Below are positions 1 to 64,000 of a stretch of DNA of 64,000 bases, one piece after another. The notes beneath the pieces are model-generated. The model saw only the letters and a list, made by a program, of their open reading frames with translations. It was not told the DNA's origin and searched no databases. Location: positions 62,001 through 126,000 of the forward strand of contig DPJG01000022.1 in assembly GCA_003543135.1 (NCBI GenBank), written 5' to 3'. This stretch comes from Rheinheimera sp. Its GTDB lineage: Bacteria; Pseudomonadota; Gammaproteobacteria; Enterobacterales; Alteromonadaceae. Within the stretch, counting starts at the first letter, position 1. Each line of letters begins with the position of its first letter. The translations under genes were made by a program, and so were the position numbers.

Positions 1-560
1 GTCCAGGCAAAAATAATCATCACCAACAACAAGGGTTCAGCGGCAATTTCACCTGTCATACAGGTCCAGCCCAGCAGCGGTGGCATGGCACCAGCCAGAC
101 CACCAATCACAATATTCTGGGGGGTGGCTCTTTTTAAATACAGGGTGTACACCACGGCATAACCAAACAAACTTGCCAACGTCAGCCAGGCGGTCAAAGG
201 GTTTACCATGTTGTATAACAACACAAAACCTGTGCCTGCCAGAACAACAGAAAACAACACGGCCTTTTCGGCACTGATGCGGCCACGCGCCACCGGCCTG
301 TGATGGGTTCGTACCATTTGCGCGTCAATGCGCTGATCCAGCACATGATTAAGTGCAGCTGCCGCCGACGACAAGAGCCCAATGCCCAGAGTGCCAAAAA
401 CCAATAAATCGATGGCCGGAAAACCGGGCTGCGCCAATAACATGCCCACCCAGGCAGTTAACAACAACAACGCAACGACTTTGGGTTTGGTCAGCTGATA
501 ATAATCACGCCATACACTTTGGGTTCTGCCAATGACCGTCATAGTTTTTGCTTGGGTCAT
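1..560 (-). CDS. cyoE: Protoheme IX farnesyltransferase (heme O synthase), partial
   Basis: Polytopic inner-membrane UbiA-family prenyltransferase that adds a farnesyl group to heme B to make heme O for the oxidase encoded next to it. The start at 560 has a strong AAGGAGGTC ribosome site just upstream. The visible N-terminal part of about 186 residues includes the family substrate motif [12 protein letters not shown] followed by [10 protein letters not shown], which matches the conserved Asp-rich first motif of CyoE/CtaB. The reading frame runs off the left edge of the window, so the C-terminal third is missing here. Its ATG overlaps the stop of the heme A synthase gene by 4 bp (ATGA), so the two are translationally coupled. 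Family assignment is secure; the symbol could equally be ctaB. Confidence 0.93.
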
Positions 561-1555
561 GCTGACCTCCTTTGTTGTTGTAACCGGGCACAAATCAGTG
601 TCAACACCATCAGCAAGTTGGCTGCGACAAAGTTATGCGCCACGGCATTTCCCAGTGGCAACAACCACCAGATATTGGCCACACCTAAACTAAATTGCAG
701 CAGCAATAAAGCGCCTAGTAACATGGGTAACCTCGCCATGCCAATTTGCTGGCGTTGTTGCCACAAACGCACTGCAAACCAGCCAACCGCCAGCAGTGTC
801 AGCACAGCGCCAATACGGTGACTGATATGAATGGTTTGCCGCGCCCCGGCGCTCATCACGCCAAATTCGTAATTGTCATGTCCCAGATGTAAGTCAAAAG
901 CTTCGGGGAAATTCAGTTGTTGTTGCCAGCCACTATGGCAGATCGGCAATTCAACACAGGCCATGGCGGCGTAATTGGCTGAAGTCCAGCCGCCCAGAGC
1001 AATCTGACCAACCAGAATCAGCAGCACCAGCCAGCCCGCCCTTGCCAGGCTGGCCGGTGCCTGATATTGCGCCAGCTCAGGTCGCAATTGTTTCGACAGT
1101 TGCCAGCGATACAACATCAACAGTGCCAGTAAACTAAAACCACCCAATAAGTGCCCCATCACCACCAGCGGGAATAAATTTAATGTCACTGTCCACATGC
1201 CAAGCGCAGCCTGAAATACCACTAAGGCTAAAAGAACTGTTGGCAGTACTGTGACTTTTTGCTGTAACCGCCAGCTCAGGAAAAAAATGCCCGCAATTAA
1301 CAAACCCAGGGTGCCGGCAAAATAACGGTGGATCATTTCATTCCAGGCTTTGTGCGCCTCCACTGGCCGCTCCGGAAAACGGGCTTCAGCGATGGCCACA
1401 TGGGTTTCGTGTTGCGGCACTTTCAGAAAACCATAACAACCTGGCCAATCCGGACAACCCAGTCCGGCATCGGTTAAGCGGGTATAAGCACCTAAAATAA
1501 TCACCAGCATGGCCAGCACTATGGCCATACTCACCAGCATCCTTAACAGTTTCAT
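557..1555 (-). CDS. ctaA: Heme A synthase (COX15/CtaA family)
   Basis: Membrane enzyme of 332 residues that oxidises the C8 methyl group of heme O to make heme A for cytochrome c oxidase. Visible family marks are [14 protein letters not shown] near residue 30, EMIHRY in the second helix region, GHLLGG in the middle, ISHRIGAV and [10 protein letters not shown] near the C-terminus; the conserved histidines in these segments are the heme ligands of the family. About eight hydrophobic helices are seen. The start overlaps the previous gene in the operon by 4 bp and the end overlaps cyoE by 4 bp, so three consecutive genes are coupled. Length and motifs fit proteobacterial COX15-type synthases. Confidence 0.93.
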
Positions 1556-2073
1556 ACCGGCCCCCGGTCAAATTTCATCAGCTTCTGTAAATCAGCCATC
1601 ACAGCTTTGCCCGTTAACGGCAGCTGTTGTAACTCCTGTGGCATTGCATATTGCAGTAAGGCCAACCCCTGATGTTCAACCAACACCAGCTCGCCTATGC
1701 CGATACTATTGCCGCTGATGTTGCCGCTATTGTGCTGGAACTGCAGCGGCTGCGCTAACTGCGCCGGCGCCTGCTCAGCCAGCACCCAGAGTGTCAGTTG
1801 ATCTTGTTTGCGGCCAAGGGCAGTGTGAATTTGTGTCATCAGGCTTAACACCTGCTGACAATGTTGCAGGCAAGGGCTAGGCGCTAAATACACCAAACGC
1901 CAGTGCGGCTCTGACGCGGGTACTGCCGGCAACAACCGGACTTCTTCACTAAGCCACTTGCCTTTACTACTGGCGCCTGCGGAAAACCAGCCCTGAGTCA
2001 GTACCAGTTGCGCCAGCGCCACAGGCACCAGACAAACCATGGCAAACAACCAGATAAACTTCTTTTTTGGCAT
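1552..2073 (-). CDS. Small membrane-anchored protein with a CxxxC motif, oxidase cluster
   Basis: Protein of 173 residues with one N-terminal hydrophobic anchor (about residues 5-25) and a soluble, presumably periplasmic, domain. The segment APSPCLQHCQQVL near residue 70 carries a Cys-x3-Cys pair in a position and context like the copper motif of Sco/thioredoxin-fold proteins (strand, then P-x-C-x3-C, then helix). It sits between SURF1 and ctaA, overlapping ctaA by 4 bp. Equivalent small unnamed proteins occur at this place in oxidase clusters of Pseudomonas and relatives (from memory). A role in copper delivery or thiol chemistry for the CuA site is inference. I do not recognise a named family with certainty. 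Confidence 0.75.
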   Translation of the reverse strand: MPKKKFIWLFAMVCLVPVALAQLVLTQGWFSAGASSKGKWLSEEVRLLPAVPASEPHWRLVYLAPSPCLQHCQQVLSLMTQIHTALGRKQDQLTLWVLAEQAPAQLAQPLQFQHNSGNISGNSIGIGELVLVEHQGLALLQYAMPQELQQLPLTGKAVMADLQKLMKFDRGPV

Positions 2074-2790
2074 TCAGGCATCCTTCTGATAGCTGGCAGC
2101 CATTGCCACAATTAACACGGCAACAGCCAATAACAACCACTGCACTGCATAAGCCCGGTGTTTTTCCGGTGGCAGTACCACGGCTTTGTAATGATAAATA
2201 AAAGGGGTTTGTTGCTGATAAAACACACCACTGTAGAGTTGCTGCCCAATCTGACTTTCCAGCAACTCCGGCTCCACTGTTTGTAAACGCATGGGCCACT
2301 GCCCCTGGTCTTCCAGATTTTGCCCAAGCCGCAAACCGGCCAGTCTGGTGCGTAGCACACCATCAAGCACAAATTCAGCGGGCACTTTAATGTGTGGCAG
2401 CTGGCTGCGCTGTGCCGGAGCGGCCACCCAACCGAGGTTGACCAACAACACCGGTGTGTTGTGACTGAGTTGTACCGGCACTAACACGTCGTAACCAGCC
2501 TTGCCTTGCCAGATTTGGTTATCGATCAGCCAGACAAAAGGCGCTAACCAGTGTGCAACACCTTGCAGCGGTGCACCGTCGATTTCTGCGGAAGATTTTT
2601 GATAAGCATCAGACCAGGATAAAGGTCCTTGTTGCTGCCAGCTTTGAATTTGCTGCAGTTGTGCTTCTTTTTCGGTGGATCTTTGCCATTGCCACCAGGC
2701 CAGCTTGATTAACAGCAAAAAAGCGGCCAGAGTAATCAACACTAACCACCAACGCAGCATAAAGATCTGATTAAACAAGCGGATCTGCAT
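2074..2790 (-). CDS. SURF1 family cytochrome oxidase assembly protein
   Basis: Assembly factor for subunit I of heme-copper oxidases, thought to help heme A insertion. Two membrane helices bracket a periplasmic domain, the usual SURF1 topology. N-terminal motif LAWWQWQRSTEKE and C-terminal HYKAVVLPPEKHRAYAVQW fit the conserved WQ..R..EK and HxxYAxQW signatures. The frame can begin at a TTG (2805) or at ATGs at 2796 and 2790; I chose 2790 because GGCGGAG then lies at a normal distance. The gene reads away from the plus-strand DUF2909 gene starting 26 bp away, and it ends directly beside the CxxxC protein gene. Confidence 0.9.
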   Translation of the reverse strand: MQIRLFNQIFMLRWWLVLITLAAFLLLIKLAWWQWQRSTEKEAQLQQIQSWQQQGPLSWSDAYQKSSAEIDGAPLQGVAHWLAPFVWLIDNQIWQGKAGYDVLVPVQLSHNTPVLLVNLGWVAAPAQRSQLPHIKVPAEFVLDGVLRTRLAGLRLGQNLEDQGQWPMRLQTVEPELLESQIGQQLYSGVFYQQQTPFIYHYKAVVLPPEKHRAYAVQWLLLAVAVLIVAMAASYQKDA

Positions 2791-2816
2791 CTGCATCTCC
2801 GCCAAACTGAGGTTGT

Positions 2817-3026
2817 ATGCTGGTCAAACTGATACTCATAGCGTTACTGCTCTTTATCGTTTTTAACCTGTTCCGCGCTTTGTGGCTGATGCTGAAAAAC
2901 GATCCCAATAAAGTCAGCATGTCGAAATATCTGGGCCGGCGCGTGTTATTTTCCGCCATTGTGATGGCGCTGCTTATTCTGGCGCTGGCGATGGGCTGGA
3001 TAAGCCCACATCAACGCCCTTATTAA
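2817..3026 (+). CDS. DUF2909 twin-transmembrane small protein
   Basis: Protein of 69 residues made almost entirely of two hydrophobic helices (about residues 2-26 and 44-62) joined by a polar loop containing KYLGRR. This is the pattern of DUF2909 proteins, which are commonly found inside cytochrome c oxidase clusters (established from family knowledge, not searched). It is the only plus-strand gene in the minus-strand oxidase operon, lying between cox3 and SURF1. GAGG lies just before the ATG. It may be a small oxidase-associated or assembly subunit; that is inference. Convergent with cox3, whose stop is 87 bp away. Confidence 0.85.
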   Translation: MLVKLILIALLLFIVFNLFRALWLMLKNDPNKVSMSKYLGRRVLFSAIVMALLILALAMGWISPHQRPY

Positions 3027-3113
3027 AAACATCCCCAAACTTTCCCAAGAGCCCTGAGGCTGTCAGGCTTCCCAAACAAGATAGCTGGCCGCTTTATGCA
3101 GCCAGCTTTATGC

Positions 3114-3998
3114 TTATAAAACGTACACAAAGACAAATAAACACAGCCAGACCACATCAACAAAATGCCAGTACCAGGCAGCCGCCTGAAAGGCAAAATG
3201 ATTGTGGGCGGTAAAGTGGTTTTTCAGCAAAATCCGAAGCAAAATCACCAGCAGGAAAATGGCCCCCAAAGTCACATGCATACCGTGAAAGCCGGTCAAC
3301 AGGAAAAAGGTATTGCCATAAATACCAGAATCCAGTTTTAAACCCAGGTCACGATAAGCATGCACATATTCATAAGCCTGACAGGCCAAAAATGCCACGC
3401 CCAGCAGTACTGTCAGAGTCAGCATCAACTTCAGCTGCAGCCGTTTGCCCTGCTCCAGCCCAACATGGGCAAAGTGCAGGGTCACTGAAGAGGTCAGCAG
3501 GATTAAGGTGTTATAAAGCGGTAGCCCCTGCCATGGCATGGCTGTGGTCTCAGTGCCACCCGGTGTTTTGGTCATTGGCCAGTGCGCGCTGAAATCCGGC
3601 CACAACAACTGTGCTGTCATGGCGTTGTTACTTGCGCCGTCCAGCCAGGGCATGGCAATCATCCGGGCGTAAAATAAAGCACCAAAAAAGGCCGCAAAAA
3701 ACATCACTTCAGAAAAAATAAACCAGCTCATGCCCTGCCGGAACGACCTGTCCATTTGTTGGCTGTACAAACCATGCATGGATTCATCGATGACGTTGCG
3801 AAACCAGCCCACCAGCATAAATAACAACACAGCAACACCGGCCAGCAGCAGATAACCGCCATACCCTTCTTTGTTGCGGGTGACTTCATTGACAAAGTTA
3901 CCGGCACCAAAAGCTATCATAAAAAGCGCCACAGCCCCGACTATCGGCCACGGGCTTTGTTCAGGTACATAATATTTGTCGTAAGTTTTACTCATCAT
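3114..3998 (-). CDS. cox3: Cytochrome c oxidase subunit III
   Basis: Integral membrane subunit of aa3 oxidase, 294 residues, seven helices expected. Family marks include GMSWFIFSEVMFFAAFFGALF, HVTLGAIFLL and the C-terminal AAAWYWHFVDVVWLCLFVFVY. The conserved Glu of the SEVMFF segment is present. The gene starts inside the end of cox11 (11 bp overlap), indicating coupling. Two tandem ATGs are available (3998 and 3995), both after a GGGGGC purine run. Followed on this strand by the SURF1 gene beyond the oppositely oriented DUF2909 gene. Confidence 0.96.
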   Translation of the reverse strand: MMSKTYDKYYVPEQSPWPIVGAVALFMIAFGAGNFVNEVTRNKEGYGGYLLLAGVAVLLFMLVGWFRNVIDESMHGLYSQQMDRSFRQGMSWFIFSEVMFFAAFFGALFYARMIAMPWLDGASNNAMTAQLLWPDFSAHWPMTKTPGGTETTAMPWQGLPLYNTLILLTSSVTLHFAHVGLEQGKRLQLKLMLTLTVLLGVAFLACQAYEYVHAYRDLGLKLDSGIYGNTFFLLTGFHGMHVTLGAIFLLVILLRILLKNHFTAHNHFAFQAAAWYWHFVDVVWLCLFVFVYVL

Positions 3999-4566
3999 TG
4001 CCCCCTGTTGAGACTTGCGCTGTCACTGTTTCAGCAGGTGCATGTTTTGTCATGTCATACAGCGTGTAAGACAAAGTGATGGTGCTGAAATGCTCCGGCA
4101 GTGCAGGATCCACATAAAATTGTAATGGCATCAGTAGTTTCTGACCTGCAGTCAGAACTTGTTGGTTAAAGCAAAAACATTCCATTTTATTAAAGTACAA
4201 GGCAGCCTGACCCGGTGATACCGAAGGCACAGCCTGGCCAGTCATGGTTGCTGCCGTTGGATTTTGCGCTTCGTAATACACCAGTTTGATTTCACCCGGA
4301 TGTACCGTCATTTTTTTTGTTTGTGGCGCAAACAACCAGGGCATATCGGCATTGGGCCTGGCCAGAAACTCGATAGTGATGGTCCTTTTGGCATCAACCA
4401 CCGCTTTGTCGGCCGTTGCCGCCATAGTGCTGGTTTTGCCATTAATACCGGTTAAGTCACAAAACACGTCATACAGCGGCACTAGCGCAAAACCAAAACC
4501 AAACATCAGCGCAGTTGCCAACAACAGACGTTTAATTAAAGGTAGATGATCAGGTTGCCGCTGCAT
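3988..4566 (-). CDS. ctaG: Cytochrome c oxidase assembly protein Cox11/CtaG
   Basis: Copper chaperone for the CuB site of subunit I, 192 residues: one N-terminal membrane anchor (about residues 12-34) and an immunoglobulin-like periplasmic domain. The copper ligands are visible in KMECFCFNQQ (Cys130 and Cys132) and a conserved FCDLTGINGK follows the anchor (Cys36). GFALVPLYDVFCD and FYVDPALPE also fit the family. It lies 10 bp downstream of ctaD and overlaps cox3 by 11 bp, the normal order in proteobacterial coxBA-ctaG-cox3 operons. Confidence 0.95.
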   Translation of the reverse strand: MQRQPDHLPLIKRLLLATALMFGFGFALVPLYDVFCDLTGINGKTSTMAATADKAVVDAKRTITIEFLARPNADMPWLFAPQTKKMTVHPGEIKLVYYEAQNPTAATMTGQAVPSVSPGQAALYFNKMECFCFNQQVLTAGQKLLMPLQFYVDPALPEHFSTITLSYTLYDMTKHAPAETVTAQVSTGGNDE

Positions 4567-4576
4567 CAGACTGCTC

Positions 4577-6172
4577 CTATTTCACTTCGGGTGGCGTGGT
4601 AAAGCTGTGATAAGGCGGTGGTGACGATAAAGTCCACTCCAGCCCTTCAGCCCCTTCCCACACCTGATCCGTTGCTTTTTCACCACCTTTAATACACTTC
4701 ACCAGCACCCAGACAAACAACAGTTGTGACAGGCCAAAGGCAAAACCACCAATACTAATAAAGGCATTAAAATCAGCAAATTGCAGCGCATAGTCTGGGA
4801 TCCGTCTTGGCATGCCGGCCAAACCGACAAAGTGCATCGGGAAAAACAACATATTGACGGAAATCAGCGAACACCAGAAATGCCACTGCCCGAGTGTCTC
4901 GTCGTACATATGGCCTGTCCACTTTGGCAGCCAGTAATAAGCGGCGGCAATAATGGAGAAAATAGCCCCTGTGACCAGCACATAGTGGAAATGTGCGACC
5001 ACAAAGTAGGTGTCGTGGTACTGGAAGTCTGCCGGTGTAATGGCCAGCATCAGACCGGAAAAACCACCTATGGTAAAGAGCACAATAAAGGCCAGCGCAA
5101 ACATCATCGGCACTTCAAAGGTCATGGCGCCTTTCCACATGGTGGCCACCCAGTTAAACACTTTGACCCCGGTTGGTACTGCAATCAGCATGGTGCAATA
5201 CATAAAAAACAGTTCTGCAAAGACCGGCATGCCGGTGGTGAACATATGGTGCGCCCACACCAGGAACGACAACAAAGCGATACTTGAAGTGGCATACACC
5301 ATAGAAGCGTAACCAAACAGCGGCTTGCGGGCAAAAGTAGGCACTATGCTGGAGACAATACCAAAGGCCGGTAAAATCATGATGTAGACTTCCGGGTGAC
5401 CAAAAAACCAGAAAATATGCTGGAACAACACAGGGTCACCACCACCGGCGGCATCAAAAAAGCTGGTACCAAAGTATTTGTCGGTCAGCACCATAGTGAC
5501 TGTGCCTGCCAATACCGGCATCACCGCGATCAACAGGAAAGCGGTAATTAGCCAGGTCCAGACAAAGAGCGGCATTTTCATCCAGGTCATGCCAGGGGCA
5601 CGCAGGTTAAAAATGGTCACAATGACGTTAATTGCGCCCATAATCGACGAAATACCCATGATGTGCACAGAAAACACAAAAAGTGCTGTGCTGTCACCGC
5701 TGTATTTAGTCGATAAAGGGGCGTAAAAAGTCCAGCCAAAACCAGGCCCGCCGCCTTCCATAAACAAAGATGCCAGCAAAATGGCAAAAGCAAATGGCAG
5801 TATCCAGAAGCTCCAGTTGTTCATCCTTGGCAACGCCATATCAGGCGCACCTATCATCATCGGAATTAACCAGTTAGCCAAACCGGTGAAGGCCGGCATC
5901 ACAGCACCAAACACCATGATCAGGCCATGGACTGTGGTCATCTGATTAAAAAAGTCTGCCTGAACCAACTGTAAACCAGGCTGAAATAACTCAGCGCGGA
6001 TCACCATGGCCATAGCACCACCGATAAAAAACATCGTCAGCGCAAACAGCAGGTACAAAGTACCGATATCTTTATGGTTGGTGGTGTATAACCAGCGTTT
6101 TAACCCTGAAGGCGCATGATGATGGTGTTCACCATGATGCGCAGTGTCGTGATCATGAGTCACTGTGCTCAT
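4577..6172 (-). CDS. ctaD: Cytochrome c oxidase subunit I (aa3 type)
   Basis: Catalytic subunit of the heme-copper oxidase, 531 residues, twelve helices. Ligands are visible: His82 in TTVHGLIM and His396 in VVAHFHYV for low-spin heme a, His394 for heme a3, His259 in FFGHPEVY with the cross-linked Tyr263, and His308/His309 in WAHHMF for CuB. Glu261 in GHPEV places it with the A1-type oxidases that use the D-pathway glutamate. The N-terminal 20 residues are unusually rich in histidine (HDHDTAHHGEHHHH). Starts 3 bp after coxB ends; the pair is certainly co-transcribed. Confidence 0.97.
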   Translation of the reverse strand: MSTVTHDHDTAHHGEHHHHAPSGLKRWLYTTNHKDIGTLYLLFALTMFFIGGAMAMVIRAELFQPGLQLVQADFFNQMTTVHGLIMVFGAVMPAFTGLANWLIPMMIGAPDMALPRMNNWSFWILPFAFAILLASLFMEGGGPGFGWTFYAPLSTKYSGDSTALFVFSVHIMGISSIMGAINVIVTIFNLRAPGMTWMKMPLFVWTWLITAFLLIAVMPVLAGTVTMVLTDKYFGTSFFDAAGGGDPVLFQHIFWFFGHPEVYIMILPAFGIVSSIVPTFARKPLFGYASMVYATSSIALLSFLVWAHHMFTTGMPVFAELFFMYCTMLIAVPTGVKVFNWVATMWKGAMTFEVPMMFALAFIVLFTIGGFSGLMLAITPADFQYHDTYFVVAHFHYVLVTGAIFSIIAAAYYWLPKWTGHMYDETLGQWHFWCSLISVNMLFFPMHFVGLAGMPRRIPDYALQFADFNAFISIGGFAFGLSQLLFVWVLVKCIKGGEKATDQVWEGAEGLEWTLSSPPPYHSFTTPPEVK

Positions 6173-6175
6173 CTG

Positions 6176-7324
6176 CTACTCCTTTTTACCGGTTTTGGCC
6201 GCGTGAATATCAGCAGCCTGAATAAGATCGCCGGTATTGTTATCCCAGGCGTTACGCTCGTAGGTAATGACAGCCGCAATTTCCTGCATGGTCAGTTGTT
6301 TACCAAAGGCCTGCATTGCAGTACCTGCTTTACCATTGAGCACTATGTCGATATGGGCAGCTTTACCTTCGGCCGTTGTTGCCATTTTGCTGCCCTTCAG
6401 TGCAGGGAAAGCACCGGGTAAACCACCACCACCGGCCTGATGGCAGGCAGCGCAATAACCAAGATAGGTTTTTTCACCCAGAGCCATGGCTTCATCCATG
6501 GTCATATTCATCGCCAGCAACTCCTGTTCAGCAGCTTTGGCTTTGGCCTGAATATCGGCTTGTTCTTTGATCCAGGCGTCAAATTCTGCCGGCTCTTTTG
6601 CCACCACCACCACCGGCATAAAACCATGATCTTTGCCACAAAGCTCAGCACACTGGCCGCGATAGATGCCAGGTTCATTCACTTTGGCCCAGGACTCATT
6701 GATAAAACCGGGGTTGGCGTCTTTTTTCACCGCAAAAGCCGGTACCCACCAGGAGTGGATCACGTCGTCAGAAGTGGTTAAAAAGCGAACTTTTTTACCG
6801 GTAGGGATCACCAGAGGCCTATCTACTTCCAGCAGATAGTTTTCGCCTTTAGCGATTTTGTTGTTGATTTGTTTTTGCGGTGTCGCCAACAGCGAATAAA
6901 ACTCAACCGGATAGTCGAGATATTTGTAATGCCACTTCCACTGCGAACCAGTGACCAGCACTGTCACTTCAGCATCAGTAGTATCTTCCATCGCAATCAG
7001 GGTTTTAGTGGCCGGAATAGCCATGATGATTAAGATGAAAACGGGGATAGCTGTCCAGAGAATCTCAACTCTGGTGCTTTCATGGAACTGTGCCGGCTGT
7101 ACTCCTTTTGCCTTGCGATGATGGAGAATGGCCCAGAACATAGCGCCAAACACCACCAGGCCAATTGCACAGCAGATATAAAATATCGTCATGTGCAGGT
7201 GATACACCTGCTGACTGATATCAGTGACACCCTGAGTCATATTCAGGGGCATTTCTGCGGCAGAAGCCATTTCGACAAACAGCAAGGATAGCAGCGAGCA
7301 GCGATAACGACTCGTTTTCGCCAC
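6176..7324 (-). CDS. coxB: Cytochrome c oxidase subunit II with C-terminal cytochrome c domain
   Basis: Subunit II of 382 residues. A cleavable signal region (residues 1-23) is followed by two membrane helices (about 44-68 and 88-108) and a cupredoxin domain whose CuA ligands are His190, Cys225, Cys229, His233 and Met236 in GQCAELCGKDHGFM. A fused mono-heme cytochrome c domain follows, with the CAACH heme motif at 291-295, as in caa3-like or Cbb-type subunit II fusions. The start codon is GTG at 7324, preceded by GAGGAGA at a good distance. First gene of the oxidase operon; the 289 bp before it and lexA must contain the promoter. Confidence 0.96.
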   Translation of the reverse strand: MAKTSRYRCSLLSLLFVEMASAAEMPLNMTQGVTDISQQVYHLHMTIFYICCAIGLVVFGAMFWAILHHRKAKGVQPAQFHESTRVEILWTAIPVFILIIMAIPATKTLIAMEDTTDAEVTVLVTGSQWKWHYKYLDYPVEFYSLLATPQKQINNKIAKGENYLLEVDRPLVIPTGKKVRFLTTSDDVIHSWWVPAFAVKKDANPGFINESWAKVNEPGIYRGQCAELCGKDHGFMPVVVVAKEPAEFDAWIKEQADIQAKAKAAEQELLAMNMTMDEAMALGEKTYLGYCAACHQAGGGGLPGAFPALKGSKMATTAEGKAAHIDIVLNGKAGTAMQAFGKQLTMQEIAAVITYERNAWDNNTGDLIQAADIHAAKTGKKE

Positions 7325-7530
7325 GTAACGTCTCCTCTGTCATTTTGCATAATTAGCAAATTGTCAGAACCAGACACTACAACCCACTCACCGTATCTTG
7401 TTCTGCAATTTATTGTTTTTTATTATGTAATCCCACAAGTACCCAATTTTAAAACTTCCGCTCAACTATGTTTTTATCGGGCACAGGCTAAGAATTGACC
7501 ACAAAGCCTGATCTGTAAACCCCAGAATGC

Positions 7531-7567
7531 AAAAAGCACCGGCAAACCAATCAGGTCATACCAGTGC
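7531..7567 (-). terminator. Probable intrinsic terminator after lexA
   Basis: Read on the minus strand, GCACTGG pairs with CCGGTGC (one U-G wobble) around an 18-nt loop, and a run of five U follows. It lies 47 bp after the lexA stop. The rest of 7325-7613 is AT-rich and presumably holds the coxB promoter; I see no further clear element in it. Confidence 0.55.
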
Positions 7568-7613
7568 CTTTAACAGAAAGATATTGAGTTTATTTAACTT
7601 TTATCCGCATTTT

Positions 7614-8243
7614 TTACCAGGTTTGGTTGCGAATCACACCAACAGCCAAACCTTCTATTGCAAAAAACTGCTGTGTTAAATCCACTTTTATCACATTAAA
7701 GTCGCTATTTTCGGGGTGTAAGTACACAAATTGGCCATCACGCCTGAAACGTTTCACTGTCACTTCATCTTCTACTCTGGCCACCACAACCTCGCCTTGT
7801 CGGGCTTCCGTGGTTTTGTGCACAGCCAACAGATCGCCGTCCAGAATACCGATGTCTTTCATGCTCATGCCTGAGACTTTTAACAGGAAATCAGCTGCCG
7901 GATGGAACAGGTTGGCATCAAGCTGGTAATACTGATCGATATGCTCAGTCGCAAGAATCGGCTGACCCGCAGCCACCCGGCCAATCAGTGGTAAACCACT
8001 GTATTCAGGCTCGTTGGCCACCACATCATCATCTTCCAGCAAACGGATGCCACGCGAAGTGCCCGGCATCATTTCGATAAAACCTTTTTTTGCCAGTGCT
8101 TTTAGATGTTCTTCAGCAGCATTGGCCGATTTAAAACCCAGCTGACTGGCAATTTCGGCCCGCGTTGGCGGCATGCCTGACTGCGCCTGATAATCCTTAA
8201 GTAGTTGTAATATTTCGGCTTGTCTTGGAGTAAGTGGTCGCAT
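7614..8243 (-). CDS. lexA: LexA repressor
   Basis: SOS response repressor and self-cleaving serine peptidase, 209 residues. N-terminal winged helix (residues 1-65) with [20 protein letters not shown] as the recognition region. The cleavage site is Ala92-Gly93 in RVAAGQP; the catalytic dyad is Ser127 in SGMSM and Lys164 in VTVKRF. The dimerisation/peptidase half begins at GLPLIGRV. Two LexA boxes sit just before the start, so it is autoregulated. Divergent from plsB with 155 bp between the two start codons, as in E. coli. Confidence 0.98.
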
Positions 8244-8247
8244 GGTG

Positions 8248-8263
8248 CTGAATGCCTATACAG
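8248..8263. promoter_or_regulatory. LexA box 1
   Basis: CTG-N10-CAG with the spacer aatgcctata, starting 5 bp upstream of the lexA ATG, so a bound repressor would cover the ribosome-binding region of the gene. It matches the gammaproteobacterial SOS box frame (CTG at 8248-8250, CAG at 8261-8263). Confidence 0.75.
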
Positions 8264-8269
8264 TGAATA

Positions 8270-8285
8270 CTGGGATTATATACAG
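8270..8285. promoter_or_regulatory. LexA box 2
   Basis: CTG-N10-CAG with an AT-rich spacer (ggattatata), flanked as TACTG...CAGTG, closer to consensus than box 1. The two boxes are 22 bp apart centre to centre, about two helical turns, the tandem arrangement known for lexA promoters. Confidence 0.85.
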
Positions 8286-8398
8286 TGAGTTTCAGCCTGC
8301 CAAGCGGGGAATTACAGAAAATGAGCAAATTTGTGCGAAATTGGCGGGAATTTCATTCCATGGTATCTTAGCCGGCTGTTTTTGACTGCAGGTAACCT

Positions 8399-10843
8399 AT
8401 GTTCGCGCGATTAAAGTGGTTTGCCAGTGTATTACAATGGCCATTAAGGCCACTGGTAAAATATAAAATCATTCCGGCCCAACCGGTCAGTAGCCTTGAA
8501 TTAAATCTGAATAAGCCGCTGTTTTATATCAGCAGAGTGGCTTCTGCCAGCGATCTGGCAACGCTCAAACGCGCCTGTCTGCAACTGGGATTGCCTGATC
8601 CTGCCGAACAGGTTCGCATCGGTAATGTGAGTTTGCCGCGCACTTTGTTTTTACAACAACCCACCCCTTTGTGGGGCACAGCCAAGGCATCGCTGGCATT
8701 GCAACAAGGGCAAAAGTTACTGCAGGCCCATTTAAATCAGCCGGATCAGGATGCACAGCTGGTGCCGGTTGCCATCAGTTGGGGCCGTGCGCCCGGCAAA
8801 GAAGCCAGCGTTAAATCTGTGATAGGTGAAGCCGCAGCGCCAGGCTGGCTGCGCAAATTATTTGTGGTACTGATTTCCGGCCGTCATACCCTGGTGCAGT
8901 TTTCGCGTGCGGTTTCGTTAAAAGAAATGGCCGCCGAGCATGGTGCCAGCGAAGAAAGCTCGCATAAATTATTACGGGTGGCCCGTTTTCACTTTTACCG
9001 CCAGCAACTGGCCGCGACCGGGCCACGACAGCCGAATCGTGCGGCGCTTTTTAATGCACTACTGGGCTCAGAAGCGCTGAAAAAAGCCATCGCCGATGAA
9101 GCCAAAAGTAAAAATATCAGCCAGGAACAAGCGCGGCTGGAAGCGCGGAAGTTATTGGAAGAAATTGCTGCCGATTACCGCGAATCCACGTTACGGGTAG
9201 GCGATCGTTTATTAAGCTGGTTGTGGCGCAAGTTATTTACCGGTATCAAAATTCATAACGCTGAAGTCATCCGCGACTTAGCCCAGCGTGGCCATGAAGT
9301 GGTTTACCTGCCCTGCCATCGCAGTCATATGGATTATTTATTATTAAGTTATGTGATTTACCAGCAGGGTCTGGCGGCACCACATATCGCCGCCGGTATT
9401 AATCTGGATTTCTGGCCTATCGGCAAGTTTTTCCGCCGTGGCGGTGCCTTTTTTATCCGCCGCAGTTTTAGCGGCAATAAATTGTATTCAGCGGTATTTC
9501 GCGAATATCTGTCACAGTTATTCCGCAAAGGTTACAGCGTTAAATATTACAGTGAAGGTGGCCGCAGCCGCACCGGACGTTTACTGCAACCCAAAACCGG
9601 CATGCTGGCCATGACAGTACAGGCCTTGCTGCGCGGCATCGACCGCCCTGTCACTCTGGTGCCTGTGTATCTGGGGTATGAGCATGTGATGGAAGTCAGC
9701 ACTTATCTGCGGGAGCTGAAAGGTTCGGCCAAAACCAAAGAATCGGCCTTAGGTATTTTGCAGGCAATACGTCAATTGCGTGACTATGGCTATGGTTATG
9801 TGAATTTTGGCGAGCCCATTTCGCTCAATAACTATTTACAACAACATGCCCCTGACTGGCGTCAGAGCATTAACCCTGTTGAACCACAAAAACCACAATG
9901 GCTGAACCCTGTGGTGGCTAAACTGGCACACGAAGTAATGACCAAAGTGAATCAGACAGCGGCGCTTAATGCGATTAATCTGATCGCCACTACTTTACTG
10001 GCAACAGAACAGCATGTACTGACCCGAAAAGCGCTGGTGGCGCAGCTGGATTTATATCTGGCTTTGCAACAACAGGCGCCTTATCACGACTCAGTGACCC
10101 TGCCGGAGGGTAATGGCAGCAGTCTGGTACAGCATGCGCTGGACTTGCACAAAATTCATCTGCAACAGGATGAGTTTGGCGATTTAATTCAGCTCAGTGC
10201 TGAAGAAGCAGTTGTGATGAGCTACTACCGAAATAACGTCAGTCATTTGTTTGTGATCCCAGCCTTGCTGGCCACTGCACTGCTGCAACATCGCAGCCTG
10301 AGTAAAATGCAGTTGCTGAATATCTGCCAGCAACTACAACCGCTGTTACAACAGGAACTGTTTTTAGCGTCCGCTGATTTAAGCCAGTATGTTGGTCAGG
10401 TGCTGGCGTTTTTGCAGCAACAGGGAATGATTGAAGAAGTGGAGCACAGCTATCAGTGCACCGATAGCCAAAACCCGGCTTATCATCAGCTGCAACTGTT
10501 GGCGCACAACAGCGATGCCATTTTGCAGCGGTATGCCATGGTGCTGAACTTAATAGCGCTGGAAGCACCAGTTCAGCGCGCTGAGCTGGAGCAGCACAGT
10601 CAGCAACTGGCACAGCGCCTGTTAAAGCTGCATGGTATTGAGTCGCCGGAATATCATGACAAACAACTGTTCGCCACTTTGGTCAATGCACTGAAAGAAG
10701 CGCACTATATCCAGCTTGATGAACAATACCAGCTGACCAGCGGCCAGAATTTCCAGCCGCTGCTATCTACAGTAAACGCTTTATTACAACCAGAAGTGCT
10801 GCAAAGTATTCAGCAAATTACCGCCAATAAAGACTCCGGCTAA
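8399..10843 (+). CDS. plsB: Glycerol-3-phosphate 1-O-acyltransferase PlsB
   Basis: Inner-membrane-associated enzyme of 814 residues that makes lysophosphatidic acid from glycerol-3-phosphate and acyl-ACP/CoA, the first step of phospholipid synthesis. The acyltransferase block I is HRSHMD (His307, Asp312); later blocks are GAFFIRRSF, the EGGRSRTGR glycerol-phosphate-binding block and VTLVPVYLGYEHV. Length fits the long gammaproteobacterial PlsB type with an N-terminal regulatory domain and a helical C-terminal domain. Divergent from lexA. Its stop codon lies in the loop of a hairpin shared with the convergent tesB gene. Confidence 0.97.
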   Translation: MFARLKWFASVLQWPLRPLVKYKIIPAQPVSSLELNLNKPLFYISRVASASDLATLKRACLQLGLPDPAEQVRIGNVSLPRTLFLQQPTPLWGTAKASLALQQGQKLLQAHLNQPDQDAQLVPVAISWGRAPGKEASVKSVIGEAAAPGWLRKLFVVLISGRHTLVQFSRAVSLKEMAAEHGASEESSHKLLRVARFHFYRQQLAATGPRQPNRAALFNALLGSEALKKAIADEAKSKNISQEQARLEARKLLEEIAADYRESTLRVGDRLLSWLWRKLFTGIKIHNAEVIRDLAQRGHEVVYLPCHRSHMDYLLLSYVIYQQGLAAPHIAAGINLDFWPIGKFFRRGGAFFIRRSFSGNKLYSAVFREYLSQLFRKGYSVKYYSEGGRSRTGRLLQPKTGMLAMTVQALLRGIDRPVTLVPVYLGYEHVMEVSTYLRELKGSAKTKESALGILQAIRQLRDYGYGYVNFGEPISLNNYLQQHAPDWRQSINPVEPQKPQWLNPVVAKLAHEVMTKVNQTAALNAINLIATTLLATEQHVLTRKALVAQLDLYLALQQQAPYHDSVTLPEGNGSSLVQHALDLHKIHLQQDEFGDLIQLSAEEAVVMSYYRNNVSHLFVIPALLATALLQHRSLSKMQLLNICQQLQPLLQQELFLASADLSQYVGQVLAFLQQQGMIEEVEHSYQCTDSQNPAYHQLQLLAHNSDAILQRYAMVLNLIALEAPVQRAELEQHSQQLAQRLLKLHGIESPEYHDKQLFATLVNALKEAHYIQLDEQYQLTSGQNFQPLLSTVNALLQPEVLQSIQQITANKDSG

Positions 10844-10854
10844 ACCGGAGTCTT
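10830..10854. terminator. Hairpin between convergent plsB and tesB
   Basis: A perfect 10-bp inverted repeat, AAGACTCCGG and CCGGAGTCTT, with a 5-nt loop. The plsB stop codon lies in the loop and right arm start. The arms end in short T runs on both strands, so it could act in both directions, although the U-tracts are weak. Confidence 0.6.
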
Positions 10855-10859
10855 GTGGA

Positions 10860-11735
10860 TTATTCGTTGCGGGCTTTGTCGTAACTGCGGATCACCCCTT
10901 CCTGCATGGTAGACGCCACCAGTACACCGGCGCGGTTAAAAAACTGTCCGCGTACTAAACCACGGGCGCCGGACGCACTCGGGCTGTCTACCGCATATAA
11001 CAACCAGTCGTCAAAGCGAAAATCCTGATGAAACCACATGGCATGGTCAATAGTGGCGACTTGCATATTAGGCGCCATAAAAGACTTGCCATGCGGCTGC
11101 AACGCCGTTGGTAAAAAGTTAAAGTCTGAGGCATAAGCCAACAGATATTTATGCACCCTTAAATCGTCGGGCATAGCACCGTTGGCTTTAAACCAGACAT
11201 AACGTTTGGCGTTACTCACCTGAGGTTTAAACGGGTTGTGAAAGGCCACAGGGCGCATCTCAATAGGTTTTTCACATATAAACTTGCTGCGCAGGCTTTG
11301 TGGGATCAGGTCAGCGTGTTCACGATAAAATTCCAGATCGGAAATTAACTCTTCCGGTGGCGGCACCTGCGGCATTAAATCCTGATGTTCAAAACCCACT
11401 TCATCGGCCTGAAAAGACGCCGTCATATAAAAAATTGGCTTGCCAAACTGGATGGCGCTGACGCGTCTGGTACTGAAACTTTTACCATCCCTGATATTTT
11501 CTACTTCATAAACGATAGGGCGGGACGCGTCACCCGGGCGCAAGAAATAAGAGTGAAACGAATGGACTTTCCGGTCTTCCGGGATAGTCTCTTTGGCAGC
11601 CGACAACGCCTGCCCCATCACCTGGCCGCCAAATACCGCTTTAAAGCCTAAATCCTGACTTTGGCCACGGTACAATCCCAACTCGATAGTTTCCAATTTT
11701 AATAACGACAATAAATCGGCTAACACCTGGCTCAT
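10860..11735 (-). CDS. tesB: Acyl-CoA thioesterase II
   Basis: Double hot-dog fold thioesterase, 291 residues from the chosen start, close to the 286 residues of E. coli TesB. Hydrolyses medium- and long-chain acyl-CoA. Family segments are [32 protein letters not shown], the active-site region [10 protein letters not shown] with the conserved Asp, and [14 protein letters not shown]. The open frame extends far upstream, but GGAG six bases before the second of two tandem ATGs (11738, 11735) fixes the start. Divergent from the EVE-domain gene. Confidence 0.93.
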
Positions 11736-11922
11736 CATGGGCTCCAAAAATGCTGACAGAATGCAGCATTGTGCAGCAGTGCTGTAAAAACTGCAAAACA
11801 GAGGCGGCACCGCATGCTTTAAGACATCTGACGCAAATACCGCAGAATTCACGGCAAAGCTGCTGGCTGCAGCGTAAAAAGCACGGCATAATCGCGCCAG
11901 CTTGCATAAAGGAGCCATTCGA

Positions 11923-12381
11923 ATGGCCTGGCTGTTTAAAACAGAACCCAATGAATGCAGTATTGATGATATAGCTGCAGCCCAAGACGGTGTGATTTGG
12001 GAAGGTGTGCGTAATTATCAGGCGCGAAATTTCCTGCGGGATCAGGTTCAACTGGGTGATCTGGTGCTGATCCATCATTCAAGTTGTAAGCAAATTGGTT
12101 TAGCCGGTCTTGCCAAAGTATCGGCAACAGCTTTTGCTGATCCAAGTCAGTTTCAGCCGCGTAGCCCTTATTACGACGCCAAAGCCAGTGCTGAGCGCTG
12201 GCCCTGGTATGCAGTGCAGGTGCAGTTTGTAGAAAAGTTCAGAAAAATCATCACAATGGATGAATTGAGAACACAGCCAGCTCTGGCGCAGATGCAAGTG
12301 TTGAAAAAAGGCAACAGATTATCTGTAATGCCGGTAACAAAACAGGAAATGGAGCTTGTACTTTTTTTAACCAGAGCATAG
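11923..12381 (+). CDS. EVE domain-containing protein
   Basis: Protein of 152 residues that begins [16 protein letters not shown] and contains [15 protein letters not shown], the conserved opening of EVE-domain (PUA/YTH-like) proteins. These domains are thought to bind modified bases in nucleic acid; the aromatic-cage region and PYYDAKAS segment are present. AAAGGAG ends 8 bp before the ATG, so the longer upstream reading frame is not used. Divergent from tesB. Cellular role is not known; linkage to nucleic-acid modification is general family knowledge. Confidence 0.9.
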
Positions 12382-12439
12382 AGTATAAACAACCCATGCA
12401 GCCTGCTTGCAGGCGTAGCCCTGAAAGGGAGTAAAACAG

Positions 12440-12679
12440 ATGGCAGCACTACTTCAAGAACGTCGTGATCAGACCAAAGATGTAAATTATTTTTGGAATG
12501 AGCTGAATATGGCGCAAAAATTTTCAGTCGCTGAATTACAACGTTTTGGTTATGAACTTGCTTTTGTGCGCCGCAGCCCAAGTTTTAGTCTGGCAGTGCT
12601 GCGTGCCGGTGACCGGATTGCTGCAGTAGATCAGGATGGCCAGATTGATACCGAACCTAAAGTAGTGATCCGGCATTAA
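12440..12679 (+). CDS. Small hypothetical protein
   Basis: Protein of 79 residues, soluble, with a charged N-terminus and a likely alpha-beta fold ending in strands (FSLAVLRAGDRIAAVDQDGQ). GGGAG precedes the ATG at a good distance. A short inverted repeat, GCCTGC TT GCAGGC (12401-12414), lies in its leader between it and the EVE gene. I do not recognise the family. Codon use resembles its neighbours and the ribosome site is good, so it is probably a real gene co-transcribed with the EVE-domain gene 58 bp upstream. Confidence 0.7.
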   Translation: MAALLQERRDQTKDVNYFWNELNMAQKFSVAELQRFGYELAFVRRSPSFSLAVLRAGDRIAAVDQDGQIDTEPKVVIRH

Positions 12680-12699
12680 ATAATACCGGGCTTATCAGC

Positions 12700-13248
12700 T
12701 CAGACCGGTTCCGACAACGGACGTGGTGTTTTTCCAATTTCTTTATAACTTTGTTCTTTCACCAGCATAACCCCCGACTGACATAACTGCAGATAACCAG
12801 CCAATGAGTTTTTCTGCCAGCCCTGAATTAAGCGCCCGTGGCGATTGATAAAAGCTTCCAATTCTGAATATTCCACTGCTAAATTACGTTTGCAGTATTT
12901 TTTCAGCGCCTGTGGCAATGACTGTTGTTTTTGCGCCAGTTCTTTGCAGATCATTGGAATAGCCTGACATAAAGTCTCAATACAAAAAACTTCACTGGCT
13001 GGCAAACGGCTGTTGATTTTATCGTGCAGCAGTTGTTGTAACAGGATCTGGCAACTTTCTTCGGCAAGCTCATAGGTCAATTGCTGGATATGCGAAGATT
13101 CCTGATCCCTCAGTTTATATTCCATTACCATACGTTTATGTGCTTTGCTCAAGCTGTCAATTTTAATGACCAGCAGTACAACAACGACAAAAAAAACAAT
13201 AAATATCAACAAAGTCCACATATACAACTCAGAATATCCGACAACCAA
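12700..13248 (-). CDS. Hypothetical single-pass membrane protein
   Basis: Protein of 182 residues with one N-terminal hydrophobic helix (about residues 10-29), then a basic and helical cytoplasmic domain with several cysteines. Not recognised. Converges with the small hypothetical gene, whose stop is 20 bp away. A terminator for the DUF885 gene lies just upstream of its start, so it should have its own promoter. A signalling or structural function cannot be assigned from sequence. Confidence 0.7.
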   Translation of the reverse strand: MVVGYSELYMWTLLIFIVFFVVVVLLVIKIDSLSKAHKRMVMEYKLRDQESSHIQQLTYELAEESCQILLQQLLHDKINSRLPASEVFCIETLCQAIPMICKELAQKQQSLPQALKKYCKRNLAVEYSELEAFINRHGRLIQGWQKNSLAGYLQLCQSGVMLVKEQSYKEIGKTPRPLSEPV

Positions 13249-13270
13249 TCCAGTCTGAAATCAGCACAGA

Positions 13271-13295
13271 AAAACGCCGTGCATCAAACACGGCG
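13271..13295 (-). terminator. Intrinsic terminator between the DUF885 and membrane-protein genes
   Basis: Read on the minus strand, CGCCGTG and CACGGCG pair perfectly (7 bp, 7-nt loop) and four U follow. It stops minus-strand transcription coming from the DUF885 lipoprotein gene. Confidence 0.65.
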
Positions 13296-13328
13296 CCGAG
13301 TATAACACTGCGTTACCACAATCCAACG

Positions 13329-13356
13329 ACGCCTGCGCGAATTTCACCGCAGGCGT
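13329..13356 (-). terminator. Hairpin just after the DUF885 stop
   Basis: Perfect 9-bp inverted repeat (ACGCCTGCG and CGCAGGCGT) with a 10-nt loop, 15 bp after the stop codon. It lacks a U-run, so it may protect the 3' end or cooperate with the true terminator at 13271-13295. Confidence 0.45.
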
Positions 13357-13370
13357 GCTGGCGTGGTGTA

Positions 13371-15098
13371 TTAGGTTTTTTGCTTACGTTTGATGTAGTT
13401 ATTAATTTGCTGCTCCAGAATCGGCAGTGGCAGGCTGCCATTTTGCAGCAGGGTGTCATGAAACTCCCGTACATCAAAGTCGGCGCCAAGCGCCTGCTCA
13501 GCCTGCTTTCTTAAGCGTTTGATAGTGATTTCGCCCAGCTTGTAAGACAGCGCCTGCGCCGGCCAGCTGATATAACGATCAATTTCTGTCGTGACATTAT
13601 GTAAGGACAAAGCACTGTTACTGGCCATAAAATCAATGGCTTGCTGTCTGGTCCAGCCCATAGTGTGCATACCGGTATCCACCACCAGTCGTGCTGCACG
13701 CCACATCTCATAGGTCAGCCGGCCAAAGTTACTGTATGGATCCTGATAAAAGCCAACTTCCAGTCCCAGATATTCAGAATACAAACCCCAACCTTCGCCA
13801 AAAGCTGAAGTGTAAAAACTGCGACGATAAGAGGGTAAATCAGTTTGTTCGTTCGCCAGCGCGACCTGCAGATGATGGCCTGGTACAGCTTCATGCAAAG
13901 TCAGAGCTTCCAGCTCATACAACGGACGCCGGTCCAGCGCGTAAGTATTAACCCAATAAAAGCCAGGTTCACCGTCGCCGCGGCCACCGGCATAACGGCC
14001 TGTGGTGTATTTAGGTGCAATTTCGGCTGGTACCGGCTCCACGCCATAAGGGGTGCGCGGTAATTTTTTAAACAGTTTTGGTAACTGGGCGTCTATCTTC
14101 TTCGACAAATAGGCCGCTTCTTTGAGCAGCTGCTCCGGTGTTGTGACATAAAACTGCTTGTCGGTGCGTAAAAACTGAATAAATTCAGCAAAACTGCCGT
14201 TAAAACCGGTGTCACTGATCACTTTAGCCATTTCAGCTCTGATCCGCGCCACTTCATTCAACCCAATCTGATGCACCTGTGCCGGTGTCATTTTTAGTGT
14301 GGTGTAATGCTCCAGCCGGTTCTGATAAAACTCTGCGCCCTGCGGCAGGGCAATAGCGGCAATATTATCCCGTGCACCAGGTAAATATTGCTGCACAAAA
14401 AAGTCATGATATTGCTGATAAGCAGGGAAAATCTCTTTGTTGATCAGGTTTTTTGCCTGCTGCTGATATTGCTGCCACTCGGCTTCAGTCAGACCGGCTA
14501 CAGGTTTTTGTAATGGCCGGAAAAATACCGATTGCTCGGCGTCTTTGGTGATAAAAGAGCGGATACCTTCGGCATAACCATTGAGCACAGCTTTAGGCTG
14601 GGTATAACCTTTGGCCAGCCCCTCGCGCATCCACTGCGTTTGCTGTTGCATATATTTGGGCACTGACGCCAGGCGCTGCAGGTAGTTTTCAACATCTTTT
14701 TTGCTTTTCAGTGCAGCGCCAGTCAGCATAAAAGTCAGATCGCTGTGAAAACCAGACTCGGAGGTCAACGGCATATAATGCGCACCGTAACGGTACTCAT
14801 CGACATCATTCTGCAGCCGGTAAACTAAAATCGCGTGGTTGATCTGCTGCTGTTCCGTCAAAGCGCTCACATCCACAGCTTTTAATTGCGCCAGCAGCTG
14901 TTGTCTTTTTTCATCAGCCAGCGCCAGCGCTTGCGGTGACATATCCGGTAGACTGGTTTCACTGCGCGGGCTTATCTCCTGTGCCTGTTGCCATATTTTA
15001 TCGGCAAAAGAGTTAAAGTCTGTGCTGGCCGCAGGCGGCTGGTTGGCACAGGCGGTTAAAGCTGCGGCGCAGAACAACACCAGTAGTTTACGTTTCAT
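13371..15098 (-). CDS. DUF885 family lipoprotein
   Basis: Lipoprotein of 575 residues: signal MKRKLLVLFCAAALTACAN with a lipobox ending at Cys17. The DUF885 core contains HEAVPGHHLQ (a HExxxxHH zinc-type motif about residue 400) and later GEGWGLYSE, both typical of this putative metallopeptidase-like family. Substrate is unknown. It lies alone on the minus strand with its own terminators. A perfect 12-bp palindrome stands 31 bp upstream of the start. Family call is confident; catalytic activity is not shown. Confidence 0.9.
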   Translation of the reverse strand: MKRKLLVLFCAAALTACANQPPAASTDFNSFADKIWQQAQEISPRSETSLPDMSPQALALADEKRQQLLAQLKAVDVSALTEQQQINHAILVYRLQNDVDEYRYGAHYMPLTSESGFHSDLTFMLTGAALKSKKDVENYLQRLASVPKYMQQQTQWMREGLAKGYTQPKAVLNGYAEGIRSFITKDAEQSVFFRPLQKPVAGLTEAEWQQYQQQAKNLINKEIFPAYQQYHDFFVQQYLPGARDNIAAIALPQGAEFYQNRLEHYTTLKMTPAQVHQIGLNEVARIRAEMAKVISDTGFNGSFAEFIQFLRTDKQFYVTTPEQLLKEAAYLSKKIDAQLPKLFKKLPRTPYGVEPVPAEIAPKYTTGRYAGGRGDGEPGFYWVNTYALDRRPLYELEALTLHEAVPGHHLQVALANEQTDLPSYRRSFYTSAFGEGWGLYSEYLGLEVGFYQDPYSNFGRLTYEMWRAARLVVDTGMHTMGWTRQQAIDFMASNSALSLHNVTTEIDRYISWPAQALSYKLGEITIKRLRKQAEQALGADFDVREFHDTLLQNGSLPLPILEQQINNYIKRKQKT

Positions 15099-15426
15099 AA
15101 AAAGATCCCAAAGAGAAGTGGCCAGCTGATTGTATACAATTCTCTACGTAGCGACGAAACCGCCCGCCTGACAAAATTGCCGTTTGAGCCGATTTTATAT
15201 CAGCAAATTGGGCAAAGCCGGAGCAAAAAGCAGCAAACAGCTGATAAATTTGTAAAAAAACCACAATTTTTAAAAAAAATCTTGGCGTATGGCAGCGCTG
15301 TCGTTATTTTAAAGATGCGAGAAGCTCAAGATGCGCGCCAACCCTTGCGTTCAACCGGCATTTACGTAACATAAGGGCATTCATTTGCGCTAAGTCTATG
15401 CAGTATCCATTGGAGTTTTACTTGGC
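15099..15426. other. Divergent intergenic region with no gene
   Basis: The 328 bp between the DUF885 gene and a diguanylate cyclase gene are AT-rich with A/T runs near 15250-15280. A 65-codon frame here has no ribosome site and starts with TTG, so I do not call it. Apart from the palindrome at 15129-15140 I see no convincing element. Confidence 0.5.
15129..15140. promoter_or_regulatory. 12-bp perfect palindrome, candidate operator
   Basis: ATTGTATACAAT is its own reverse complement and lies 31 bp upstream of the DUF885 lipoprotein start. The TTGTATACAA core resembles sites of FadR/VanR-type GntR regulators (from memory). No GntR gene is in this window. Confidence 0.4.
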
Positions 15427-16443
15427 ATGATGTATCAGGATTCAATCGATCAGGCGAGCGAAAAAGCTGCTCTTGCAATGGCTTTTTTGCAGCGGCATCG
15501 TTTGGCAGCACACCCGGTAAACTTCACCGTTGCTTACGAATATATCAGTGGCGTTCACGCTGCCTTATGCCAAACCGTAGAACAGAAGCTCGAAGCCCGC
15601 GTGCATTTTGATGACTTTGTCATGATTGAGCTTTACAGCAATTACATCGTCACCACCAGCAAAGAAAACGAACAACTGGTCAACAGAGTGAACCAGATTG
15701 TCAGCAAGTTAAGCGGTACCGCCGATCTGGCCAGTGAAACCATCAATGAATATCTTGAAGTGCTGGATCAAGGCATGCAGCTGCTAAGCAGCAACAGCAT
15801 GGTTGATCCTAAAATCACCATGCAACGCATGATGGATGCTACTGTTGAGCTTCGCAGCAGTCAGGAAAAATTACGTGATCAGCTGCAGCACTCAGCGGAA
15901 CAAAGCCAAATTTTACGCACAGAGCTGGAGCAGCTGAAAAAAAGCCGTCAGGTAGACGCGCTGACCGGTTTGTATAACAGGCTCAGTATGCAGGAACACG
16001 TCGATGACTGGCTAACCCAGGACCCACAACGCCGTATTGCCGCTATTGCCGTTGATCTCGACCATTTCCGCCAGTTTAATCACGATTATGGCTTTAACAT
16101 CGGTGATGTGATCCTGTCGAAAGTGGCGAAAAAAATCAGTGCCTATGTGCAGGAAAGTGGCCTGCCAGTGCGTGCCGGTGGTGAAGAGTTTTTAATTCTA
16201 CTGCCGGATGTGGATTTACGCACGGCCAGCGAAATTGCCGAACAGGTGCGCCGCGGTGTGGAAAAACTGCGTTTTGTGTCATCGCGCAGCAAAAAAGCCT
16301 TGCCCAAAGTGACCATTTCGCTGGGTGTGACCTTGTATCAGTCGGAAGAAAACTGGCATCAGTTTCTGGCGCGCACCAGCCAGGTGTTGACCGTGGCCAA
16401 AAGACGCGGCCGCAATCAGGTTGCCACTGAAGCCATGCTGTAA
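15427..16443 (+). CDS. Diguanylate cyclase (GGDEF domain)
   Basis: Soluble protein of 338 residues. Residues 1-165 are an alpha-helical region with no membrane segment, ending in a predicted coiled coil (SQEKLRDQLQHSAEQSQILR). The C-terminal GGDEF domain starts at VDALTGLYNR and has an intact RAGGEEF active site, so it should make c-di-GMP. No RxxD inhibitory site precedes the active site. The helical N-terminus with NFTVAYEYISG is common in cytosolic cyclases. Tandem ATGs (15427, 15430) follow a GGAG. Five bases separate it from the AlkC-like gene. Confidence 0.9.
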   Translation: MMYQDSIDQASEKAALAMAFLQRHRLAAHPVNFTVAYEYISGVHAALCQTVEQKLEARVHFDDFVMIELYSNYIVTTSKENEQLVNRVNQIVSKLSGTADLASETINEYLEVLDQGMQLLSSNSMVDPKITMQRMMDATVELRSSQEKLRDQLQHSAEQSQILRTELEQLKKSRQVDALTGLYNRLSMQEHVDDWLTQDPQRRIAAIAVDLDHFRQFNHDYGFNIGDVILSKVAKKISAYVQESGLPVRAGGEEFLILLPDVDLRTASEIAEQVRRGVEKLRFVSSRSKKALPKVTISLGVTLYQSEENWHQFLARTSQVLTVAKRRGRNQVATEAML

Positions 16444-16448
16444 GCACC

Positions 16449-17534
16449 ATGGCCGCCGCGCTGCTAAAAGAACAAATCAACAGCACTTTATTAAACGCCA
16501 TTGCAGCGCGTTGTCGCCAGTATTATCCAGCCTTTGATACCGCGGCTTTTTTACAAGAGTTCAATGACGATTTTCACACACTTGAACTGAAACAACGCAT
16601 CAACCGCACCGCCCGCTGTTTGTATCAGACGCTGGGATTGCCGTTCGGTGAGGCCTGCGCCGTGCTCAAACCGGTCAGCAGCCATTTTGGCGGTATTCCG
16701 GGTTTTATTTTCCCCGAAGTGGTGGCGCAATTTGGCTTACAACAACCTGACATAGCGCTGGATGCGCTGGGCCACTTCACCTGTTTTTCCACCAGCGAAT
16801 TTGCGATCCGGCCTTTTATCCAACAATATCCGGCAAAAACCTTTGCGCAAATGCTGATATGGGCAGAAGCAGACAACCATCACCTGCGTCGTCTGGCCAG
16901 TGAAGGTTGCCGGCCACGTTTGCCCTGGGGTACAGCGTTAAAAACCTTACAGCGGGATGCCAGCCCGATTTTGCCGATACTGGAAAAACTCAAAGCCGAC
17001 GCTTCCGATTATGTGCGGCGTAGTGTGGCCAATAACCTGAACGACATCAGTAAAGACCAGCCCGAGCTGGTGCTGGCGCTGGCTGCCCGCTGGCGAGGGC
17101 ACAGCGACAACACCGACTGGATCATCAAACATGCCTTACGTACTCTGCTGAAAAAGCGCCACAGCCAGGCGCTCGCCTTGTTTGATTATCAAACCCCAGC
17201 CCTGCAGGCCAGCCTGAGCCTTGACAGCGCTACGGTGCAGATGGGCCAGCCACTGCAGTTTCAGGTGCAGCTGCAAAGCCAGGCACCGCTTGGCAAACTG
17301 CGGCTGGAATATGCCATCGACTTTGCCGGTAAAACTGGCAAAATCCGGCACAAAGTATTTCAGCTGCTAGAGCGCACTATTTCGGAACCAAGACTGCAAT
17401 TACAACGTAGTTATCGTTTTGTCGACATGACCACACGCAAACATTATCCGGGGCCACATCAGCTGCATCTGTTTATTAATGGTCAGCCTTATGCGTCTGC
17501 CCCTTTTGAATTACAACCAGCAGAAAGCAGCTAA
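16449..17534 (+). CDS. AlkC-like DNA alkylation repair protein
   Basis: Protein of 361 residues. The first 240 residues form HEAT-like helical repeats with RRLASEGCRPRLPWG, a segment characteristic of AlkC-type alkylpurine DNA glycosylases, and DYVRRSVANNLNDIS. The last 110 residues look like a beta-sandwich (LEYAIDFAGKTGKI, RKHYPGPHQLHLFING) matching the C-terminal Ig-like domain known for AlkC. It would remove 3-methyl- type bases from DNA. It starts 5 bp after the cyclase stop and has no strong ribosome site, so it may be coupled to it. No Ada-type box was seen. Confidence 0.85.
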   Translation: MAAALLKEQINSTLLNAIAARCRQYYPAFDTAAFLQEFNDDFHTLELKQRINRTARCLYQTLGLPFGEACAVLKPVSSHFGGIPGFIFPEVVAQFGLQQPDIALDALGHFTCFSTSEFAIRPFIQQYPAKTFAQMLIWAEADNHHLRRLASEGCRPRLPWGTALKTLQRDASPILPILEKLKADASDYVRRSVANNLNDISKDQPELVLALAARWRGHSDNTDWIIKHALRTLLKKRHSQALALFDYQTPALQASLSLDSATVQMGQPLQFQVQLQSQAPLGKLRLEYAIDFAGKTGKIRHKVFQLLERTISEPRLQLQRSYRFVDMTTRKHYPGPHQLHLFINGQPYASAPFELQPAESS

Positions 17535-17558
17535 TTTGCAGCATTTACCGCCTTTTGA

Positions 17559-17587
17559 TTGGCGTAGCCGGACGGATCTTTTACACT
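17559..17587 (+). promoter_or_regulatory. Possible sigma-70 promoter for ubiE operon
   Basis: TTGGCG, 17-bp spacer, TACACT; the -10 ends 32 bp before the ubiE ATG. A fair match by eye only. Confidence 0.35.
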
Positions 17588-17619
17588 AGCGCCAGTTTCG
17601 AGCTGGCAAAGGCCTTATC

Positions 17620-18399
17620 ATGACAGAGCAGCATCAGGATGCAGCAACAGCTGCAGAGCAAAACACCACCCATTTTGGTTTTAAAACAGTCGCAGCCCAG
17701 GAAAAAGTCTCATTGGTTGCCAACGTCTTTCATTCAGTTGCCGCCAAATATGACGTGATGAATGACCTGATGTCACTTGGCATTCACCGGTTATGGAAAA
17801 GATTTACCATCGACTGCAGTGGTGTACGCCCTGGCCACAAAGTGCTGGATTTAGCCGGTGGCACCGGCGACTTAACCGCATTATTTTCCAGAAGAGTCGG
17901 CCCGACTGGTCAGGTAATCCTGGCTGATATTAACGAGTCGATGCTCAATGTAGGCAAAGACAAGCTGCGTGATTTGGGGCTGGTTAACAACATCAGTTAT
18001 GTGCAGGCCAATGCTGAAGCTTTACCTTTTGCCGACAACAGCTTTGATATTATCACCATTGCTTTTGGCTTACGGAATGTCACCAATAAAGACGCAGCTT
18101 TGCGTTCTATGTTCAGAGTGTTAAAACCGGGTGGCCGTCTGCTGGTGCTGGAATTCTCCAAGCCAACAGAAGCCTGGCTCAGCAAAGTTTATGATCTGTA
18201 TTCATTTAAACTGTTGCCGGCCATGGGGCAACTGGTGGCCAATGATCGGGAGTCTTATCAGTATCTGGCTGAGTCTATCCGGATGCATCCGGATCAGGAT
18301 ACGTTAAAACAGATGATGGAAGATGCCGGTTTTAGTCAAACCAGCTACCACAATTTAACCGGTGGTATTGTCGCGCTGCACCGCGGTTATAAGTTTTAA
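17620..18399 (+). CDS. ubiE: Ubiquinone/menaquinone C-methyltransferase UbiE
   Basis: SAM-dependent methyltransferase of 259 residues that methylates the benzoquinol (and demethylmenaquinol) ring. SAM-binding motif I is [28 protein letters not shown] and [15 protein letters not shown] are diagnostic of UbiE. Residues [22 protein letters not shown] are the typical entry segment. First gene of ubiE-ubiJ-ubiB, the same order as in E. coli, followed directly by tat genes. Confidence 0.97.
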
Positions 18400-18412
18400 C
18401 AGGGCACTTCAG

Positions 18413-19048
18413 ATGCAAAAAGCCGGTTTGCTGCCGTTTTTTCCGCCGCTGTTGCCACAGTTGCTGCTGAGCATCGCCGAACCCGTACTGAATAAAGTGA
18501 TCAGTATGGACCCGGATGCGCCGGCGCGACTGCAACAACTGCAAGGCCGACAACTGGCGGTGGAGCTGACCGATATCAAATTACGGCTGGTGCTGACCAT
18601 TCAACCCAACGGCATCTGGCTGAACCAACATCAGGAAAAAGTGGATTGTGCGCTGATCACTAATCTTGAGAGCCTGCGCCAGTTAAAAGATCCCAGCCAG
18701 CTGACCCGGCTCATCCGCGAAAATGCACTGGATATCGAAGGTGATTTGCAGCAACTGCAACAGTTTAATCAGTTTTTTGCCCGCTTAGAGCCCGCATGGG
18801 CCGACCATTTATCCGGTTATATTGGCGACGCCGCAGCTCATAAAGTTGGCCTGTTGCTCAAACAAACACAGTTATTATTCAGTGCCAAACTCTCTGAAAC
18901 AGAGCAGATGCTGACCGAGCTGGCGCAGGATGAATTACAACTCAGTCCTCATCCGGCACAGCTGCAACAATTTAGTGCCGAAGTCAGCCAGCTTAGTGCC
19001 CGCACTGAACAACTGGCGCGTCAGCTTGCGCTTATCAAGGGGAAATAA
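18413..19048 (+). CDS. ubiJ: Ubiquinone biosynthesis accessory factor UbiJ (SCP2 domain)
   Basis: Protein of 211 residues with an N-terminal SCP2 lipid-binding fold (LLSIAEPVLNKVISMDPDA, LRLVLTIQPNGIWL) and a C-terminal helical, coiled-coil-like region. In E. coli UbiJ with UbiK holds the soluble Ubi metabolon and binds the hydrophobic intermediates. The start at 18413 lies 13 bp after ubiE; the longer frame that overlaps ubiE is rejected because it begins inside the conserved 3' end. It ends at the base before the ubiB GTG. Confidence 0.92.
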   Translation: MQKAGLLPFFPPLLPQLLLSIAEPVLNKVISMDPDAPARLQQLQGRQLAVELTDIKLRLVLTIQPNGIWLNQHQEKVDCALITNLESLRQLKDPSQLTRLIRENALDIEGDLQQLQQFNQFFARLEPAWADHLSGYIGDAAAHKVGLLLKQTQLLFSAKLSETEQMLTELAQDELQLSPHPAQLQQFSAEVSQLSARTEQLARQLALIKGK

Positions 19049-20677
19049 GTGAGTCTGAGCCGTTTTTACCAGATCAAAAAAACCTTGTTGCAATATGGGC
19101 TGGATGAACTGATCCCGGCGCAGTGGCAGCCCTGGTGGGCCAGAGGCGCCAGACTGTCGCTGTTTTGGCTGCGCAATCAGCATCCGGACAAAAGTCTGGG
19201 TGAACGTCTGCGTTTAGCCTTACAGAGTCTGGGCCCGGTCTGGGTAAAATTTGGCCAGATGTTATCCACCCGCCGTGATTTATTCCCGCCTGAGCTGGCC
19301 GATGAACTGGCCAAGCTGCAGGATAAAGTGGCGCCTTTTGACGGTCAGGAAGCACAACAACTGATTGAACAGGCACTTGGCCTTGCGCATATCAGCGAGT
19401 TATTCAGTGACTTCTCAGTAACACCTCTGGCCTCTGCCTCCATTGCGCAGGTGCATACGGCGCGTTTAAAGCAGGACGACGGTACAGAGGCCGATGTGGT
19501 GGTCAAAGTGATCCGCCCTGGTATTGAAGCGCAAATTCTGGCCGATCTTGACCTGATGGCCGATATAGCCGGTGCCGTGGCGCGGTTTTTACCGGACGGC
19601 AAAAGACTCAGACCCCGTGAAGTGGTGGCGGAATACCGTAAAACCATACTTGACGAGCTGGATTTACAGCGTGAAGCCGCTAATGCCATTCAGCTGCGCC
19701 GCAACTTCACCAACTCAGATTCTTTATATATTCCTTTTGTTTACAGTGACCACAGCCGTCCTAATGTGATGGTGATGGAGCGGATTTATGGCATCCCGGT
19801 GTCTGATATTGCCGCGCTACAGGCACAAGGCACTGACATGGAACTACTGGCCAAACGCGGGGTTGAAGTGTTTTTTACCCAGGTATTTCGCGATAGTTTT
19901 TTCCATGCCGATATGCATCCTGGCAATATTTTTGTATCGCGCGACACACCACACAACCCCAAATATATTGGCATTGATTGCGGTATTGTCGGTACGCTGA
20001 ATCGCGAAGATAAAAGATACCTGGCGGAAAACTTTGTCGCCTTTTTTAACCGTGACTACCGTAAAGTTGCTGAACTGCACGTCGATTCAGGCTGGGTGCC
20101 TTACGACACCAGCATTGAAGAATTTGAAAGTGCCATTCGCACTGTCTGTGAGCCTATTTTCCAGAAACCACTGGCCGACATTTCTTTTGGCCAGGTGCTG
20201 ATGAACCTGTTTAACACAGCACGGCGTTTTAATATGCAGGTACAGCCACAGCTGGTATTGCTGCAAAAAACTCTGCTTTATATTGAAGGTTTAGGCCGGC
20301 AGTTATATCCACAACTGGATTTGTGGAAAACCGCTAAACCCTTTTTAGAAAACTGGGTAAAAGAGCAGATAGGCCCCAAAGCCATGCTCAGGCAAATTAA
20401 AGAAAACCTGCCGTTCTGGGCGGAAAAACTGCCGGAAATGCCAAATTTATTACATGGTTATTTGCAGCAACAACCTAAAGCACAGCAGGCGCTGCTGCAA
20501 CAAATGCAACAACTGCAGCAACGTCAGCTGCAACAGAGCCAGTCGCTCAAACTGGCGGTGCTGGCCAGCGGTGCAGCTGTCAGCGCGGCAGTATTGCTTG
20601 CCATTGGCTGGCCTGTGCTGGCCGCCGCTTTAGCTGTTGGCGCTATGTTTTTTGCGGTAAAAGCGGTATTGTCATAA
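19049..20677 (+). CDS. ubiB: Ubiquinone biosynthesis regulatory kinase-like protein UbiB
   Basis: ABC1/ADCK-family atypical kinase-like ATPase, 542 residues, needed for ubiquinone synthesis. KxGQ motif in [16 protein letters not shown], the A-rich loop region ASASIAQVH, the VVKVIRPG lysine and the catalytic-type [12 protein letters not shown] and GIDCGIVG segments are all present. Two C-terminal hydrophobic helices (about 495-540) follow a Gln-rich linker. Start is GTG, immediately after the ubiJ stop, with AAGGGGAA upstream. Confidence 0.96.
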
Positions 20678-20769
20678 TTATTTCTTACAATACAGCAGAC
20701 AACTGCCGGGCCTTTTAACCACAGGGTCTGGTTTCTGACAAAACAACTGATAATACAAGGGTCGTTTCT

Positions 20770-21090
20770 ATGGGTTTTGGTGGTATTAGTATTTGGCAAC
20801 TGCTGATTATTCTGGTGATTATTGTGCTGTTATTCGGCACTAAAAGACTGCGCAATATCGGCACTGATTTAGGCTCAGCGATTCGTGGTTTTCGCAGCTC
20901 GTTAAAAGAAAACGACAGCGAAAATACCACAGAAGCAGACGCCACTTTTCCTGAAGCGCGCAAAGAAGTGACCAACAGCCAAACCACAGCTGCACCTGCT
21001 GCACAAGCGACTCCTGTTGCGCCCGCCACAACCACAGCAACACCAGCGCAGCCTGGGGCCAATAATAACAGCGGCGCAGAAAAACACTAA
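20770..21090 (+). CDS. tatA: Sec-independent translocase subunit TatA
   Basis: Pore-forming Tat subunit of 106 residues: membrane helix [15 protein letters not shown] at residues 9-23, then the conserved [21 protein letters not shown] hinge and amphipathic helix, then an Ala/Thr/Pro-rich tail longer than in E. coli. AAGGGT precedes the ATG. It shares one base with tatB (TAATG), so the two are coupled. The 92 bp after ubiB may hold its own promoter. Confidence 0.95.
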
Positions 21091-21479
21091 TGAGCTTCTG
21101 GGAACTGGTTTTATGTGGTGTAGTGGCGCTGATAGTGCTGGGGCCTGAAAGGTTACCCGGCGCTATCCGCAGTGTCAGCCAGTTTATCAATGGTGTGCGT
21201 CAGTTTGGCCAGCAAATGAAAGCCGAGCTTGGTGACGAAATCCGCGCCCATGAACTGCATCAAAAACTCAAAGATGCAGAAGAAAAAGGCTTGTTAAACC
21301 TGACACCGGCTGAGTTAACCGCTCTGGCCGAGCTGCGTCAGGCGGCCGCCGACGTGACCAACCCGTACGCCGGCACCCAAACCGGCACCACAGCCCCTAC
21401 CGCTGAAGCCAAAGCGGAACCAACTGCAGCCCCCACTGAACATAATGAACAAAAAAACGACAAGCCCGTACAACCCTAA
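21090..21479 (+). CDS. tatB: Sec-independent translocase subunit TatB
   Basis: Twin-arginine substrate receptor subunit, 129 residues. N-terminal helix [26 protein letters not shown] carries the conserved Glu and the GPERLP hinge, followed by an amphipathic helix and an Ala/Glu/Thr-rich tail. It ends 35 bp inside tatC, in a different frame, an unusually long but plausible overlap. Confidence 0.93.
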
Positions 21480-22224
21480 CAGCCTGATGGGACATTTGAT
21501 CGAACTGCGCAACCGCTTGCTGAAAAGTATTGCTGCTGTGGTGCTGGTGTTTTTGTCGCTGGCTTATTTTGCCAATGACATTTACCACCTGCTTAGTTTG
21601 CCGCTGATGAAAGTGCTACCGCAAGGCGCCAGCATGATAGCCACAGATGTGGCGGCGCCGTTTTTTGCGCCCTTTAAACTGACCTTTATTGTCGCCTGTA
21701 TTCTGTCTGTGCCTTATATCCTGTTTCAAATCTGGCGTTTTGTTGCACCTGCTTTATATACCAGAGAAAAACACCTGATAGCGCCACTGATCGCCTCCAG
21801 CACTGTGTTGTTTTATGCCGGCATCGCCTTTGCGTACTTTTTTGTATTCCCTATTATTTTTGGCTTCTTTACCAGCGTGGCACCTGAAGGCGTCACCATA
21901 GCCACCGATATCAGCAGTTATCTGGATTTTGTGTTAAAGCTGTTTTTTGCTTTTGGCCTCAGCTTTGAAATCCCGGTCGCCATTTTGTTGTTGATCTGGA
22001 CAGGGGCCATGAGCCGGCAGGACTTGATTGAAAAACGGCCTTATTTTATTGTCGTAGCCTTTATTATCGCGATGTTTCTGACGCCACCTGATGTGCTATC
22101 ACAAACCTTGTTGGCCGTGCCTATGTGCCTGCTGTATGAACTGGGCATCTGGATGGGACGTTTTTATCAGCCTAAAGCTGACGAAACAGAAACTGACGAA
22201 GAAGCGGAACCTCCGCACCAATAA
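21445..22224 (+). CDS. tatC: Sec-independent translocase subunit TatC
   Basis: Six-helix core receptor of the Tat system, 259 residues. Signature [14 protein letters not shown] at residues 15-28 binds the twin-arginine signal; [19 protein letters not shown] and the C-terminal [24 protein letters not shown] are typical. Begins within tatB. After it, a periplasmic protein gene follows 13 bp downstream. Confidence 0.96.
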
Positions 22225-22237
22225 CTCAAGGATTTTT

Positions 22238-22756
22238 ATGAAGTTAAATCAGGCCCTATTGCTGATCTTGTGCGTCCCCCCACTGACAACGGCCGCTGCA
22301 GCTGACTCTCAGCTGTACAACCAGTTGCAACAGTGCCGGCAACTGCAGCAGGATCAGCAACGTTTAGCCTGTTTTGACCAAATCCAGTTACAGCCGGTCA
22401 CAGCACCTGTCTCTTTACCGCCGCCGGCCAGCCACATGCCTGCCTCTGCTGCTGCGGCCGTACCTGCCACTTCGGTAGCCGTTAACCCGGAAGCCGCTTT
22501 TGGCGCGGAAAAACTAAACAATGTGGGACCAGAAAAAGCCGAAAAAATCAGCAGCGCCATTACAGCTGTCGAAAGCAATGCATTAAAAAAACTCACACTG
22601 ACGCTTGAAAACGGCCAGCAGTGGCGCCAGATTGACACTGACTATATCCGGATTAACGTGGGCGACACCGCCACTATCCGTCGTGCCGCTTTTGGGTCGT
22701 TCTTACTTGGCACAGACAAAGTCAACAAAACCATCCGGGTTCGTCGTGTTAAATAA
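22238..22756 (+). CDS. Hypothetical periplasmic protein in the tat-tatD gap
   Basis: Protein of 172 residues with a signal peptide (cut expected near TTAAAADSQ, residue 22). The mature part has CRQLQQDQQRLACFDQI, a Cys-x12-Cys segment of a kind common in small periplasmic proteins that begin with a quantity of Gln, then an Ala/Pro linker and a C-terminal beta domain NGQQWRQIDTDYIRI...TIRVRRV. The C-terminal pattern recurs in unnamed gammaproteobacterial periplasmic proteins (from memory). AAGGA precedes the ATG. It overlaps the GTG start of tatD by 11 bp. Function unknown. Confidence 0.8.
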   Translation: MKLNQALLLILCVPPLTTAAAADSQLYNQLQQCRQLQQDQQRLACFDQIQLQPVTAPVSLPPPASHMPASAAAAVPATSVAVNPEAAFGAEKLNNVGPEKAEKISSAITAVESNALKKLTLTLENGQQWRQIDTDYIRINVGDTATIRRAAFGSFLLGTDKVNKTIRVRRVK

Positions 22757-23545
22757 CGGCTTACGCTGGTTTGATGCCGGCGTAAATTTATTCAGTGCCC
22801 AATATGACGCTGATCGGCCCCAGGTGATGCAAAACGCCAGCGCCGCCGGTGTTGACACCATGCTGCTGATTAGCAGCGATCTTGCCGAAACTGCCGATAA
22901 TCTGAGCTGGTGCCAAAGCCATAACAACTGCCTGACTACAGCCGGCGTTCATCCTCATCAGGCGGCTGCTGTAGCGCCAGACTGGCAAACGCAGCTGGAA
23001 CAGCTGCTCAAGCTGGAGCATGTCGTGGCTGTGGGTGAATGTGGCCTCGATTTTAACCGGATGTTCTCACCGCAGGCGCAGCAAATTCAGGTATTTGAAA
23101 CCCAGCTGAGTCTTGCCAAAACCACAGGCAAAGCGGTGTATCTGCATGAAAGAGACGCTTTTGATACCCAAATCAGTTTGCTGAAACAACATCAGATCAG
23201 TCACGGCATCGCCCATTGTTTTACCGGAGATACCACACAGCTGAAAGCTTATCTGGATTTGGGTTTATATATTGGCATTACCGGCTGGCTTTGTGATGAA
23301 CGCCGTGGTCAGCTGCTGCAACAAGCCATGCCTTATCTGCCGGCCGACCGGCTTATTTTAGAAACAGACGCACCTTATTTGCTGCCACGTAATCTGGCAA
23401 ACAAACCTAAATCCAGACGCAATGAACCGGCTTTTATCAGCGCCATTGCAACTCAGTTATCCGACCTGACCGGCTGGTCTGTGGCTGATATTGCCAGACA
23501 TAGTGAGCATAATGCCCGCCAGTTATTTCACCGGGAGCACAGCTG

Positions 23546-23546
<1 letters not shown>
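22746..23546 (+). CDS. tatD: TatD family metal-dependent 3'-5' DNase
   Basis: TIM-barrel metallohydrolase of 266 residues. Family segments: WFDAGVNLF at the start, TAGVHPHQA, GECGLDFNR, AHCFTGD, YIGITGWLCDERRG, and ILETDAPYLLPR with the metal-binding Asp. Order and spacing match E. coli TatD throughout. The only start that gives this N-terminus is GTG at 22746, inside the end of the preceding gene. Ends on the first base of the next gene (TGATG). Confidence 0.93.
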
Positions 23547-25337
<1,791 letters not shown>

Positions 25338-25370
25338 CACAGCTGCCACCAAATCTTGGCCCTGACCAAT

Positions 25371-25397
25371 AAAAAAGCGCCTGACGGCGCTTTTTTT
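25371..25397. terminator. Bidirectional terminator between hemB and ppx
   Basis: GCGCC and GGCGC pair around TGAC; six A precede and seven T follow, so it works on both strands. The ppx stop codon lies in the T-tract. Confidence 0.9.
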
Positions 25398-26940
25398 ATT
25401 TTAGCTGCAACAACCAGCCGGCTTGTTGCTGATACGCCACTTCCTGCTCCAGCTCAGCGCGCATCAGTGGATGCTGCTCCAGCCAGCCGCCTGGCAAAGT
25501 TAAAGTCAGACTTTCCGCCTGAGCGCTGATTTGCACTTCCGGCAGTACTTCATGGCGACGGCGCATCGACAACACCACAGCTAACCGTAGTAACCGGGTT
25601 AAACGCACGGCCAGCAGCACTGAAGTCATGGTCTGGCGGGCAATAATGTCGCGGTTAATATCAGCCCTGTGGTTATAAACCAACGCCATCAACAGCTGTT
25701 GCTGCGCCCGGGTAAAACCTGGTAATTCAGTGTGACTGATAATATAAGCACCATGGTGATGATGGTTTTTGTATTCGATCAGCAGGCCAAGCTCGTGCAG
25801 CAAAGCGCCCGACCTTAGCATACTCAGGCCTTCAAATTTACTCAGTTGCCACTGCGCCTGTAACTGCAGCGCCAGTTGCAGCGCCATATCGGCCACTCTG
25901 TTGGCATGTTGCTCGTCAATGTAATAACGCACCATTAAACTGGCGATGGTTCTGTTACGCACATCAGTGTGTTGCAGCTGGGGCAACATGCCGTACAACA
26001 CCCCTTCGCGCAGAGCGCCCCCCGACAGAGTCATACCGGGAATATGCAGTTTGCGGAACAAAGCGATTAAAATGGCAAGGCCAGAAGGGAAAACCTGTTT
26101 ACGTTCCTGCGCCAGTCCAACCAGGGTTAAATGCTCCAGCTGACCACAGACCAGCGCCTGCTGCATAATACTTTCCAGCCTGGCCAGCGTAATCACTTCG
26201 TCCTGCCCCTGCGCCACCAGAATTTCCTGCATCGCCTGCACTGTGCCCGAAGCGCCCACCGAAATTTGCCAGCCTGCCGCCAGAAAGGAAGTCGCTATGC
26301 TGTCGAGCTCTTGCTCTGCCGCGGCAATAGCGGCATTAAAATTATCTTCGGTGAGCAGGCCGTCGGTAAAATATCTGTCCAGATAAGTAACACAGCCCAT
26401 ATTCAGACTGGCAAGCAATAAAGGGGAAAAACCACTGCCGACCACCATCTCAGTGGAAGCACCGCCAATATCAATGACTAACCTGTTGGTTTCACAACTG
26501 GAAGTATGGGCAACTCCCAGATAAATCAGCCGGGCTTCTTCTTCACCGCTGATAATTTCAATGTGATGACCGAGGATTTTTTCCGCTTCATTGAGGAAAG
26601 TTTTGACATTACGCGCCAGGCGCAATGTGGCTGTGCCAACAATACGGATATTTTGCGATGGAATGTCCTGCAACCGCTCGGCAAAGAGTGCCAGGCACTC
26701 CCAGCCGCGGGTCATGGCTTTTTTACTGAGCACCAGGCTGTCATTCAGGCCAGCGGCAAGCCGCACTTTACGTTTCACCCGGCCTATCACCTGCACACTG
26801 CCACCAACCACTTTCACCATCAACATGTGAAAGCTGTTGGAGCCAAGGTCAATCACAGCATAAATATCTTCATGCTGTGATTGCTCCGGTGTGCTGATGC
26901 CCGGCTTAACGTGGTCTGGCGCGCTGCGGTCTTGGTCCAT
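25396..26940 (-). CDS. ppx: Exopolyphosphatase / guanosine pentaphosphatase family
   Basis: Ppx/GppA protein of 514 residues in the ASKHA fold. [17 protein letters not shown] and [13 protein letters not shown] are the phosphate-binding loops; [10 protein letters not shown] and [12 protein letters not shown] are typical. The C-terminal half is an HD-like helical domain ([19 protein letters not shown]). The ATG at 26940 gives a normal N-terminus; a longer frame extends 17 codons upstream. It starts inside the 3' end of rhlB (35-bp overlap) and so follows rhlB in one transcript. Ppx is preferred over GppA by rhlB linkage and size. Confidence 0.9.
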
Positions 26941-28177
26941 TCGGATGAGGTCGTCCTGCACTGCGGGCCTGGCCCGGACGGCGGCGTACACGCGCCTTCG
27001 GCTGGGTTAAATCCGTTAATAAAGCGGAAGGGTCGTATTGACTGACCGGAATTGGATGTTTGATATAGTCTTCAATAGCGGTCAGGTTCAGCGCATAACG
27101 CTCACAGGCAAAACTGATAGCTTTGCCGCTTTCACCGGCACGGCCGGTACGGCCAATACGGTGTACGTAGTCTTCACAATCATCCGGCAGGTCAAAGTTA
27201 AACACATGACTCACCTTTGGAATGTGTAAACCACGGGCCGCCACATCTGTGGCTACCAGAATATCCAGTTTGCCGCTGGTAAAATCGTCGAGGATTTTTA
27301 AGCGTTTTTTCTGCACTACGTCACCGGTGAGCATGCCAACACGATGGCCGTCGGCTTCCAGCCAGGCAAAAATGTCTTCACACCAGTGTTTGGTATTGGC
27401 AAAAACAATGGCTTTATCCGGCCATTCTTCTTCCATCAGCGTCAGCAATAACTTCATTTTATGTTCGTTAGACGGATAAAACAGTTCTTCGCTGATGCGG
27501 CTGCCGGTCATTTGCTCAGGCGCAATATGGATATGTTCCGGCTGGTTCATTTGTTCAAATGCCAACTCCTGTACCTTGTACGACAAAGTGGCAGAGAACA
27601 ATAAACTTAAACGCTCGGTGGCAGGCGGCATCCGGTTAAACATATAACGGATGTCTTTGATAAAGCCTAAATCGAACATACGATCGGCTTCATCCAGCAC
27701 CACCACCTGAATTTGTTTCAGGTCGTACAGGCCTTGTTTCATGTAGTCGATCAGGCGACCTGTGGTACCAATTAAAATATCAGCACCTTTTTCCAATAAC
27801 TGGCGTTGAGAATCGTAACCTTCGCCCCCATAAATCAGAGCAAGCTTTAAACCGGCATGTTTTGCCAGTTCAACAGCGTCCTGATGGATCTGAACTGCCA
27901 GTTCCCGCGTAGGAGCCATAATAATGGCGCGCGGCTGGCCTGAACCTTTAGGTTCATGGGTCAGCAGATAATGGAAAGTTGCCGTCAGAAAGGCCAGGGT
28001 TTTCCCTGTGCCGGTCTGGGCTTGTCCGGCGATGTCTTTACCGGCCAGTGCCAGTGGCAAACACTGTGACTGGATCGGTGTGCAATGAGTGTAACCTTGC
28101 GCATGAAGTGCGGCAAGGACCTGAGGTGCCAATGCAAAATCGGCGAATTTATGCTGAGTGAGGTGTGTTTTATTCAT
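26906..28177 (-). CDS. rhlB: ATP-dependent RNA helicase RhlB
   Basis: DEAD-box helicase of 423 residues and likely degradosome partner. Q motif region [19 protein letters not shown], Walker [13 protein letters not shown] in [16 protein letters not shown] in FSATLS, and [10 protein letters not shown] are all present. The C-terminus is short and basic with Arg/Pro-rich [12 protein letters not shown], as in RhlB. Divergent from trxA; ppx overlaps its end, the arrangement also known in E. coli. Confidence 0.95.
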
Positions 28178-28362
28178 ACCGGGTTAGCATAACCGTTACG
28201 CTTGCAATAAGGAACAGTCAGGATAAAATTGATGCCAGTTTTTTCACGGGTCGGTTCATCCGCAAAGCAGCGCAATTACAACAGCGCAGCGCCCTTGCCG
28301 GTTGTGCCAACCCAAAACGCTGAATAACGCAGTAACCCTGCCCAGCCCTATCGGAGAATATA

Positions 28363-28689
28363 ATGAGCGAACATATTTTACAGGTTTCTGATGACAGCTT
28401 TGAAGCTGATGTTTTAAAAGCTGCCAGCCCTGTGTTGGTGGATTTCTGGGCAGAATGGTGTGGTCCATGCAAAATGATCGCCCCAATCCTGGATGACGTG
28501 GCCAAAGAATATGCCGGCAAAGTGACAGTGGCCAAAGTAAACATCGACCACAACCCGGGCACACCACCAAAATTTGGTATCCGTGGTATTCCAACTTTAC
28601 TGTTATTCAAAAACGGCCAGGTTGCCGCCACTAAAGTTGGTGCCCTGTCAAAAACTCAGTTAAAAGAGTTTCTGGACAGCAACATCTGA
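28363..28689 (+). CDS. trxA: Thioredoxin 1
   Basis: Cytosolic thioredoxin of 108 residues with the WCGPC redox site (Cys33, Cys36), the conserved VDFWAEWC strand and the cis-proline [13 protein letters not shown] precedes the ATG. Followed by its own terminator and then rho, as in E. coli. Confidence 0.97.
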
Positions 28690-28712
28690 GCTTGATCCGC
28701 ACAGAGAAAATC

Positions 28713-28738
28713 AGGCGTATATTTGTACGCCTTTTTTT
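28713..28738 (+). terminator. Intrinsic terminator of trxA
   Basis: AGGCGTA and TACGCCT pair (7 bp, 6-nt loop), followed by seven T, 24 bp after the stop. The next 150 bp to the rho start hold the rho promoter and leader. Confidence 0.88.
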
Positions 28739-28890
28739 ATGGCGCCGCTGGACGGCCAAAACTTATCCTGCTATGGTGTAGCTCAGCAACTTCTCTAATA
28801 ACCCGCTTGTTCGTTGACTAATTCATTTCCAAACCTAAATTGCTCAGCGAAAAGCTATCTTTCTGTTTTGATACACAAGAACCCATCAAT

Positions 28891-30159
28891 ATGCATTTAA
28901 CCGAACTGAAGCTGAAGCCGATTAACGAGCTGGTTGATCTGGCTGAGTCCATGGGCCTGGAAAACATGGCCCGTCTGCGCAAGCAAGATATTATTTTCGC
29001 CATCTTAAAATCACATGCGAAAAACGGTGAAGAAATTTACGGCGACGGTGTTGTCGAAATTCTGGCCGATGGTTTTGGCTTTCTGCGCTCATCAGACAGT
29101 TCTTATTTAGCAGGCCCGGATGACATTTATGTGTCGCCAAGCCAAATCCGCCGTTTTAACCTGCGTACCGGCGACAGTATTTCTGGCCTTATTCGTCCGC
29201 CAAAAGAAGGTGAACGTTATTTTGCGCTGCTCAAAGTAAACGAAGTGAACTTCGGTCGCCCTGAGCAAGCCCGTAACAAAATTCTGTTCGAAAACTTAAC
29301 CCCTTTGCATGCCAATTCACGGCTGCGGATGGAACGTGGCAACGGCAGTAAAGAAGACATCACGGCGCGGGTACTGGATTTAGCTTCGCCTATCGGCCGT
29401 GGCCAGCGTGGTTTGATTGTGGCCCCGCCAAAAGCAGGTAAAACCATACTGTTGCAGAATATTGCCCAGTCTATTGCCTCAAATTACCCTGAATGTGTGT
29501 TGATGGTGCTGCTGATTGACGAACGTCCGGAAGAAGTAACCGAGATGCAACGTATGGTCAAAGGTGAAGTGGTTGCGTCAACCTTCGACGAACCAGCCAG
29601 CCGCCACGTCCAGGTTGCCGAAATGGTCATTGAAAAGGCCAAACGTCTGGTTGAACACAAAAAAGATGTGATCATCCTGCTCGACTCTATCACCCGTTTA
29701 GCCCGAGCTTACAACACTGTGATCCCAAGTTCAGGCAAGGTATTAACAGGTGGTGTTGACGCCAACGCACTGCACAAACCAAAACGCTTTTTTGGTGCCG
29801 CCCGTAATGTTGAAGAAGGTGGCAGCTTAACCATTATCGCCACTGCGCTGGTGGACACTGGTTCGAAGATGGACGAAGTGATTTACGAAGAATTTAAAGG
29901 TACAGGTAATATGGAACTGCACCTGTCACGTAAAATTGCTGAACGCCGGGTGTTCCCTGCCATCGACTTTAACCGCTCTGGTACCCGTCGCGAAGAATTG
30001 CTGGCGTCGCAGGAAGAACTGCAAAAAATGTGGATCTTACGCAAAATCCTCAATCCAATGGACGAAACCGATTGTATGGAATTTTTGATCGACAAACTGT
30101 CGATGACCAAAACCAACGATGAGTTTTTTGAGTCAATGAAACGGCAAAAAAACAGCTAA
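28891..30159 (+). CDS. rho: Transcription termination factor Rho
   Basis: Hexameric RNA-dependent ATPase that ends transcription, 422 residues (E. coli 419). The RNA-binding domain holds [18 protein letters not shown]; Walker A is APPKAGKT; Walker B is [23 protein letters not shown] is the Q/R-loop region. The ATG at 28891, giving [14 protein letters not shown], matches the family N-terminus; an upstream frame of 17 codons lacks a ribosome site and conservation. Confidence 0.97.
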
Positions 30160-30163
30160 GTTG

Positions 30164-30191
30164 AAGCCGGCCTTGTGGCCGGCTTTTTTTT
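30164..30191 (+). terminator. Intrinsic terminator of rho
   Basis: Nine-bp stem AAGCCGGCC / GGCCGGCTT with TTGT loop and an eight-T tract, 4 bp after the rho stop. Strong by any rule. Confidence 0.93.
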
Positions 30192-30328
30192 GCTTATTTT
30201 CCGCCAGCCCCTGTGTTTCTGACCGGCATTTGCAGCCGGTGTTTTGATCCCTGGCGGCAAATCGGCAAAGGCCGTGGGCCCGGCCAGATGTGCCCGCACA
30301 GAATTTATATTTATCAGGGTAATTCACC

Positions 30329-31624
30329 ATGGCACTTGCACGTATTGTCATTATTGGCGGCGGCGCCGGCGGTTTAGAGCTGGCCACCCGTCTTGGAAAT
30401 AAACTCGGCCGTAAAAACAAAGCTGCTGTCACGCTGGTTGACCGCAACGCCACCCATATCTGGAAACCGCTGCTGCATGAAGTAGCCACCGGAACTCTGG
30501 ATGTGGATATCGATCAGGTCACCTACCGCGCTCATGCCGCCGCCCATGGCTTTGATTTTCAGCTTGGCACCATGACAGGGCTGGATCGCGAGCAACGCCA
30601 GGTGATTCTGGCACCACTGTATGATGAAAATGGTGAAGAAATTTTGTCAGAGCGCCGGTTAAGTTACGACTATCTGGTGCTGGCGCTTGGCAGTGTGTCG
30701 AATCATTTTGGCACCCCTGGGGTGGTGGAAAACTGTATTTTCCTCGACAGCCCGGCGCAGGCCAAAAGGTTCCACCGCCGTTTGCTGGAAGCTTATTTAA
30801 AACTGAACTCACCGGGCCACCCCAAAGACAACCTGAATATTGCCATAGTAGGTGCCGGTGCTACCGGTGTTGAACTGGCCGCCGAGCTGCACCACGCTGC
30901 TGCTGAGCTGAATTTATACGGTTTTAGCGATATGAAACGCGACCGGTTAAAGATCAGTGTCATTGAAGCAGGCCCGCGTATTTTACCTGCGCTGCCGGAG
31001 CGTATTGCCGCTGCCGCCCATAAAGAGCTGGTGAAACTGGGCGTCAATGTAAGGGTGGCGACCAAAGTCACAGCAGCAGATGAACACGGATTACAGCTGG
31101 GTGATGAACATCTGGACAGTGAATTAATGGTCTGGGCGGCTGGTATTAAAGCACCTGATTTTCTTAAAGATTTGGCAGGTCTGGAAAACAACCGCATCAA
31201 TCAGCTGCTGGTGTTACCCACTTTACAAACCACCCGCGATTCGCAGATTTATGTGATAGGTGATTGTGCCGGTTGCCCGCTGCCTGACAATAAATGGGTG
31301 CCGCCACGGGCTCAGTCAGCGCATCAGATGGCTGAGCTGGTGGCCAAAAACCTGATTGCCGCTGTCAGTGGTAAACCGCAGCAGCAATACCATTACCGGG
31401 ACCACGGTTCGCTCATCTCACTGAGTCGGTTTGGCACTGTTGGCAGCCTGATGGGTAATCTGGTTGGCGGCGCTATGATGATTGAAGGCCGGATTGCACG
31501 GATGGCATATATTTCGTTGTACCGCATGCATCAGGTAGCTTTACATGGCTGGTGGCGCACTCTGATGATTTCGGTGATAGGCCGTATTAATAAAATTATC
31601 CGGCCAAGGCTAAAGCTGCACTAA
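30329..31624 (+). CDS. ndh: Type II NADH dehydrogenase
   Basis: Non-proton-pumping NADH:quinone oxidoreductase, 431 residues, monotopic membrane flavoprotein. FAD-binding [18 protein letters not shown] at the N-terminus, NADH-binding [17 protein letters not shown] near residue 180, and the second FAD-binding IYVIGDCAG. The C-terminal amphipathic part ([18 protein letters not shown]) anchors it to the inner membrane. A monocistronic gene with its own terminator. Confidence 0.93.
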
Positions 31625-31661
31625 GTAGCACTCACAGCACATCCCCACCACAGACAACAAA

Positions 31662-31688
31662 GGCAGCTGTTCATCAGCTGCCTTTTTT
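31662..31688 (+). terminator. Intrinsic terminator of ndh
   Basis: GGCAGCTG and CAGCTGCC (8 bp, 5-nt loop) with six T after it and AAA before it; 37 bp after the stop. The minus-strand small gene ends 30 bp further on, so it may serve both sides. Confidence 0.9.
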
Positions 31689-31718
31689 ATTGCCGCACAA
31701 ATTCACAACAGCCGCATC

Positions 31719-32018
31719 TTAACGCCGGCGTGAAATGGCCGGCTCGTCAAAATAGTCAAACTGTCCGTCAGCCAGGGCTGTTTTACGTTGTTGCTGATAA
31801 TCCAGCCTTTCGCTCAGCGCATAACCAAAAACTTCCAGATGTGCCTCGGCCATCAGCTGCTGCAACTCGGTTTTGTCGGTGAGACCCAGCAGTTCACCGG
31901 CATATAAAAACCCCTCAGCCCGGTGTTTTTCTACTGTCACTGTGTCTCTGGCTTTGCTTTTTTGAAATATCAGCAAAAACTGCTGTTTTGCCTGCTGTAA
32001 AAATAAATCTTTATCCAT
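31719..32018 (-). CDS. Hypothetical protein coupled to RND pump gene
   Basis: Soluble acidic-basic protein of 99 residues, mostly helical, with no signal or membrane segment. Not recognised. The start codon overlaps the stop of the RND pump gene (TGATG-type, one base), so it is translated with the pump. It ends with SRRR. Its tight coupling suggests a function linked to the pump, but nothing in the sequence shows one. Confidence 0.72.
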   Translation of the reverse strand: MDKDLFLQQAKQQFLLIFQKSKARDTVTVEKHRAEGFLYAGELLGLTDKTELQQLMAEAHLEVFGYALSERLDYQQQRKTALADGQFDYFDEPAISRRR

Positions 32019-35000
32019 CAGTTTTCTCCGCTTTGTACCGCTGCGGCATTGCTGGTTTTGTTGCTGCTAAACAGGCTCTTAACGTCATCCAGAATCACAT
32101 ACAAGGCCGGGATCAGCAGCAAAGTAATCACAGTGGCAAACAAAATACCAAAAGCCAGCGATACTGCCATCGGTACCACCACTTTGGCCTGCAGACTGCG
32201 CTCCAGCACTATGGGCGCCAGGCCAACAAAGGTGGTCAGCGAGGTCAGTAAAATAGCCCTGAACCGCTGAGTACCGGCATCCACCACGGCTTTGGTGAGG
32301 GCTACACCTTCGGCCCTGGCTCTGTTGACAAAATCAACCATGATCAGACTGTCATTCACCACGACGCCGGCCAGCGCGACCAGACCAAACACCGACATAA
32401 TGCTCATGCTAAGCCCAAGCACCAGATGTCCCAGCACAGCACCCACCAATCCAAATGGGATCACACTCATAATAATCAGCGGCTGACTATAAGATTTCAG
32501 CGGAATGGCCATTAAACCGTAAATACAAAACAGCGCAAACACTGCACCTTTGAGCAGTTCAACCATTGCATCTGCTTCATCCTGCGTATTGCCTTCCAGC
32601 TCAGAAGTCACACCCGGATATTTTTCACTGATTTGTTTTAGCGTGCTTTCACGGATTTCTTTAACCACTTTTGACGGTTCAATCAGGCCTTTATCGGCTG
32701 CAGCATTCACCGACACAGCTCTCATCCCATTCACCCTGTTAATTGCACTGTAGCTGGGCTGCAACCTGTAAGTTGCCACCTGTGAAAATGGCACCACGCC
32801 GCCGTTGGCGGTGCGGATCCGCATATTTTCCAGGTTGCCAATCGATGAGCGCTCATCTCGCGGATAACGCACCATCACTTTAATTTCTTCACCGTCACGC
32901 TGCACACGCTGAGCTTCAGCACCATAAAAACCATAACGCACCTGCTGCGCCAGATTCTGCAGACTGATACCAAGCGCATCAGCCTCGGGTTTAAGCTGCA
33001 ACACAATTTCGTCATTGCCGCCAAGCAGGTTATCTTCAATGTCAAAAACACCGTTGTAGCCGGCCAGCGCAGTTTTTAATTCGCGGGTAGCTGCCTGTAA
33101 CTGATCTAAGTCGTTGCCGCGTAACTGAAAAGAAATATCAGCGCCGGCACCACCGCCCATGGAATTGGCATTAATTTTAAAAGACTTCAGACCCGGTATT
33201 TCCGGTACTTCTTCGCGCCAGCGCTTGGCGATTTCAAAACCGTCAATTTCACGGCCTTCACTTTTTTCCAGTTCCACCACAATTTGACCAGCAGTATCAG
33301 AGTTCAGGAACATCAGCCGGTGTTTTACCACGTCCTCACCTTCCTGCTGCCGCATTTTATCGTTAGCACGGATCAGCGCCTGTTCAATCTGTTGCATTGC
33401 CAGCACTGTGGCTTTATTGGACGCACCTTCTTCCATCTGCACATTGGCCTGGATAAAGTCGCTTGGCAGTTCAGGGAAAAACACCCAACGCACAAAACCA
33501 CCGGACATCAGACCGCCCATCAGGATCAGCATGGCAACAAAACTACTCATAGTGACATAACGATGGCGGATACAAATTTCGATAAAGGGCCGGTATTTCT
33601 GTTCAATATAGTTATCCAGCCAGCCTGAAACGGCTTCACGCACCTTTTTTAGGCCATTGCTGCCGGAACGTCCTAGCCCATAAAAAAAACCGGTCCGGGC
33701 CGGATCCCAGGGTTTGGTGTCCATTTTGACCAAATGGGCCGGTAAAATCAGTTTGGATTCAACAATGGACAACAACAAACACAACACCACCACCCAGGCA
33801 ATAGAACCCCAGATAGCAGACATAGTGCCGCCTACCATCAACATAGGCGCAAAAGCAGCCACTGTGGTCAGCACACCAAAGGTGGCTGGCATCGCTACTT
33901 TTTCGGCACCTCGGATCACGGCTTCGGTACTTTTGCCATATTTTTCGATTTCACTGTACGCACTTTCGCCGATAATAATGGCGTCATCTACCACTATGCC
34001 CAGCACCAGAATAAAACCGAACAAACTAATCATATTGATAGACACGCCAAACCAGGGCAATGGCAACAGGGCCAGTGCGCCGAGGAAACACACCGGAATG
34101 CCCACCATCACCCAGAAGGCGATGCGAAACTCCAGAAACAGCGTCAGCGCCAGTAACACCAATAAAGCGCCCATCAGCATATTGTCTGTCATTAAATCCA
34201 ACCGGCCCTGCAGGTAATAACTGGCATCCCCCCAGGTCGCCAGCGTAACACTGGCGGGCAATTGTTGTTTTTTCTCTGCAACATAGGCTTTGACGGTTTC
34301 GGCAATTTTTAGGGTGTTGTCATCACCCACAGCGTCAATTTTTATCGACACCGAGTTTTTGCCATCAAAAGTGGCCAGCCGCTCCCGCTCAATAAAACCG
34401 TCGGTTACTACAGCGATATCACCCAACAATAACTTACTACCGTCAGCAAACTTCAGCAGCACTATGCTGGCAAAGTCGGCAAAGTCGTAAGCCTGACCTT
34501 TGGTGCGCAATAAGATATTGCCGCTTTCAGAGCGGATAGAACCACCGGGTAAATCTACTGAGCTGCCACGGATAGCGCTGACCACCTGCTCAAAGGTCAG
34601 GCCGTACTCTTTGAGTTTGTGTTCAGACAACTCAATGGCAATTTCATAAGGACGCGCCGCCACCACTTCCACTTTGCTGACGCCGGGTTTGGCTTTGAGC
34701 TCATCACGAATATCTTTGGCCAGCTCTTTGAGGCTATGCTCGGGTAAATCACCATATAAAGATACCCACATCACATTACTCTGAAAACGTACCCGGTACA
34801 CCACAGGTTTTTCCGTTTGTTCAGGCAAAGACGAAATGGAATTGACCTGGGTTTTAATTTCCTCCATCACTTCACTGATGTCATAGCCGCTGGCTATTTC
34901 CGCCTGAACTGTGGCTAAACCCTCAACAGCATTAGAACGGATCCTTTTAATACCGTTGACACCACGCAGGCTTTCTTCAATTTTATCAATGACACCACTT

Positions 35001-35191
35001 TCCACTTCCTGTGGCGCCGCCCCCAGGTAAGGCACGCGGATATTCACCTGCTCCAGCTGGATTTCCGGAAAAACCTGTTTTTTGATGGTTAACACTGAGG
35101 CCAAGCCGGCCAGTAACAACACCACCATCAGCAGATTGGCTGCTACACTGTTGCGGGCAAACCAGCTTAAGATACTCTGATTACCGGTCAT
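32018..35191 (-). CDS. RND efflux transporter permease (HAE/AcrB-like)
   Basis: Inner-membrane proton antiporter of 1057 residues with twelve helices and two large periplasmic loops. The N-terminus [16 protein letters not shown] and helix 4 VLGIVVDDAIIIGESAYSE, with the proton-relay Asp pair, are typical of the hydrophobe/amphiphile RND group. The ORF is complete. It overlaps the adaptor gene upstream by 4 bp (ATGA) and the 99-residue gene downstream by one base. No outer-membrane TolC-type gene is adjacent, so it probably shares one encoded elsewhere. Substrate cannot be read from sequence. Confidence 0.93.
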   Translation of the reverse strand: MTGNQSILSWFARNSVAANLLMVVLLLAGLASVLTIKKQVFPEIQLEQVNIRVPYLGAAPQEVESGVIDKIEESLRGVNGIKRIRSNAVEGLATVQAEIASGYDISEVMEEIKTQVNSISSLPEQTEKPVVYRVRFQSNVMWVSLYGDLPEHSLKELAKDIRDELKAKPGVSKVEVVAARPYEIAIELSEHKLKEYGLTFEQVVSAIRGSSVDLPGGSIRSESGNILLRTKGQAYDFADFASIVLLKFADGSKLLLGDIAVVTDGFIERERLATFDGKNSVSIKIDAVGDDNTLKIAETVKAYVAEKKQQLPASVTLATWGDASYYLQGRLDLMTDNMLMGALLVLLALTLFLEFRIAFWVMVGIPVCFLGALALLPLPWFGVSINMISLFGFILVLGIVVDDAIIIGESAYSEIEKYGKSTEAVIRGAEKVAMPATFGVLTTVAAFAPMLMVGGTMSAIWGSIAWVVVLCLLLSIVESKLILPAHLVKMDTKPWDPARTGFFYGLGRSGSNGLKKVREAVSGWLDNYIEQKYRPFIEICIRHRYVTMSSFVAMLILMGGLMSGGFVRWVFFPELPSDFIQANVQMEEGASNKATVLAMQQIEQALIRANDKMRQQEGEDVVKHRLMFLNSDTAGQIVVELEKSEGREIDGFEIAKRWREEVPEIPGLKSFKINANSMGGGAGADISFQLRGNDLDQLQAATRELKTALAGYNGVFDIEDNLLGGNDEIVLQLKPEADALGISLQNLAQQVRYGFYGAEAQRVQRDGEEIKVMVRYPRDERSSIGNLENMRIRTANGGVVPFSQVATYRLQPSYSAINRVNGMRAVSVNAAADKGLIEPSKVVKEIRESTLKQISEKYPGVTSELEGNTQDEADAMVELLKGAVFALFCIYGLMAIPLKSYSQPLIIMSVIPFGLVGAVLGHLVLGLSMSIMSVFGLVALAGVVVNDSLIMVDFVNRARAEGVALTKAVVDAGTQRFRAILLTSLTTFVGLAPIVLERSLQAKVVVPMAVSLAFGILFATVITLLLIPALYVILDDVKSLFSSNKTSNAAAVQSGEN

Positions 35192-36403
35192 GACTGATCT
35201 CCGCCCTTCGCCACTGTGTCCGCAGTTTCTTTGTCGGATTTTTTAGCGCTCGCTTTGCTGTTGTCTGTACTTAACCGCACCTGCAAGCCGGGCAACGGGT
35301 TGGTGACAGGTGATACCAGAATTTGATCGCCAGGCGAAAAACCCGCTGCAATATAAGCTTGCAGCTCGTCAGCTCTGTCCAGCTCCATGGTTCGCAGCTG
35401 TAGTTTCTGCTCAGCGTCCACCACCAGCAACTGATTGGCTGGCCTTAATAAATGCCGCGGTACTACGACAACCTGTTGCGCCTGACGGCCGGCAATACTG
35501 GCTTTGACAAAGCGGCCAAAACGCAGCGGTTCAGCATTTGGCACCCCCAGCTGATAAGGATTTTTCACTTCAGCCACGGCATGGATCACCCTGCTGCGAT
35601 CATCCAGCACGCCTTCGGTACGCACCAGCGCAGCCTGCCATGTCAGCGTTTTACCAGCCACTTGCGCACTCAGTTGTACCGCAGGCGCCGGATTGCCCGG
35701 TTTTAAATCGATATAAGCCAGGTCGTGGTCCGTCAGTGGCAACCGGACTTCCGCCACATCAGTGCCATAAATCACGCCTATACTGCTGCCGCGGCTGACA
35801 AACTGGCCTATATCTACACTGCGGTTTTTCACCATACCGGCATAAGGGGCGCGGATTTCGGTGCGGCTTAAATCACGTTTGGCTCTGTCAAGATCGGCTT
35901 CAGCTGAACGTACTTTGGCCAGAGCACTGGCCAGCTGCGGCCGACGTAAACCTAATGCCGGTGCCTGTCCAGCTTTAAAAGAGCGCCAATCTTCTTCTGC
36001 CACCCTCACTCTGGCTTTTTCTTCTTCCAGTGCCGCCTCAGCTGTTGCCAGCGCTGCCTCAGCCGCTTTCACTGCGGTCAGGTAGTCACTGCGTTCCAGT
36101 TGTACCAGCAAATCACCCTGCTGAAAAAAACCACCTTCCACAAAATTGTCGGCAAGCTGCACCACCCGGCCATTTACTTCAGATACCAGGCTGGTTTCCA
36201 GCTTTGGGATCACCGCCCCTTGCGACTCAATCTGATAATTTAAATCCTGCGGCTGCACTTGTTGCACTTCCACCAGTAGTGCTTGCTTGGTTTCGGCCTT
36301 TTTTTTCCGGCGGTTTACGCATTGCCGCCAAACCTGCAGCAATTAAGGCTGCAGACAACAAAATGACAGTGGGAACGGCAATTTTTTTGAATTTGGCGGC
36401 CAT
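35188..36403 (-). CDS. RND efflux periplasmic adaptor, apparent frameshift in A8 run
   Basis: Membrane-fusion protein with barrel-sandwich, coiled-coil (ALATAEAALEEEKARVRVAEED) and beta-barrel domains. The open frame that covers most of it (35188 to about 36342) has no proper start: its first codons RRKKKAETK are not a signal or anchor. The missing anchor is in another frame, from ATG 36403: MAAKFKKIAVPTVILLSAAL, then RKPPEKK. The two frames meet at a run of eight A (minus strand; 36299-36306). With seven A the product would read PPEKKAETKQALLVEV without a break. Either a sequencing or assembly error, a real disabling mutation, or slippage. As read it is broken. Confidence 0.85.
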
Positions 36404-36475
36404 ATTAAATTTCCATCTCATCAATGCCGAAGCCCAAGAGCTGCGGACATACCAGAAGTTAAAGTATTGATTATT

Positions 36476-36500
36476 GCCAGACTAACAGGTCTGGCGTTTT
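36476..36500. repeat. Inverted repeat upstream of the adaptor gene
   Basis: GCCAGAC and GTCTGGC, perfect 7-bp arms with a 6-nt loop, about 73 bp before the adaptor start. GTTTT follows on the plus strand. Could be an operator or a leader hairpin; the rest of 36404-36688 shows nothing I can name. Confidence 0.4.
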
Positions 36501-36688
36501 GTGACAGCAATTGCCACAGCAACAAAATGTTACTGAAAGTTACAACCAAGCCTGGTGCGCAACACCCCCATAGTTAACGTTTGGCAGCCTCTGTGGGATC
36601 AGGGGAAAGATTGCGCTGGAACAATGTTTTGGTCATATAGCAGGACTAGAATGGCGCCGTCGAAAAAAGCATCTACAAGGAAATTCTG

Positions 36689-37753
36689 ATGGCTATCAGC
36701 ACCCAACACAAAGTGTATATTCCGGATACCGCCAAAGATAACCAATATATTTTGGCCGAGCTGCAACTGAGCGAGGGATTTTTTGCCAGTTACGCCGACA
36801 CCTACAGCTGTTATCAGCAGCTGAGCCAGCAGTTTTTTCAGCTTTGTGAACAAGCAGGCTTAAAAAACGTACATTTTATTGCCAACGACAAACTGCCGGT
36901 GGTGCGTTTTCATACTGAGGCTTTTAGTTTTCAAACCGCCGACCAGATGTTGTTTTTTTATAACCCGGCTTACCATGAAGCGCAGCACAGCCACTTTGAT
37001 CCCAACTACCGCGCCCGTAAAATCAGTTTGTTATGCCTGGCCACAGGCGCCGAAATCCGCAATCAGGCGGCTGCATTCCACCGCACAGTCAAAGCAGTGT
37101 TGCAGGAGTTTAAAGCCCAATTGCCTGTTGCTGCGCCGCTGAAAATCCGCGACCACCAGCATTTGTCTTATGATTTATTCGCCCGCGCTAAAGGCTGTGA
37201 CAGCAGCTTTGGCTATAAATTACGTTCTATTTCAGCCCGTTATATGGCCCGCGATGTAGAAGTTCCGGCTGATCATCAGGCTATGACTTATGCCGCCGCC
37301 ACTGTGCCTCTAAGCCGCAAACTGGCGCAGCAACTGCAACAGCATAGCAACGCACCTTTTACTGAACTCTACCAGCAGCTGGAGCAGCGTTTTATCAGCG
37401 CCGCCACAGCACAGCATCTGACCAGGCTGGCACTGGTGGCCGACGGCAGCACACCGCTGGTGCGCAGCAGCCAGATTGAAAAACCCAGACGCAGTCAGGA
37501 ACTGCATATGCTGAGTTTTGATTTAACGTCGGATAAAGCCCAGGTGTTCAGTCACTGGCATCCGGATCAGCGGGTGGAAACCGCACATTTATTGCTGGTG
37601 GCAGGTCAGGATGATCAAACTGAGTTTGGTTATGGCCGTTTTATGAATCAGGTGGAGCAGGCGTTAAAAGCGCTGGCGCAACAACTGGAAATGGACCCGG
37701 CCAAAGACGATTTAATCGTCCGTTTTCATCAGCACATCAGCTACCAGCTGTGA
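36689..37753 (+). CDS. DUF3083-like protein
   Basis: Soluble protein of 354 residues beginning MAISTQHKVYIPDTAKDNQYILAE (first 20 residues shown by pattern), with VHFIANDKLPVVRFHTEAF, LFFYNPAYHEA and RARKISLLCLATG. This resembles DUF3083 proteins of Shewanella and Vibrio, from memory. No catalytic motif, signal or membrane segment is obvious; it is rich in Gln and His. AAGGAA stands before the ATG. It is alone on its strand and ends at a clear terminator. Function unknown. Confidence 0.8.
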   Translation: MAISTQHKVYIPDTAKDNQYILAELQLSEGFFASYADTYSCYQQLSQQFFQLCEQAGLKNVHFIANDKLPVVRFHTEAFSFQTADQMLFFYNPAYHEAQHSHFDPNYRARKISLLCLATGAEIRNQAAAFHRTVKAVLQEFKAQLPVAAPLKIRDHQHLSYDLFARAKGCDSSFGYKLRSISARYMARDVEVPADHQAMTYAAATVPLSRKLAQQLQQHSNAPFTELYQQLEQRFISAATAQHLTRLALVADGSTPLVRSSQIEKPRRSQELHMLSFDLTSDKAQVFSHWHPDQRVETAHLLLVAGQDDQTEFGYGRFMNQVEQALKALAQQLEMDPAKDDLIVRFHQHISYQL

Positions 37754-37806
37754 TGTTTTAAGGCCAACAAGCCGTCTCCTCTGTCGTGCTTGTAATGCTG
37801 TGCCAC

Positions 37807-37842
37807 ACCGCGTCCGCCAAGTCCCGGCTGACGCGGTTTTTT
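37807..37842 (+). terminator. Intrinsic terminator of the DUF3083-like gene
   Basis: ACCGCGTC and GACGCGGT (8 bp) around a 15-nt loop, then five or six T. It lies 54 bp after the stop, in front of the convergent thpR end. Confidence 0.8.
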
Positions 37843-37863
37843 ATTGCCGCCGGCAAAGCCTGG

Positions 37864-38436
37864 TCAGCGCTGAAGCGGCAAACTGGCCAAAGGCAGGTAA
37901 CGAACTCCGGTAGGGGTTGACAGCGAATGGTACAACGTCAATTTTTCCGGTGCTAACAACACTTCTGGCGGCTTTGGCGCAGCTGCTGGCAACAGTTTGG
38001 CTTTGCGCGCCAGCGTGATATGGGGGCGCAGCGCATGCTGTGGCGGTAAAAAACCGGCTTGTAATGCAGCTTGTCGCAGCTGAATATCTAAATGAATCAA
38101 GCCGGGATGCTGTAAAGCACCGGTCAGGCAATACACGCCAGGCCCGGGCCATAATTCCAGCTGATTAAGCAACACCGCAAAAGCAGGTAACTGCTGCGCT
38201 TGAAGATGGCGCCATAACAGCTCTGTTTGCGTCGCGCTGCTTTGGCCTAAAAATAATAACGTCAGATGTAAATTAGTTGGCTTCACCGGCTGTAATGGCG
38301 GTTGTAGCTGCTGCAACAAAGCGGTGAGCTCTTCTTGTTGCGCTGTTGAAGGTGCTACGCCAATAAAAAGCCGCCGCTCTCCCTGCCAATTAAACGCAAG
38401 GCTGTCGCATTCAAACCGATCCAGCTCAGTCTTCAT
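37864..38436 (-). CDS. thpR: RNA 2',3'-cyclic phosphodiesterase (2'-5' RNA ligase family)
   Basis: 2H phosphoesterase of 190 residues. Both catalytic HxT motifs are present: HLTL at 57-60 and HITL at 139-142. [10 protein letters not shown] near the start and RPHITLARK are standard. The first 20 residues precede the usual family start and overlap rluF by 11 bp; a shorter start near GERRLFIG has no ATG, so the long form is kept. Reactions in vivo are not known; it can open cyclic phosphates on RNA. Confidence 0.9.
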
Positions 38437-39196
38437 CCGGTAACTGCGATGGGGTTAATCTGGATGCTTCTTCGGTTTTGCTCGAGCTTAATAACATGGT
38501 TTCCAGCTCAGCCATTTCGCTGGCGGTTAATTCACGCCACTGTCCGGGGGCAAGCCCAACCAGCCGCACATTCATAATGCGCACCCTTTTGAGTTTAGTG
38601 ACATTAAACCCCAGATATTCGGTCATACGGCGGATTTGCCGGTTTAAGCCCTGACGCAGCACAATATTAAACGTATGCCGCGATTTTTGCGTCACCTGAC
38701 AAGGCAGGGTCACAGTGTCGAGAATAGGCACGCCGGCGGCCATTTTGCGGATAAAAGCATCGTGAATAGGCTTGTCGACTGTCACTACATATTCTTTGTC
38801 GTGGGCGTTACCGGCACGCAGAATTTTATTGACGATATCACCGTCATTGGTCAGGAAAATCAGACCTTCAGATTCTTTGTCGAGCCGGCCTATCGGAAAA
38901 ATCCGCTCCGGATATTTCACCGCATCCACAATATTGCCTTTGACATGCAGCTCTGTGGTACAGGTAATGCCCACCGGCTTGTGGTAGGCCAGATACACTC
39001 TTCTGGGTTTGTTTTTCAGTGGTTTACCAGCAACTTCCACCTGATCAGTGGCCGCCACTTTAGTGCCCACCAGCGCCAACTGCCCGTTCACTTTCACCTG
39101 GCCAGACTCAATCAGCTTGTCGGCTTCACGTCTGGAACAAAAACCAGTGTCGCTGATAAATTTATTTAAACGAAAAAGCTCGGTAGATGCTGTCAA
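38426..39196 (-). CDS. rluF: 23S rRNA pseudouridine(2604) synthase RluF-like
   Basis: RsuA/RluF family synthase, 256 residues. N-terminal S4 RNA-binding domain ([20 protein letters not shown]), then the catalytic domain with Asp106 in [12 protein letters not shown]. [23 protein letters not shown] segments, [14 protein letters not shown] and LNRQIRRM follow E. coli RluF closely, which modifies U2604. The basic tail of E. coli RluF is shorter here. Overlaps thpR by 11 bp. Confidence 0.9.
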
Positions 39197-39337
39197 CTGG
39201 AGTACGCCTGTGGCAAAAAATGATGCAAAGTTTAAGGCTCCGTCAGGCTAAGGGCAAGCTTGGGCTTTGATTGGCGCTGATTAAGCCGGCGCGGTGCAGC
39301 CGGTTTTTGTCTTTGGCTACAACAACACAGCCAATAT

Positions 39338-39688
39338 TTATTCCGCCCAAATAGCAAATTCATTGCCGCCTGGTTCCAGAAACTGAAAACGCCGGCCACC
39401 GGGGAAACTAAAAATGGCTTTAGTGATGGTTGCTCCTGCAGCCTGCACTGCCGCTAAACTTTGTTCCAGATTGTCGCTTTTTAACACCACCAAAACACCA
39501 CCCTGGGCCGTGGTCGCCACCTGAGTAGCGCGGTAAAAACCACCTTCCAGACCGGCATCAAAAAATGCCAGATAATCAGGGCCGTAGTCGACAAAACGCC
39601 AGCCAAACACGCGGGTAAAAAAGGCTTTGCTTTGTTCAGGTTGCAAGCTTGGCAGCTCAAGATAATTAATCTGATCAGGGCGGGTCAT
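39338..39688 (-). CDS. VOC family protein (glyoxalase/bleomycin-resistance fold)
   Basis: Protein of 116 residues with one VOC domain: INYLELPSLQPEQSKAFFTRVFGW, then GGVLVVLKSDNLEQSLAAVQAAGA and FLEPGGNEFAIW. Proteins of this type include many unassigned small-molecule binding or isomerase-like members. The ATG at 39688 has AAGGAA upstream; the longer frame does not. Substrate unknown. The 140 bp to rluF hold no clear element. Confidence 0.87.
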   Translation of the reverse strand: MTRPDQINYLELPSLQPEQSKAFFTRVFGWRFVDYGPDYLAFFDAGLEGGFYRATQVATTAQGGVLVVLKSDNLEQSLAAVQAAGATITKAIFSFPGGRRFQFLEPGGNEFAIWAE

Positions 39689-39818
39689 AGCTTTTCCTTG
39701 TTGAAATAACACACTGTGGCGAGAAAGAATTCTGAGGCTAACAAGGGGTTGGGATTTAGGCAATCACAGCAAGGGGTTGGCTGGTAAAAAATGCAGCCTA
39801 AAACAGAAAAACTGTCAG

Positions 39819-40025
39819 TTAATACAACAAACAACAGGCCCCAAATGCATCAGGGGCACCCTGTAAGTGCCCCTGACGGTTCTGTTTGCGGCTGTATGCG
39901 CCTTTGCCTTTTTTCGGTTTTTCCACTTTGCTGCGAAATAACGGGCTGGTGACTAAAGCCGCGAGAGCATTGTGGTGGATGTCACCACGGCCATGGGCAA
40001 CTTTGCCCTTTGCTGATTTTTTCAT
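39819..40025 (-). CDS. arfA: Alternative ribosome-rescue factor ArfA
   Basis: Basic protein of 68 residues: HHNALAALVTSPLFRSKVEK then KKGKGAYSRK, which match the conserved core of E. coli ArfA. With release factor 2 it frees ribosomes stalled on mRNAs without a stop codon when tmRNA fails. AGAGG precedes the ATG at 40025; the longer frame to 40082 is not used. A perfect 10-bp hairpin lies inside the coding 3' end. In E. coli such a hairpin is cut by RNase III or ends transcription, so the usual product is shortened and its mRNA has no stop. The hydrophobic tail beyond (FGACCLLY) fits that of a form meant for degradation. Confidence 0.88.
   Translation of the reverse strand: MKKSAKGKVAHGRGDIHHNALAALVTSPLFRSKVEKPKKGKGAYSRKQNRQGHLQGAPDAFGACCLLY
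39850..39876 (-). promoter_or_regulatory. Intragenic hairpin of arfA (nonstop control)
   Basis: TCAGGGGCAC and GTGCCCCTGA pair perfectly (10 bp, 7-nt loop) within the last 20 codons of arfA. By analogy with E. coli arfA it makes a truncated nonstop mRNA that tmRNA keeps silent. The analogy is inference; the hairpin is seen. Confidence 0.75.
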
Positions 40026-40188
40026 TGTGCTGCCTCTCTGGTTAAAAAACGAGCGCATTGTAACAACAATCACAGCAGCCACAAGTGTTTTTTATAGGTA
40101 CATTTTTGTGCGGCGCCATGTCTGGCTGCGCAGATTTTTGCCATAATGCAGCGCCTGCTGTTTTAGTTTATTTGCCCGCGGAAAAACC

Positions 40189-40863
40189 ATGTTATTTGAC
40201 TGTATTTTGTTCGACGCCGACGACACCTTATTTCATTTTGACGCTTTTGCCGGCTTAAGCCGGTTGTTCAGCCGGTATGAACTGGCCTTTGATCAGGCCG
40301 AATTTCAGCGTTACCAGCAGCTGAATCTGCCACTCTGGCAACAATATCAGGCCGGTGACATTAACGCTGAACAACTGCAAAGCCGCCGTTTTATGCCTTA
40401 TGCCGAAAAGCTGGGCTTAGATGCAGCCGAGCTGAATGATGAGTTTTTGCTGACCATGGCCGATATCTGCACTTTATTGCCTGGTGCCCTTGAGTTACTG
40501 CAAGCAATCAGCGGCAAAGCACAACTTGGCATTATCACCAATGGTTTTAGCCGGATGCAGCAGCTGCGGCTGGAACGTTGTGGTGTGGCACATTATTTTG
40601 ACAGCCTGGTGATTTCCGAGCAGGTGGGTGTGGCCAAACCCCATCCGGCTATTTTCGCCCATGCTTTAGCAAGTCTTGGCCATCCGGCAAAACACAAAAC
40701 TCTGATGGTCGGCGATAATATTCTGGCTGATGTGCAGGGAGCCCAGCAAGCCGGCATGGCCGCCTGTTGGCTCAATCATCAACAGCAACAGGCACCACAG
40801 GGCATTCAGCCCGACTACACAGTACAGTCTTTGTCTGAGCTACAGCAATTACTGCTGGCCTAA
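40189..40863 (+). CDS. yjjG: HAD hydrolase, YjjG-type nucleotidase
   Basis: HAD-superfamily phosphatase of 224 residues. Motif I is FDADDTLFHFD, motif II is ITNGFS, motif III includes the Lys in VAKPHPAIF, motif IV is MVGDNILADVQGA. YjjG dephosphorylates pyrimidine nucleotides, including abnormal ones such as dUMP or 5-fluoro-dUMP in E. coli. Cap domain and LGIITNGFSRMQ fit YjjG better than other HADs. Ends 15 bp inside the opposite gene. Confidence 0.87.
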   Translation: MLFDCILFDADDTLFHFDAFAGLSRLFSRYELAFDQAEFQRYQQLNLPLWQQYQAGDINAEQLQSRRFMPYAEKLGLDAAELNDEFLLTMADICTLLPGALELLQAISGKAQLGIITNGFSRMQQLRLERCGVAHYFDSLVISEQVGVAKPHPAIFAHALASLGHPAKHKTLMVGDNILADVQGAQQAGMAACWLNHQQQQAPQGIQPDYTVQSLSELQQLLLA

Positions 40864-41271
40864 GCTGGTTGGCCGTGCTTCGCTTTGACCACTGGTGCCG
40901 TTTTGCGCCTGGTTGTGCTGCGCTATCGCCTGATGTTCGTTTTCATATTGCATCAGCAATAAGGTCAGATAAATTTTGGTGGGTAAAGACAAAATCAACC
41001 CCAAAGCACAGCAGAGCGCCACAATAATAATGCCCTGCACGCCCATGGTTTCCGGCAATTTTGCACCCACCCACAAATAATGGCCAAAGATAATCAGGCT
41101 GATGCCACTCAACATCACCAGCTTTAACCAGAACATCAGCCTTTTGGTGGCGGCAAGGGCTGCAGTTCGCTGAGTGACAGCTTCGGCCTGTTGCTGCACC
41201 GTGAGCAGCGGCGTTTTAAGGGGTATTGCTGCCGCAGCTTCTGCAGCCTTTGGTTCAGGCTCTGTCGTCAT
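40849..41271 (-). CDS. Hypothetical two-TM membrane protein
   Basis: Protein of 140 residues: an Ala/Glu-rich N-terminal tail with a coiled-coil-like piece, two helices (about 48-67 and 75-99) and a Gln/Ser-rich C-terminal tail. Not recognised. GGAG stands 8 bp before the ATG at 41271, which excludes the longer frame. Its 3' end overlaps the end of yjjG by 15 bp on the other strand. Topology suggests both tails face the cytoplasm. Confidence 0.72.
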   Translation of the reverse strand: MTTEPEPKAAEAAAAIPLKTPLLTVQQQAEAVTQRTAALAATKRLMFWLKLVMLSGISLIIFGHYLWVGAKLPETMGVQGIIIVALCCALGLILSLPTKIYLTLLLMQYENEHQAIAQHNQAQNGTSGQSEARPTSLGQQ

Positions 41272-41403
41272 GATTGTGGCTCCGCAAATCTGCATCCCGT
41301 CACTATAGAAGCCGGTCACCAACAGCGCTTGATCCAGCACAACAGAGTTGCGGATCAGGCGCAAAATACCCCTGGTGTTTATTCGCTGTGCTGATTGCGA
41401 CTG

Positions 41404-41940
41404 TTATTGGCAAGTCTGAATTTTAATCCAGTCTCTTTCTGCAATGCCAAGCGCTGCGGCCGCCTGATAAAACTCAGCACATTGCACAGCTGCAGGTTTA
41501 TCACTACGCGCCAGCAACCAGGCGTAACTGAGATCAGGCCCCACCACCAGCGCCATACTGTAATCCGGCGCCAGTTTGGCGATATTGTAAGCACCGTAAA
41601 AAGGGCCAAAAAAGGACACTTTTAACCGGCCTTCATTCACAGGCCCAACAAATTTAGCCACCCCCTCCGCTTCGTCCCATTGTTGGTTTTCTTCGGAAAA
41701 CCCCCGGTTCAAAACTTTCACATGACCATCTTCCCGCAGGCTGTAAGTGGCGCTCACCTGAGTTAAACCACGCTCAAAGCTGTGGTCCAGCCGGGCTATT
41801 TCATGCCACTGCCCCAAGTAACGCTTTAACTCAAAAGGCGTGACCGGTGTGACATTGTCCGGCACGCCGGTGCAGCCCGTCAGGAGCAAACCGGCCAGCA
41901 ACAGCGTCAAACCTGTCTTTATAACACTGAATTTTTTCAT
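41404..41940 (-). CDS. blc: Outer-membrane lipoprotein lipocalin Blc
   Basis: Bacterial lipocalin of 178 residues. Lipobox LLLTGC (Cys about 23) after a signal helix; the lipocalin motif is LGQWHEIARLDHSFERG, and GPDLSYAWLLAR is the conserved late strand. Blc binds lysophospholipids and sits in the outer membrane. AGGAAAA precedes the ATG at 41940. Divergent from the ArsR-type regulator with 182 bp between starts. Confidence 0.92.
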   Translation of the reverse strand: MKKFSVIKTGLTLLLAGLLLTGCTGVPDNVTPVTPFELKRYLGQWHEIARLDHSFERGLTQVSATYSLREDGHVKVLNRGFSEENQQWDEAEGVAKFVGPVNEGRLKVSFFGPFYGAYNIAKLAPDYSMALVVGPDLSYAWLLARSDKPAAVQCAEFYQAAAALGIAERDWIKIQTCQ

Positions 41941-42057
41941 ATTTTTTCCTGTTACTCCAAGCTGCACCTGCTGCTGAATACGCTGCCACAACACAAACAG
42001 AGCAGCTGGCGGCAAAAAATAATGACAGTTGCTCTGATGCAAATTGTTGCGTCAACC

Positions 42058-42086
42058 TTGAATATCGACAACTAACGATATATATT
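42058..42086 (+). promoter_or_regulatory. Predicted sigma-70 promoter of the arsR-nemA unit
   Basis: TTGAAT, 17-bp spacer, TATATT. Start of transcription would be near 42093, exactly where a palindrome lies. Good match by eye. Confidence 0.6.
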
Positions 42087-42092
42087 TCGATT

Positions 42093-42122
42093 TATCGCGA
42101 TATAAGGATATTGGGATCCCAA
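42093..42122 (+). promoter_or_regulatory. Candidate operator and leader palindromes before arsR-type gene
   Basis: Two perfect palindromes: TATCGCGATA at 42093-42102, at the predicted +1, and TTGGGATCCCAA at 42111-42122, touching the ATG at 42123. The first is a likely binding site for the regulator; the second could form a small hairpin between the AAGG ribosome site and the start codon. Confidence 0.5.
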
Positions 42123-42425
42123 ATGAGTAACCCTGAACTTGATGAACTGATCAAAGCCCTGTCACACCCGGTCAGGCGCGACATATTGCATTGGCTGAAA
42201 GAGCCGGAGCTGTATTTTGCCGACCAGGAGCACCCACTGTCGTTTGGGGTTTGTGCCGGCAAAATTGATCAAAAAACCGGGCTGTCGCAGTCCACAGTGT
42301 CGAACCATCTGGCCATTTTGCAAAGAGCTGGTTTTATCAGCAGCAAAAAAGTGGGTCAGTGGAACTTTTTTTCGCGTAATGAAGCGGCTATTCAGGTGTT
42401 TTTACAACACCTGCAGCAGCTTTAA
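42123..42425 (+). CDS. ArsR-family winged-helix regulator
   Basis: Protein of 100 residues with LIKALSHPVRRDILHWLK and the recognition part LSQSTVSNHLAILQRAGFISSKK, typical of ArsR/SmtB helix-turn-helix proteins. The metal-binding Cys cluster of ArsR is absent; one Cys is present in FGVCAGKID. The gene is followed 19 bp later by an old-yellow-enzyme gene, so it probably controls that gene and itself in response to an electrophile or oxidant; a Cys sensor is possible. The ATG is chosen over an upstream TTG. Confidence 0.85.
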   Translation: MSNPELDELIKALSHPVRRDILHWLKEPELYFADQEHPLSFGVCAGKIDQKTGLSQSTVSNHLAILQRAGFISSKKVGQWNFFSRNEAAIQVFLQHLQQL

Positions 42426-42444
42426 ACCACAAGGCTGAATATTG

Positions 42445-43509
42445 ATGAGCACAAAAACTTTGTTTGATCCGCTGCAACTGGGCAGCCTGACGTTAAAAAA
42501 CCGTATTGTGATGGCGCCGTTAACCCGCTGCCGCGCCAGTGAAGGCCGGGTGCCTAATACACTGATGGCCGATTATTACCGCCAGCGCGCCAGTGCCGGT
42601 TTAATTTTATCTGAAGCCACTTCGGTGACCCCTATGGGCGTGGGTTATCCCGACACGCCAGGCATCTGGTCTGACGAACAGGTGCAAGGCTGGAAGCTGG
42701 TGACAGACGCTGTGCACCAACAAGGCGGGCTGATTTTTCTGCAGCTGTGGCATGTCGGCCGGGTATCGGACCCTTATTATCTGAACGGTGAATTACCTGT
42801 TGCACCCAGTGCAGTCAAACCGGCTGGCCATGTCAGTTTATTAAGACCGATGAAAGACTTTGAAACGCCAAGAGCCTTAACGCTGGAAGAAATTAAAGAG
42901 GTGATTGCGGCCTACCGTCAGGGCGCTATCAATGCCAAAGCGGCCGGTTTTGACGGTGTGCATGTGCATGGTGCCAATGGTTATCTGCTCGATCAGTTCC
43001 TGCAGGACAGCACCAATTTGCGTACCGATGAATACGGTGGTTCGCTCGAAAACCGCGCCCGTTTATTGCTGGAAGTGACAGACGCCTGTATTGAGGTTTG
43101 GGGCAAAGACAGAGTGGCAGTGCATTTAGCGCCCAGAATGGACGCCCACGATATGAAAGACAGCCAACCGGCTGATACTTTTGGTTATGTGGCGCGTGAA
43201 CTGGGTAAACGCCAGATTGCCTTTATTTCAACCCGCGAGCATGCCGCAGACGACAGCTTAACGCCGATGCTCAAACAGCAGTTTGGCGGTGTAGTCATTG
43301 CCAACGAAGGCTTTAATAAAGCCCAGGCCAATGCCTGGCTGGCTGAGGGCAAAGCAGACGCTGTGGCTTTTGGTGTGCCTTTTATTGCCAACCCGGATTT
43401 ACCGGCGCGGTTGCAACAAGACGCACCACTGAATCCACCGCGTAAAGAGCTGTTTTACGCCAAAGGTGCTGAAGGTTATACCGACTATCCAAGCCTGCAG
43501 CAGGCTTAA
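42445..43509 (+). CDS. nemA: Old-yellow-enzyme alkene reductase (NemA-like)
   Basis: FMN-dependent ene-reductase of 354 residues. LKNRIVMAPLTRCRA, the QLWHVGRVS segment, the GVHVHGANGYLLDQFL catalytic His-Asn region and DEYGGSLENRARLLLEV are standard for the NemA/OYE family. It reduces activated C=C bonds such as N-ethylmaleimide or 2-cyclohexenone. TTG at 42442 or ATG at 42445 may start it; the ATG is taken. Co-transcribed with the ArsR-type gene and closed by a strong terminator. Confidence 0.92.
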   Translation: MSTKTLFDPLQLGSLTLKNRIVMAPLTRCRASEGRVPNTLMADYYRQRASAGLILSEATSVTPMGVGYPDTPGIWSDEQVQGWKLVTDAVHQQGGLIFLQLWHVGRVSDPYYLNGELPVAPSAVKPAGHVSLLRPMKDFETPRALTLEEIKEVIAAYRQGAINAKAAGFDGVHVHGANGYLLDQFLQDSTNLRTDEYGGSLENRARLLLEVTDACIEVWGKDRVAVHLAPRMDAHDMKDSQPADTFGYVARELGKRQIAFISTREHAADDSLTPMLKQQFGGVVIANEGFNKAQANAWLAEGKADAVAFGVPFIANPDLPARLQQDAPLNPPRKELFYAKGAEGYTDYPSLQQA

Positions 43510-43536
43510 TCACAGCCGAAATTAGCTGCTGATAAT

Positions 43537-43564
43537 AAAAAACCACCGGCGACGGTGGTTTTTT
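43537..43564. terminator. Bidirectional terminator after nemA
   Basis: AACCACCG and CGGTGGTT (8 bp, GCGA loop), four A before and four T after. Serves nemA and possibly the minus-strand metal cluster end at 43658. Confidence 0.88.
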
Positions 43565-43657
43565 ATTGTTAAAGCCTGGTTGCTGTTTCAGGCGCTGTAT
43601 CAGACAGATGACACAAGCCCAAATCCAGTACAGACCTCAGTCCATACGCTGTGTTGA

Positions 43658-44185
43658 TCAGTGGTGATGGCTATGGTCTTCAGTTTTTTCAGCGTCATGC
43701 TGATGTTTTTCACCATGTTCATGATGATCATGATCTTTGGCCGCTGCCGCCGTTGGTTTTAATGGCTCAAACTTGGCTGTTTGTGCACTCTGGCCTGGCA
43801 TAGTGACATTGGCCACCACTTTCATCTCAGGTACAGAAGCGTATACAGCCTCACCCACCAGGGCATTGTTGCCTTCTGGTTTTAACTCCACCTTGGCTTT
43901 TTGTTTGCCGGCCACCAGCACCAAATTGGCGGTGGCGCCTGCTGTTGCGACCGGCGTGTTGGCATGGTCCATCACAAAGACTTTAATGGCATTTTTTTTA
44001 GCATCTTTGCTGTTTTTCACTACCAAAAGCTCAAAATGATAAGCACCGGCCATCCGCAATTGACCACCATTGGGGCCAACCACTGTGTCCAGATATTCAT
44101 CGGTATGGGCCTGGGCTACACCGGCAGTAACCATAGCCAACAGCGCCGCTGCTTTGGTCAGTTGGGAAAAAGTGGTTCTGAACAT
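43658..44185 (-). CDS. Secreted His-rich protein, metal efflux cluster
   Basis: Periplasmic protein of 175 residues: signal peptide ending AQAHTD, a beta-rich domain (VGPNGGQLRMAGAYHFELLV) and a C-terminal tail packed with His, Asp and Glu (DHDHHEHGEKHQHD...HSHHH). The tail should bind divalent metal. GGAG precedes the ATG at 44185; the longer frame is rejected. Last gene of the minus-strand metal RND island, separated from the pump by 48 bp. Function as a periplasmic metal buffer or chaperone is inference. Confidence 0.85.
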   Translation of the reverse strand: MFRTTFSQLTKAAALLAMVTAGVAQAHTDEYLDTVVGPNGGQLRMAGAYHFELLVVKNSKDAKKNAIKVFVMDHANTPVATAGATANLVLVAGKQKAKVELKPEGNNALVGEAVYASVPEMKVVANVTMPGQSAQTAKFEPLKPTAAAAKDHDHHEHGEKHQHDAEKTEDHSHHH

Positions 44186-44233
44186 AATAATCTCCAAAAA
44201 CTGTTAGTTAAAAAATTAGTAAAAACAATAACT

Positions 44234-47200
44234 TTAATAAAGTTGTGTTTGGTCGGTCCCGGCCATTAACCGCTCCAGCGGTGCCTTACCCCATAACCAG
44301 AACATCAAAGGTGTCAGCACTGTATCCAAAATAGTGGAGCTGACCAGGCCACCAAAAATCACCACAGCTACAGGGTGCAAAATTTCTTTGCCCGGCGCGT
44401 CGGCCGAAAATAACAAAGGCAACAGCGCAAAAGCCGCCACCAAAGCGGTCATCAGCACAGGTGTTAATCGCTCGAGCGAGCCACGGATAATCATCTGAGT
44501 GCCAAACACCTCAGCTTCAAACCGGCATAAGTTGATGTAATGGCTGATTTTTAAAATGCCATTTCGGGTAGCAATACCGGCCAGTGTAATAAAGCCCACC
44601 AGCGCCGCCACCGACAGCGGCTGATCAGCCCACCACAACGCCAGTACAGAGCCAATCAGCGCCAGCGGAATATTCGCCATAATAATCAGCGTTAACCGAA
44701 GCGACTGATATCTACTGTACAACACCAGCAAAATGGCAATCAGGGAACCCAAAGCCAGCAAAGTGATCAGGTTCGCTGCTTCTTCCTGCGCCTGGAACTG
44801 GCCTTCCAGCGCGGTAAAATAACCTTCAGGCAATTGAGTTTGTGCCAGTACAGCCCTGATATCGGTAATGGCATGGCTTAAATCCCTGCCCTCCACATTA
44901 GCCGATAGAACTATACGACGCCGGCCATTTTCGCGACTGATTTGGTTCGGCCCGTCTGACTCCAGCACCTGCGCCAGCATACTCAGCGGCACTGTTCCTT
45001 TTGGCGTTTGGATCAGCAGTTGCGCCAATGCCGCTGGGTCACGTGCGCTGTCGGGCAAACGCAACAATAAATCAAAACGCCGTTCATTACTGATCAGCTG
45101 ACTGAGTTTTATCCCATCAATCTGTTGCTGCAGGCTATGCAATAAAGCGCCGGGCGCCACACCATAAGCAGCTGCTTTTTGATAATCCACCTGAATTTTT
45201 ACCTGTGGGATCAACACCTGTTTTTCCAGGCTGAGGTCGGTAACCCCTGCCACTTTGCTAAGCTCCTGCTGCAGGTTATTACCAAGGGCACGTAAGGTGG
45301 CAATATCATCACCAAAAACTTTAATGGCTATTTGTGCCCGGACCCCAGACAACAAATGGTCCAGCCGGTGTGAAATTGGCTGACCTACACTGACACTGCC
45401 CGGCAATACCGAAAGTACCCGGCGGATCTCGGCCAGCACTTCAGCTCTTGGCCGTTCTAACACCTGTAAATCCACGTCAATTTCGGTGTAATGCACCCCT
45501 TCGGCATGTTCATCCAGCTCGGCACGGCCGGTACGACGGCCCACCTGCGTCACTTCCGGCACCTGCAACAGCAGTTGCTCAGCCAATGCACCTACTTTAT
45601 TGGATTCAGTGAGCGCAGTGCCGGGCTGCAACATCAGATTGATGGTTAAAGTGCCTTCGTTAAAAGGCGGCAGGAAACTTTTGGCAAAAAACGGCACCGA
45701 AGCAGCAGCGACAGTGACGGCCAGCAGCGCGGCCGCCAGCAAAGAGCGGGCATGACCAAAAGACCAGCGCAGCAGCTGCTCGTCACGTTTTTTCAAAAAA
45801 CGCACCAGCGCGCTGTCGCCATGTTGCTGCTGGGCTAATTTTGGCAGCAGGTAATAACAAAGCACAGGGGTGACGGTAATAGCCACCATCATACTGGCCA
45901 GAATAGAGGTGATATAAGCCACACCCAGCGGGCTGAATAACCGGCCTTCAATACCGGACAGTGCAAAGAGCGGCACAAACACCAGCACTACAATTAAAGT
46001 GGCGTACACCACCCCACTGCGCACTTCACCGGACGCAGCAGCTATGACTTCCAGCACAGGTTTAGGTACTGCCAGCTGCCGGTTTTCTTTTAACCGGCGC
46101 AGCACGTTTTCCACATCCACTACTGCGTCGTCCACCAGCTCACCCAGCGCAATGGCCAGGCCACCCAGCGTCATGGTGTTAATTGACAAACCAAAATAAC
46201 GGAATACCAGCACAGCGGCTAATAAACTCAGGGGTATCGCCAGCAGCGAAATGGCGGTAGTGCGCACATTCAGCAAAAACATAAACAGAATAATGGTGAC
46301 CATAATGGCACCATCACGCAGCGCTTCTTCAACGTTATTGATGGAATTTTCAATAAAGTCAGCTTGTTTAAACAAAAACTGCGGTGCCTGCACGCCATCA
46401 GGTAAGCCTTTGCCAAGTTCTGCCACCGCAGCTTCAATCTGCCGCGTCAATTGCACACTGTCGCCGGCCGGCTGTTTTTGCACCGACAAAATCACTGCCG
46501 CTTTGCCTTTATAACCGGCATCCCCTCTTTTGGTCGCGGCCACAATATTGACGTTAGCCAGCTGCTGTAATAACACCGGCTGACCATCTTTGACCGCCAC
46601 CACCAGCTGCTGTAAATCTTCCAGCGCTTTGGTACGGCCAATATTACGAATGAGCCACTCACGGCCCTGGGCTTCGAGAAAACCACCGCTGGAATTGACA
46701 CCAAAATCAGTCAGCGCCTGCTCAATTTCATTCAGGCTGACGTCAAGCGCCGCCAGTTGTGAAGCAATAGGCTCGACTCTGTATTGGCGCACTTCACCGC
46801 CAATAGGGATCACCTGAGCCACACCCGGAATACTCAATAACCTGGGCCGCACCACCCATTCGGCAAATTCGCGTACCGCCATAGGGCTGACCTTGGCCGG
46901 ATCGGCCGGAATAGCCAGCAGCAGAATTTCCCCCATAATGGACGACACTGGCCCCAGCTGCGGCGTGACGCCATCGGGCAGTTGCTCCTGCGCCAGGCTC
47001 AGCCTTTCGGCCACCATCTGGCGGTTGCGGTAAATGTCTGAGCCCCAGTCAAATTCGATATACAGCACCGACAAACCCACACCGGACACTGAACGCACCC
47101 GGCTCACCCCCGGAATACCATTCATGCTGGTTTCCAGCGGGAAAGTGACCAGCTGCTCGACTTCTTCCGGCGCCATACCGCCGGCTTCAGTCATTAAAGT

Positions 47201-47341
47201 GACCGTAGGTTTATTTAAATCAGGAAATACATCCACCGGCAGCTGCTTCAGGCTCATACTGCCAAATACCAGCAATAACAAAGCACAGCCCAGTACAAAC
47301 AGCCGTTGTTTTAAACTAAAGCGGATCAGCGCATCAAACAT
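44234..47341 (-). CDS. Heavy-metal RND efflux pump (CzcA/CusA family)
   Basis: Inner-membrane HME-RND transporter of 1035 residues, twelve helices. The start FDALIRFSLKQRLFV and VDVFPDLNKPTVTLMTEA are typical. The signature helix-4 region is LGELVDDAVVDVENVL, with an Asp pair like HME3b-type pumps and unlike the single-Asp CzcA or CusA signatures; the metal cannot be assigned from this with confidence. Begins 2 bp after the adaptor gene. No outer-membrane CzcC-like gene is in the island. Confidence 0.93.
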   Translation of the reverse strand: MFDALIRFSLKQRLFVLGCALLLLVFGSMSLKQLPVDVFPDLNKPTVTLMTEAGGMAPEEVEQLVTFPLETSMNGIPGVSRVRSVSGVGLSVLYIEFDWGSDIYRNRQMVAERLSLAQEQLPDGVTPQLGPVSSIMGEILLLAIPADPAKVSPMAVREFAEWVVRPRLLSIPGVAQVIPIGGEVRQYRVEPIASQLAALDVSLNEIEQALTDFGVNSSGGFLEAQGREWLIRNIGRTKALEDLQQLVVAVKDGQPVLLQQLANVNIVAATKRGDAGYKGKAAVILSVQKQPAGDSVQLTRQIEAAVAELGKGLPDGVQAPQFLFKQADFIENSINNVEEALRDGAIMVTIILFMFLLNVRTTAISLLAIPLSLLAAVLVFRYFGLSINTMTLGGLAIALGELVDDAVVDVENVLRRLKENRQLAVPKPVLEVIAAASGEVRSGVVYATLIVVLVFVPLFALSGIEGRLFSPLGVAYITSILASMMVAITVTPVLCYYLLPKLAQQQHGDSALVRFLKKRDEQLLRWSFGHARSLLAAALLAVTVAAASVPFFAKSFLPPFNEGTLTINLMLQPGTALTESNKVGALAEQLLLQVPEVTQVGRRTGRAELDEHAEGVHYTEIDVDLQVLERPRAEVLAEIRRVLSVLPGSVSVGQPISHRLDHLLSGVRAQIAIKVFGDDIATLRALGNNLQQELSKVAGVTDLSLEKQVLIPQVKIQVDYQKAAAYGVAPGALLHSLQQQIDGIKLSQLISNERRFDLLLRLPDSARDPAALAQLLIQTPKGTVPLSMLAQVLESDGPNQISRENGRRRIVLSANVEGRDLSHAITDIRAVLAQTQLPEGYFTALEGQFQAQEEAANLITLLALGSLIAILLVLYSRYQSLRLTLIIMANIPLALIGSVLALWWADQPLSVAALVGFITLAGIATRNGILKISHYINLCRFEAEVFGTQMIIRGSLERLTPVLMTALVAAFALLPLLFSADAPGKEILHPVAVVIFGGLVSSTILDTVLTPLMFWLWGKAPLERLMAGTDQTQLY

Positions 47342-47343
47342 GC

Positions 47344-48516
47344 TTACCTCACCTGCGCCAGCAACGAAGCGGCCTGTACCACCACTCTGTCACCGTCATG
47401 TAAACCACTGACAATCACCACTTCGTTGGCATTCAGCGGCAACGGGCTCACTTTTTGTGCAATAAAACGTTCCGCCGACTGATGCACCCAAACTGCGGTT
47501 TCACCTGTGTCGAGTTTTTGCAAAGCTGTTCTTGGCACAGCCCAGCCGGAAAGCAGCTCACCTGTTGCCAGCACCACAGTTAAAGGCTGACCTACGCTCA
47601 GTTGTGGTGTGGTGTTTGCTGTAGTGTTTTCTGTTGTATTTGCTGCCTTAGGCTGTGGTTTAAACCATAAAGGCCTGGCCTGCTGTTGTAACTGCAAACC
47701 TTGCCCCTGGAATAACAACGGGAAACCTGAGCCTGTGTTGTTGCCCGCCAGCAAAATGGCACTGGCGCTGGGTGCTGCCGGCAAGGTCAGGCTGTTGTCA
47801 TACAAACGGGCGGCAATTAACAGCTCGGCCGGGTCGACAATCTGAAATAACGCATCCTGACTTTCCACCACCTGACCACGCAGTTTATGCACCTGACTGA
47901 TCACGCCCGACACTGGCGCCACCACAGGCACCAGCTGGCCTGTACCTTTGGCCGCAAATTCACGGCGTCTTTTCAGGCCGGCTAAATCGATATTCAGTGC
48001 GTCCAGCTCATTGGCCGGCACCAGCGTGCCCAATTGTTTAAAACGACGGATACGATCCTGTGTTAATGCGATCTGCGCATCCAGCTCCGCCAATAACGCC
48101 TGCTGATTGCTGCGATCTAAACTGGTATCCAGCGGCGCTATCGCCGCCAGCACCTGACCGGCCCGCACCTGCTGACCCAAAGTTGGCCAGCCATCCGGCC
48201 CGGCTTGTAGCTGCCCCAACTGGCCGGCTTCAATCAAACCGCCAAAAGCCGGATCCAGGATCACCTCCGCCTGTAATTCAATACTGCGCTGATGCTGCGC
48301 CTGTTGCACTTTGCGGGTACGCAATTGCCACTGATGTTGCGCCGCTTTAGGTATAAATAAACTGCCGTCTGTTAACCGGCTGGGTTTATCACCACTGACC
48401 TGCACTTGAGGGGCTTCATCATGGGAATGATCTTCGCCGCCATGGGCGGCTACCTGCGCAGAAAACATCGTTGACACCAGGCTCAGTAACAGCAGGTTTT
48501 GCAGAAATTTGTTCAT
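47344..48516 (-). CDS. Heavy-metal RND periplasmic adaptor (CzcB-like)
   Basis: Membrane-fusion protein of 390 residues. After the signal peptide (about residues 1-24) the mature start AHGGEDHSHDE is His-rich and likely metal-binding. The beta-sandwich, coiled-coil (ALLAELDAQIALTQDRIRRF) and C-terminal membrane-proximal domain are in order. A short threonine-rich linker reads NTTENTTANTT about residue 296. Overlaps the 180-residue gene by one base; precedes the pump by 2 bp. Confidence 0.9.
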   Translation of the reverse strand: MNKFLQNLLLLSLVSTMFSAQVAAHGGEDHSHDEAPQVQVSGDKPSRLTDGSLFIPKAAQHQWQLRTRKVQQAQHQRSIELQAEVILDPAFGGLIEAGQLGQLQAGPDGWPTLGQQVRAGQVLAAIAPLDTSLDRSNQQALLAELDAQIALTQDRIRRFKQLGTLVPANELDALNIDLAGLKRRREFAAKGTGQLVPVVAPVSGVISQVHKLRGQVVESQDALFQIVDPAELLIAARLYDNSLTLPAAPSASAILLAGNNTGSGFPLLFQGQGLQLQQQARPLWFKPQPKAANTTENTTANTTPQLSVGQPLTVVLATGELLSGWAVPRTALQKLDTGETAVWVHQSAERFIAQKVSPLPLNANEVVIVSGLHDGDRVVVQAASLLAQVR

Positions 48517-49058
48517 TATTTTGCCCCCTGCGAACGACGTGACGCCAAACGCCAGAACACCAAAGCCAGTATCAGCACACCCAACGCCAGCAATAACTGC
48601 GAGCTGTATTCAGTCCAGCTATGGTCGTGTGGCACCTCCGTGCTGACCGGCGTTAAATCCAGTGCTGTGGTCAATAAATCCAGGTCCTCACCTGCTTCAA
48701 TCGTCAGGGTCACATTGTGGCGCTCAGCTTTCAGTGCCGGTGTTTTCAGCTGGTAAAAACCGGGTTGCACCATAGCGGCTTTGCCAGAAAAACCAGCCAG
48801 GTCCAGCTCAATCACTGCGCCTTCTACCGGGCTGTTATCGGCAAAATAATCCAGATAAATACTGAGTTGTTGCTCAGCATTACCGACAGCAGGCGCAACC
48901 AGCACCAGCTCAAATAATTCGGAGCTGGCATAAGCGCGGCTACCAGTGCTGGCCGGCATAGCTGCGGCTGCTTTTTGTTCTTCCTCGCCATGGTCTTCAC
49001 CGCCATGGGCCCAAAGCTGCAGCGGCAAACAAAACAAAATGAGCCAGAGAAATTTCAT
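48516..49058 (-). CDS. Membrane-anchored periplasmic protein of the metal cluster
   Basis: Protein of 180 residues. Signal peptide ending LQLWAHGG, mature N-terminus HGGEDHGEEEQ like that of the adaptor, a beta-sandwich domain (IELDLAGFSGKAAMVQPGFYQL), then one C-terminal helix (about 152-170) with a basic tail. Similar small proteins stand before CzcB genes in other bacteria (from memory, YtkA/FixH-like fold). The start is ATG 49058 with GGGA upstream; a GTG one codon earlier is also possible. First gene of the pump operon. Metal-binding or periplasmic handling is inferred. Confidence 0.82.
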   Translation of the reverse strand: MKFLWLILFCLPLQLWAHGGEDHGEEEQKAAAAMPASTGSRAYASSELFELVLVAPAVGNAEQQLSIYLDYFADNSPVEGAVIELDLAGFSGKAAMVQPGFYQLKTPALKAERHNVTLTIEAGEDLDLLTTALDLTPVSTEVPHDHSWTEYSSQLLLALGVLILALVFWRLASRRSQGAK

Positions 49059-49252
49059 CACGATCCCAATAAAAACAGTATTGATGGCAGCAGTTTGTCA
49101 GAGCAGAGGCAACAGCAGCCTGACCGCAAGATTACAAATTTGTCATCTGGGCTTTTAGTGATGTGATCGAACCTTCAGGCAATGTGGTGCGACAAGCTGT
49201 AAAGGGAATACCAGGCTGCAGTCACGCCACAGCCTGAACAGAGGGGCAGCTG

Positions 49253-49723
49253 CTAGGACCAATGCACCAGCACTATTTGCCACTGACCTTTGATATTGCG
49301 CAGCACCAGCGACTCGGTGCCGGTGCGGTCAATTTTTTTGCCTTTGATCTCACCTTTTTGGCTGCTGCGGCTCACGGCATAAGCAACATCACCAATAATT
49401 TCAATTTGCTGCTCCAGCAATTCACTGCTGACCTGTTTTAAATAATTGATATCTGCGTCCAGGTGATGGGCTTTGTATTCATCGCGTGATCGCTCCACGG
49501 CCCCCCCTTCAAAAATTTGTACTGATGGTGAGAGTTGCGCCAGCACAAGATCGCGGTTGCCTTGTTGCAGCGCTTGATGAAACTGCTGCACCACTTGACC
49601 TGCCGCGCTTTGGTACACTGCGCTGTTCACGCCTTCAGTGCTGCTGCTTTTGCCATGGGCCCAGAGCGGATTGCTCACCGCCGCCAGCAACATCGCCAGA
49701 GAAAAGTGTTGATAAAACTGCAT
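49253..49723 (-). CDS. Secreted DUF4440 / SnoaL-like protein
   Basis: Periplasmic protein of 156 residues with a signal peptide (cut about LWAHG) and an NTF2-like fold: VVQQFHQALQQGNRDLVLAQLSP, then WQIVLVHWS at the end, the usual DUF4440/SnoaL-like frame. Such domains bind small ligands or are enzymes of many kinds. The His near the mature start echoes its neighbours, and it lies between the metal pump operon and the divergent two-component genes. AAGGGA precedes the ATG. Role unknown; the 191 bp before the pump operon show no clear element. Confidence 0.82.
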   Translation of the reverse strand: MQFYQHFSLAMLLAAVSNPLWAHGKSSSTEGVNSAVYQSAAGQVVQQFHQALQQGNRDLVLAQLSPSVQIFEGGAVERSRDEYKAHHLDADINYLKQVSSELLEQQIEIIGDVAYAVSRSSQKGEIKGKKIDRTGTESLVLRNIKGQWQIVLVHWS

Positions 49724-49971
49724 TGTGGTTCCCTTATGATTGTAATAATTCTGAAAAATACCGGCCTGCTGCCCGCCACAAGTGGCGCACTATAAGTTGT
49801 GACAACAAACCAGGTTTCAGGCAGTGTGCCGCCTGCTGCATTGCAGTACTCTGTCACAAAGATGACAATATTGTCATTTATTCCTCAGGCCACAGCCCTC
49901 TGCTATGCCTGCCTGACAGATTGGGCTAAGCTGGAGGCCGCTGTCGCCCTGGCGAAACCGTGGATACTCAG

Positions 49972-50658
49972 ATGCGTTTATTAATAGTTGAAGATGAAAT
50001 TAAAACCGGTGATTACCTGAAACAGGGTTTTACTGAAGCTGGTTTTAACCCGACTTTATGCCGCAATGGTCTGGACGGGCATCACCTGGCCATGACCGAA
50101 GACTTTGAGCTGATTATTCTGGATTTAATGTTGCCCGACGTTGATGGCCTGCGCATTTTAACGGCGCTGCGTCAGGCTGGCCGTTATACCCCGGTGTTGT
50201 TACTCAGTGCTCTGGACAGTGTGGACGACCGCGTGCGCGGGCTGGAGCTTGGCGCTGACGATTATCTGGTGAAACCTTTTGCTTTTAACGAACTACTGGC
50301 GCGGGTGCGCACTTTGCTGCGCCGTGGCCAGCTGCAGCCTCAGGCCGACCGATTGCAGGTGGCTGATTTAATTCTGGAATTTAGTAAACACAAAGCCAGC
50401 CGTAACGGTAAAAAACTGAACCTGACACAAAAAGAATTTGCGCTGCTCGAGCTTCTGATGCGCCGCGAAGGGGAAGTATTGCCACGTTCTTTAATTGCAA
50501 GCCAGGTGTGGGATATGAATTTTGACTCAGACACCAATGTGATAGATGTGGCGATACGGCGGCTACGCAGCAAAGTGGACGACGATTTTGCAGTCAAACT
50601 GATTCATACAGTGCGTGGCATGGGTTACAAAATAGAGGCGCCTGAGCATGAGCTTTAA
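49972..50658 (+). CDS. Response regulator, OmpR family, heavy-metal type
   Basis: Transcription activator of 228 residues. Receiver domain with phospho-acceptor Asp51 in [13 protein letters not shown] and acidic pocket VEDE; OmpR/PhoB winged helix with [17 protein letters not shown] and [11 protein letters not shown]. Similar in order to CusR/CzcR. ATG at 49972; a GTG four codons earlier also opens the frame. It overlaps the kinase gene by 11 bp. Facing the DUF4440 and metal pump genes, it is likely to control them. Confidence 0.93.
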
Positions 50659-52051
50659 CAGGGCGCCGCTGTCGCTGGCCAACAGAGTCATGCTGTTTGT
50701 GGCTGTGGCCGTGTTGTTATGCGCCCTGTTGCTGGCGTCGATGTTACAAAACTCTATTGAACAACATTTTTCCGAACAGGATGCCGGTGAATTACAGGCA
50801 GTGGCGCACTCGGTATTACATGCACTGGAAGATGATCAATTATCCCCACAAAATTATCAGGCGCATTTGCATCAGGTATTAACCGGCCATCACCAGAGTT
50901 ATTATTTGGTGCTCGACAGCAGTGCCCAGCCGGCACTAAGTGCTGACGGTGCCGATCTCACCCCTTTGTTAAAACTCACGACCCCGGTGCGGCAAATCCG
51001 GCCAACAGATTTAGTCAGCTGGCAGCAGGACAACAGGCATTTTCGTGGTGCTATTTTGCAGGGCGACAGCGGCGTTAAAGTGGCTGTGGCCATGGAAATG
51101 GAATTTCACCTGCATTACTTGCATTTATTACGCTGGACTTTATGGCTGACCATCACAGCCGCAGTAGCGGTCATTCTGCTGGCCGCCTGGTTTGGGGTAC
51201 GGCAGGGGCTGCAACCTTTGGCCAAACTCAGCAGTGACATTCGCCATATCAGCGCCGAACATTTGCACCTGCGGCTGGAACCTTCGGCGGTGCCACAGGA
51301 ACTGCGCGAGCTGGTAGAAAGTTTTAACGAGATGATCAACAACCTGCAGCAGGGTTTTACCCGTTTGTCGGAATTTTCTGCCGACATCGCCCACGAACTG
51401 CGCACGCCGTTAAGTAACCTGATCACCCAAACCCAGGTGACACTGGGTAAAGAGCGCAGCCTGGAAGAATACCGTGAACTGCTGTACTCCAATCTGGAGG
51501 AACAGGAACGGCTGGCCAAAATGGTCAGTGATATGTTGTGGCTGGCCAAAACCGATCACGGCCTGCTGAAACTTCATCGGCAAACTGTGTTGCTGCAGCC
51601 TCTGATCAATCAGCTGTTTGAGTTTTTTGAATTATTGGCCGATGAAAAACAGGTTCGGCTGAGCTATACCGGGCCAGAACTGCAGTTATCGGCCGATAAA
51701 GTGATGCTACAACGCGCTTTGTCGAATTTATTGTCCAACGCCATTCGCCACGCTGACGCCGGCAGCACCGTAAAAGTTGCTGTAAGCCTACAGCCACAAC
51801 ATTGTTGTATTCAGGTGAGTAACAGTGGCACCACTATAGCACCACAACATTTACCCTTATTATTTGACCGTTTTTACAGGGTGGACCCGTCCAGGCAGCG
51901 TCACAGCGAAGGTGCCGGTCTGGGTTTGGCCATGGTGAAATCTATTGTGGAACTGCATGGTGGCCAGGTTGCGGTCAGCTCAGAACAGGGCCTCACTTGT
52001 TTCAACCTGACCTGGCCTGTGGCAGGGCAAAACCAGGGACAACAACCATAA
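50648..52051 (+). CDS. Heavy-metal sensor histidine kinase
   Basis: Inner-membrane kinase of 467 residues. Two helices (13-31 and 163-183) flank a periplasmic loop; HAMP follows; HisKA has His249 in [13 protein letters not shown]; ATPase boxes are [13 protein letters not shown] and [19 protein letters not shown]. This is the CusS/CzcS pattern. The periplasmic loop holds His residues ([15 protein letters not shown]) that could sense metal. Translated with its regulator. Confidence 0.92.
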
Positions 52052-52204
52052 CATTCAAAGCTAAGGGCTGCCCTGTTAGGATGCAGAACTTTACAGCGCC
52101 GCCCGGCTTTCGCTTATGCCAGCTTTTGCTAAAGTAATAACATTCTCCCTCTAGAGCGGCTGTGTTGCTGACAGGATGCCGGCCTTTGCTGCAGGTGAAA
52201 CCTT

Positions 52205-53011
52205 ATGCAAGCCCTGTATGTCGCCGTTTTTTTATTGTTGCTGCCTTGCTATTGCCTGGCGGCACCGGAACAAATGTGGTTACTGCTCAATAACACCAGC
52301 GACAGCAGAAACAGCCGCGGTGATGTGGATATTCAAATCCTGGCTTTATTACAGCAGCTGGCGTCACCCGATTTAAAAATAGAACCGCTGCGCCTCGGCG
52401 ACGCGCGTACCTGGAAGCTGCTGCGCGAACAAGGCAACTATTGCGCCTTAAGTAAAATCCGCACTGCTGAACGCGAAACTTTTTTATTATTTTCCAAAAG
52501 ACCCACTTCGGTCTATCCGCCGGTACAACTTATCAGCAACAAACGCCTGGCCGACAATCCTGTTGATTTAACCTTGTTATTCCGCCAGAACCCCAGAATG
52601 AAAATTGGCATAGTGCAGGGGCGCAGTTATGGGGAAAAACTCGATGAGCTGATCGAACAATATCCTCAGCATTTTTATCAGCGCAGTGGTGAATACGCGG
52701 CCGAAACTTTATTACAAATGCTGGCAAAACAACGGCTGGATGCGCTGTTGGAATTTGCCGCCACAGCACGCGGTCACCAGGCACAGGTGCCGCAAAGCAG
52801 CCATTTTGTCACCCATCAGCTGCTGCATCAGCCGGTAATTATGGGTTATCTGGTATGCACCCACAGTGAAAACGGCCAGAAGCTGATTAGTCTAATCGAT
52901 GCCAAAATGCAGTTACCGCACTACCGCAAACAAGCCATTGAACTGCACCGGCAATATTTTACGCCGGAAGATTTTTTATTAATTGAAGCGGATTTATTGC
53001 AGATTTTTTAG
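52205..53011 (+). CDS. Periplasmic substrate-binding-like protein
   Basis: Protein of 268 residues with a signal peptide (about 1-20, cut LAAPEQ). The pattern IGIVQGRSYGEKLDELIEQY, and a two-lobe layout of residues, fit type-3 solute-binding domains used outside transport, such as those of ABC-type or TIGR02285-like proteins. No transporter or kinase gene follows. The start codon at 52205 follows an AGGTGAAA run. It stands 153 bp after the kinase and may have its own promoter. Ligand unknown. Confidence 0.72.
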   Translation: MQALYVAVFLLLLPCYCLAAPEQMWLLLNNTSDSRNSRGDVDIQILALLQQLASPDLKIEPLRLGDARTWKLLREQGNYCALSKIRTAERETFLLFSKRPTSVYPPVQLISNKRLADNPVDLTLLFRQNPRMKIGIVQGRSYGEKLDELIEQYPQHFYQRSGEYAAETLLQMLAKQRLDALLEFAATARGHQAQVPQSSHFVTHQLLHQPVIMGYLVCTHSENGQKLISLIDAKMQLPHYRKQAIELHRQYFTPEDFLLIEADLLQIF

Positions 53012-53126
53012 CGAAGAACCTTGCCTGAAAGCTGAAGTTTTTTACTGAGACCAGTCGGATCTTAACAGGCACCATGCCAGCACCCTATTGGGGTTGCGAT
53101 ATCTAGTTCGCACCTCTGCTCATCGT

Positions 53127-53600
53127 TCACACGCCACCATCAAGATGATACTGCATCACACTGACCCAATGGCCTTCATACCATTCGGTATGATGCAGCT
53201 GCCAGCCCAAACGCTGATAAAACGCCTGCTGATCTTCGGTAAACAGATACAAAGTCTTGATGTTCAGCACAGCGGCTTGCTGCATTAATTGTTGCACCAG
53301 CCAGCTGCCCAAACCCTGTCCGCGCACCTCGGGCCGCAGATAAATATTGGCCAGCCAGGGACTGAGTTCCTGATTGGTCTGCATATCATGCACCAACAAC
53401 GACCCCGTCCCGACAACCTCGCCGGCTACATCCAGCAACAACCAGCTTTGCGGCACTGTGTCTTCAGTCAGGCACAAGGCTAATTCTGCCGAAAAATCCG
53501 CCAGAGTCCGCTCAGGAAACAAGGCGCCCCACTCGGCAAAATGCCAGGGTGCAATAAGCGCAATAGCCTCCGGCCTTTGGCGTAGATTGATCAGTTGCAT
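53127..53600 (-). CDS. GNAT family N-acetyltransferase
   Basis: Acetyltransferase of 157 residues. The acetyl-CoA loop is VRGQGLGSWLVQQLMQQAA, preceded by LANIYLRPEVRG; the end LFTEDQQAFYQRLGW is a classic GNAT motif B. Substrate unknown. The gene follows the glmS terminator on the minus strand. The 115 bp to the next gene show no element. Confidence 0.87.
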   Translation of the reverse strand: MQLINLRQRPEAIALIAPWHFAEWGALFPERTLADFSAELALCLTEDTVPQSWLLLDVAGEVVGTGSLLVHDMQTNQELSPWLANIYLRPEVRGQGLGSWLVQQLMQQAAVLNIKTLYLFTEDQQAFYQRLGWQLHHTEWYEGHWVSVMQYHLDGGV

Positions 53601-53641
53601 AAGCTTGCTCTTATCCCCGTTTTGACTGACATCTTAACAAT

Positions 53642-53665
53642 AAAAAACCCGGCATCAACCGGGCT
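53642..53665 (-). terminator. Intrinsic terminator of glmS
   Basis: On the minus strand GCCCGG and CCGGGT pair (last pair G-U) around a 6-nt loop, followed by five U or more. It lies 27 bp after the glmS stop. Confidence 0.75.
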
Positions 53666-53691
53666 TTTTAATATAAAAACAACGACTTAAA

Positions 53692-55521
53692 TTATTCAAC
53701 AGTGACAGATTTTGCCAGGTTACGTGGCTGATCCACATCTGTGCCTTTGATAATGGCAACATAGTAGCTTAATAACTGCAGCGGAATAGTGTACACAATA
53801 GGTGCGATCAGCGGATGCACGTGTGGTACGTTCACCACACGCTGGGTGGCGTCTGATTTAAAGTGGGCATTGGCGTCGGCAAACACATACAAAATACCAC
53901 CACGGGCACGCACTTCTTCCACGTTCGACTGCAGTTTTTCCAGCAGTTCGTTGTTTGGCGCGACCACAATAATCGGCATCTGGGCGTCAATCAGCGCTAA
54001 GGGGCCGTGTTTTAATTCACCGGCGGCATAAGCTTCAGCGTGAATATAAGAAATTTCTTTGAGTTTCAGCGCACCTTCCATTGCAATCGGATACTGGTCG
54101 CCACGGCCTAAAAACAACGAATGGTGTTTATCGGCAAACTCTTCCGCCAGGCTTTCAATGCTGCCGGCCAGTTTTAACGTTTCTTCCAGCTTGGCAGGCA
54201 ATGAACGCAGCGCGTCAACCATGTCTTTTTGCTGAGCAGCGGTTAAACCATTGTATTTACCAATGGCCAGCGTCAGCATAGCCAAACCAACCAACTGAGT
54301 GGTAAAGGCTTTGGTTGAAGCCACACCAATTTCAGCACCGGCGCGGGTCATAAAGGCTAAGTCAGATTCACGCACCAGCGATGAACCGGCCACGTTACAA
54401 ATGGTTAAGCTGCCAACATAACCAGCTTCTTTGGCCAGACGCAGCGCTGCTAAGGTATCGGCAGTTTCACCGGACTGAGAAATGCTGACTAACAGGCTGT
54501 TTGGCTGTACAAAAGATTTGCGGTAACGGAATTCCGACGCAATCTCAACGTTACAGGAAATGCCGCCTAAAGATTCCAGCCAATAACGGGCCACCATGCC
54601 TGAGTGATACGAAGTACCACAAGCCACAATTTGTACGTGTTTTACTTTTTTAAACAGTTCTGCCGCGCCGTTACCAAAGGTTTCGTCCAGCACTGACTCG
54701 CTGCTTAAACGACCTTCCAGCGTGTTGTTAATGGCATTTGGCTGCTCATAAATTTCTTTGAGCATAAAGTGGCGGTACTGGCCTTTGTCGCCGGCGTCAT
54801 AACTGACGTTGGACTCATGCACTACACGGTCAACCGCCATACCGTCTTTATCAAAAATGCGCACTGTGGTGCGGGTAATTTCCGCCACATCGCCTTCTTC
54901 TAAAAACATAAAACGACGGGTCACCGGCAATAATGCCAGCTGATCAGAGGCAATAAAGTTTTCGCCAATGCCTAAACCAATCACCAGCGGGCTGCCAGAA
55001 CGGGCAACCACTAAACGGCTTGGGTCTGTTTTATCCATTAAAACAGTGCCATAGGCACCAGAGAATTGTTTCACAGCTTTTTGTACTGCGGCTAATAACG
55101 ACTCGGAGGTTTTTAATTCTTCTTCCACTAAGTGTGCAATCACTTCAGTGTCAGTGTCGGAATTAAACACATAACCTTTGGCTTTGAGCATATCGCGCAG
55201 CGGGTTATGGTTTTCAATAATACCGTTGTGTACAACGGAAATTTTGCCGGAAACATGAGGGTGGGCGTTTCGCTCAGAAGGTTCACCATGAGTCGCCCAA
55301 CGGGTGTGTGCAATACCGGTGCCGCCTGGGGTTGGCGTCAGTTTTACCGCGTCAGCCAGCTCTTTTACTTTGCCTAAACGGCGAATGCGCTGCAGCTCAC
55401 CGCCCGGGCTAACCACGGCCACACCTGCTGAGTCATAACCGCGGTATTCCAGGCGGCGTAAGCCTTCCACCAGAATGTCGACTACATCACGTTGCGCTAC
55501 TGCGCCTACTATTCCACACAT
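53692..55521 (-). CDS. glmS: Glucosamine-fructose-6-phosphate aminotransferase
   Basis: Makes glucosamine-6-phosphate from fructose-6-phosphate and glutamine, the entry to amino-sugar and cell-wall synthesis. 609 residues, the same as E. coli. The N-terminal Cys nucleophile is residue 2 in MCGIVGAV; glutaminase segments [16 protein letters not shown] and the two SIS isomerase domains ([37 protein letters not shown] at the C-terminus) are present. CGGAG sets ATG 55521. Coupled to the DeoR-type gene 2 bp upstream. Confidence 0.97.
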
Positions 55522-55523
55522 AT

Positions 55524-56312
55524 TTACTCCGAAAATTCCGTATTGAGTTGCACAGGGGCACAAATCACTCTGACACCCTGCTGTTCTATTTGCCTTTTTG
55601 CCGTGTCGGGTAACTTGTCATCTGTTACCAGGATTTTTATCGACGTCCACGGCAGTTCGAGATTATGAATTTTGCGGCCGATTTTATCGGACTCAACCAT
55701 CACCACCACTTCACGTGCCACCTCAGCCATTACCCGGCTTAAGCTGGTCAGTTCATTAAAAGTGGTAGTGCCGCGTTGTAAATCAATGCCATCAGCACCG
55801 ATAAACAGCTGATCAAAATCGTAAGCGCGCAGCACTTGTTCCGCCAGTTGCCCCTGAAAAGACTCAGACTGAGCGTCCCAGCTGCCACCGGTCATCAGTA
55901 ATTTGGGTTCGTGTTCCAGTTCGCGCAGGCTATTGGCAATAAACAACGAATTGGTCATCACCACCAGGCCTTGTTTGGCAGACAATTCCGGCAACAAAGC
56001 AGCTGTGGTGCTGCCACTGTCAATAATAATGCGGTAATGGTCGCGGATAAGGCTGGCAGCGGCTTTGGCCAGCGCCTGTTTGCGGGCGGAAATTTTACCT
56101 GCAGTTTCAGCCATCAGCTCTTGTGGCAGTGGCACTGCCCCACCGTATTTACGTAGCAATAAACCGTTATCTTCCAGCGCTGTTAAATCTTTTCGAATGG
56201 TGACTTCTGAAGTTTCAAACCGTAACGCCAGTTCATCCACACTGACTTCGCCCTGCTGATTCAGCAGTTCCAGAATAGCTCTGCGGCGTTGTTGGGTATT
56301 ACGTTTATTCAT
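55524..56312 (-). CDS. glmR: DeoR-family regulator of glmS
   Basis: Protein of 262 residues. [44 protein letters not shown]; DeoR sugar-phosphate sensor domain follows with [22 protein letters not shown] and [12 protein letters not shown]. Directly upstream of glmS, as PA5550 (glmR) is in Pseudomonas aeruginosa, so it most likely senses amino-sugar phosphate and controls glmS and itself. Three TCTTTCGA repeats lie over its promoter. Symbol given by context. Confidence 0.88.
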
Positions 56313-56334
56313 CAGTTTCCGCTTAAGTTTCGAT

Positions 56335-56382
56335 TCGAAAGATAAATAACAAACTCGAAAGACATTCTATCTATTCGAAAGA
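56335..56382 (-). promoter_or_regulatory. Three direct repeats TCTTTCGA, likely DeoR-family operator
   Basis: On the minus strand TCTTTCGA occurs three times (plus-strand TCGAAAGA at 56335, 56355, 56375), spaced exactly 20 bp so that all face one side of the helix. They cover the predicted promoter. DeoR-family proteins often bind such tandem repeats. A weaker CGAAA lies at 56394. Confidence 0.75.
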
Positions 56383-56391
56383 TAATTGCAA
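56364..56391 (-). promoter_or_regulatory. Predicted promoter of the DeoR-glmS operon
   Basis: Minus strand: TTGCAA (56391-56386), 16-bp spacer, TAGAAT (56369-56364). One TCTTTCGA repeat lies in the spacer and the next lies just after the -10. Confidence 0.55.
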
Positions 56392-56408
56392 GACGAAAAC
56401 GGCGGCTT

Positions 56409-59400
56409 TTATGCAGGCCGCCGTTGTACTGGTAACAGAATGCGGTAATACACGCCCTGACCTGTTTCACTGCTGACATAAATGCTGCCACCCAGTTGTG
56501 CTGTGACCAGATTGTAGACGATATGTGCGCCCAGGCCGCTGTTACCTGCACTGCGTTTGGTGGTAAAAAACGGGTCAAATAACCGTTTTAGCGTATCACT
56601 GTCCATACCCACGCCATTGTCGCGGTATTCCAGCTGAATTTGCCCGCCCTGACGGCTCAGTTTTAAGGTGATTTTTGGCTCGGCCGGCAAATCTCCGGTA
56701 AAACCATGCTGCACCGAGTTCATCACCAGATGGGTTAACAACTGCGCCAGCGAACCGGCGTCTGCATATAGGGTTAAAGCTTCGTCACTGTCGAGCTGCC
56801 ACTGGCAATGACAGCGGTTCAGCTCAGGCTGCAACGACGCCATCACATCCTGCAGATAAGCCGACAAATCAAATTCACGGGCGCTGCTGGCCGATTTATC
56901 GACCGCCACCTGTTTAAAACTTTGAATCAGCTGCGCCGCCCGCTGAATATTGCTACTGAGGATCTCTGCAGTGGCAGTGGCGGTTTCAAGAAAACGGTTA
57001 AATGCAAGCGCCCCAAGCTGTTGTTGCTGATGTGCTTTATTCACACCGTTCAGTTCAGCCTGCAAGTGACTCACGGCCGTTACACAAATGCCAAGCGGCG
57101 TATTCACTTCATGTGCCACACCGGCAACTAAGCCGCCCAGAGAAGCCATTTTTTCCTGCATCACCAGCTGCTGCTGGGTTTGTTGCAGCCGCGCCACAAT
57201 ATTGGCATTCGCCACTGCGATGGCAATATTGCTGGCCAGGGTGCGCACCAGATTCACCTGTTGTGGGCTAAAAGCGGCCACCACCGGGCTTTGTACCGTC
57301 ATACAACCTATTTTTTCGTGGTTGACGACCAGCGGCAAATACAACACCGACTGCATAGGCTCGCCCATCAGCGGCTGTGGAATTGTACTGAGGAAGTTCA
57401 GGAAATCCTGGCGTTTTTGAATATTCATTTCGCGCTGCTGATTAAAACACACAGTGGCCAGATGCTGTTCAGGCTGTAGTTTCAGCTCAAAAGGCGCCAT
57501 CAGCCGGCCGTCTTCCAGCCAGTGACTAAACTCCAGCGACTGACGCTCGGCCCGGTAAATACCAATAGCCAGCACATGCACGTCCATAATTTCGTTCAGG
57601 CTTTGGTGGCATAAAAACAAAATTTCCTGCAAATCCAGCGAAGCGGTAATTTGTTTTGCCAGCATTTGCAGCAAGGTCATATCGCGGTAAGAATCGGCCA
57701 GCGCCTGATTTTGGGTTTGTAGTTCAGCAGTGCGGTTACTGACCACCTGCTCCAGCCAGTTGCGGGTTTTGCGTTCACTGCGCAGCCGGTATTGTAACAA
57801 CAACCAGATGCTGCCAAATAACAACACCATCGCTGCCAGTTTGCTGTACCAGGTCAGCCACCAGGGCGGCAGAATACGGATTTGCACTTTGCTGACTGCT
57901 GCCTGATCCCAGTCCTGGCCCGGGCTTTTTGCCATCACTTCAAACTGATAATCATTGGGGGCCAGCCGGGTATAGGTGGCGCGCCTGCTGTTGGCATCTG
58001 TTTCTATCCAGTCACGGTCAAAACCAATCAGCCGGTAGCGGTAGCGTGTTTGTTGTGGCTGCACATAATCCAATGCTGAAAACTGCAGCGTAAACATATC
58101 CTGTTCGTAATCCAGCCTGATTTCATCGGCATAACCTATGGCTCTTTGTAATACCGCGTCAGGGCTGTTTTGTGGCCGGACTTTTTTGTTAAATAAATTA
58201 AAGCCGGTCAGCCGCACCGCCAGCGGTGCCGGAGTGGCAGGGAGCTTGGCCGGTGAATAATAATCCAGCCCCTGATTACCACCACGCAGATGCATGCCCT
58301 GTTGATTCACCAGCCAGCTGCCAATCCAGGTGGTCGCCATAAAACCATGAGGCTCGCCAAACTGCACTAAATCCTGCTGTAAGCTGGTGCGGTACAACCA
58401 TAAAAAGTGAAAAGCCTGACGCAGTTTTAAGTCGGCATCGTCGGCACCCAGATAAGATTTAAAACCTTCGATAATTTGCGGATCCTGAGTGTTTCTGAGC
58501 ACGCGATGATTAATATTGCCGGCACGCACCCAGAGTTCACCTGCTTCCTGATAAATCAGCTGGATACCGTTAAAACGTAACCCAGCCCCGCGACCGTCAC
58601 CTTCGCGCCAACTCTGAATTTTGCCTGTGGCATGCTGCAATCTGGAAATGCCCTGATCGGCATAACCTATCCACAAATCGTGATAACTGTCGGACTGCAA
58701 GGTGCTGATGGTATTACTGCCAAGACCGGTGTCGGATGCCGGGTCCTGTTTAAATTGCCGGATATCACCAGGCTTTAATAAAAACAAACCGTCGCCGCGG
58801 GTGCCTACCCAGAGTTGTTGTAATCCGTCTACATACAAGACGCCAACATTCGGTTGATCAGGTTCGGCGTTGAGCGCAAAAGGTTGCCACTGTCCTGTTT
58901 GCTGGTCGAGCTGAAATAAACCAGTGTCTGTCCCTATCCAGACCACCCCATCAGCATCCTGTAACACGTGCCTCGCCAGTGTCGGTTTGCGTTTTACCTC
59001 ATCAGCCACCTGAATGGGCCAGCGTTTTACCGACGCGGTGGCCGGGTCGAACAGGGCAATACCACCATCGCGGTTGGCGAGCCAATATTTTCCGGACGGC
59101 GCCGGGGTAATGGCAAACACATCATTATGCGCCAACAAATTTGGGTTACTTGGGTCTGTCGGCAGAGAACGGACTTTTTGCGCCATGGCCGATAAAGCAA
59201 ACAAACCGGCCGGACTTTTTAACCACAATGAACCCTGGGTATCCAGCAACAAGCCGGTCAGGTTATTACTCTGGATCTGATAAGGCACCATAGGATTGGC
59301 TTTAAACTGCTGCCAGTGCGGCTTATCCGGCGGCAACAGCCACAACCCCTGATCATAACTACTGACCCAGAGTGCACCATCTGCGGCAAAATCAAAGTCG

Positions 59401-60287
59401 GTGACCAGGCCCTGTGCCAGGGTTTTGGGTTGCGCCGGCACAGCTCTGAGTTTGGCTGAGCTGGTTTGGTAATGGTACAAACCGCCACCATAACTACCAA
59501 GCCAGATTTGACCGGTTAAATCGGTTTTAATGGCGGTAACAGCAGCTGCGGTCAGCGCTGAATTCTGGATGGTAAATAATTGTTTATCCAACCGCTGTGG
59601 ATGCCAGCGTAAAGCGCCGCCTTTGGATTGTCCTCTGCTGCGCAGCGGCGCATTGCCGGTACCAATCCATAAATAACCGTCCTGATCCCGCAGCAGGGTG
59701 TTGATGTACTGACCATCAATTTCACCGGCCACACCCGGCAGCTGTACCACTTCCAGCTCTTTGGTTTCAACCTGCCAACGGAATAAGCCGGCCCCATAGG
59801 TACCCACCCAAATCTCATGCTGCTGGTCCTGGTACACCACACTGATTTCAACCTGTTGGGCTACACCACTGCCGCGCGGCAGCGGAATACGGCTGAATTT
59901 TTCTGTGGTGGGGTCAAACAAATTCAGGCCACCGTAACGGGTGCCTATCCACACCTGGCCACGATGGTCAACCAGCAAACTGGAAATCCAGTCTGCCGAT
60001 AAGCTGCTGTTATCACTTGGATTAGAGCGGAAAGTTTCAATCTCCTGGCCGTCATAACGGTATAAACCATGCTGAGTGCCAATCCAGAGAAAGCCCTGTA
60101 AGTCCTGAGTTAAAGCTGTAGCCTGAGATAAACCCGGATGCTGACGGGACAAATGGATAAAGCGGCTGTAAACGGAAATTGGCTCTGCCGCAGTGCGGCC
60201 AACTGTGGTGTCAACACTGTTTTGTGCCAGAAGTGGTGCGGCGCAGAACCAGCAACAACAATAAACCAGTACCCACTTTAACCACAT
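56409..60287 (-). CDS. Two-component propeller sensor histidine kinase with GAF domain
   Basis: Sensor kinase of 1292 residues. A signal peptide (1-21) is followed by a two-bladed-propeller region of Reg_prop repeats (many copies of DxxGxLWIGT, for example FLWIGTQHGLYRYDG, VWIGTRYGGLNLFDP), a Y_Y_Y domain (RYRLIGFDRDWIETD), one membrane helix (SKLAAMVLLFGSIWLLLQY), a GAF domain and a kinase core with the phospho-His in GVAHEVNTPLG (about residue 1059) and ATPase box SGLGAHIVYNLV. No receiver or AraC output domain follows, so a separate partner is needed. Stops 97 bp before the DeoR start. Ligand unknown. Confidence 0.92.
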   Translation of the reverse strand: MWLKWVLVYCCCWFCAAPLLAQNSVDTTVGRTAAEPISVYSRFIHLSRQHPGLSQATALTQDLQGFLWIGTQHGLYRYDGQEIETFRSNPSDNSSLSADWISSLLVDHRGQVWIGTRYGGLNLFDPTTEKFSRIPLPRGSGVAQQVEISVVYQDQQHEIWVGTYGAGLFRWQVETKELEVVQLPGVAGEIDGQYINTLLRDQDGYLWIGTGNAPLRSRGQSKGGALRWHPQRLDKQLFTIQNSALTAAAVTAIKTDLTGQIWLGSYGGGLYHYQTSSAKLRAVPAQPKTLAQGLVTDFDFAADGALWVSSYDQGLWLLPPDKPHWQQFKANPMVPYQIQSNNLTGLLLDTQGSLWLKSPAGLFALSAMAQKVRSLPTDPSNPNLLAHNDVFAITPAPSGKYWLANRDGGIALFDPATASVKRWPIQVADEVKRKPTLARHVLQDADGVVWIGTDTGLFQLDQQTGQWQPFALNAEPDQPNVGVLYVDGLQQLWVGTRGDGLFLLKPGDIRQFKQDPASDTGLGSNTISTLQSDSYHDLWIGYADQGISRLQHATGKIQSWREGDGRGAGLRFNGIQLIYQEAGELWVRAGNINHRVLRNTQDPQIIEGFKSYLGADDADLKLRQAFHFLWLYRTSLQQDLVQFGEPHGFMATTWIGSWLVNQQGMHLRGGNQGLDYYSPAKLPATPAPLAVRLTGFNLFNKKVRPQNSPDAVLQRAIGYADEIRLDYEQDMFTLQFSALDYVQPQQTRYRYRLIGFDRDWIETDANSRRATYTRLAPNDYQFEVMAKSPGQDWDQAAVSKVQIRILPPWWLTWYSKLAAMVLLFGSIWLLLQYRLRSERKTRNWLEQVVSNRTAELQTQNQALADSYRDMTLLQMLAKQITASLDLQEILFLCHQSLNEIMDVHVLAIGIYRAERQSLEFSHWLEDGRLMAPFELKLQPEQHLATVCFNQQREMNIQKRQDFLNFLSTIPQPLMGEPMQSVLYLPLVVNHEKIGCMTVQSPVVAAFSPQQVNLVRTLASNIAIAVANANIVARLQQTQQQLVMQEKMASLGGLVAGVAHEVNTPLGICVTAVSHLQAELNGVNKAHQQQQLGALAFNRFLETATATAEILSSNIQRAAQLIQSFKQVAVDKSASSAREFDLSAYLQDVMASLQPELNRCHCQWQLDSDEALTLYADAGSLAQLLTHLVMNSVQHGFTGDLPAEPKITLKLSRQGGQIQLEYRDNGVGMDSDTLKRLFDPFFTTKRSAGNSGLGAHIVYNLVTAQLGGSIYVSSETGQGVYYRILLPVQRRPA

Positions 60288-60359
60288 AGCCGCTCTGTTC
60301 CGACAACCTGATGTTAGAGCCTAGTATTGTTGCTTTTTGCCAGCGTCGCAATAGCTCAG

Positions 60360-60551
60360 TTACAGCCTGATGACGGCTTTTAACAAAGAACAGCATAACA
60401 GCAATAACACCAGCACGACCGCCAGTGACAACACCCGCCGGTCGAATGATTGATAAAGCAGATAGTCGATACCCATCAGTACCAAACCCGGTAACAACAG
60501 CAATAAAATCAACAGCAGCTGTACAGGCATCGCAGTTTGCATCTCCTGCAT
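60360..60551 (-). CDS. Small two-TM membrane protein under a Fur-like promoter
   Basis: Protein of 63 residues with two hydrophobic helices (about 9-28 and 38-58) joined by a short loop YLLYQSFDRR. GGGAG stands well before the ATG at 60551; the longer frame begins earlier without support. A predicted promoter lies upstream with a Fur-box-like sequence on its -35. Not recognised. Such small proteins may modify a larger membrane complex. It lies alone between a kinase gene and the RNA locus. Confidence 0.7.
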   Translation of the reverse strand: MQEMQTAMPVQLLLILLLLLPGLVLMGIDYLLYQSFDRRVLSLAVVLVLLLLCCSLLKAVIRL

Positions 60552-60611
60552 GTTTTTCTCCCTGTTCCGGCAATACAACATCAGACGGAAAACCCTGGCT
60601 GGATAAAAAAC

Positions 60612-60640
60612 AGCATAATTTAAATGAGAATTATTTGCAA
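60612..60640 (-). promoter_or_regulatory. Predicted leftward promoter of the small TM gene
   Basis: Minus strand: TTGCAA, 17-bp spacer, TATGCT. Start of transcription would be about 60605, giving a leader of about 54 nt. The -35 is shared with the rightward promoter because TTGCAA is palindromic. Confidence 0.5.
60625..60639. promoter_or_regulatory. Fur-box-like site
   Basis: TGAGAAT-T-ATTTGCA matches the 7-1-7 Fur consensus TGATAAT-N-ATTATCA at 12 of 14 positions. It overlaps the -35 of both divergent promoters, so bound Fur would block both. Confidence 0.65.
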
Positions 60641-60663
60641 TAACTTAAAAGAGCTTGTATAGT
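60635..60663 (+). promoter_or_regulatory. Predicted rightward promoter of the RNA locus
   Basis: TTGCAA, 17-bp spacer, TATAGT (five of six -10 bases). Start of transcription about 60670. Confidence 0.65.
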
Positions 60664-60669
60664 TTCTGG

Positions 60670-60776
60670 CGTCAGGAAGACAAACCGTACTTGCACGGTT
60701 GACACAAGGATGCGACTCCACGGTGTAAATGCTTTTCTGCAGTTTGGGAGCTGGCCTGTACCAGCTCCCTTTTTTT
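60670..60776 (+). ncRNA. Candidate iron-regulated small RNA (about 107 nt)
   Basis: A stand-alone transcription unit with no coding gene. From 5' to 3': CGTCAGGAAGAC, hairpin AACCGT/ACGGTT with a 6-nt loop (60683-60700), a single-stranded stretch with ACACAAGGATG (close to the CsrA-binding consensus ACARGGAUG), then the terminator hairpin and a seven-U tail at 60746-60776. The 5' end TCAGGAAGAC resembles that of E. coli RyhB, but the RyhB pairing core is not seen, so I do not name it. Hfq-type U tail. It converges with the HDOD gene. Confidence 0.6.
60746..60776 (+). terminator. Strong intrinsic terminator of the RNA locus
   Basis: GGGAGCTGG and CCAGCTCCC (9 bp, perfect, CCTGTA loop) followed by seven T. 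No coding gene ends here, which supports an independent RNA. Confidence 0.92.
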
Positions 60777-60822
60777 CGTCAAGCCGACAAGTGCATGCAG
60801 CTCAAGCCTTTGTTGCGGCCAG

Positions 60823-62235
60823 TTATAACGGCGGGTGATTCTCCTGATATTGCAGCATCAGTTGCAGCGTTTGCGCCACCAATTGGAATTCTGCAAACTG
60901 ACGGTTTGTCAGCGACCGCCCTGCCGCATCGGCATATAACAGCGCAAAAATCCGTTTTTCCACTTTTAAGGCCGCCACCAGACAATCGCCGTCGCTGGGT
61001 AACAACACCTCCAGCCGGCCCAATGGCTGTGATGTGGTGTTTTGCACGCGCCAGATAGGTTGCTGATGGGTCAGCAAGTCATGTAATAACTCACCTTTTT
61101 GCAATTTATCCAGCTCAAGTTTTAATTGCTGGCGCCACAATAAAGTGTCACGCCCTGCGACATAACGGGGTTCAAACGACTTACTTTTGTAGTCCATCAA
61201 CATCAGACTGACCCTTGGCAAGGCTGCACCTTCATGCAGGCACAACACAGCCGAATGCAAAATTTTCGATAAATTGTCCTGCAGACTGAACAACTTAAAT
61301 AACATATTCAGATGGCGTACCAGCTCAAAGTCGGTCACTGAATATTGCGCTGTGGCTTCCAGCACTTTTTGGCGGTCCGGCAATTGCGGCAGAATTTTAT
61401 CGGCGCCATAACTGCTGGCCACTACTGCAGCTTCGTCTGCCATCAGCAGAATTTGTTGTTGGCTTTCTTCCAGCTTTAAATGACACATCATTGCCAATTG
61501 CTGGCAATTACGTGCCATCTGAGGCGAGGTCAGCCCTTGCATAATATGCTGGCTGATACTGTCGGCCAGATTGATCACAGCGCTGATGGCATTGCCTTTT
61601 GCGTTCGGATTCACCACATCCTGCAACATGTCCCCCAGCTTCCATTCTTTCACCAGCTCCCGGTTCAGGGTATCGATGCCGACACCCAGATATTTCATCG
61701 CAATGGCATGTTCATCGTCCGGGTACAGATCCCGTTCGACAATAAACTGTTCGGCGGCAGGCTCTCCGCTCGCCAGTAAAGCAAGTTCGGCCACATGGCG
61801 TAATAAAGCGGCTATAAACACCTGCTCGCGGCGCTCGCTGTCCAGTTTAGGCACCATAGCACGCGCCTGCACCGCAGCGTGAAACGAACGGGCCAGCCGT
61901 TGTAACAACAAGGTTTTGGGTTTGCCGGTGAGAAAACTGTCAATCAGCACACTGGCCAATGTAATGTTTTTTACTTCAACAAAACCTATCTGCACTATCG
62001 CACGCGACACCGTTTGGATAGGTTTACTGGATCTGTTGTAGTGCACAGTGTTGGCGACCCGCAACACTTTGGAGGTCAGGCTGGCGTCACGCAAAATAAT
62101 TTGTGCCAGATCATCTGCACTGCTTTCTGCGCTGTCATTAAGCTGACACACCTCCAGCACCACACTCTGGATGGCCGGCAATTTGATTTGACCAAGCAAC
62201 CGCATCCAGGCCGCCGGCCCTCTTACTTCAGCCAT
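60823..62235 (-). CDS. HDOD and GAF domain protein
   Basis: Protein of 470 residues. The first 230 are an HDOD domain (LGQIKLPAIQSVVLEVCQL, ILRDASLTSKVLRVAN, IQIGF-type and HVAELALLASGE), an HD-like fold with no metal-binding HD pair. Residues about 295-465 look like a GAF domain (SVTDFELVRHLNMLFKLF, AALKVEKRIFALLYADA). Such proteins often act in c-di-GMP-linked signalling. GGAGG fixes ATG 62235. Ends 46 bp after the RNA terminator. Confidence 0.85.
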   Translation of the reverse strand: MAEVRGPAAWMRLLGQIKLPAIQSVVLEVCQLNDSAESSADDLAQIILRDASLTSKVLRVANTVHYNRSSKPIQTVSRAIVQIGFVEVKNITLASVLIDSFLTGKPKTLLLQRLARSFHAAVQARAMVPKLDSERREQVFIAALLRHVAELALLASGEPAAEQFIVERDLYPDDEHAIAMKYLGVGIDTLNRELVKEWKLGDMLQDVVNPNAKGNAISAVINLADSISQHIMQGLTSPQMARNCQQLAMMCHLKLEESQQQILLMADEAAVVASSYGADKILPQLPDRQKVLEATAQYSVTDFELVRHLNMLFKLFSLQDNLSKILHSAVLCLHEGAALPRVSLMLMDYKSKSFEPRYVAGRDTLLWRQQLKLELDKLQKGELLHDLLTHQQPIWRVQNTTSQPLGRLEVLLPSDGDCLVAALKVEKRIFALLYADAAGRSLTNRQFAEFQLVAQTLQLMLQYQENHPPL

Positions 62236-62377
62236 CTTAGCCTCCACAGCACCGGCAGCAATATCTGGCCGGCAAATGACAATCTGATGTCAGTGTAGTG
62301 CCTGCTGCAGGCAAAACACCAGCGCCAACAAAATTTGCCTGCACCGGTGTTGCTGCAATTAATAGCTGATGGGGGTT

Positions 62378-62701
62378 TTAATGGGTGTCGCGTTCGGTTT
62401 TTTGCACCAGCACCCAGGGAGAGATCACCACAGCCCAGAGTTCAGCTTTTTGCTCATACCACTGCTGCGCCTGTGCAGGTTCTACCCGCGCTATCTGATG
62501 TTGTGCCAGCCAGCTGGCCACCTGGGTTTTGTCATCCACGGCAAAAGCATAAGCCACATCCACCAAATCTAACTGCGTGCTCACATGCAACACTGCGCCC
62601 GAAGCATAAAACTTTTGTAATTCCAGCCAGCTGATGCGGGCTGTTTCTGCGGTAATTTTGGTTTTCAGGACTTCGGGTTCGACTGCAAAATTTTCATTCA
62701 T
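62378..62701 (-). CDS. DUF2288 family protein
   Basis: Soluble protein of 107 residues containing ARISWLELQKFYASGAVLHV and LDLVDVAYAFAVDDK, with a C-terminal WAVVISPWVLVQ. These fit DUF2288 as I know it. Function unknown. Minus strand, 45 bp after the GlrR-like gene stop, so possibly the same transcript. Confidence 0.85.
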   Translation of the reverse strand: MNENFAVEPEVLKTKITAETARISWLELQKFYASGAVLHVSTQLDLVDVAYAFAVDDKTQVASWLAQHQIARVEPAQAQQWYEQKAELWAVVISPWVLVQKTERDTH

Positions 62702-62746
62702 GCGTCTGACTCACTCTGATCACGGCGCCTGCTGGCGCCTGGGTTG

Positions 62747-64000
62747 TTATTCCGGCTCATCAGCCTGCTCTGACACCTGCGCAGCACTGAGCTCATGTTT
62801 TTTCAGCAGTTTATGAAAATCGGTTCTGTTACGTCCGGCGAGCTCAGCCGCACGGGTGACATTGCCTTCTGACATTTTCAGCACCCGCACCAGATATTGC
62901 CGTTCAAACTGATCGCGTGCTTCGCTTAAGGTTGGCCAGAAACTGCGGTTTTGCGCCAGCGCCTGTTCCACCAGCGCCAGACTAATCACTGGGCTGCTGG
63001 TTAAGGCCACACATTGTTCCACCACGTTGACCAGCTGGCGCACATTACCCGGCCACTGCGCCGTAACCAGCGCCTGCATCGCATCTTCGGAAAAACGGTT
63101 CACCTGTACATGATGGCGCTCGCCACTTTGTGCCAGCACATGGCGCGCCAACAGCGGAATATCTTCAGCCCGCTCGCGCAGGGTCGGCAGCTGCAAATTC
63201 ACCACATTCAGGCGGTAATACAAATCTTCGCGGAAACTTTGTTCCTGCATCGCCTGTTTTAAGTCGCGGTGGGTGGCGGAAATAATCCGCACATCAATAG
63301 GAATAGACTTGGCGCTGCCAACAGGGCGGATTTGCCGCTCCTGCAGTGCCCTTAATAATTTCACCTGCAGGGGGAGCGGCATATCACCAATTTCATCGAG
63401 AAACAGTGTGCCACCGTCCGCTTCGCGGAATAAACCAGCGTGTTCAGTGACAGCACCGGTAAAAGCACCTTTGGTATGGCCAAATAATTCAGATTCGAGC
63501 AGATGTTCCGGCAAAGCCCCGCAGTTAATAGCCACAAAAGGCCGGCGCGCTCTGGGGCTGGCCTGATGAATCGCCTTGGCCAGCAACTCTTTACCAGTAC
63601 CACTGGCACCTGTGATCAGTACACTGACATCACGCTGCGCCACCCGGTAAGCCTGCTCCAGCAGCTGCTCCATACCTTTGCTGCGGGTCACTATGGCCTG
63701 ACGCCATTCGTCTTTGCTCGGCACGTGCGACTGATGCACGGCTTTTTGCAGAATGTCCCTAAGCTCAACATTGTTCAGGGGTTTGGTTAAAAAACCAAAG
63801 ACGCCGCGCTGCGTGGCGGCGACGGCTTCCGGAATAGAACCATGGGCAGTCATCAGTACCACAGGCAAACCCGGATTACGTTTGGCAATTTCGTCAAACA
63901 GCGCCATGCCATCCAGCCCCGGCATACGTAGGTCACTGAGCACCACATCCACCGGATTTTTTGCCAGTAAAGTTAAGGCGGTTTCAGCACAGTCGGCGCT
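62747..64000 (-). CDS. glrR: Sigma-54 dependent response regulator, GlrR/QseF-like, partial
   Basis: Response regulator cut by the right edge; 417 codons seen and the first 30 or so missing. The receiver part shows the phospho-acceptor Asp in VVLSDLRMPGLDGM and Lys in FLTKPLNN. The AAA+ domain has Walker A GASGTGKE, the sigma-54 contact GAFTGA and LFLDEIGDM. The C-terminal Fis-type HTH EARDQFERQYLVRVLKMSEGNVTRAAELAGRNRTDFHKLLKK closely follows GlrR of E. coli, which acts on sRNA gene glmY. A glrK-like kinase would be expected off the window. In E. coli GlrR controls glmS via glmY; here glmS is 7 kb away. Confidence 0.9.
   Translation of the reverse strand, partial: SADCAETALTLLAKNPVDVVLSDLRMPGLDGMALFDEIAKRNPGLPVVLMTAHGSIPEAVAATQRGVFGFLTKPLNNVELRDILQKAVHQSHVPSKDEWRQAIVTRSKGMEQLLEQAYRVAQRDVSVLITGASGTGKELLAKAIHQASPRARRPFVAINCGALPEHLLESELFGHTKGAFTGAVTEHAGLFREADGGTLFLDEIGDMPLPLQVKLLRALQERQIRPVGSAKSIPIDVRIISATHRDLKQAMQEQSFREDLYYRLNVVNLQLPTLRERAEDIPLLARHVLAQSGERHHVQVNRFSEDAMQALVTAQWPGNVRQLVNVVEQCVALTSSPVISLALVEQALAQNRSFWPTLSEARDQFERQYLVRVLKMSEGNVTRAAELAGRNRTDFHKLLKKHELSAAQVSEQADEPE

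Follow-up and report, generated by a model that had tools for sequence, protein, structure and literature searches.

Iron-repressed, iron-sparing RNAs are known from unrelated bacteria. RyhB in E. coli lowers the production of iron-using enzymes, superoxide dismutase among them, PrrF is Fur-repressed and iron-sparing, and HrrF, BrrF, IsrR, FsrA and RusT are iron-repressed RNAs with a RyhB-like role in other groups. A passage of one published study describes a Fur site and complementarity to sodB as all that persists among ryhB genes, PrrF of P. aeruginosa as a tandem pair and the RyhB of Shewanella as having escaped both BLAST and Rfam (PMC2964681). Sequence searches can thus miss iron-sparing RNAs, as the same passage illustrates for Shewanella.

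Here we describe an RNA gene from a 3.99-Mb Rheinheimera genome (G000), located in a stretch of 64,000 nucleotides that was analysed as a whole and is called the window (G000:C26:62001-126000). The feature, composed of a Fur-type box, a two-way promoter and a terminated RNA unit, is real. It is a genuine, previously unannotated RNA gene, and probably a new, clade-specific addition to an established functional class rather than a new kind of system. Among the titles and abstract openings listed for Rheinheimera, Alteromonas and RyhB analogues, a source that does not prove absence in print, none mentions this RNA. On balance we favor, with confidence somewhat above even, the reading that the gene is repressed by Fur and that its RNA spares iron by base pairing, acting on sodB as a functional counterpart of RyhB in a part of the genus.

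The locus resembles RyhB in the Fur-type box that lies over its promoter (at the sequence level, in 9/9 loci), in a length of about 100 nt (K-12 RyhB is annotated at 95 nt), in its strong terminator with a long U tract and in a predicted pairing with the ribosome-binding region of sodB in 8/9 genomes, although short-window scoring did not reveal this pairing. It differs from RyhB in its pairing sequence, in that bfr is not a predicted target, in the two-way switch common with a small protein, and in its neighbors, which are not the yhhX and yhhY that flank RyhB in K-12. The likeness to PrrF (RF00444) of Pseudomonas is confined to the functional idea of a Fur-repressed, iron-sparing RNA: PrrF is a tandem pair there, whereas the Rheinheimera RNA gives one match per genome. 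HrrF, BrrF, IsrR, FsrA and RusT belong to the same function class and are likened here by description of their role.

At the center of the locus stands the hexamer TTGCAA (60635-60640), which is its own reverse complement and can act as the -35 element of two opposite promoters. On the + strand the RNA promoter has its -10 hexamer TATAGT at 60658-60663; on the - strand TATGCT at 60612-60617 belongs to the promoter of a small hydrophobic protein; both stand 17 bp from the common -35. The Fur-type 7-1-7 box TGAGAAT-T-ATTTGCA (TGAGAATTATTTGCA, 60625-60639) overlaps the palindrome. The predicted small RNA of about 107 nt would run on the + strand from 60669 to 60776, with the start placed from the promoter spacing and the end from the terminator. 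This intrinsic terminator (60746-60776, + strand) has a perfect 9-bp stem, GGGAGCTGG/CCAGCTCCC, spanning 60746-60769 with a 6-nt loop and followed by seven T. No + strand gene was seen downstream of the RNA, and the next long open reading frame, encoding an HDOD protein on the - strand, is convergent. As judged from its DNA, the unit is thus a discrete RNA with its own promoter and terminator. The original prediction had described the palindromic -35 with 17-bp spacers to TATAGT on the right and TATGCT on the left, as well as a 107-nt unit with a hairpin, a perfect 9-bp terminator with seven T and no gene, and the coordinates bear all of this out. Its count of 12 of 14 consensus positions for the box has to be corrected, since a recount against the TGATAATNATTATCA consensus gives 11/14.

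Taken alone, none of the consensus matches to box, promoter or terminator is clearly above chance. The window holds two promoter-like sites against 0.9 expected, two terminator-like sites against 0.8 expected and four consensus box matches against 1.78 expected, a number that 11 of 100 shuffles reach. TTGCAA occurs 17 times in the window, and only the copy at 60635-60640 has a -10-like hexamer (at least 4/6 matches, A at position 2, T at position 6) at 17 bp on both sides. What raises the locus above chance is that the box is invariant, bar its center base, in all nine homologous loci beside a variable spacer. Near-chance consensus matches, together with a predicted folding in one homologue (G010) that is no better than that of shuffles, are what would be expected if there were no functional RNA here, only a leader or a 3' end, or a promoter and a terminator paired by chance. 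We give this reading almost no weight, as no + strand gene is seen downstream, no reading frame survives the indels in the core, and box, spacing, core and terminator are conserved in nine genomes. No phage match was found.

A DNA search found long matches to the locus in nine of 22 Rheinheimera genomes, namely G000, G015, G018, G004, G007, G009, G021, G016 and G010. Twelve genus genomes gave no locus match; a thirteenth without a match, G012, is not judgeable because its HDOD neighbor lies at a contig end, and it was excluded from the RNA-less group, leaving 12. Matches in G011 and G017 cover 26-27 bases only, lie inside open reading frames of 219 and 488 codons and were not counted. The Fur-type box occupies the same place in each of the nine, with 14 of its 15 positions invariant, and the conserved block extends a few bases past it on both sides. 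The rightward -10 stands at 17 bp in every case (TATAGT in six, TATGGT in two and TAAGGT, a poor 3/6 match, in G016). At the same distance the leftward -10 reads TATGCT in five genomes, TATTTT in three and AAAAAT in G010, each a 4/6 match, of which AAAAAT is the least convincing. Loss of the promoter and of stem pairing in close relatives had been named beforehand as evidence against the prediction; instead, the nine keep the box, the rightward spacing, the paired stems and the terminator, even with the 3/6 hexamer of G016. Beyond the locus, on other contigs or at other places, G016 and G021 each carry a second match of 22 bases in common with the window (L015 and L016), consisting of the same box in front of another gene with box-like repeats behind it.

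For a wider survey, the nine homologues were used to build a covariance model of the 56-nt core of the RNA, promoter sequence excluded, which therefore matches them at E 2e-13 or better, with one match per genome. Applied to 395 genomes of the family, drawn from a larger group and scored under stricter filters, the model gave no other strong match. Seven weak hits (7/395 genomes, E 5e-4 to 0.009), where about four are expected by chance at E 0.01 in 395 genomes, all lie in open reading frames of at least 250 codons, none near a Fur-type box, and were rejected. Thus, as far as the genomes searched show, the RNA is confined to part of one genus. The convergent HDOD gene (60823-62235, - strand) is present in 8/9 RNA-bearing genomes and in G012, at the contig end, and none of the remaining 12 genus genomes matches it at E <= 1e-30. 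G010 has the RNA without this neighbor, which argues that the RNA is not merely carried along with the HDOD gene.

An extended pattern of the box, AATGAGAATNATTTGCA, with up to three mismatches allowed, occurs 41 times in the whole genome compared to 12 for the reversed pattern used as a control. Thirty of these places were fetched: 21 lie inside open reading frames of at least 100 codons and nine between them, the site at the RNA locus included. Most of the nine intergenic sites stand before iron-uptake genes; boxes precede the start of a TonB-dependent receptor (L048), tonB (L050, L062), another TonB receptor that neighbors a PepSY protein (L054, L055), and a PKHD-type hydroxylase (L070), while those at L051 and L069 have no obvious iron link. 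The genome encodes two FUR-family proteins, scoring 157 and 61 bits. The RNA gene is very probably under Fur, which we infer to bind the box. As further details of these sites, L051 (G000:C24:63938-63954) lies just ahead of an open reading frame for a Fic-domain protein, and at L050/L062 (G000:C2:224625-224643), about 50 bp ahead of tonB, two box matches overlap on opposite strands.

The RNA is built of conserved modules. The 5' hairpin GUC-AGGAA-GAC (60671-60681, + strand) has an invariant stem, is paired in 6/6 distinct sequences and follows the form GUC-AGGAN-GAC, or GUC-AUGGA-GAC in G004 and G007, with GGA kept in the loop. It is followed by the hairpin AACCG-UACUUGCA-CGGUU (60683-60700, + strand), with an invariant CUUGC in the loop and 96.6% of cells paired. 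Next comes GGAU...UCCACGGU, whose invariant UCCACGGU is overlapped by CUCCAC (60716-60721, + strand; 7/9 homologues, with AUCCAC in G004 and G007), a complement of the sodB Shine-Dalgarno sequence GUGGAG. A conserved U-rich element of the form UUCUGC(A/C)G, UUUCUGCA in the window (60734-60741, + strand), is complementary to UGCAGAAA in the sodB leader. By eye, all nine loci have a T-tailed terminator stem, whose sequence differs between subclades and has one mismatch in G009. The RNAs of G004 and G007 are about 76 and 126 nt longer than that of G000, with the extra sequence, partly different between them, lying between core and terminator. The RNA may use a chaperone; of features bearing on Hfq, its sequence shows only a U-rich stretch and the seven terminal T.

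Across the helices 98.5% of cells are paired, and one pair, in helix 2, is changed on both sides (AU to CG). The resulting covariation score of 0.170, against 0.089 in shuffles, is reached by 34 of 500 shuffles and supports helix 2 modestly; as helices 1 and 3 show no variation, covariation speaks neither for nor against them. Folding energy is weak evidence for an RNA, with z values against shuffles of -1.97 (G000), -1.55 (G018), -2.05 (G021) and +0.26 (G010). A frame starting from GTC is stop-free over 54 nt in all nine loci; indels of 1-2 nt between subclades break it, and a coding reading of the RNA was rejected.

GGA in a hairpin loop is the CsrA motif. With GGA in the loop of hairpin 1 in 9/9 homologues, at a place that shifts by one (AGGAA, AGGAU, AGGAC, AUGGA), and a second GGA that is invariant, the RNA could be one that binds or sequesters CsrA/RsmA through its other GGA motifs as well as the GUC-loop-GAC hairpin, which is invariant. 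The total of three to five GGA per RNA is, however, below that of CsrB-type sponges, which carry more, and we hold this function to be very improbable.

Known RNA families do not account for the locus. A cmscan search of the window with all 4227 Rfam families returned nothing at gathering score, and no RyhB or PrrF hit; at the locus itself, with E up to 10, there were two implausible hits only, and RyhB and PrrF were absent. The RyhB model (RF00057, threshold 55 bits) has no match in the G000 genome, with a positive E. coli control. Among 394 genomes of the order, 162 match the RyhB model at E 0.01 or better and, among the matches listed, one weak match (E 0.0075) falls in the family of the window. 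In the covariance-model and Rfam check proposed with the original prediction, the RNA unit recurs in nine genomes of the genus and matches no Rfam family. The RyhB core, GCACGACAUUGCUCACAUUGCUUCC, is absent from the Rheinheimera RNA; at the sequence level the locus combines a Fur site and sodB complementarity without that core.

Could the RNA nevertheless be a strongly diverged true RyhB homologue, with the 5' end kept and the core lost or replaced? The 10-nt sequence TCAGGAAGAC is common to K-12 RyhB and the RNAs of G000, G015 and G018, at distances from the inferred 5' end that are one base apart, and a match of this length to K-12 RyhB at any position arises in only 9 of 2000 shuffles. Rfam could not see it because the RyhB model starts downstream of it, and the cited passage on Shewanella RyhB reports a homologue missed by BLAST and Rfam (PMC2964681). 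Against descent stand the absent core, the other six homologues without the 10-nt match and the score of R1 against K-12 RyhB, only 4.3 bits; the exact TCAGGAAGAC is found in only 6 of 30 inspected RyhB loci, and we regard homology as unlikely.

The function proposed for the RNA depends on its targets. The genes sodB, sdhC and sdhD and two ferritin-family genes were examined because they represent the classic RyhB regulon. Scoring in 22-nt windows placed sodB at rank 111 of 152 in G000 and 3 of 17 in G018; it shows no preference for sodB and counts against the sodB reading. CUCCAC and UUUCUGCA complement, in antiparallel order, the sodB Shine-Dalgarno sequence and a block that lies upstream. 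CUCCAC takes part in the best sodB duplex only for G000, G015, G018 and G010; in G009, G016 and G021 the Shine-Dalgarno sequence is covered by bases downstream of CUCCAC, and the best duplexes of G004 and G007 use their extra stretch. When this chosen RNA segment was compared with 151 start regions, the regions matching or beating sodB numbered 3, 0, 0 and 11 for G000, G015, G018 and G010, respectively. At this level the observed value is reached by 92 of 1000 leader shuffles for G009 and by 90 of 1000 for G021, and the RNAs of G007, G016 and G021 bind some leaders of RNA-less genomes better than their own.

When the entire RNA body was tested on 414 start regions from the G000 genome, sodB ranks 3 and sdhD ranks 7 (mean z for the RNAs of G000, G015 and G018). 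We also combined each RNA with the sodB leader of its own genome, against a background that was throughout the 414 regions of G000, its sodB included. The regions binding as well as or better than sodB number 10 for G000, 4 for G015, 2 for G018, 2 for G004, 12 for G009, 13 for G021, 10 for G016 and 5 for G010, so that in 8/9 genomes, which are related and hence do not yield independent results, only 2-13 of 414 regions match or beat sodB; G007 fails, with 92/414. Of 300 dinucleotide-shuffled leaders, 2-15 bind as strongly as observed (80 for G007), and of 300 shuffled RNAs 1-16 do so (seven RNAs tested). These statistics of long duplexes are partly post hoc because the tests followed inspection of the sodB leader. 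The sodB leader of the same genome outbinds the leaders of the 12 RNA-less genomes (5 distinct) in 8/9 cases.

G009, G016 and G021 carry GUUCUGCA in the RNA and UGCAGAAC in sodB, compared to UUUCUGCA and UGCAGAAA in G000, G015 and G018, which is one compensatory change in the predicted RNA-sodB pairing. The sodB leaders of the 12 RNA-less genomes have UACGGAG instead of (G/A)UGGAG, and UGCAGAC; those of RNA-bearing genomes have (G/A)UGGAG, with UGCAGAA in 7/9 and UGCAGAC in G004 and G007. As both groups are likely clades, this difference by RNA presence may reflect few independent events.

These data bear on the possibility that the RNA is a Fur-repressed small RNA with other main targets, its sodB pairing being incidental and helped by the CUCC anti-Shine-Dalgarno motif. 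The short-window rank of 111/152 in G000, the failure of G007 in the whole-body test, the weak segment-level controls for G009, G016 and G021 and the invariant CUUGC loop, which lies outside the sodB segment and is predicted to be open in those same three genomes, would all fit. Incidental pairing would, however, not be expected to give strong whole-body sodB binding in 8/9 genomes whose RNAs differ in their middle part, nor a sodB leader that differs, near both pairing blocks, between genomes with and without the RNA. Other main targets are therefore conceivable but on the improbable side, and the RNA is probably, as modeled here, an iron-sparing regulator acting on sodB. The proposal that it plays the part of RyhB or PrrF gains support from the predicted sodB pairing in 8/9 genomes and is weakened by the short-window scoring, by the bfr result, by the leading place of sdhD in G000 and G015 only and by the absence of RyhB or PrrF sequence membership.

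Among the other candidates, sdhD is matched or bettered by 5 of 414 regions in G000, 0 in G015, 38 in G018, 82 in G004, 97 in G007, 154 in G009, 243 in G021, 103 in G016 and 57 in G010; leading only in G000 and G015, it may be a target. The corresponding numbers for sdhC are 26, 14, 25, 39, 53, 201, 201, 247 and 29, in the same order of genomes. The ferritin-family genes bfr1 and bfr2, at whole-body ranks 126 and 223 of 414, were rejected as targets. A further Fe/Mn superoxide dismutase gene, whose leader is different, is present in G004 (L077, G004:C25).

In the favored model of an iron-sparing RNA acting on sodB, Fur would bind 60625-60639 when iron is present and block the -35 common to the back-to-back promoters. 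When iron is scarce, both promoters would fire, producing a 63-aa membrane-type protein leftward and the 107-nt RNA rightward. The 3' half of the RNA (CUCCACGGUGU...UUUCUGCA) would pair with the sodB leader between about -37 and -7, and as the Shine-Dalgarno sequence would thereby be covered, synthesis of FeSOD should fall. In some species sdhCD might be a further target. The RNA would thus work like RyhB, sparing iron, without the RyhB core sequence. It offers a candidate in a genome without any hit to the RyhB model, and in a genus that allows RNA presence or absence to be set against the sodB leader. Should it be confirmed, it would be a case of co-evolution between an RNA and its target, and would provide a testable function for the small membrane-type protein under the same switch.

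The gene for this divergent protein of 63 aa, preceded by a Shine-Dalgarno sequence, lies at 60360-60551 on the - strand, and open frames of 32-66 aa occupy the same place in 9/9 loci. Pairwise pN/pS values of 0.17/0.55 (G000-G018), 0.04/0.27 (G004-G007), 0.05/0.16 (G021-G009), 0.21/0.66 (G021-G016) and, on five changes, 0.01/0.06 (G000-G015) show a pattern that reads as purifying selection. The protein matches no Pfam family, and no NCBIfam family above cut-off. The earlier claim of a small membrane protein on a common switch gains comparative support as to the switch, as the divergent hydrophobic frame is conserved, as is the box that covers both -35 elements; that the protein spans the membrane is a prediction judged from composition alone. 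A more elaborate two-output switch can be imagined, in which a base-pairing RNA with a 5' CsrA-type GGA hairpin links iron starvation to Csr, the co-induced membrane protein serves the same response and the RNA takes the place of RyhB in a lineage from which RyhB was lost or always absent; we consider this speculative scheme quite unlikely. Beyond the small protein, at 56409-60287 on the - strand, the window encodes a sensor-kinase-like protein of 1292 aa, in which Reg_prop, Y_Y_Y, GAF and HATPase_c domains are recognized.
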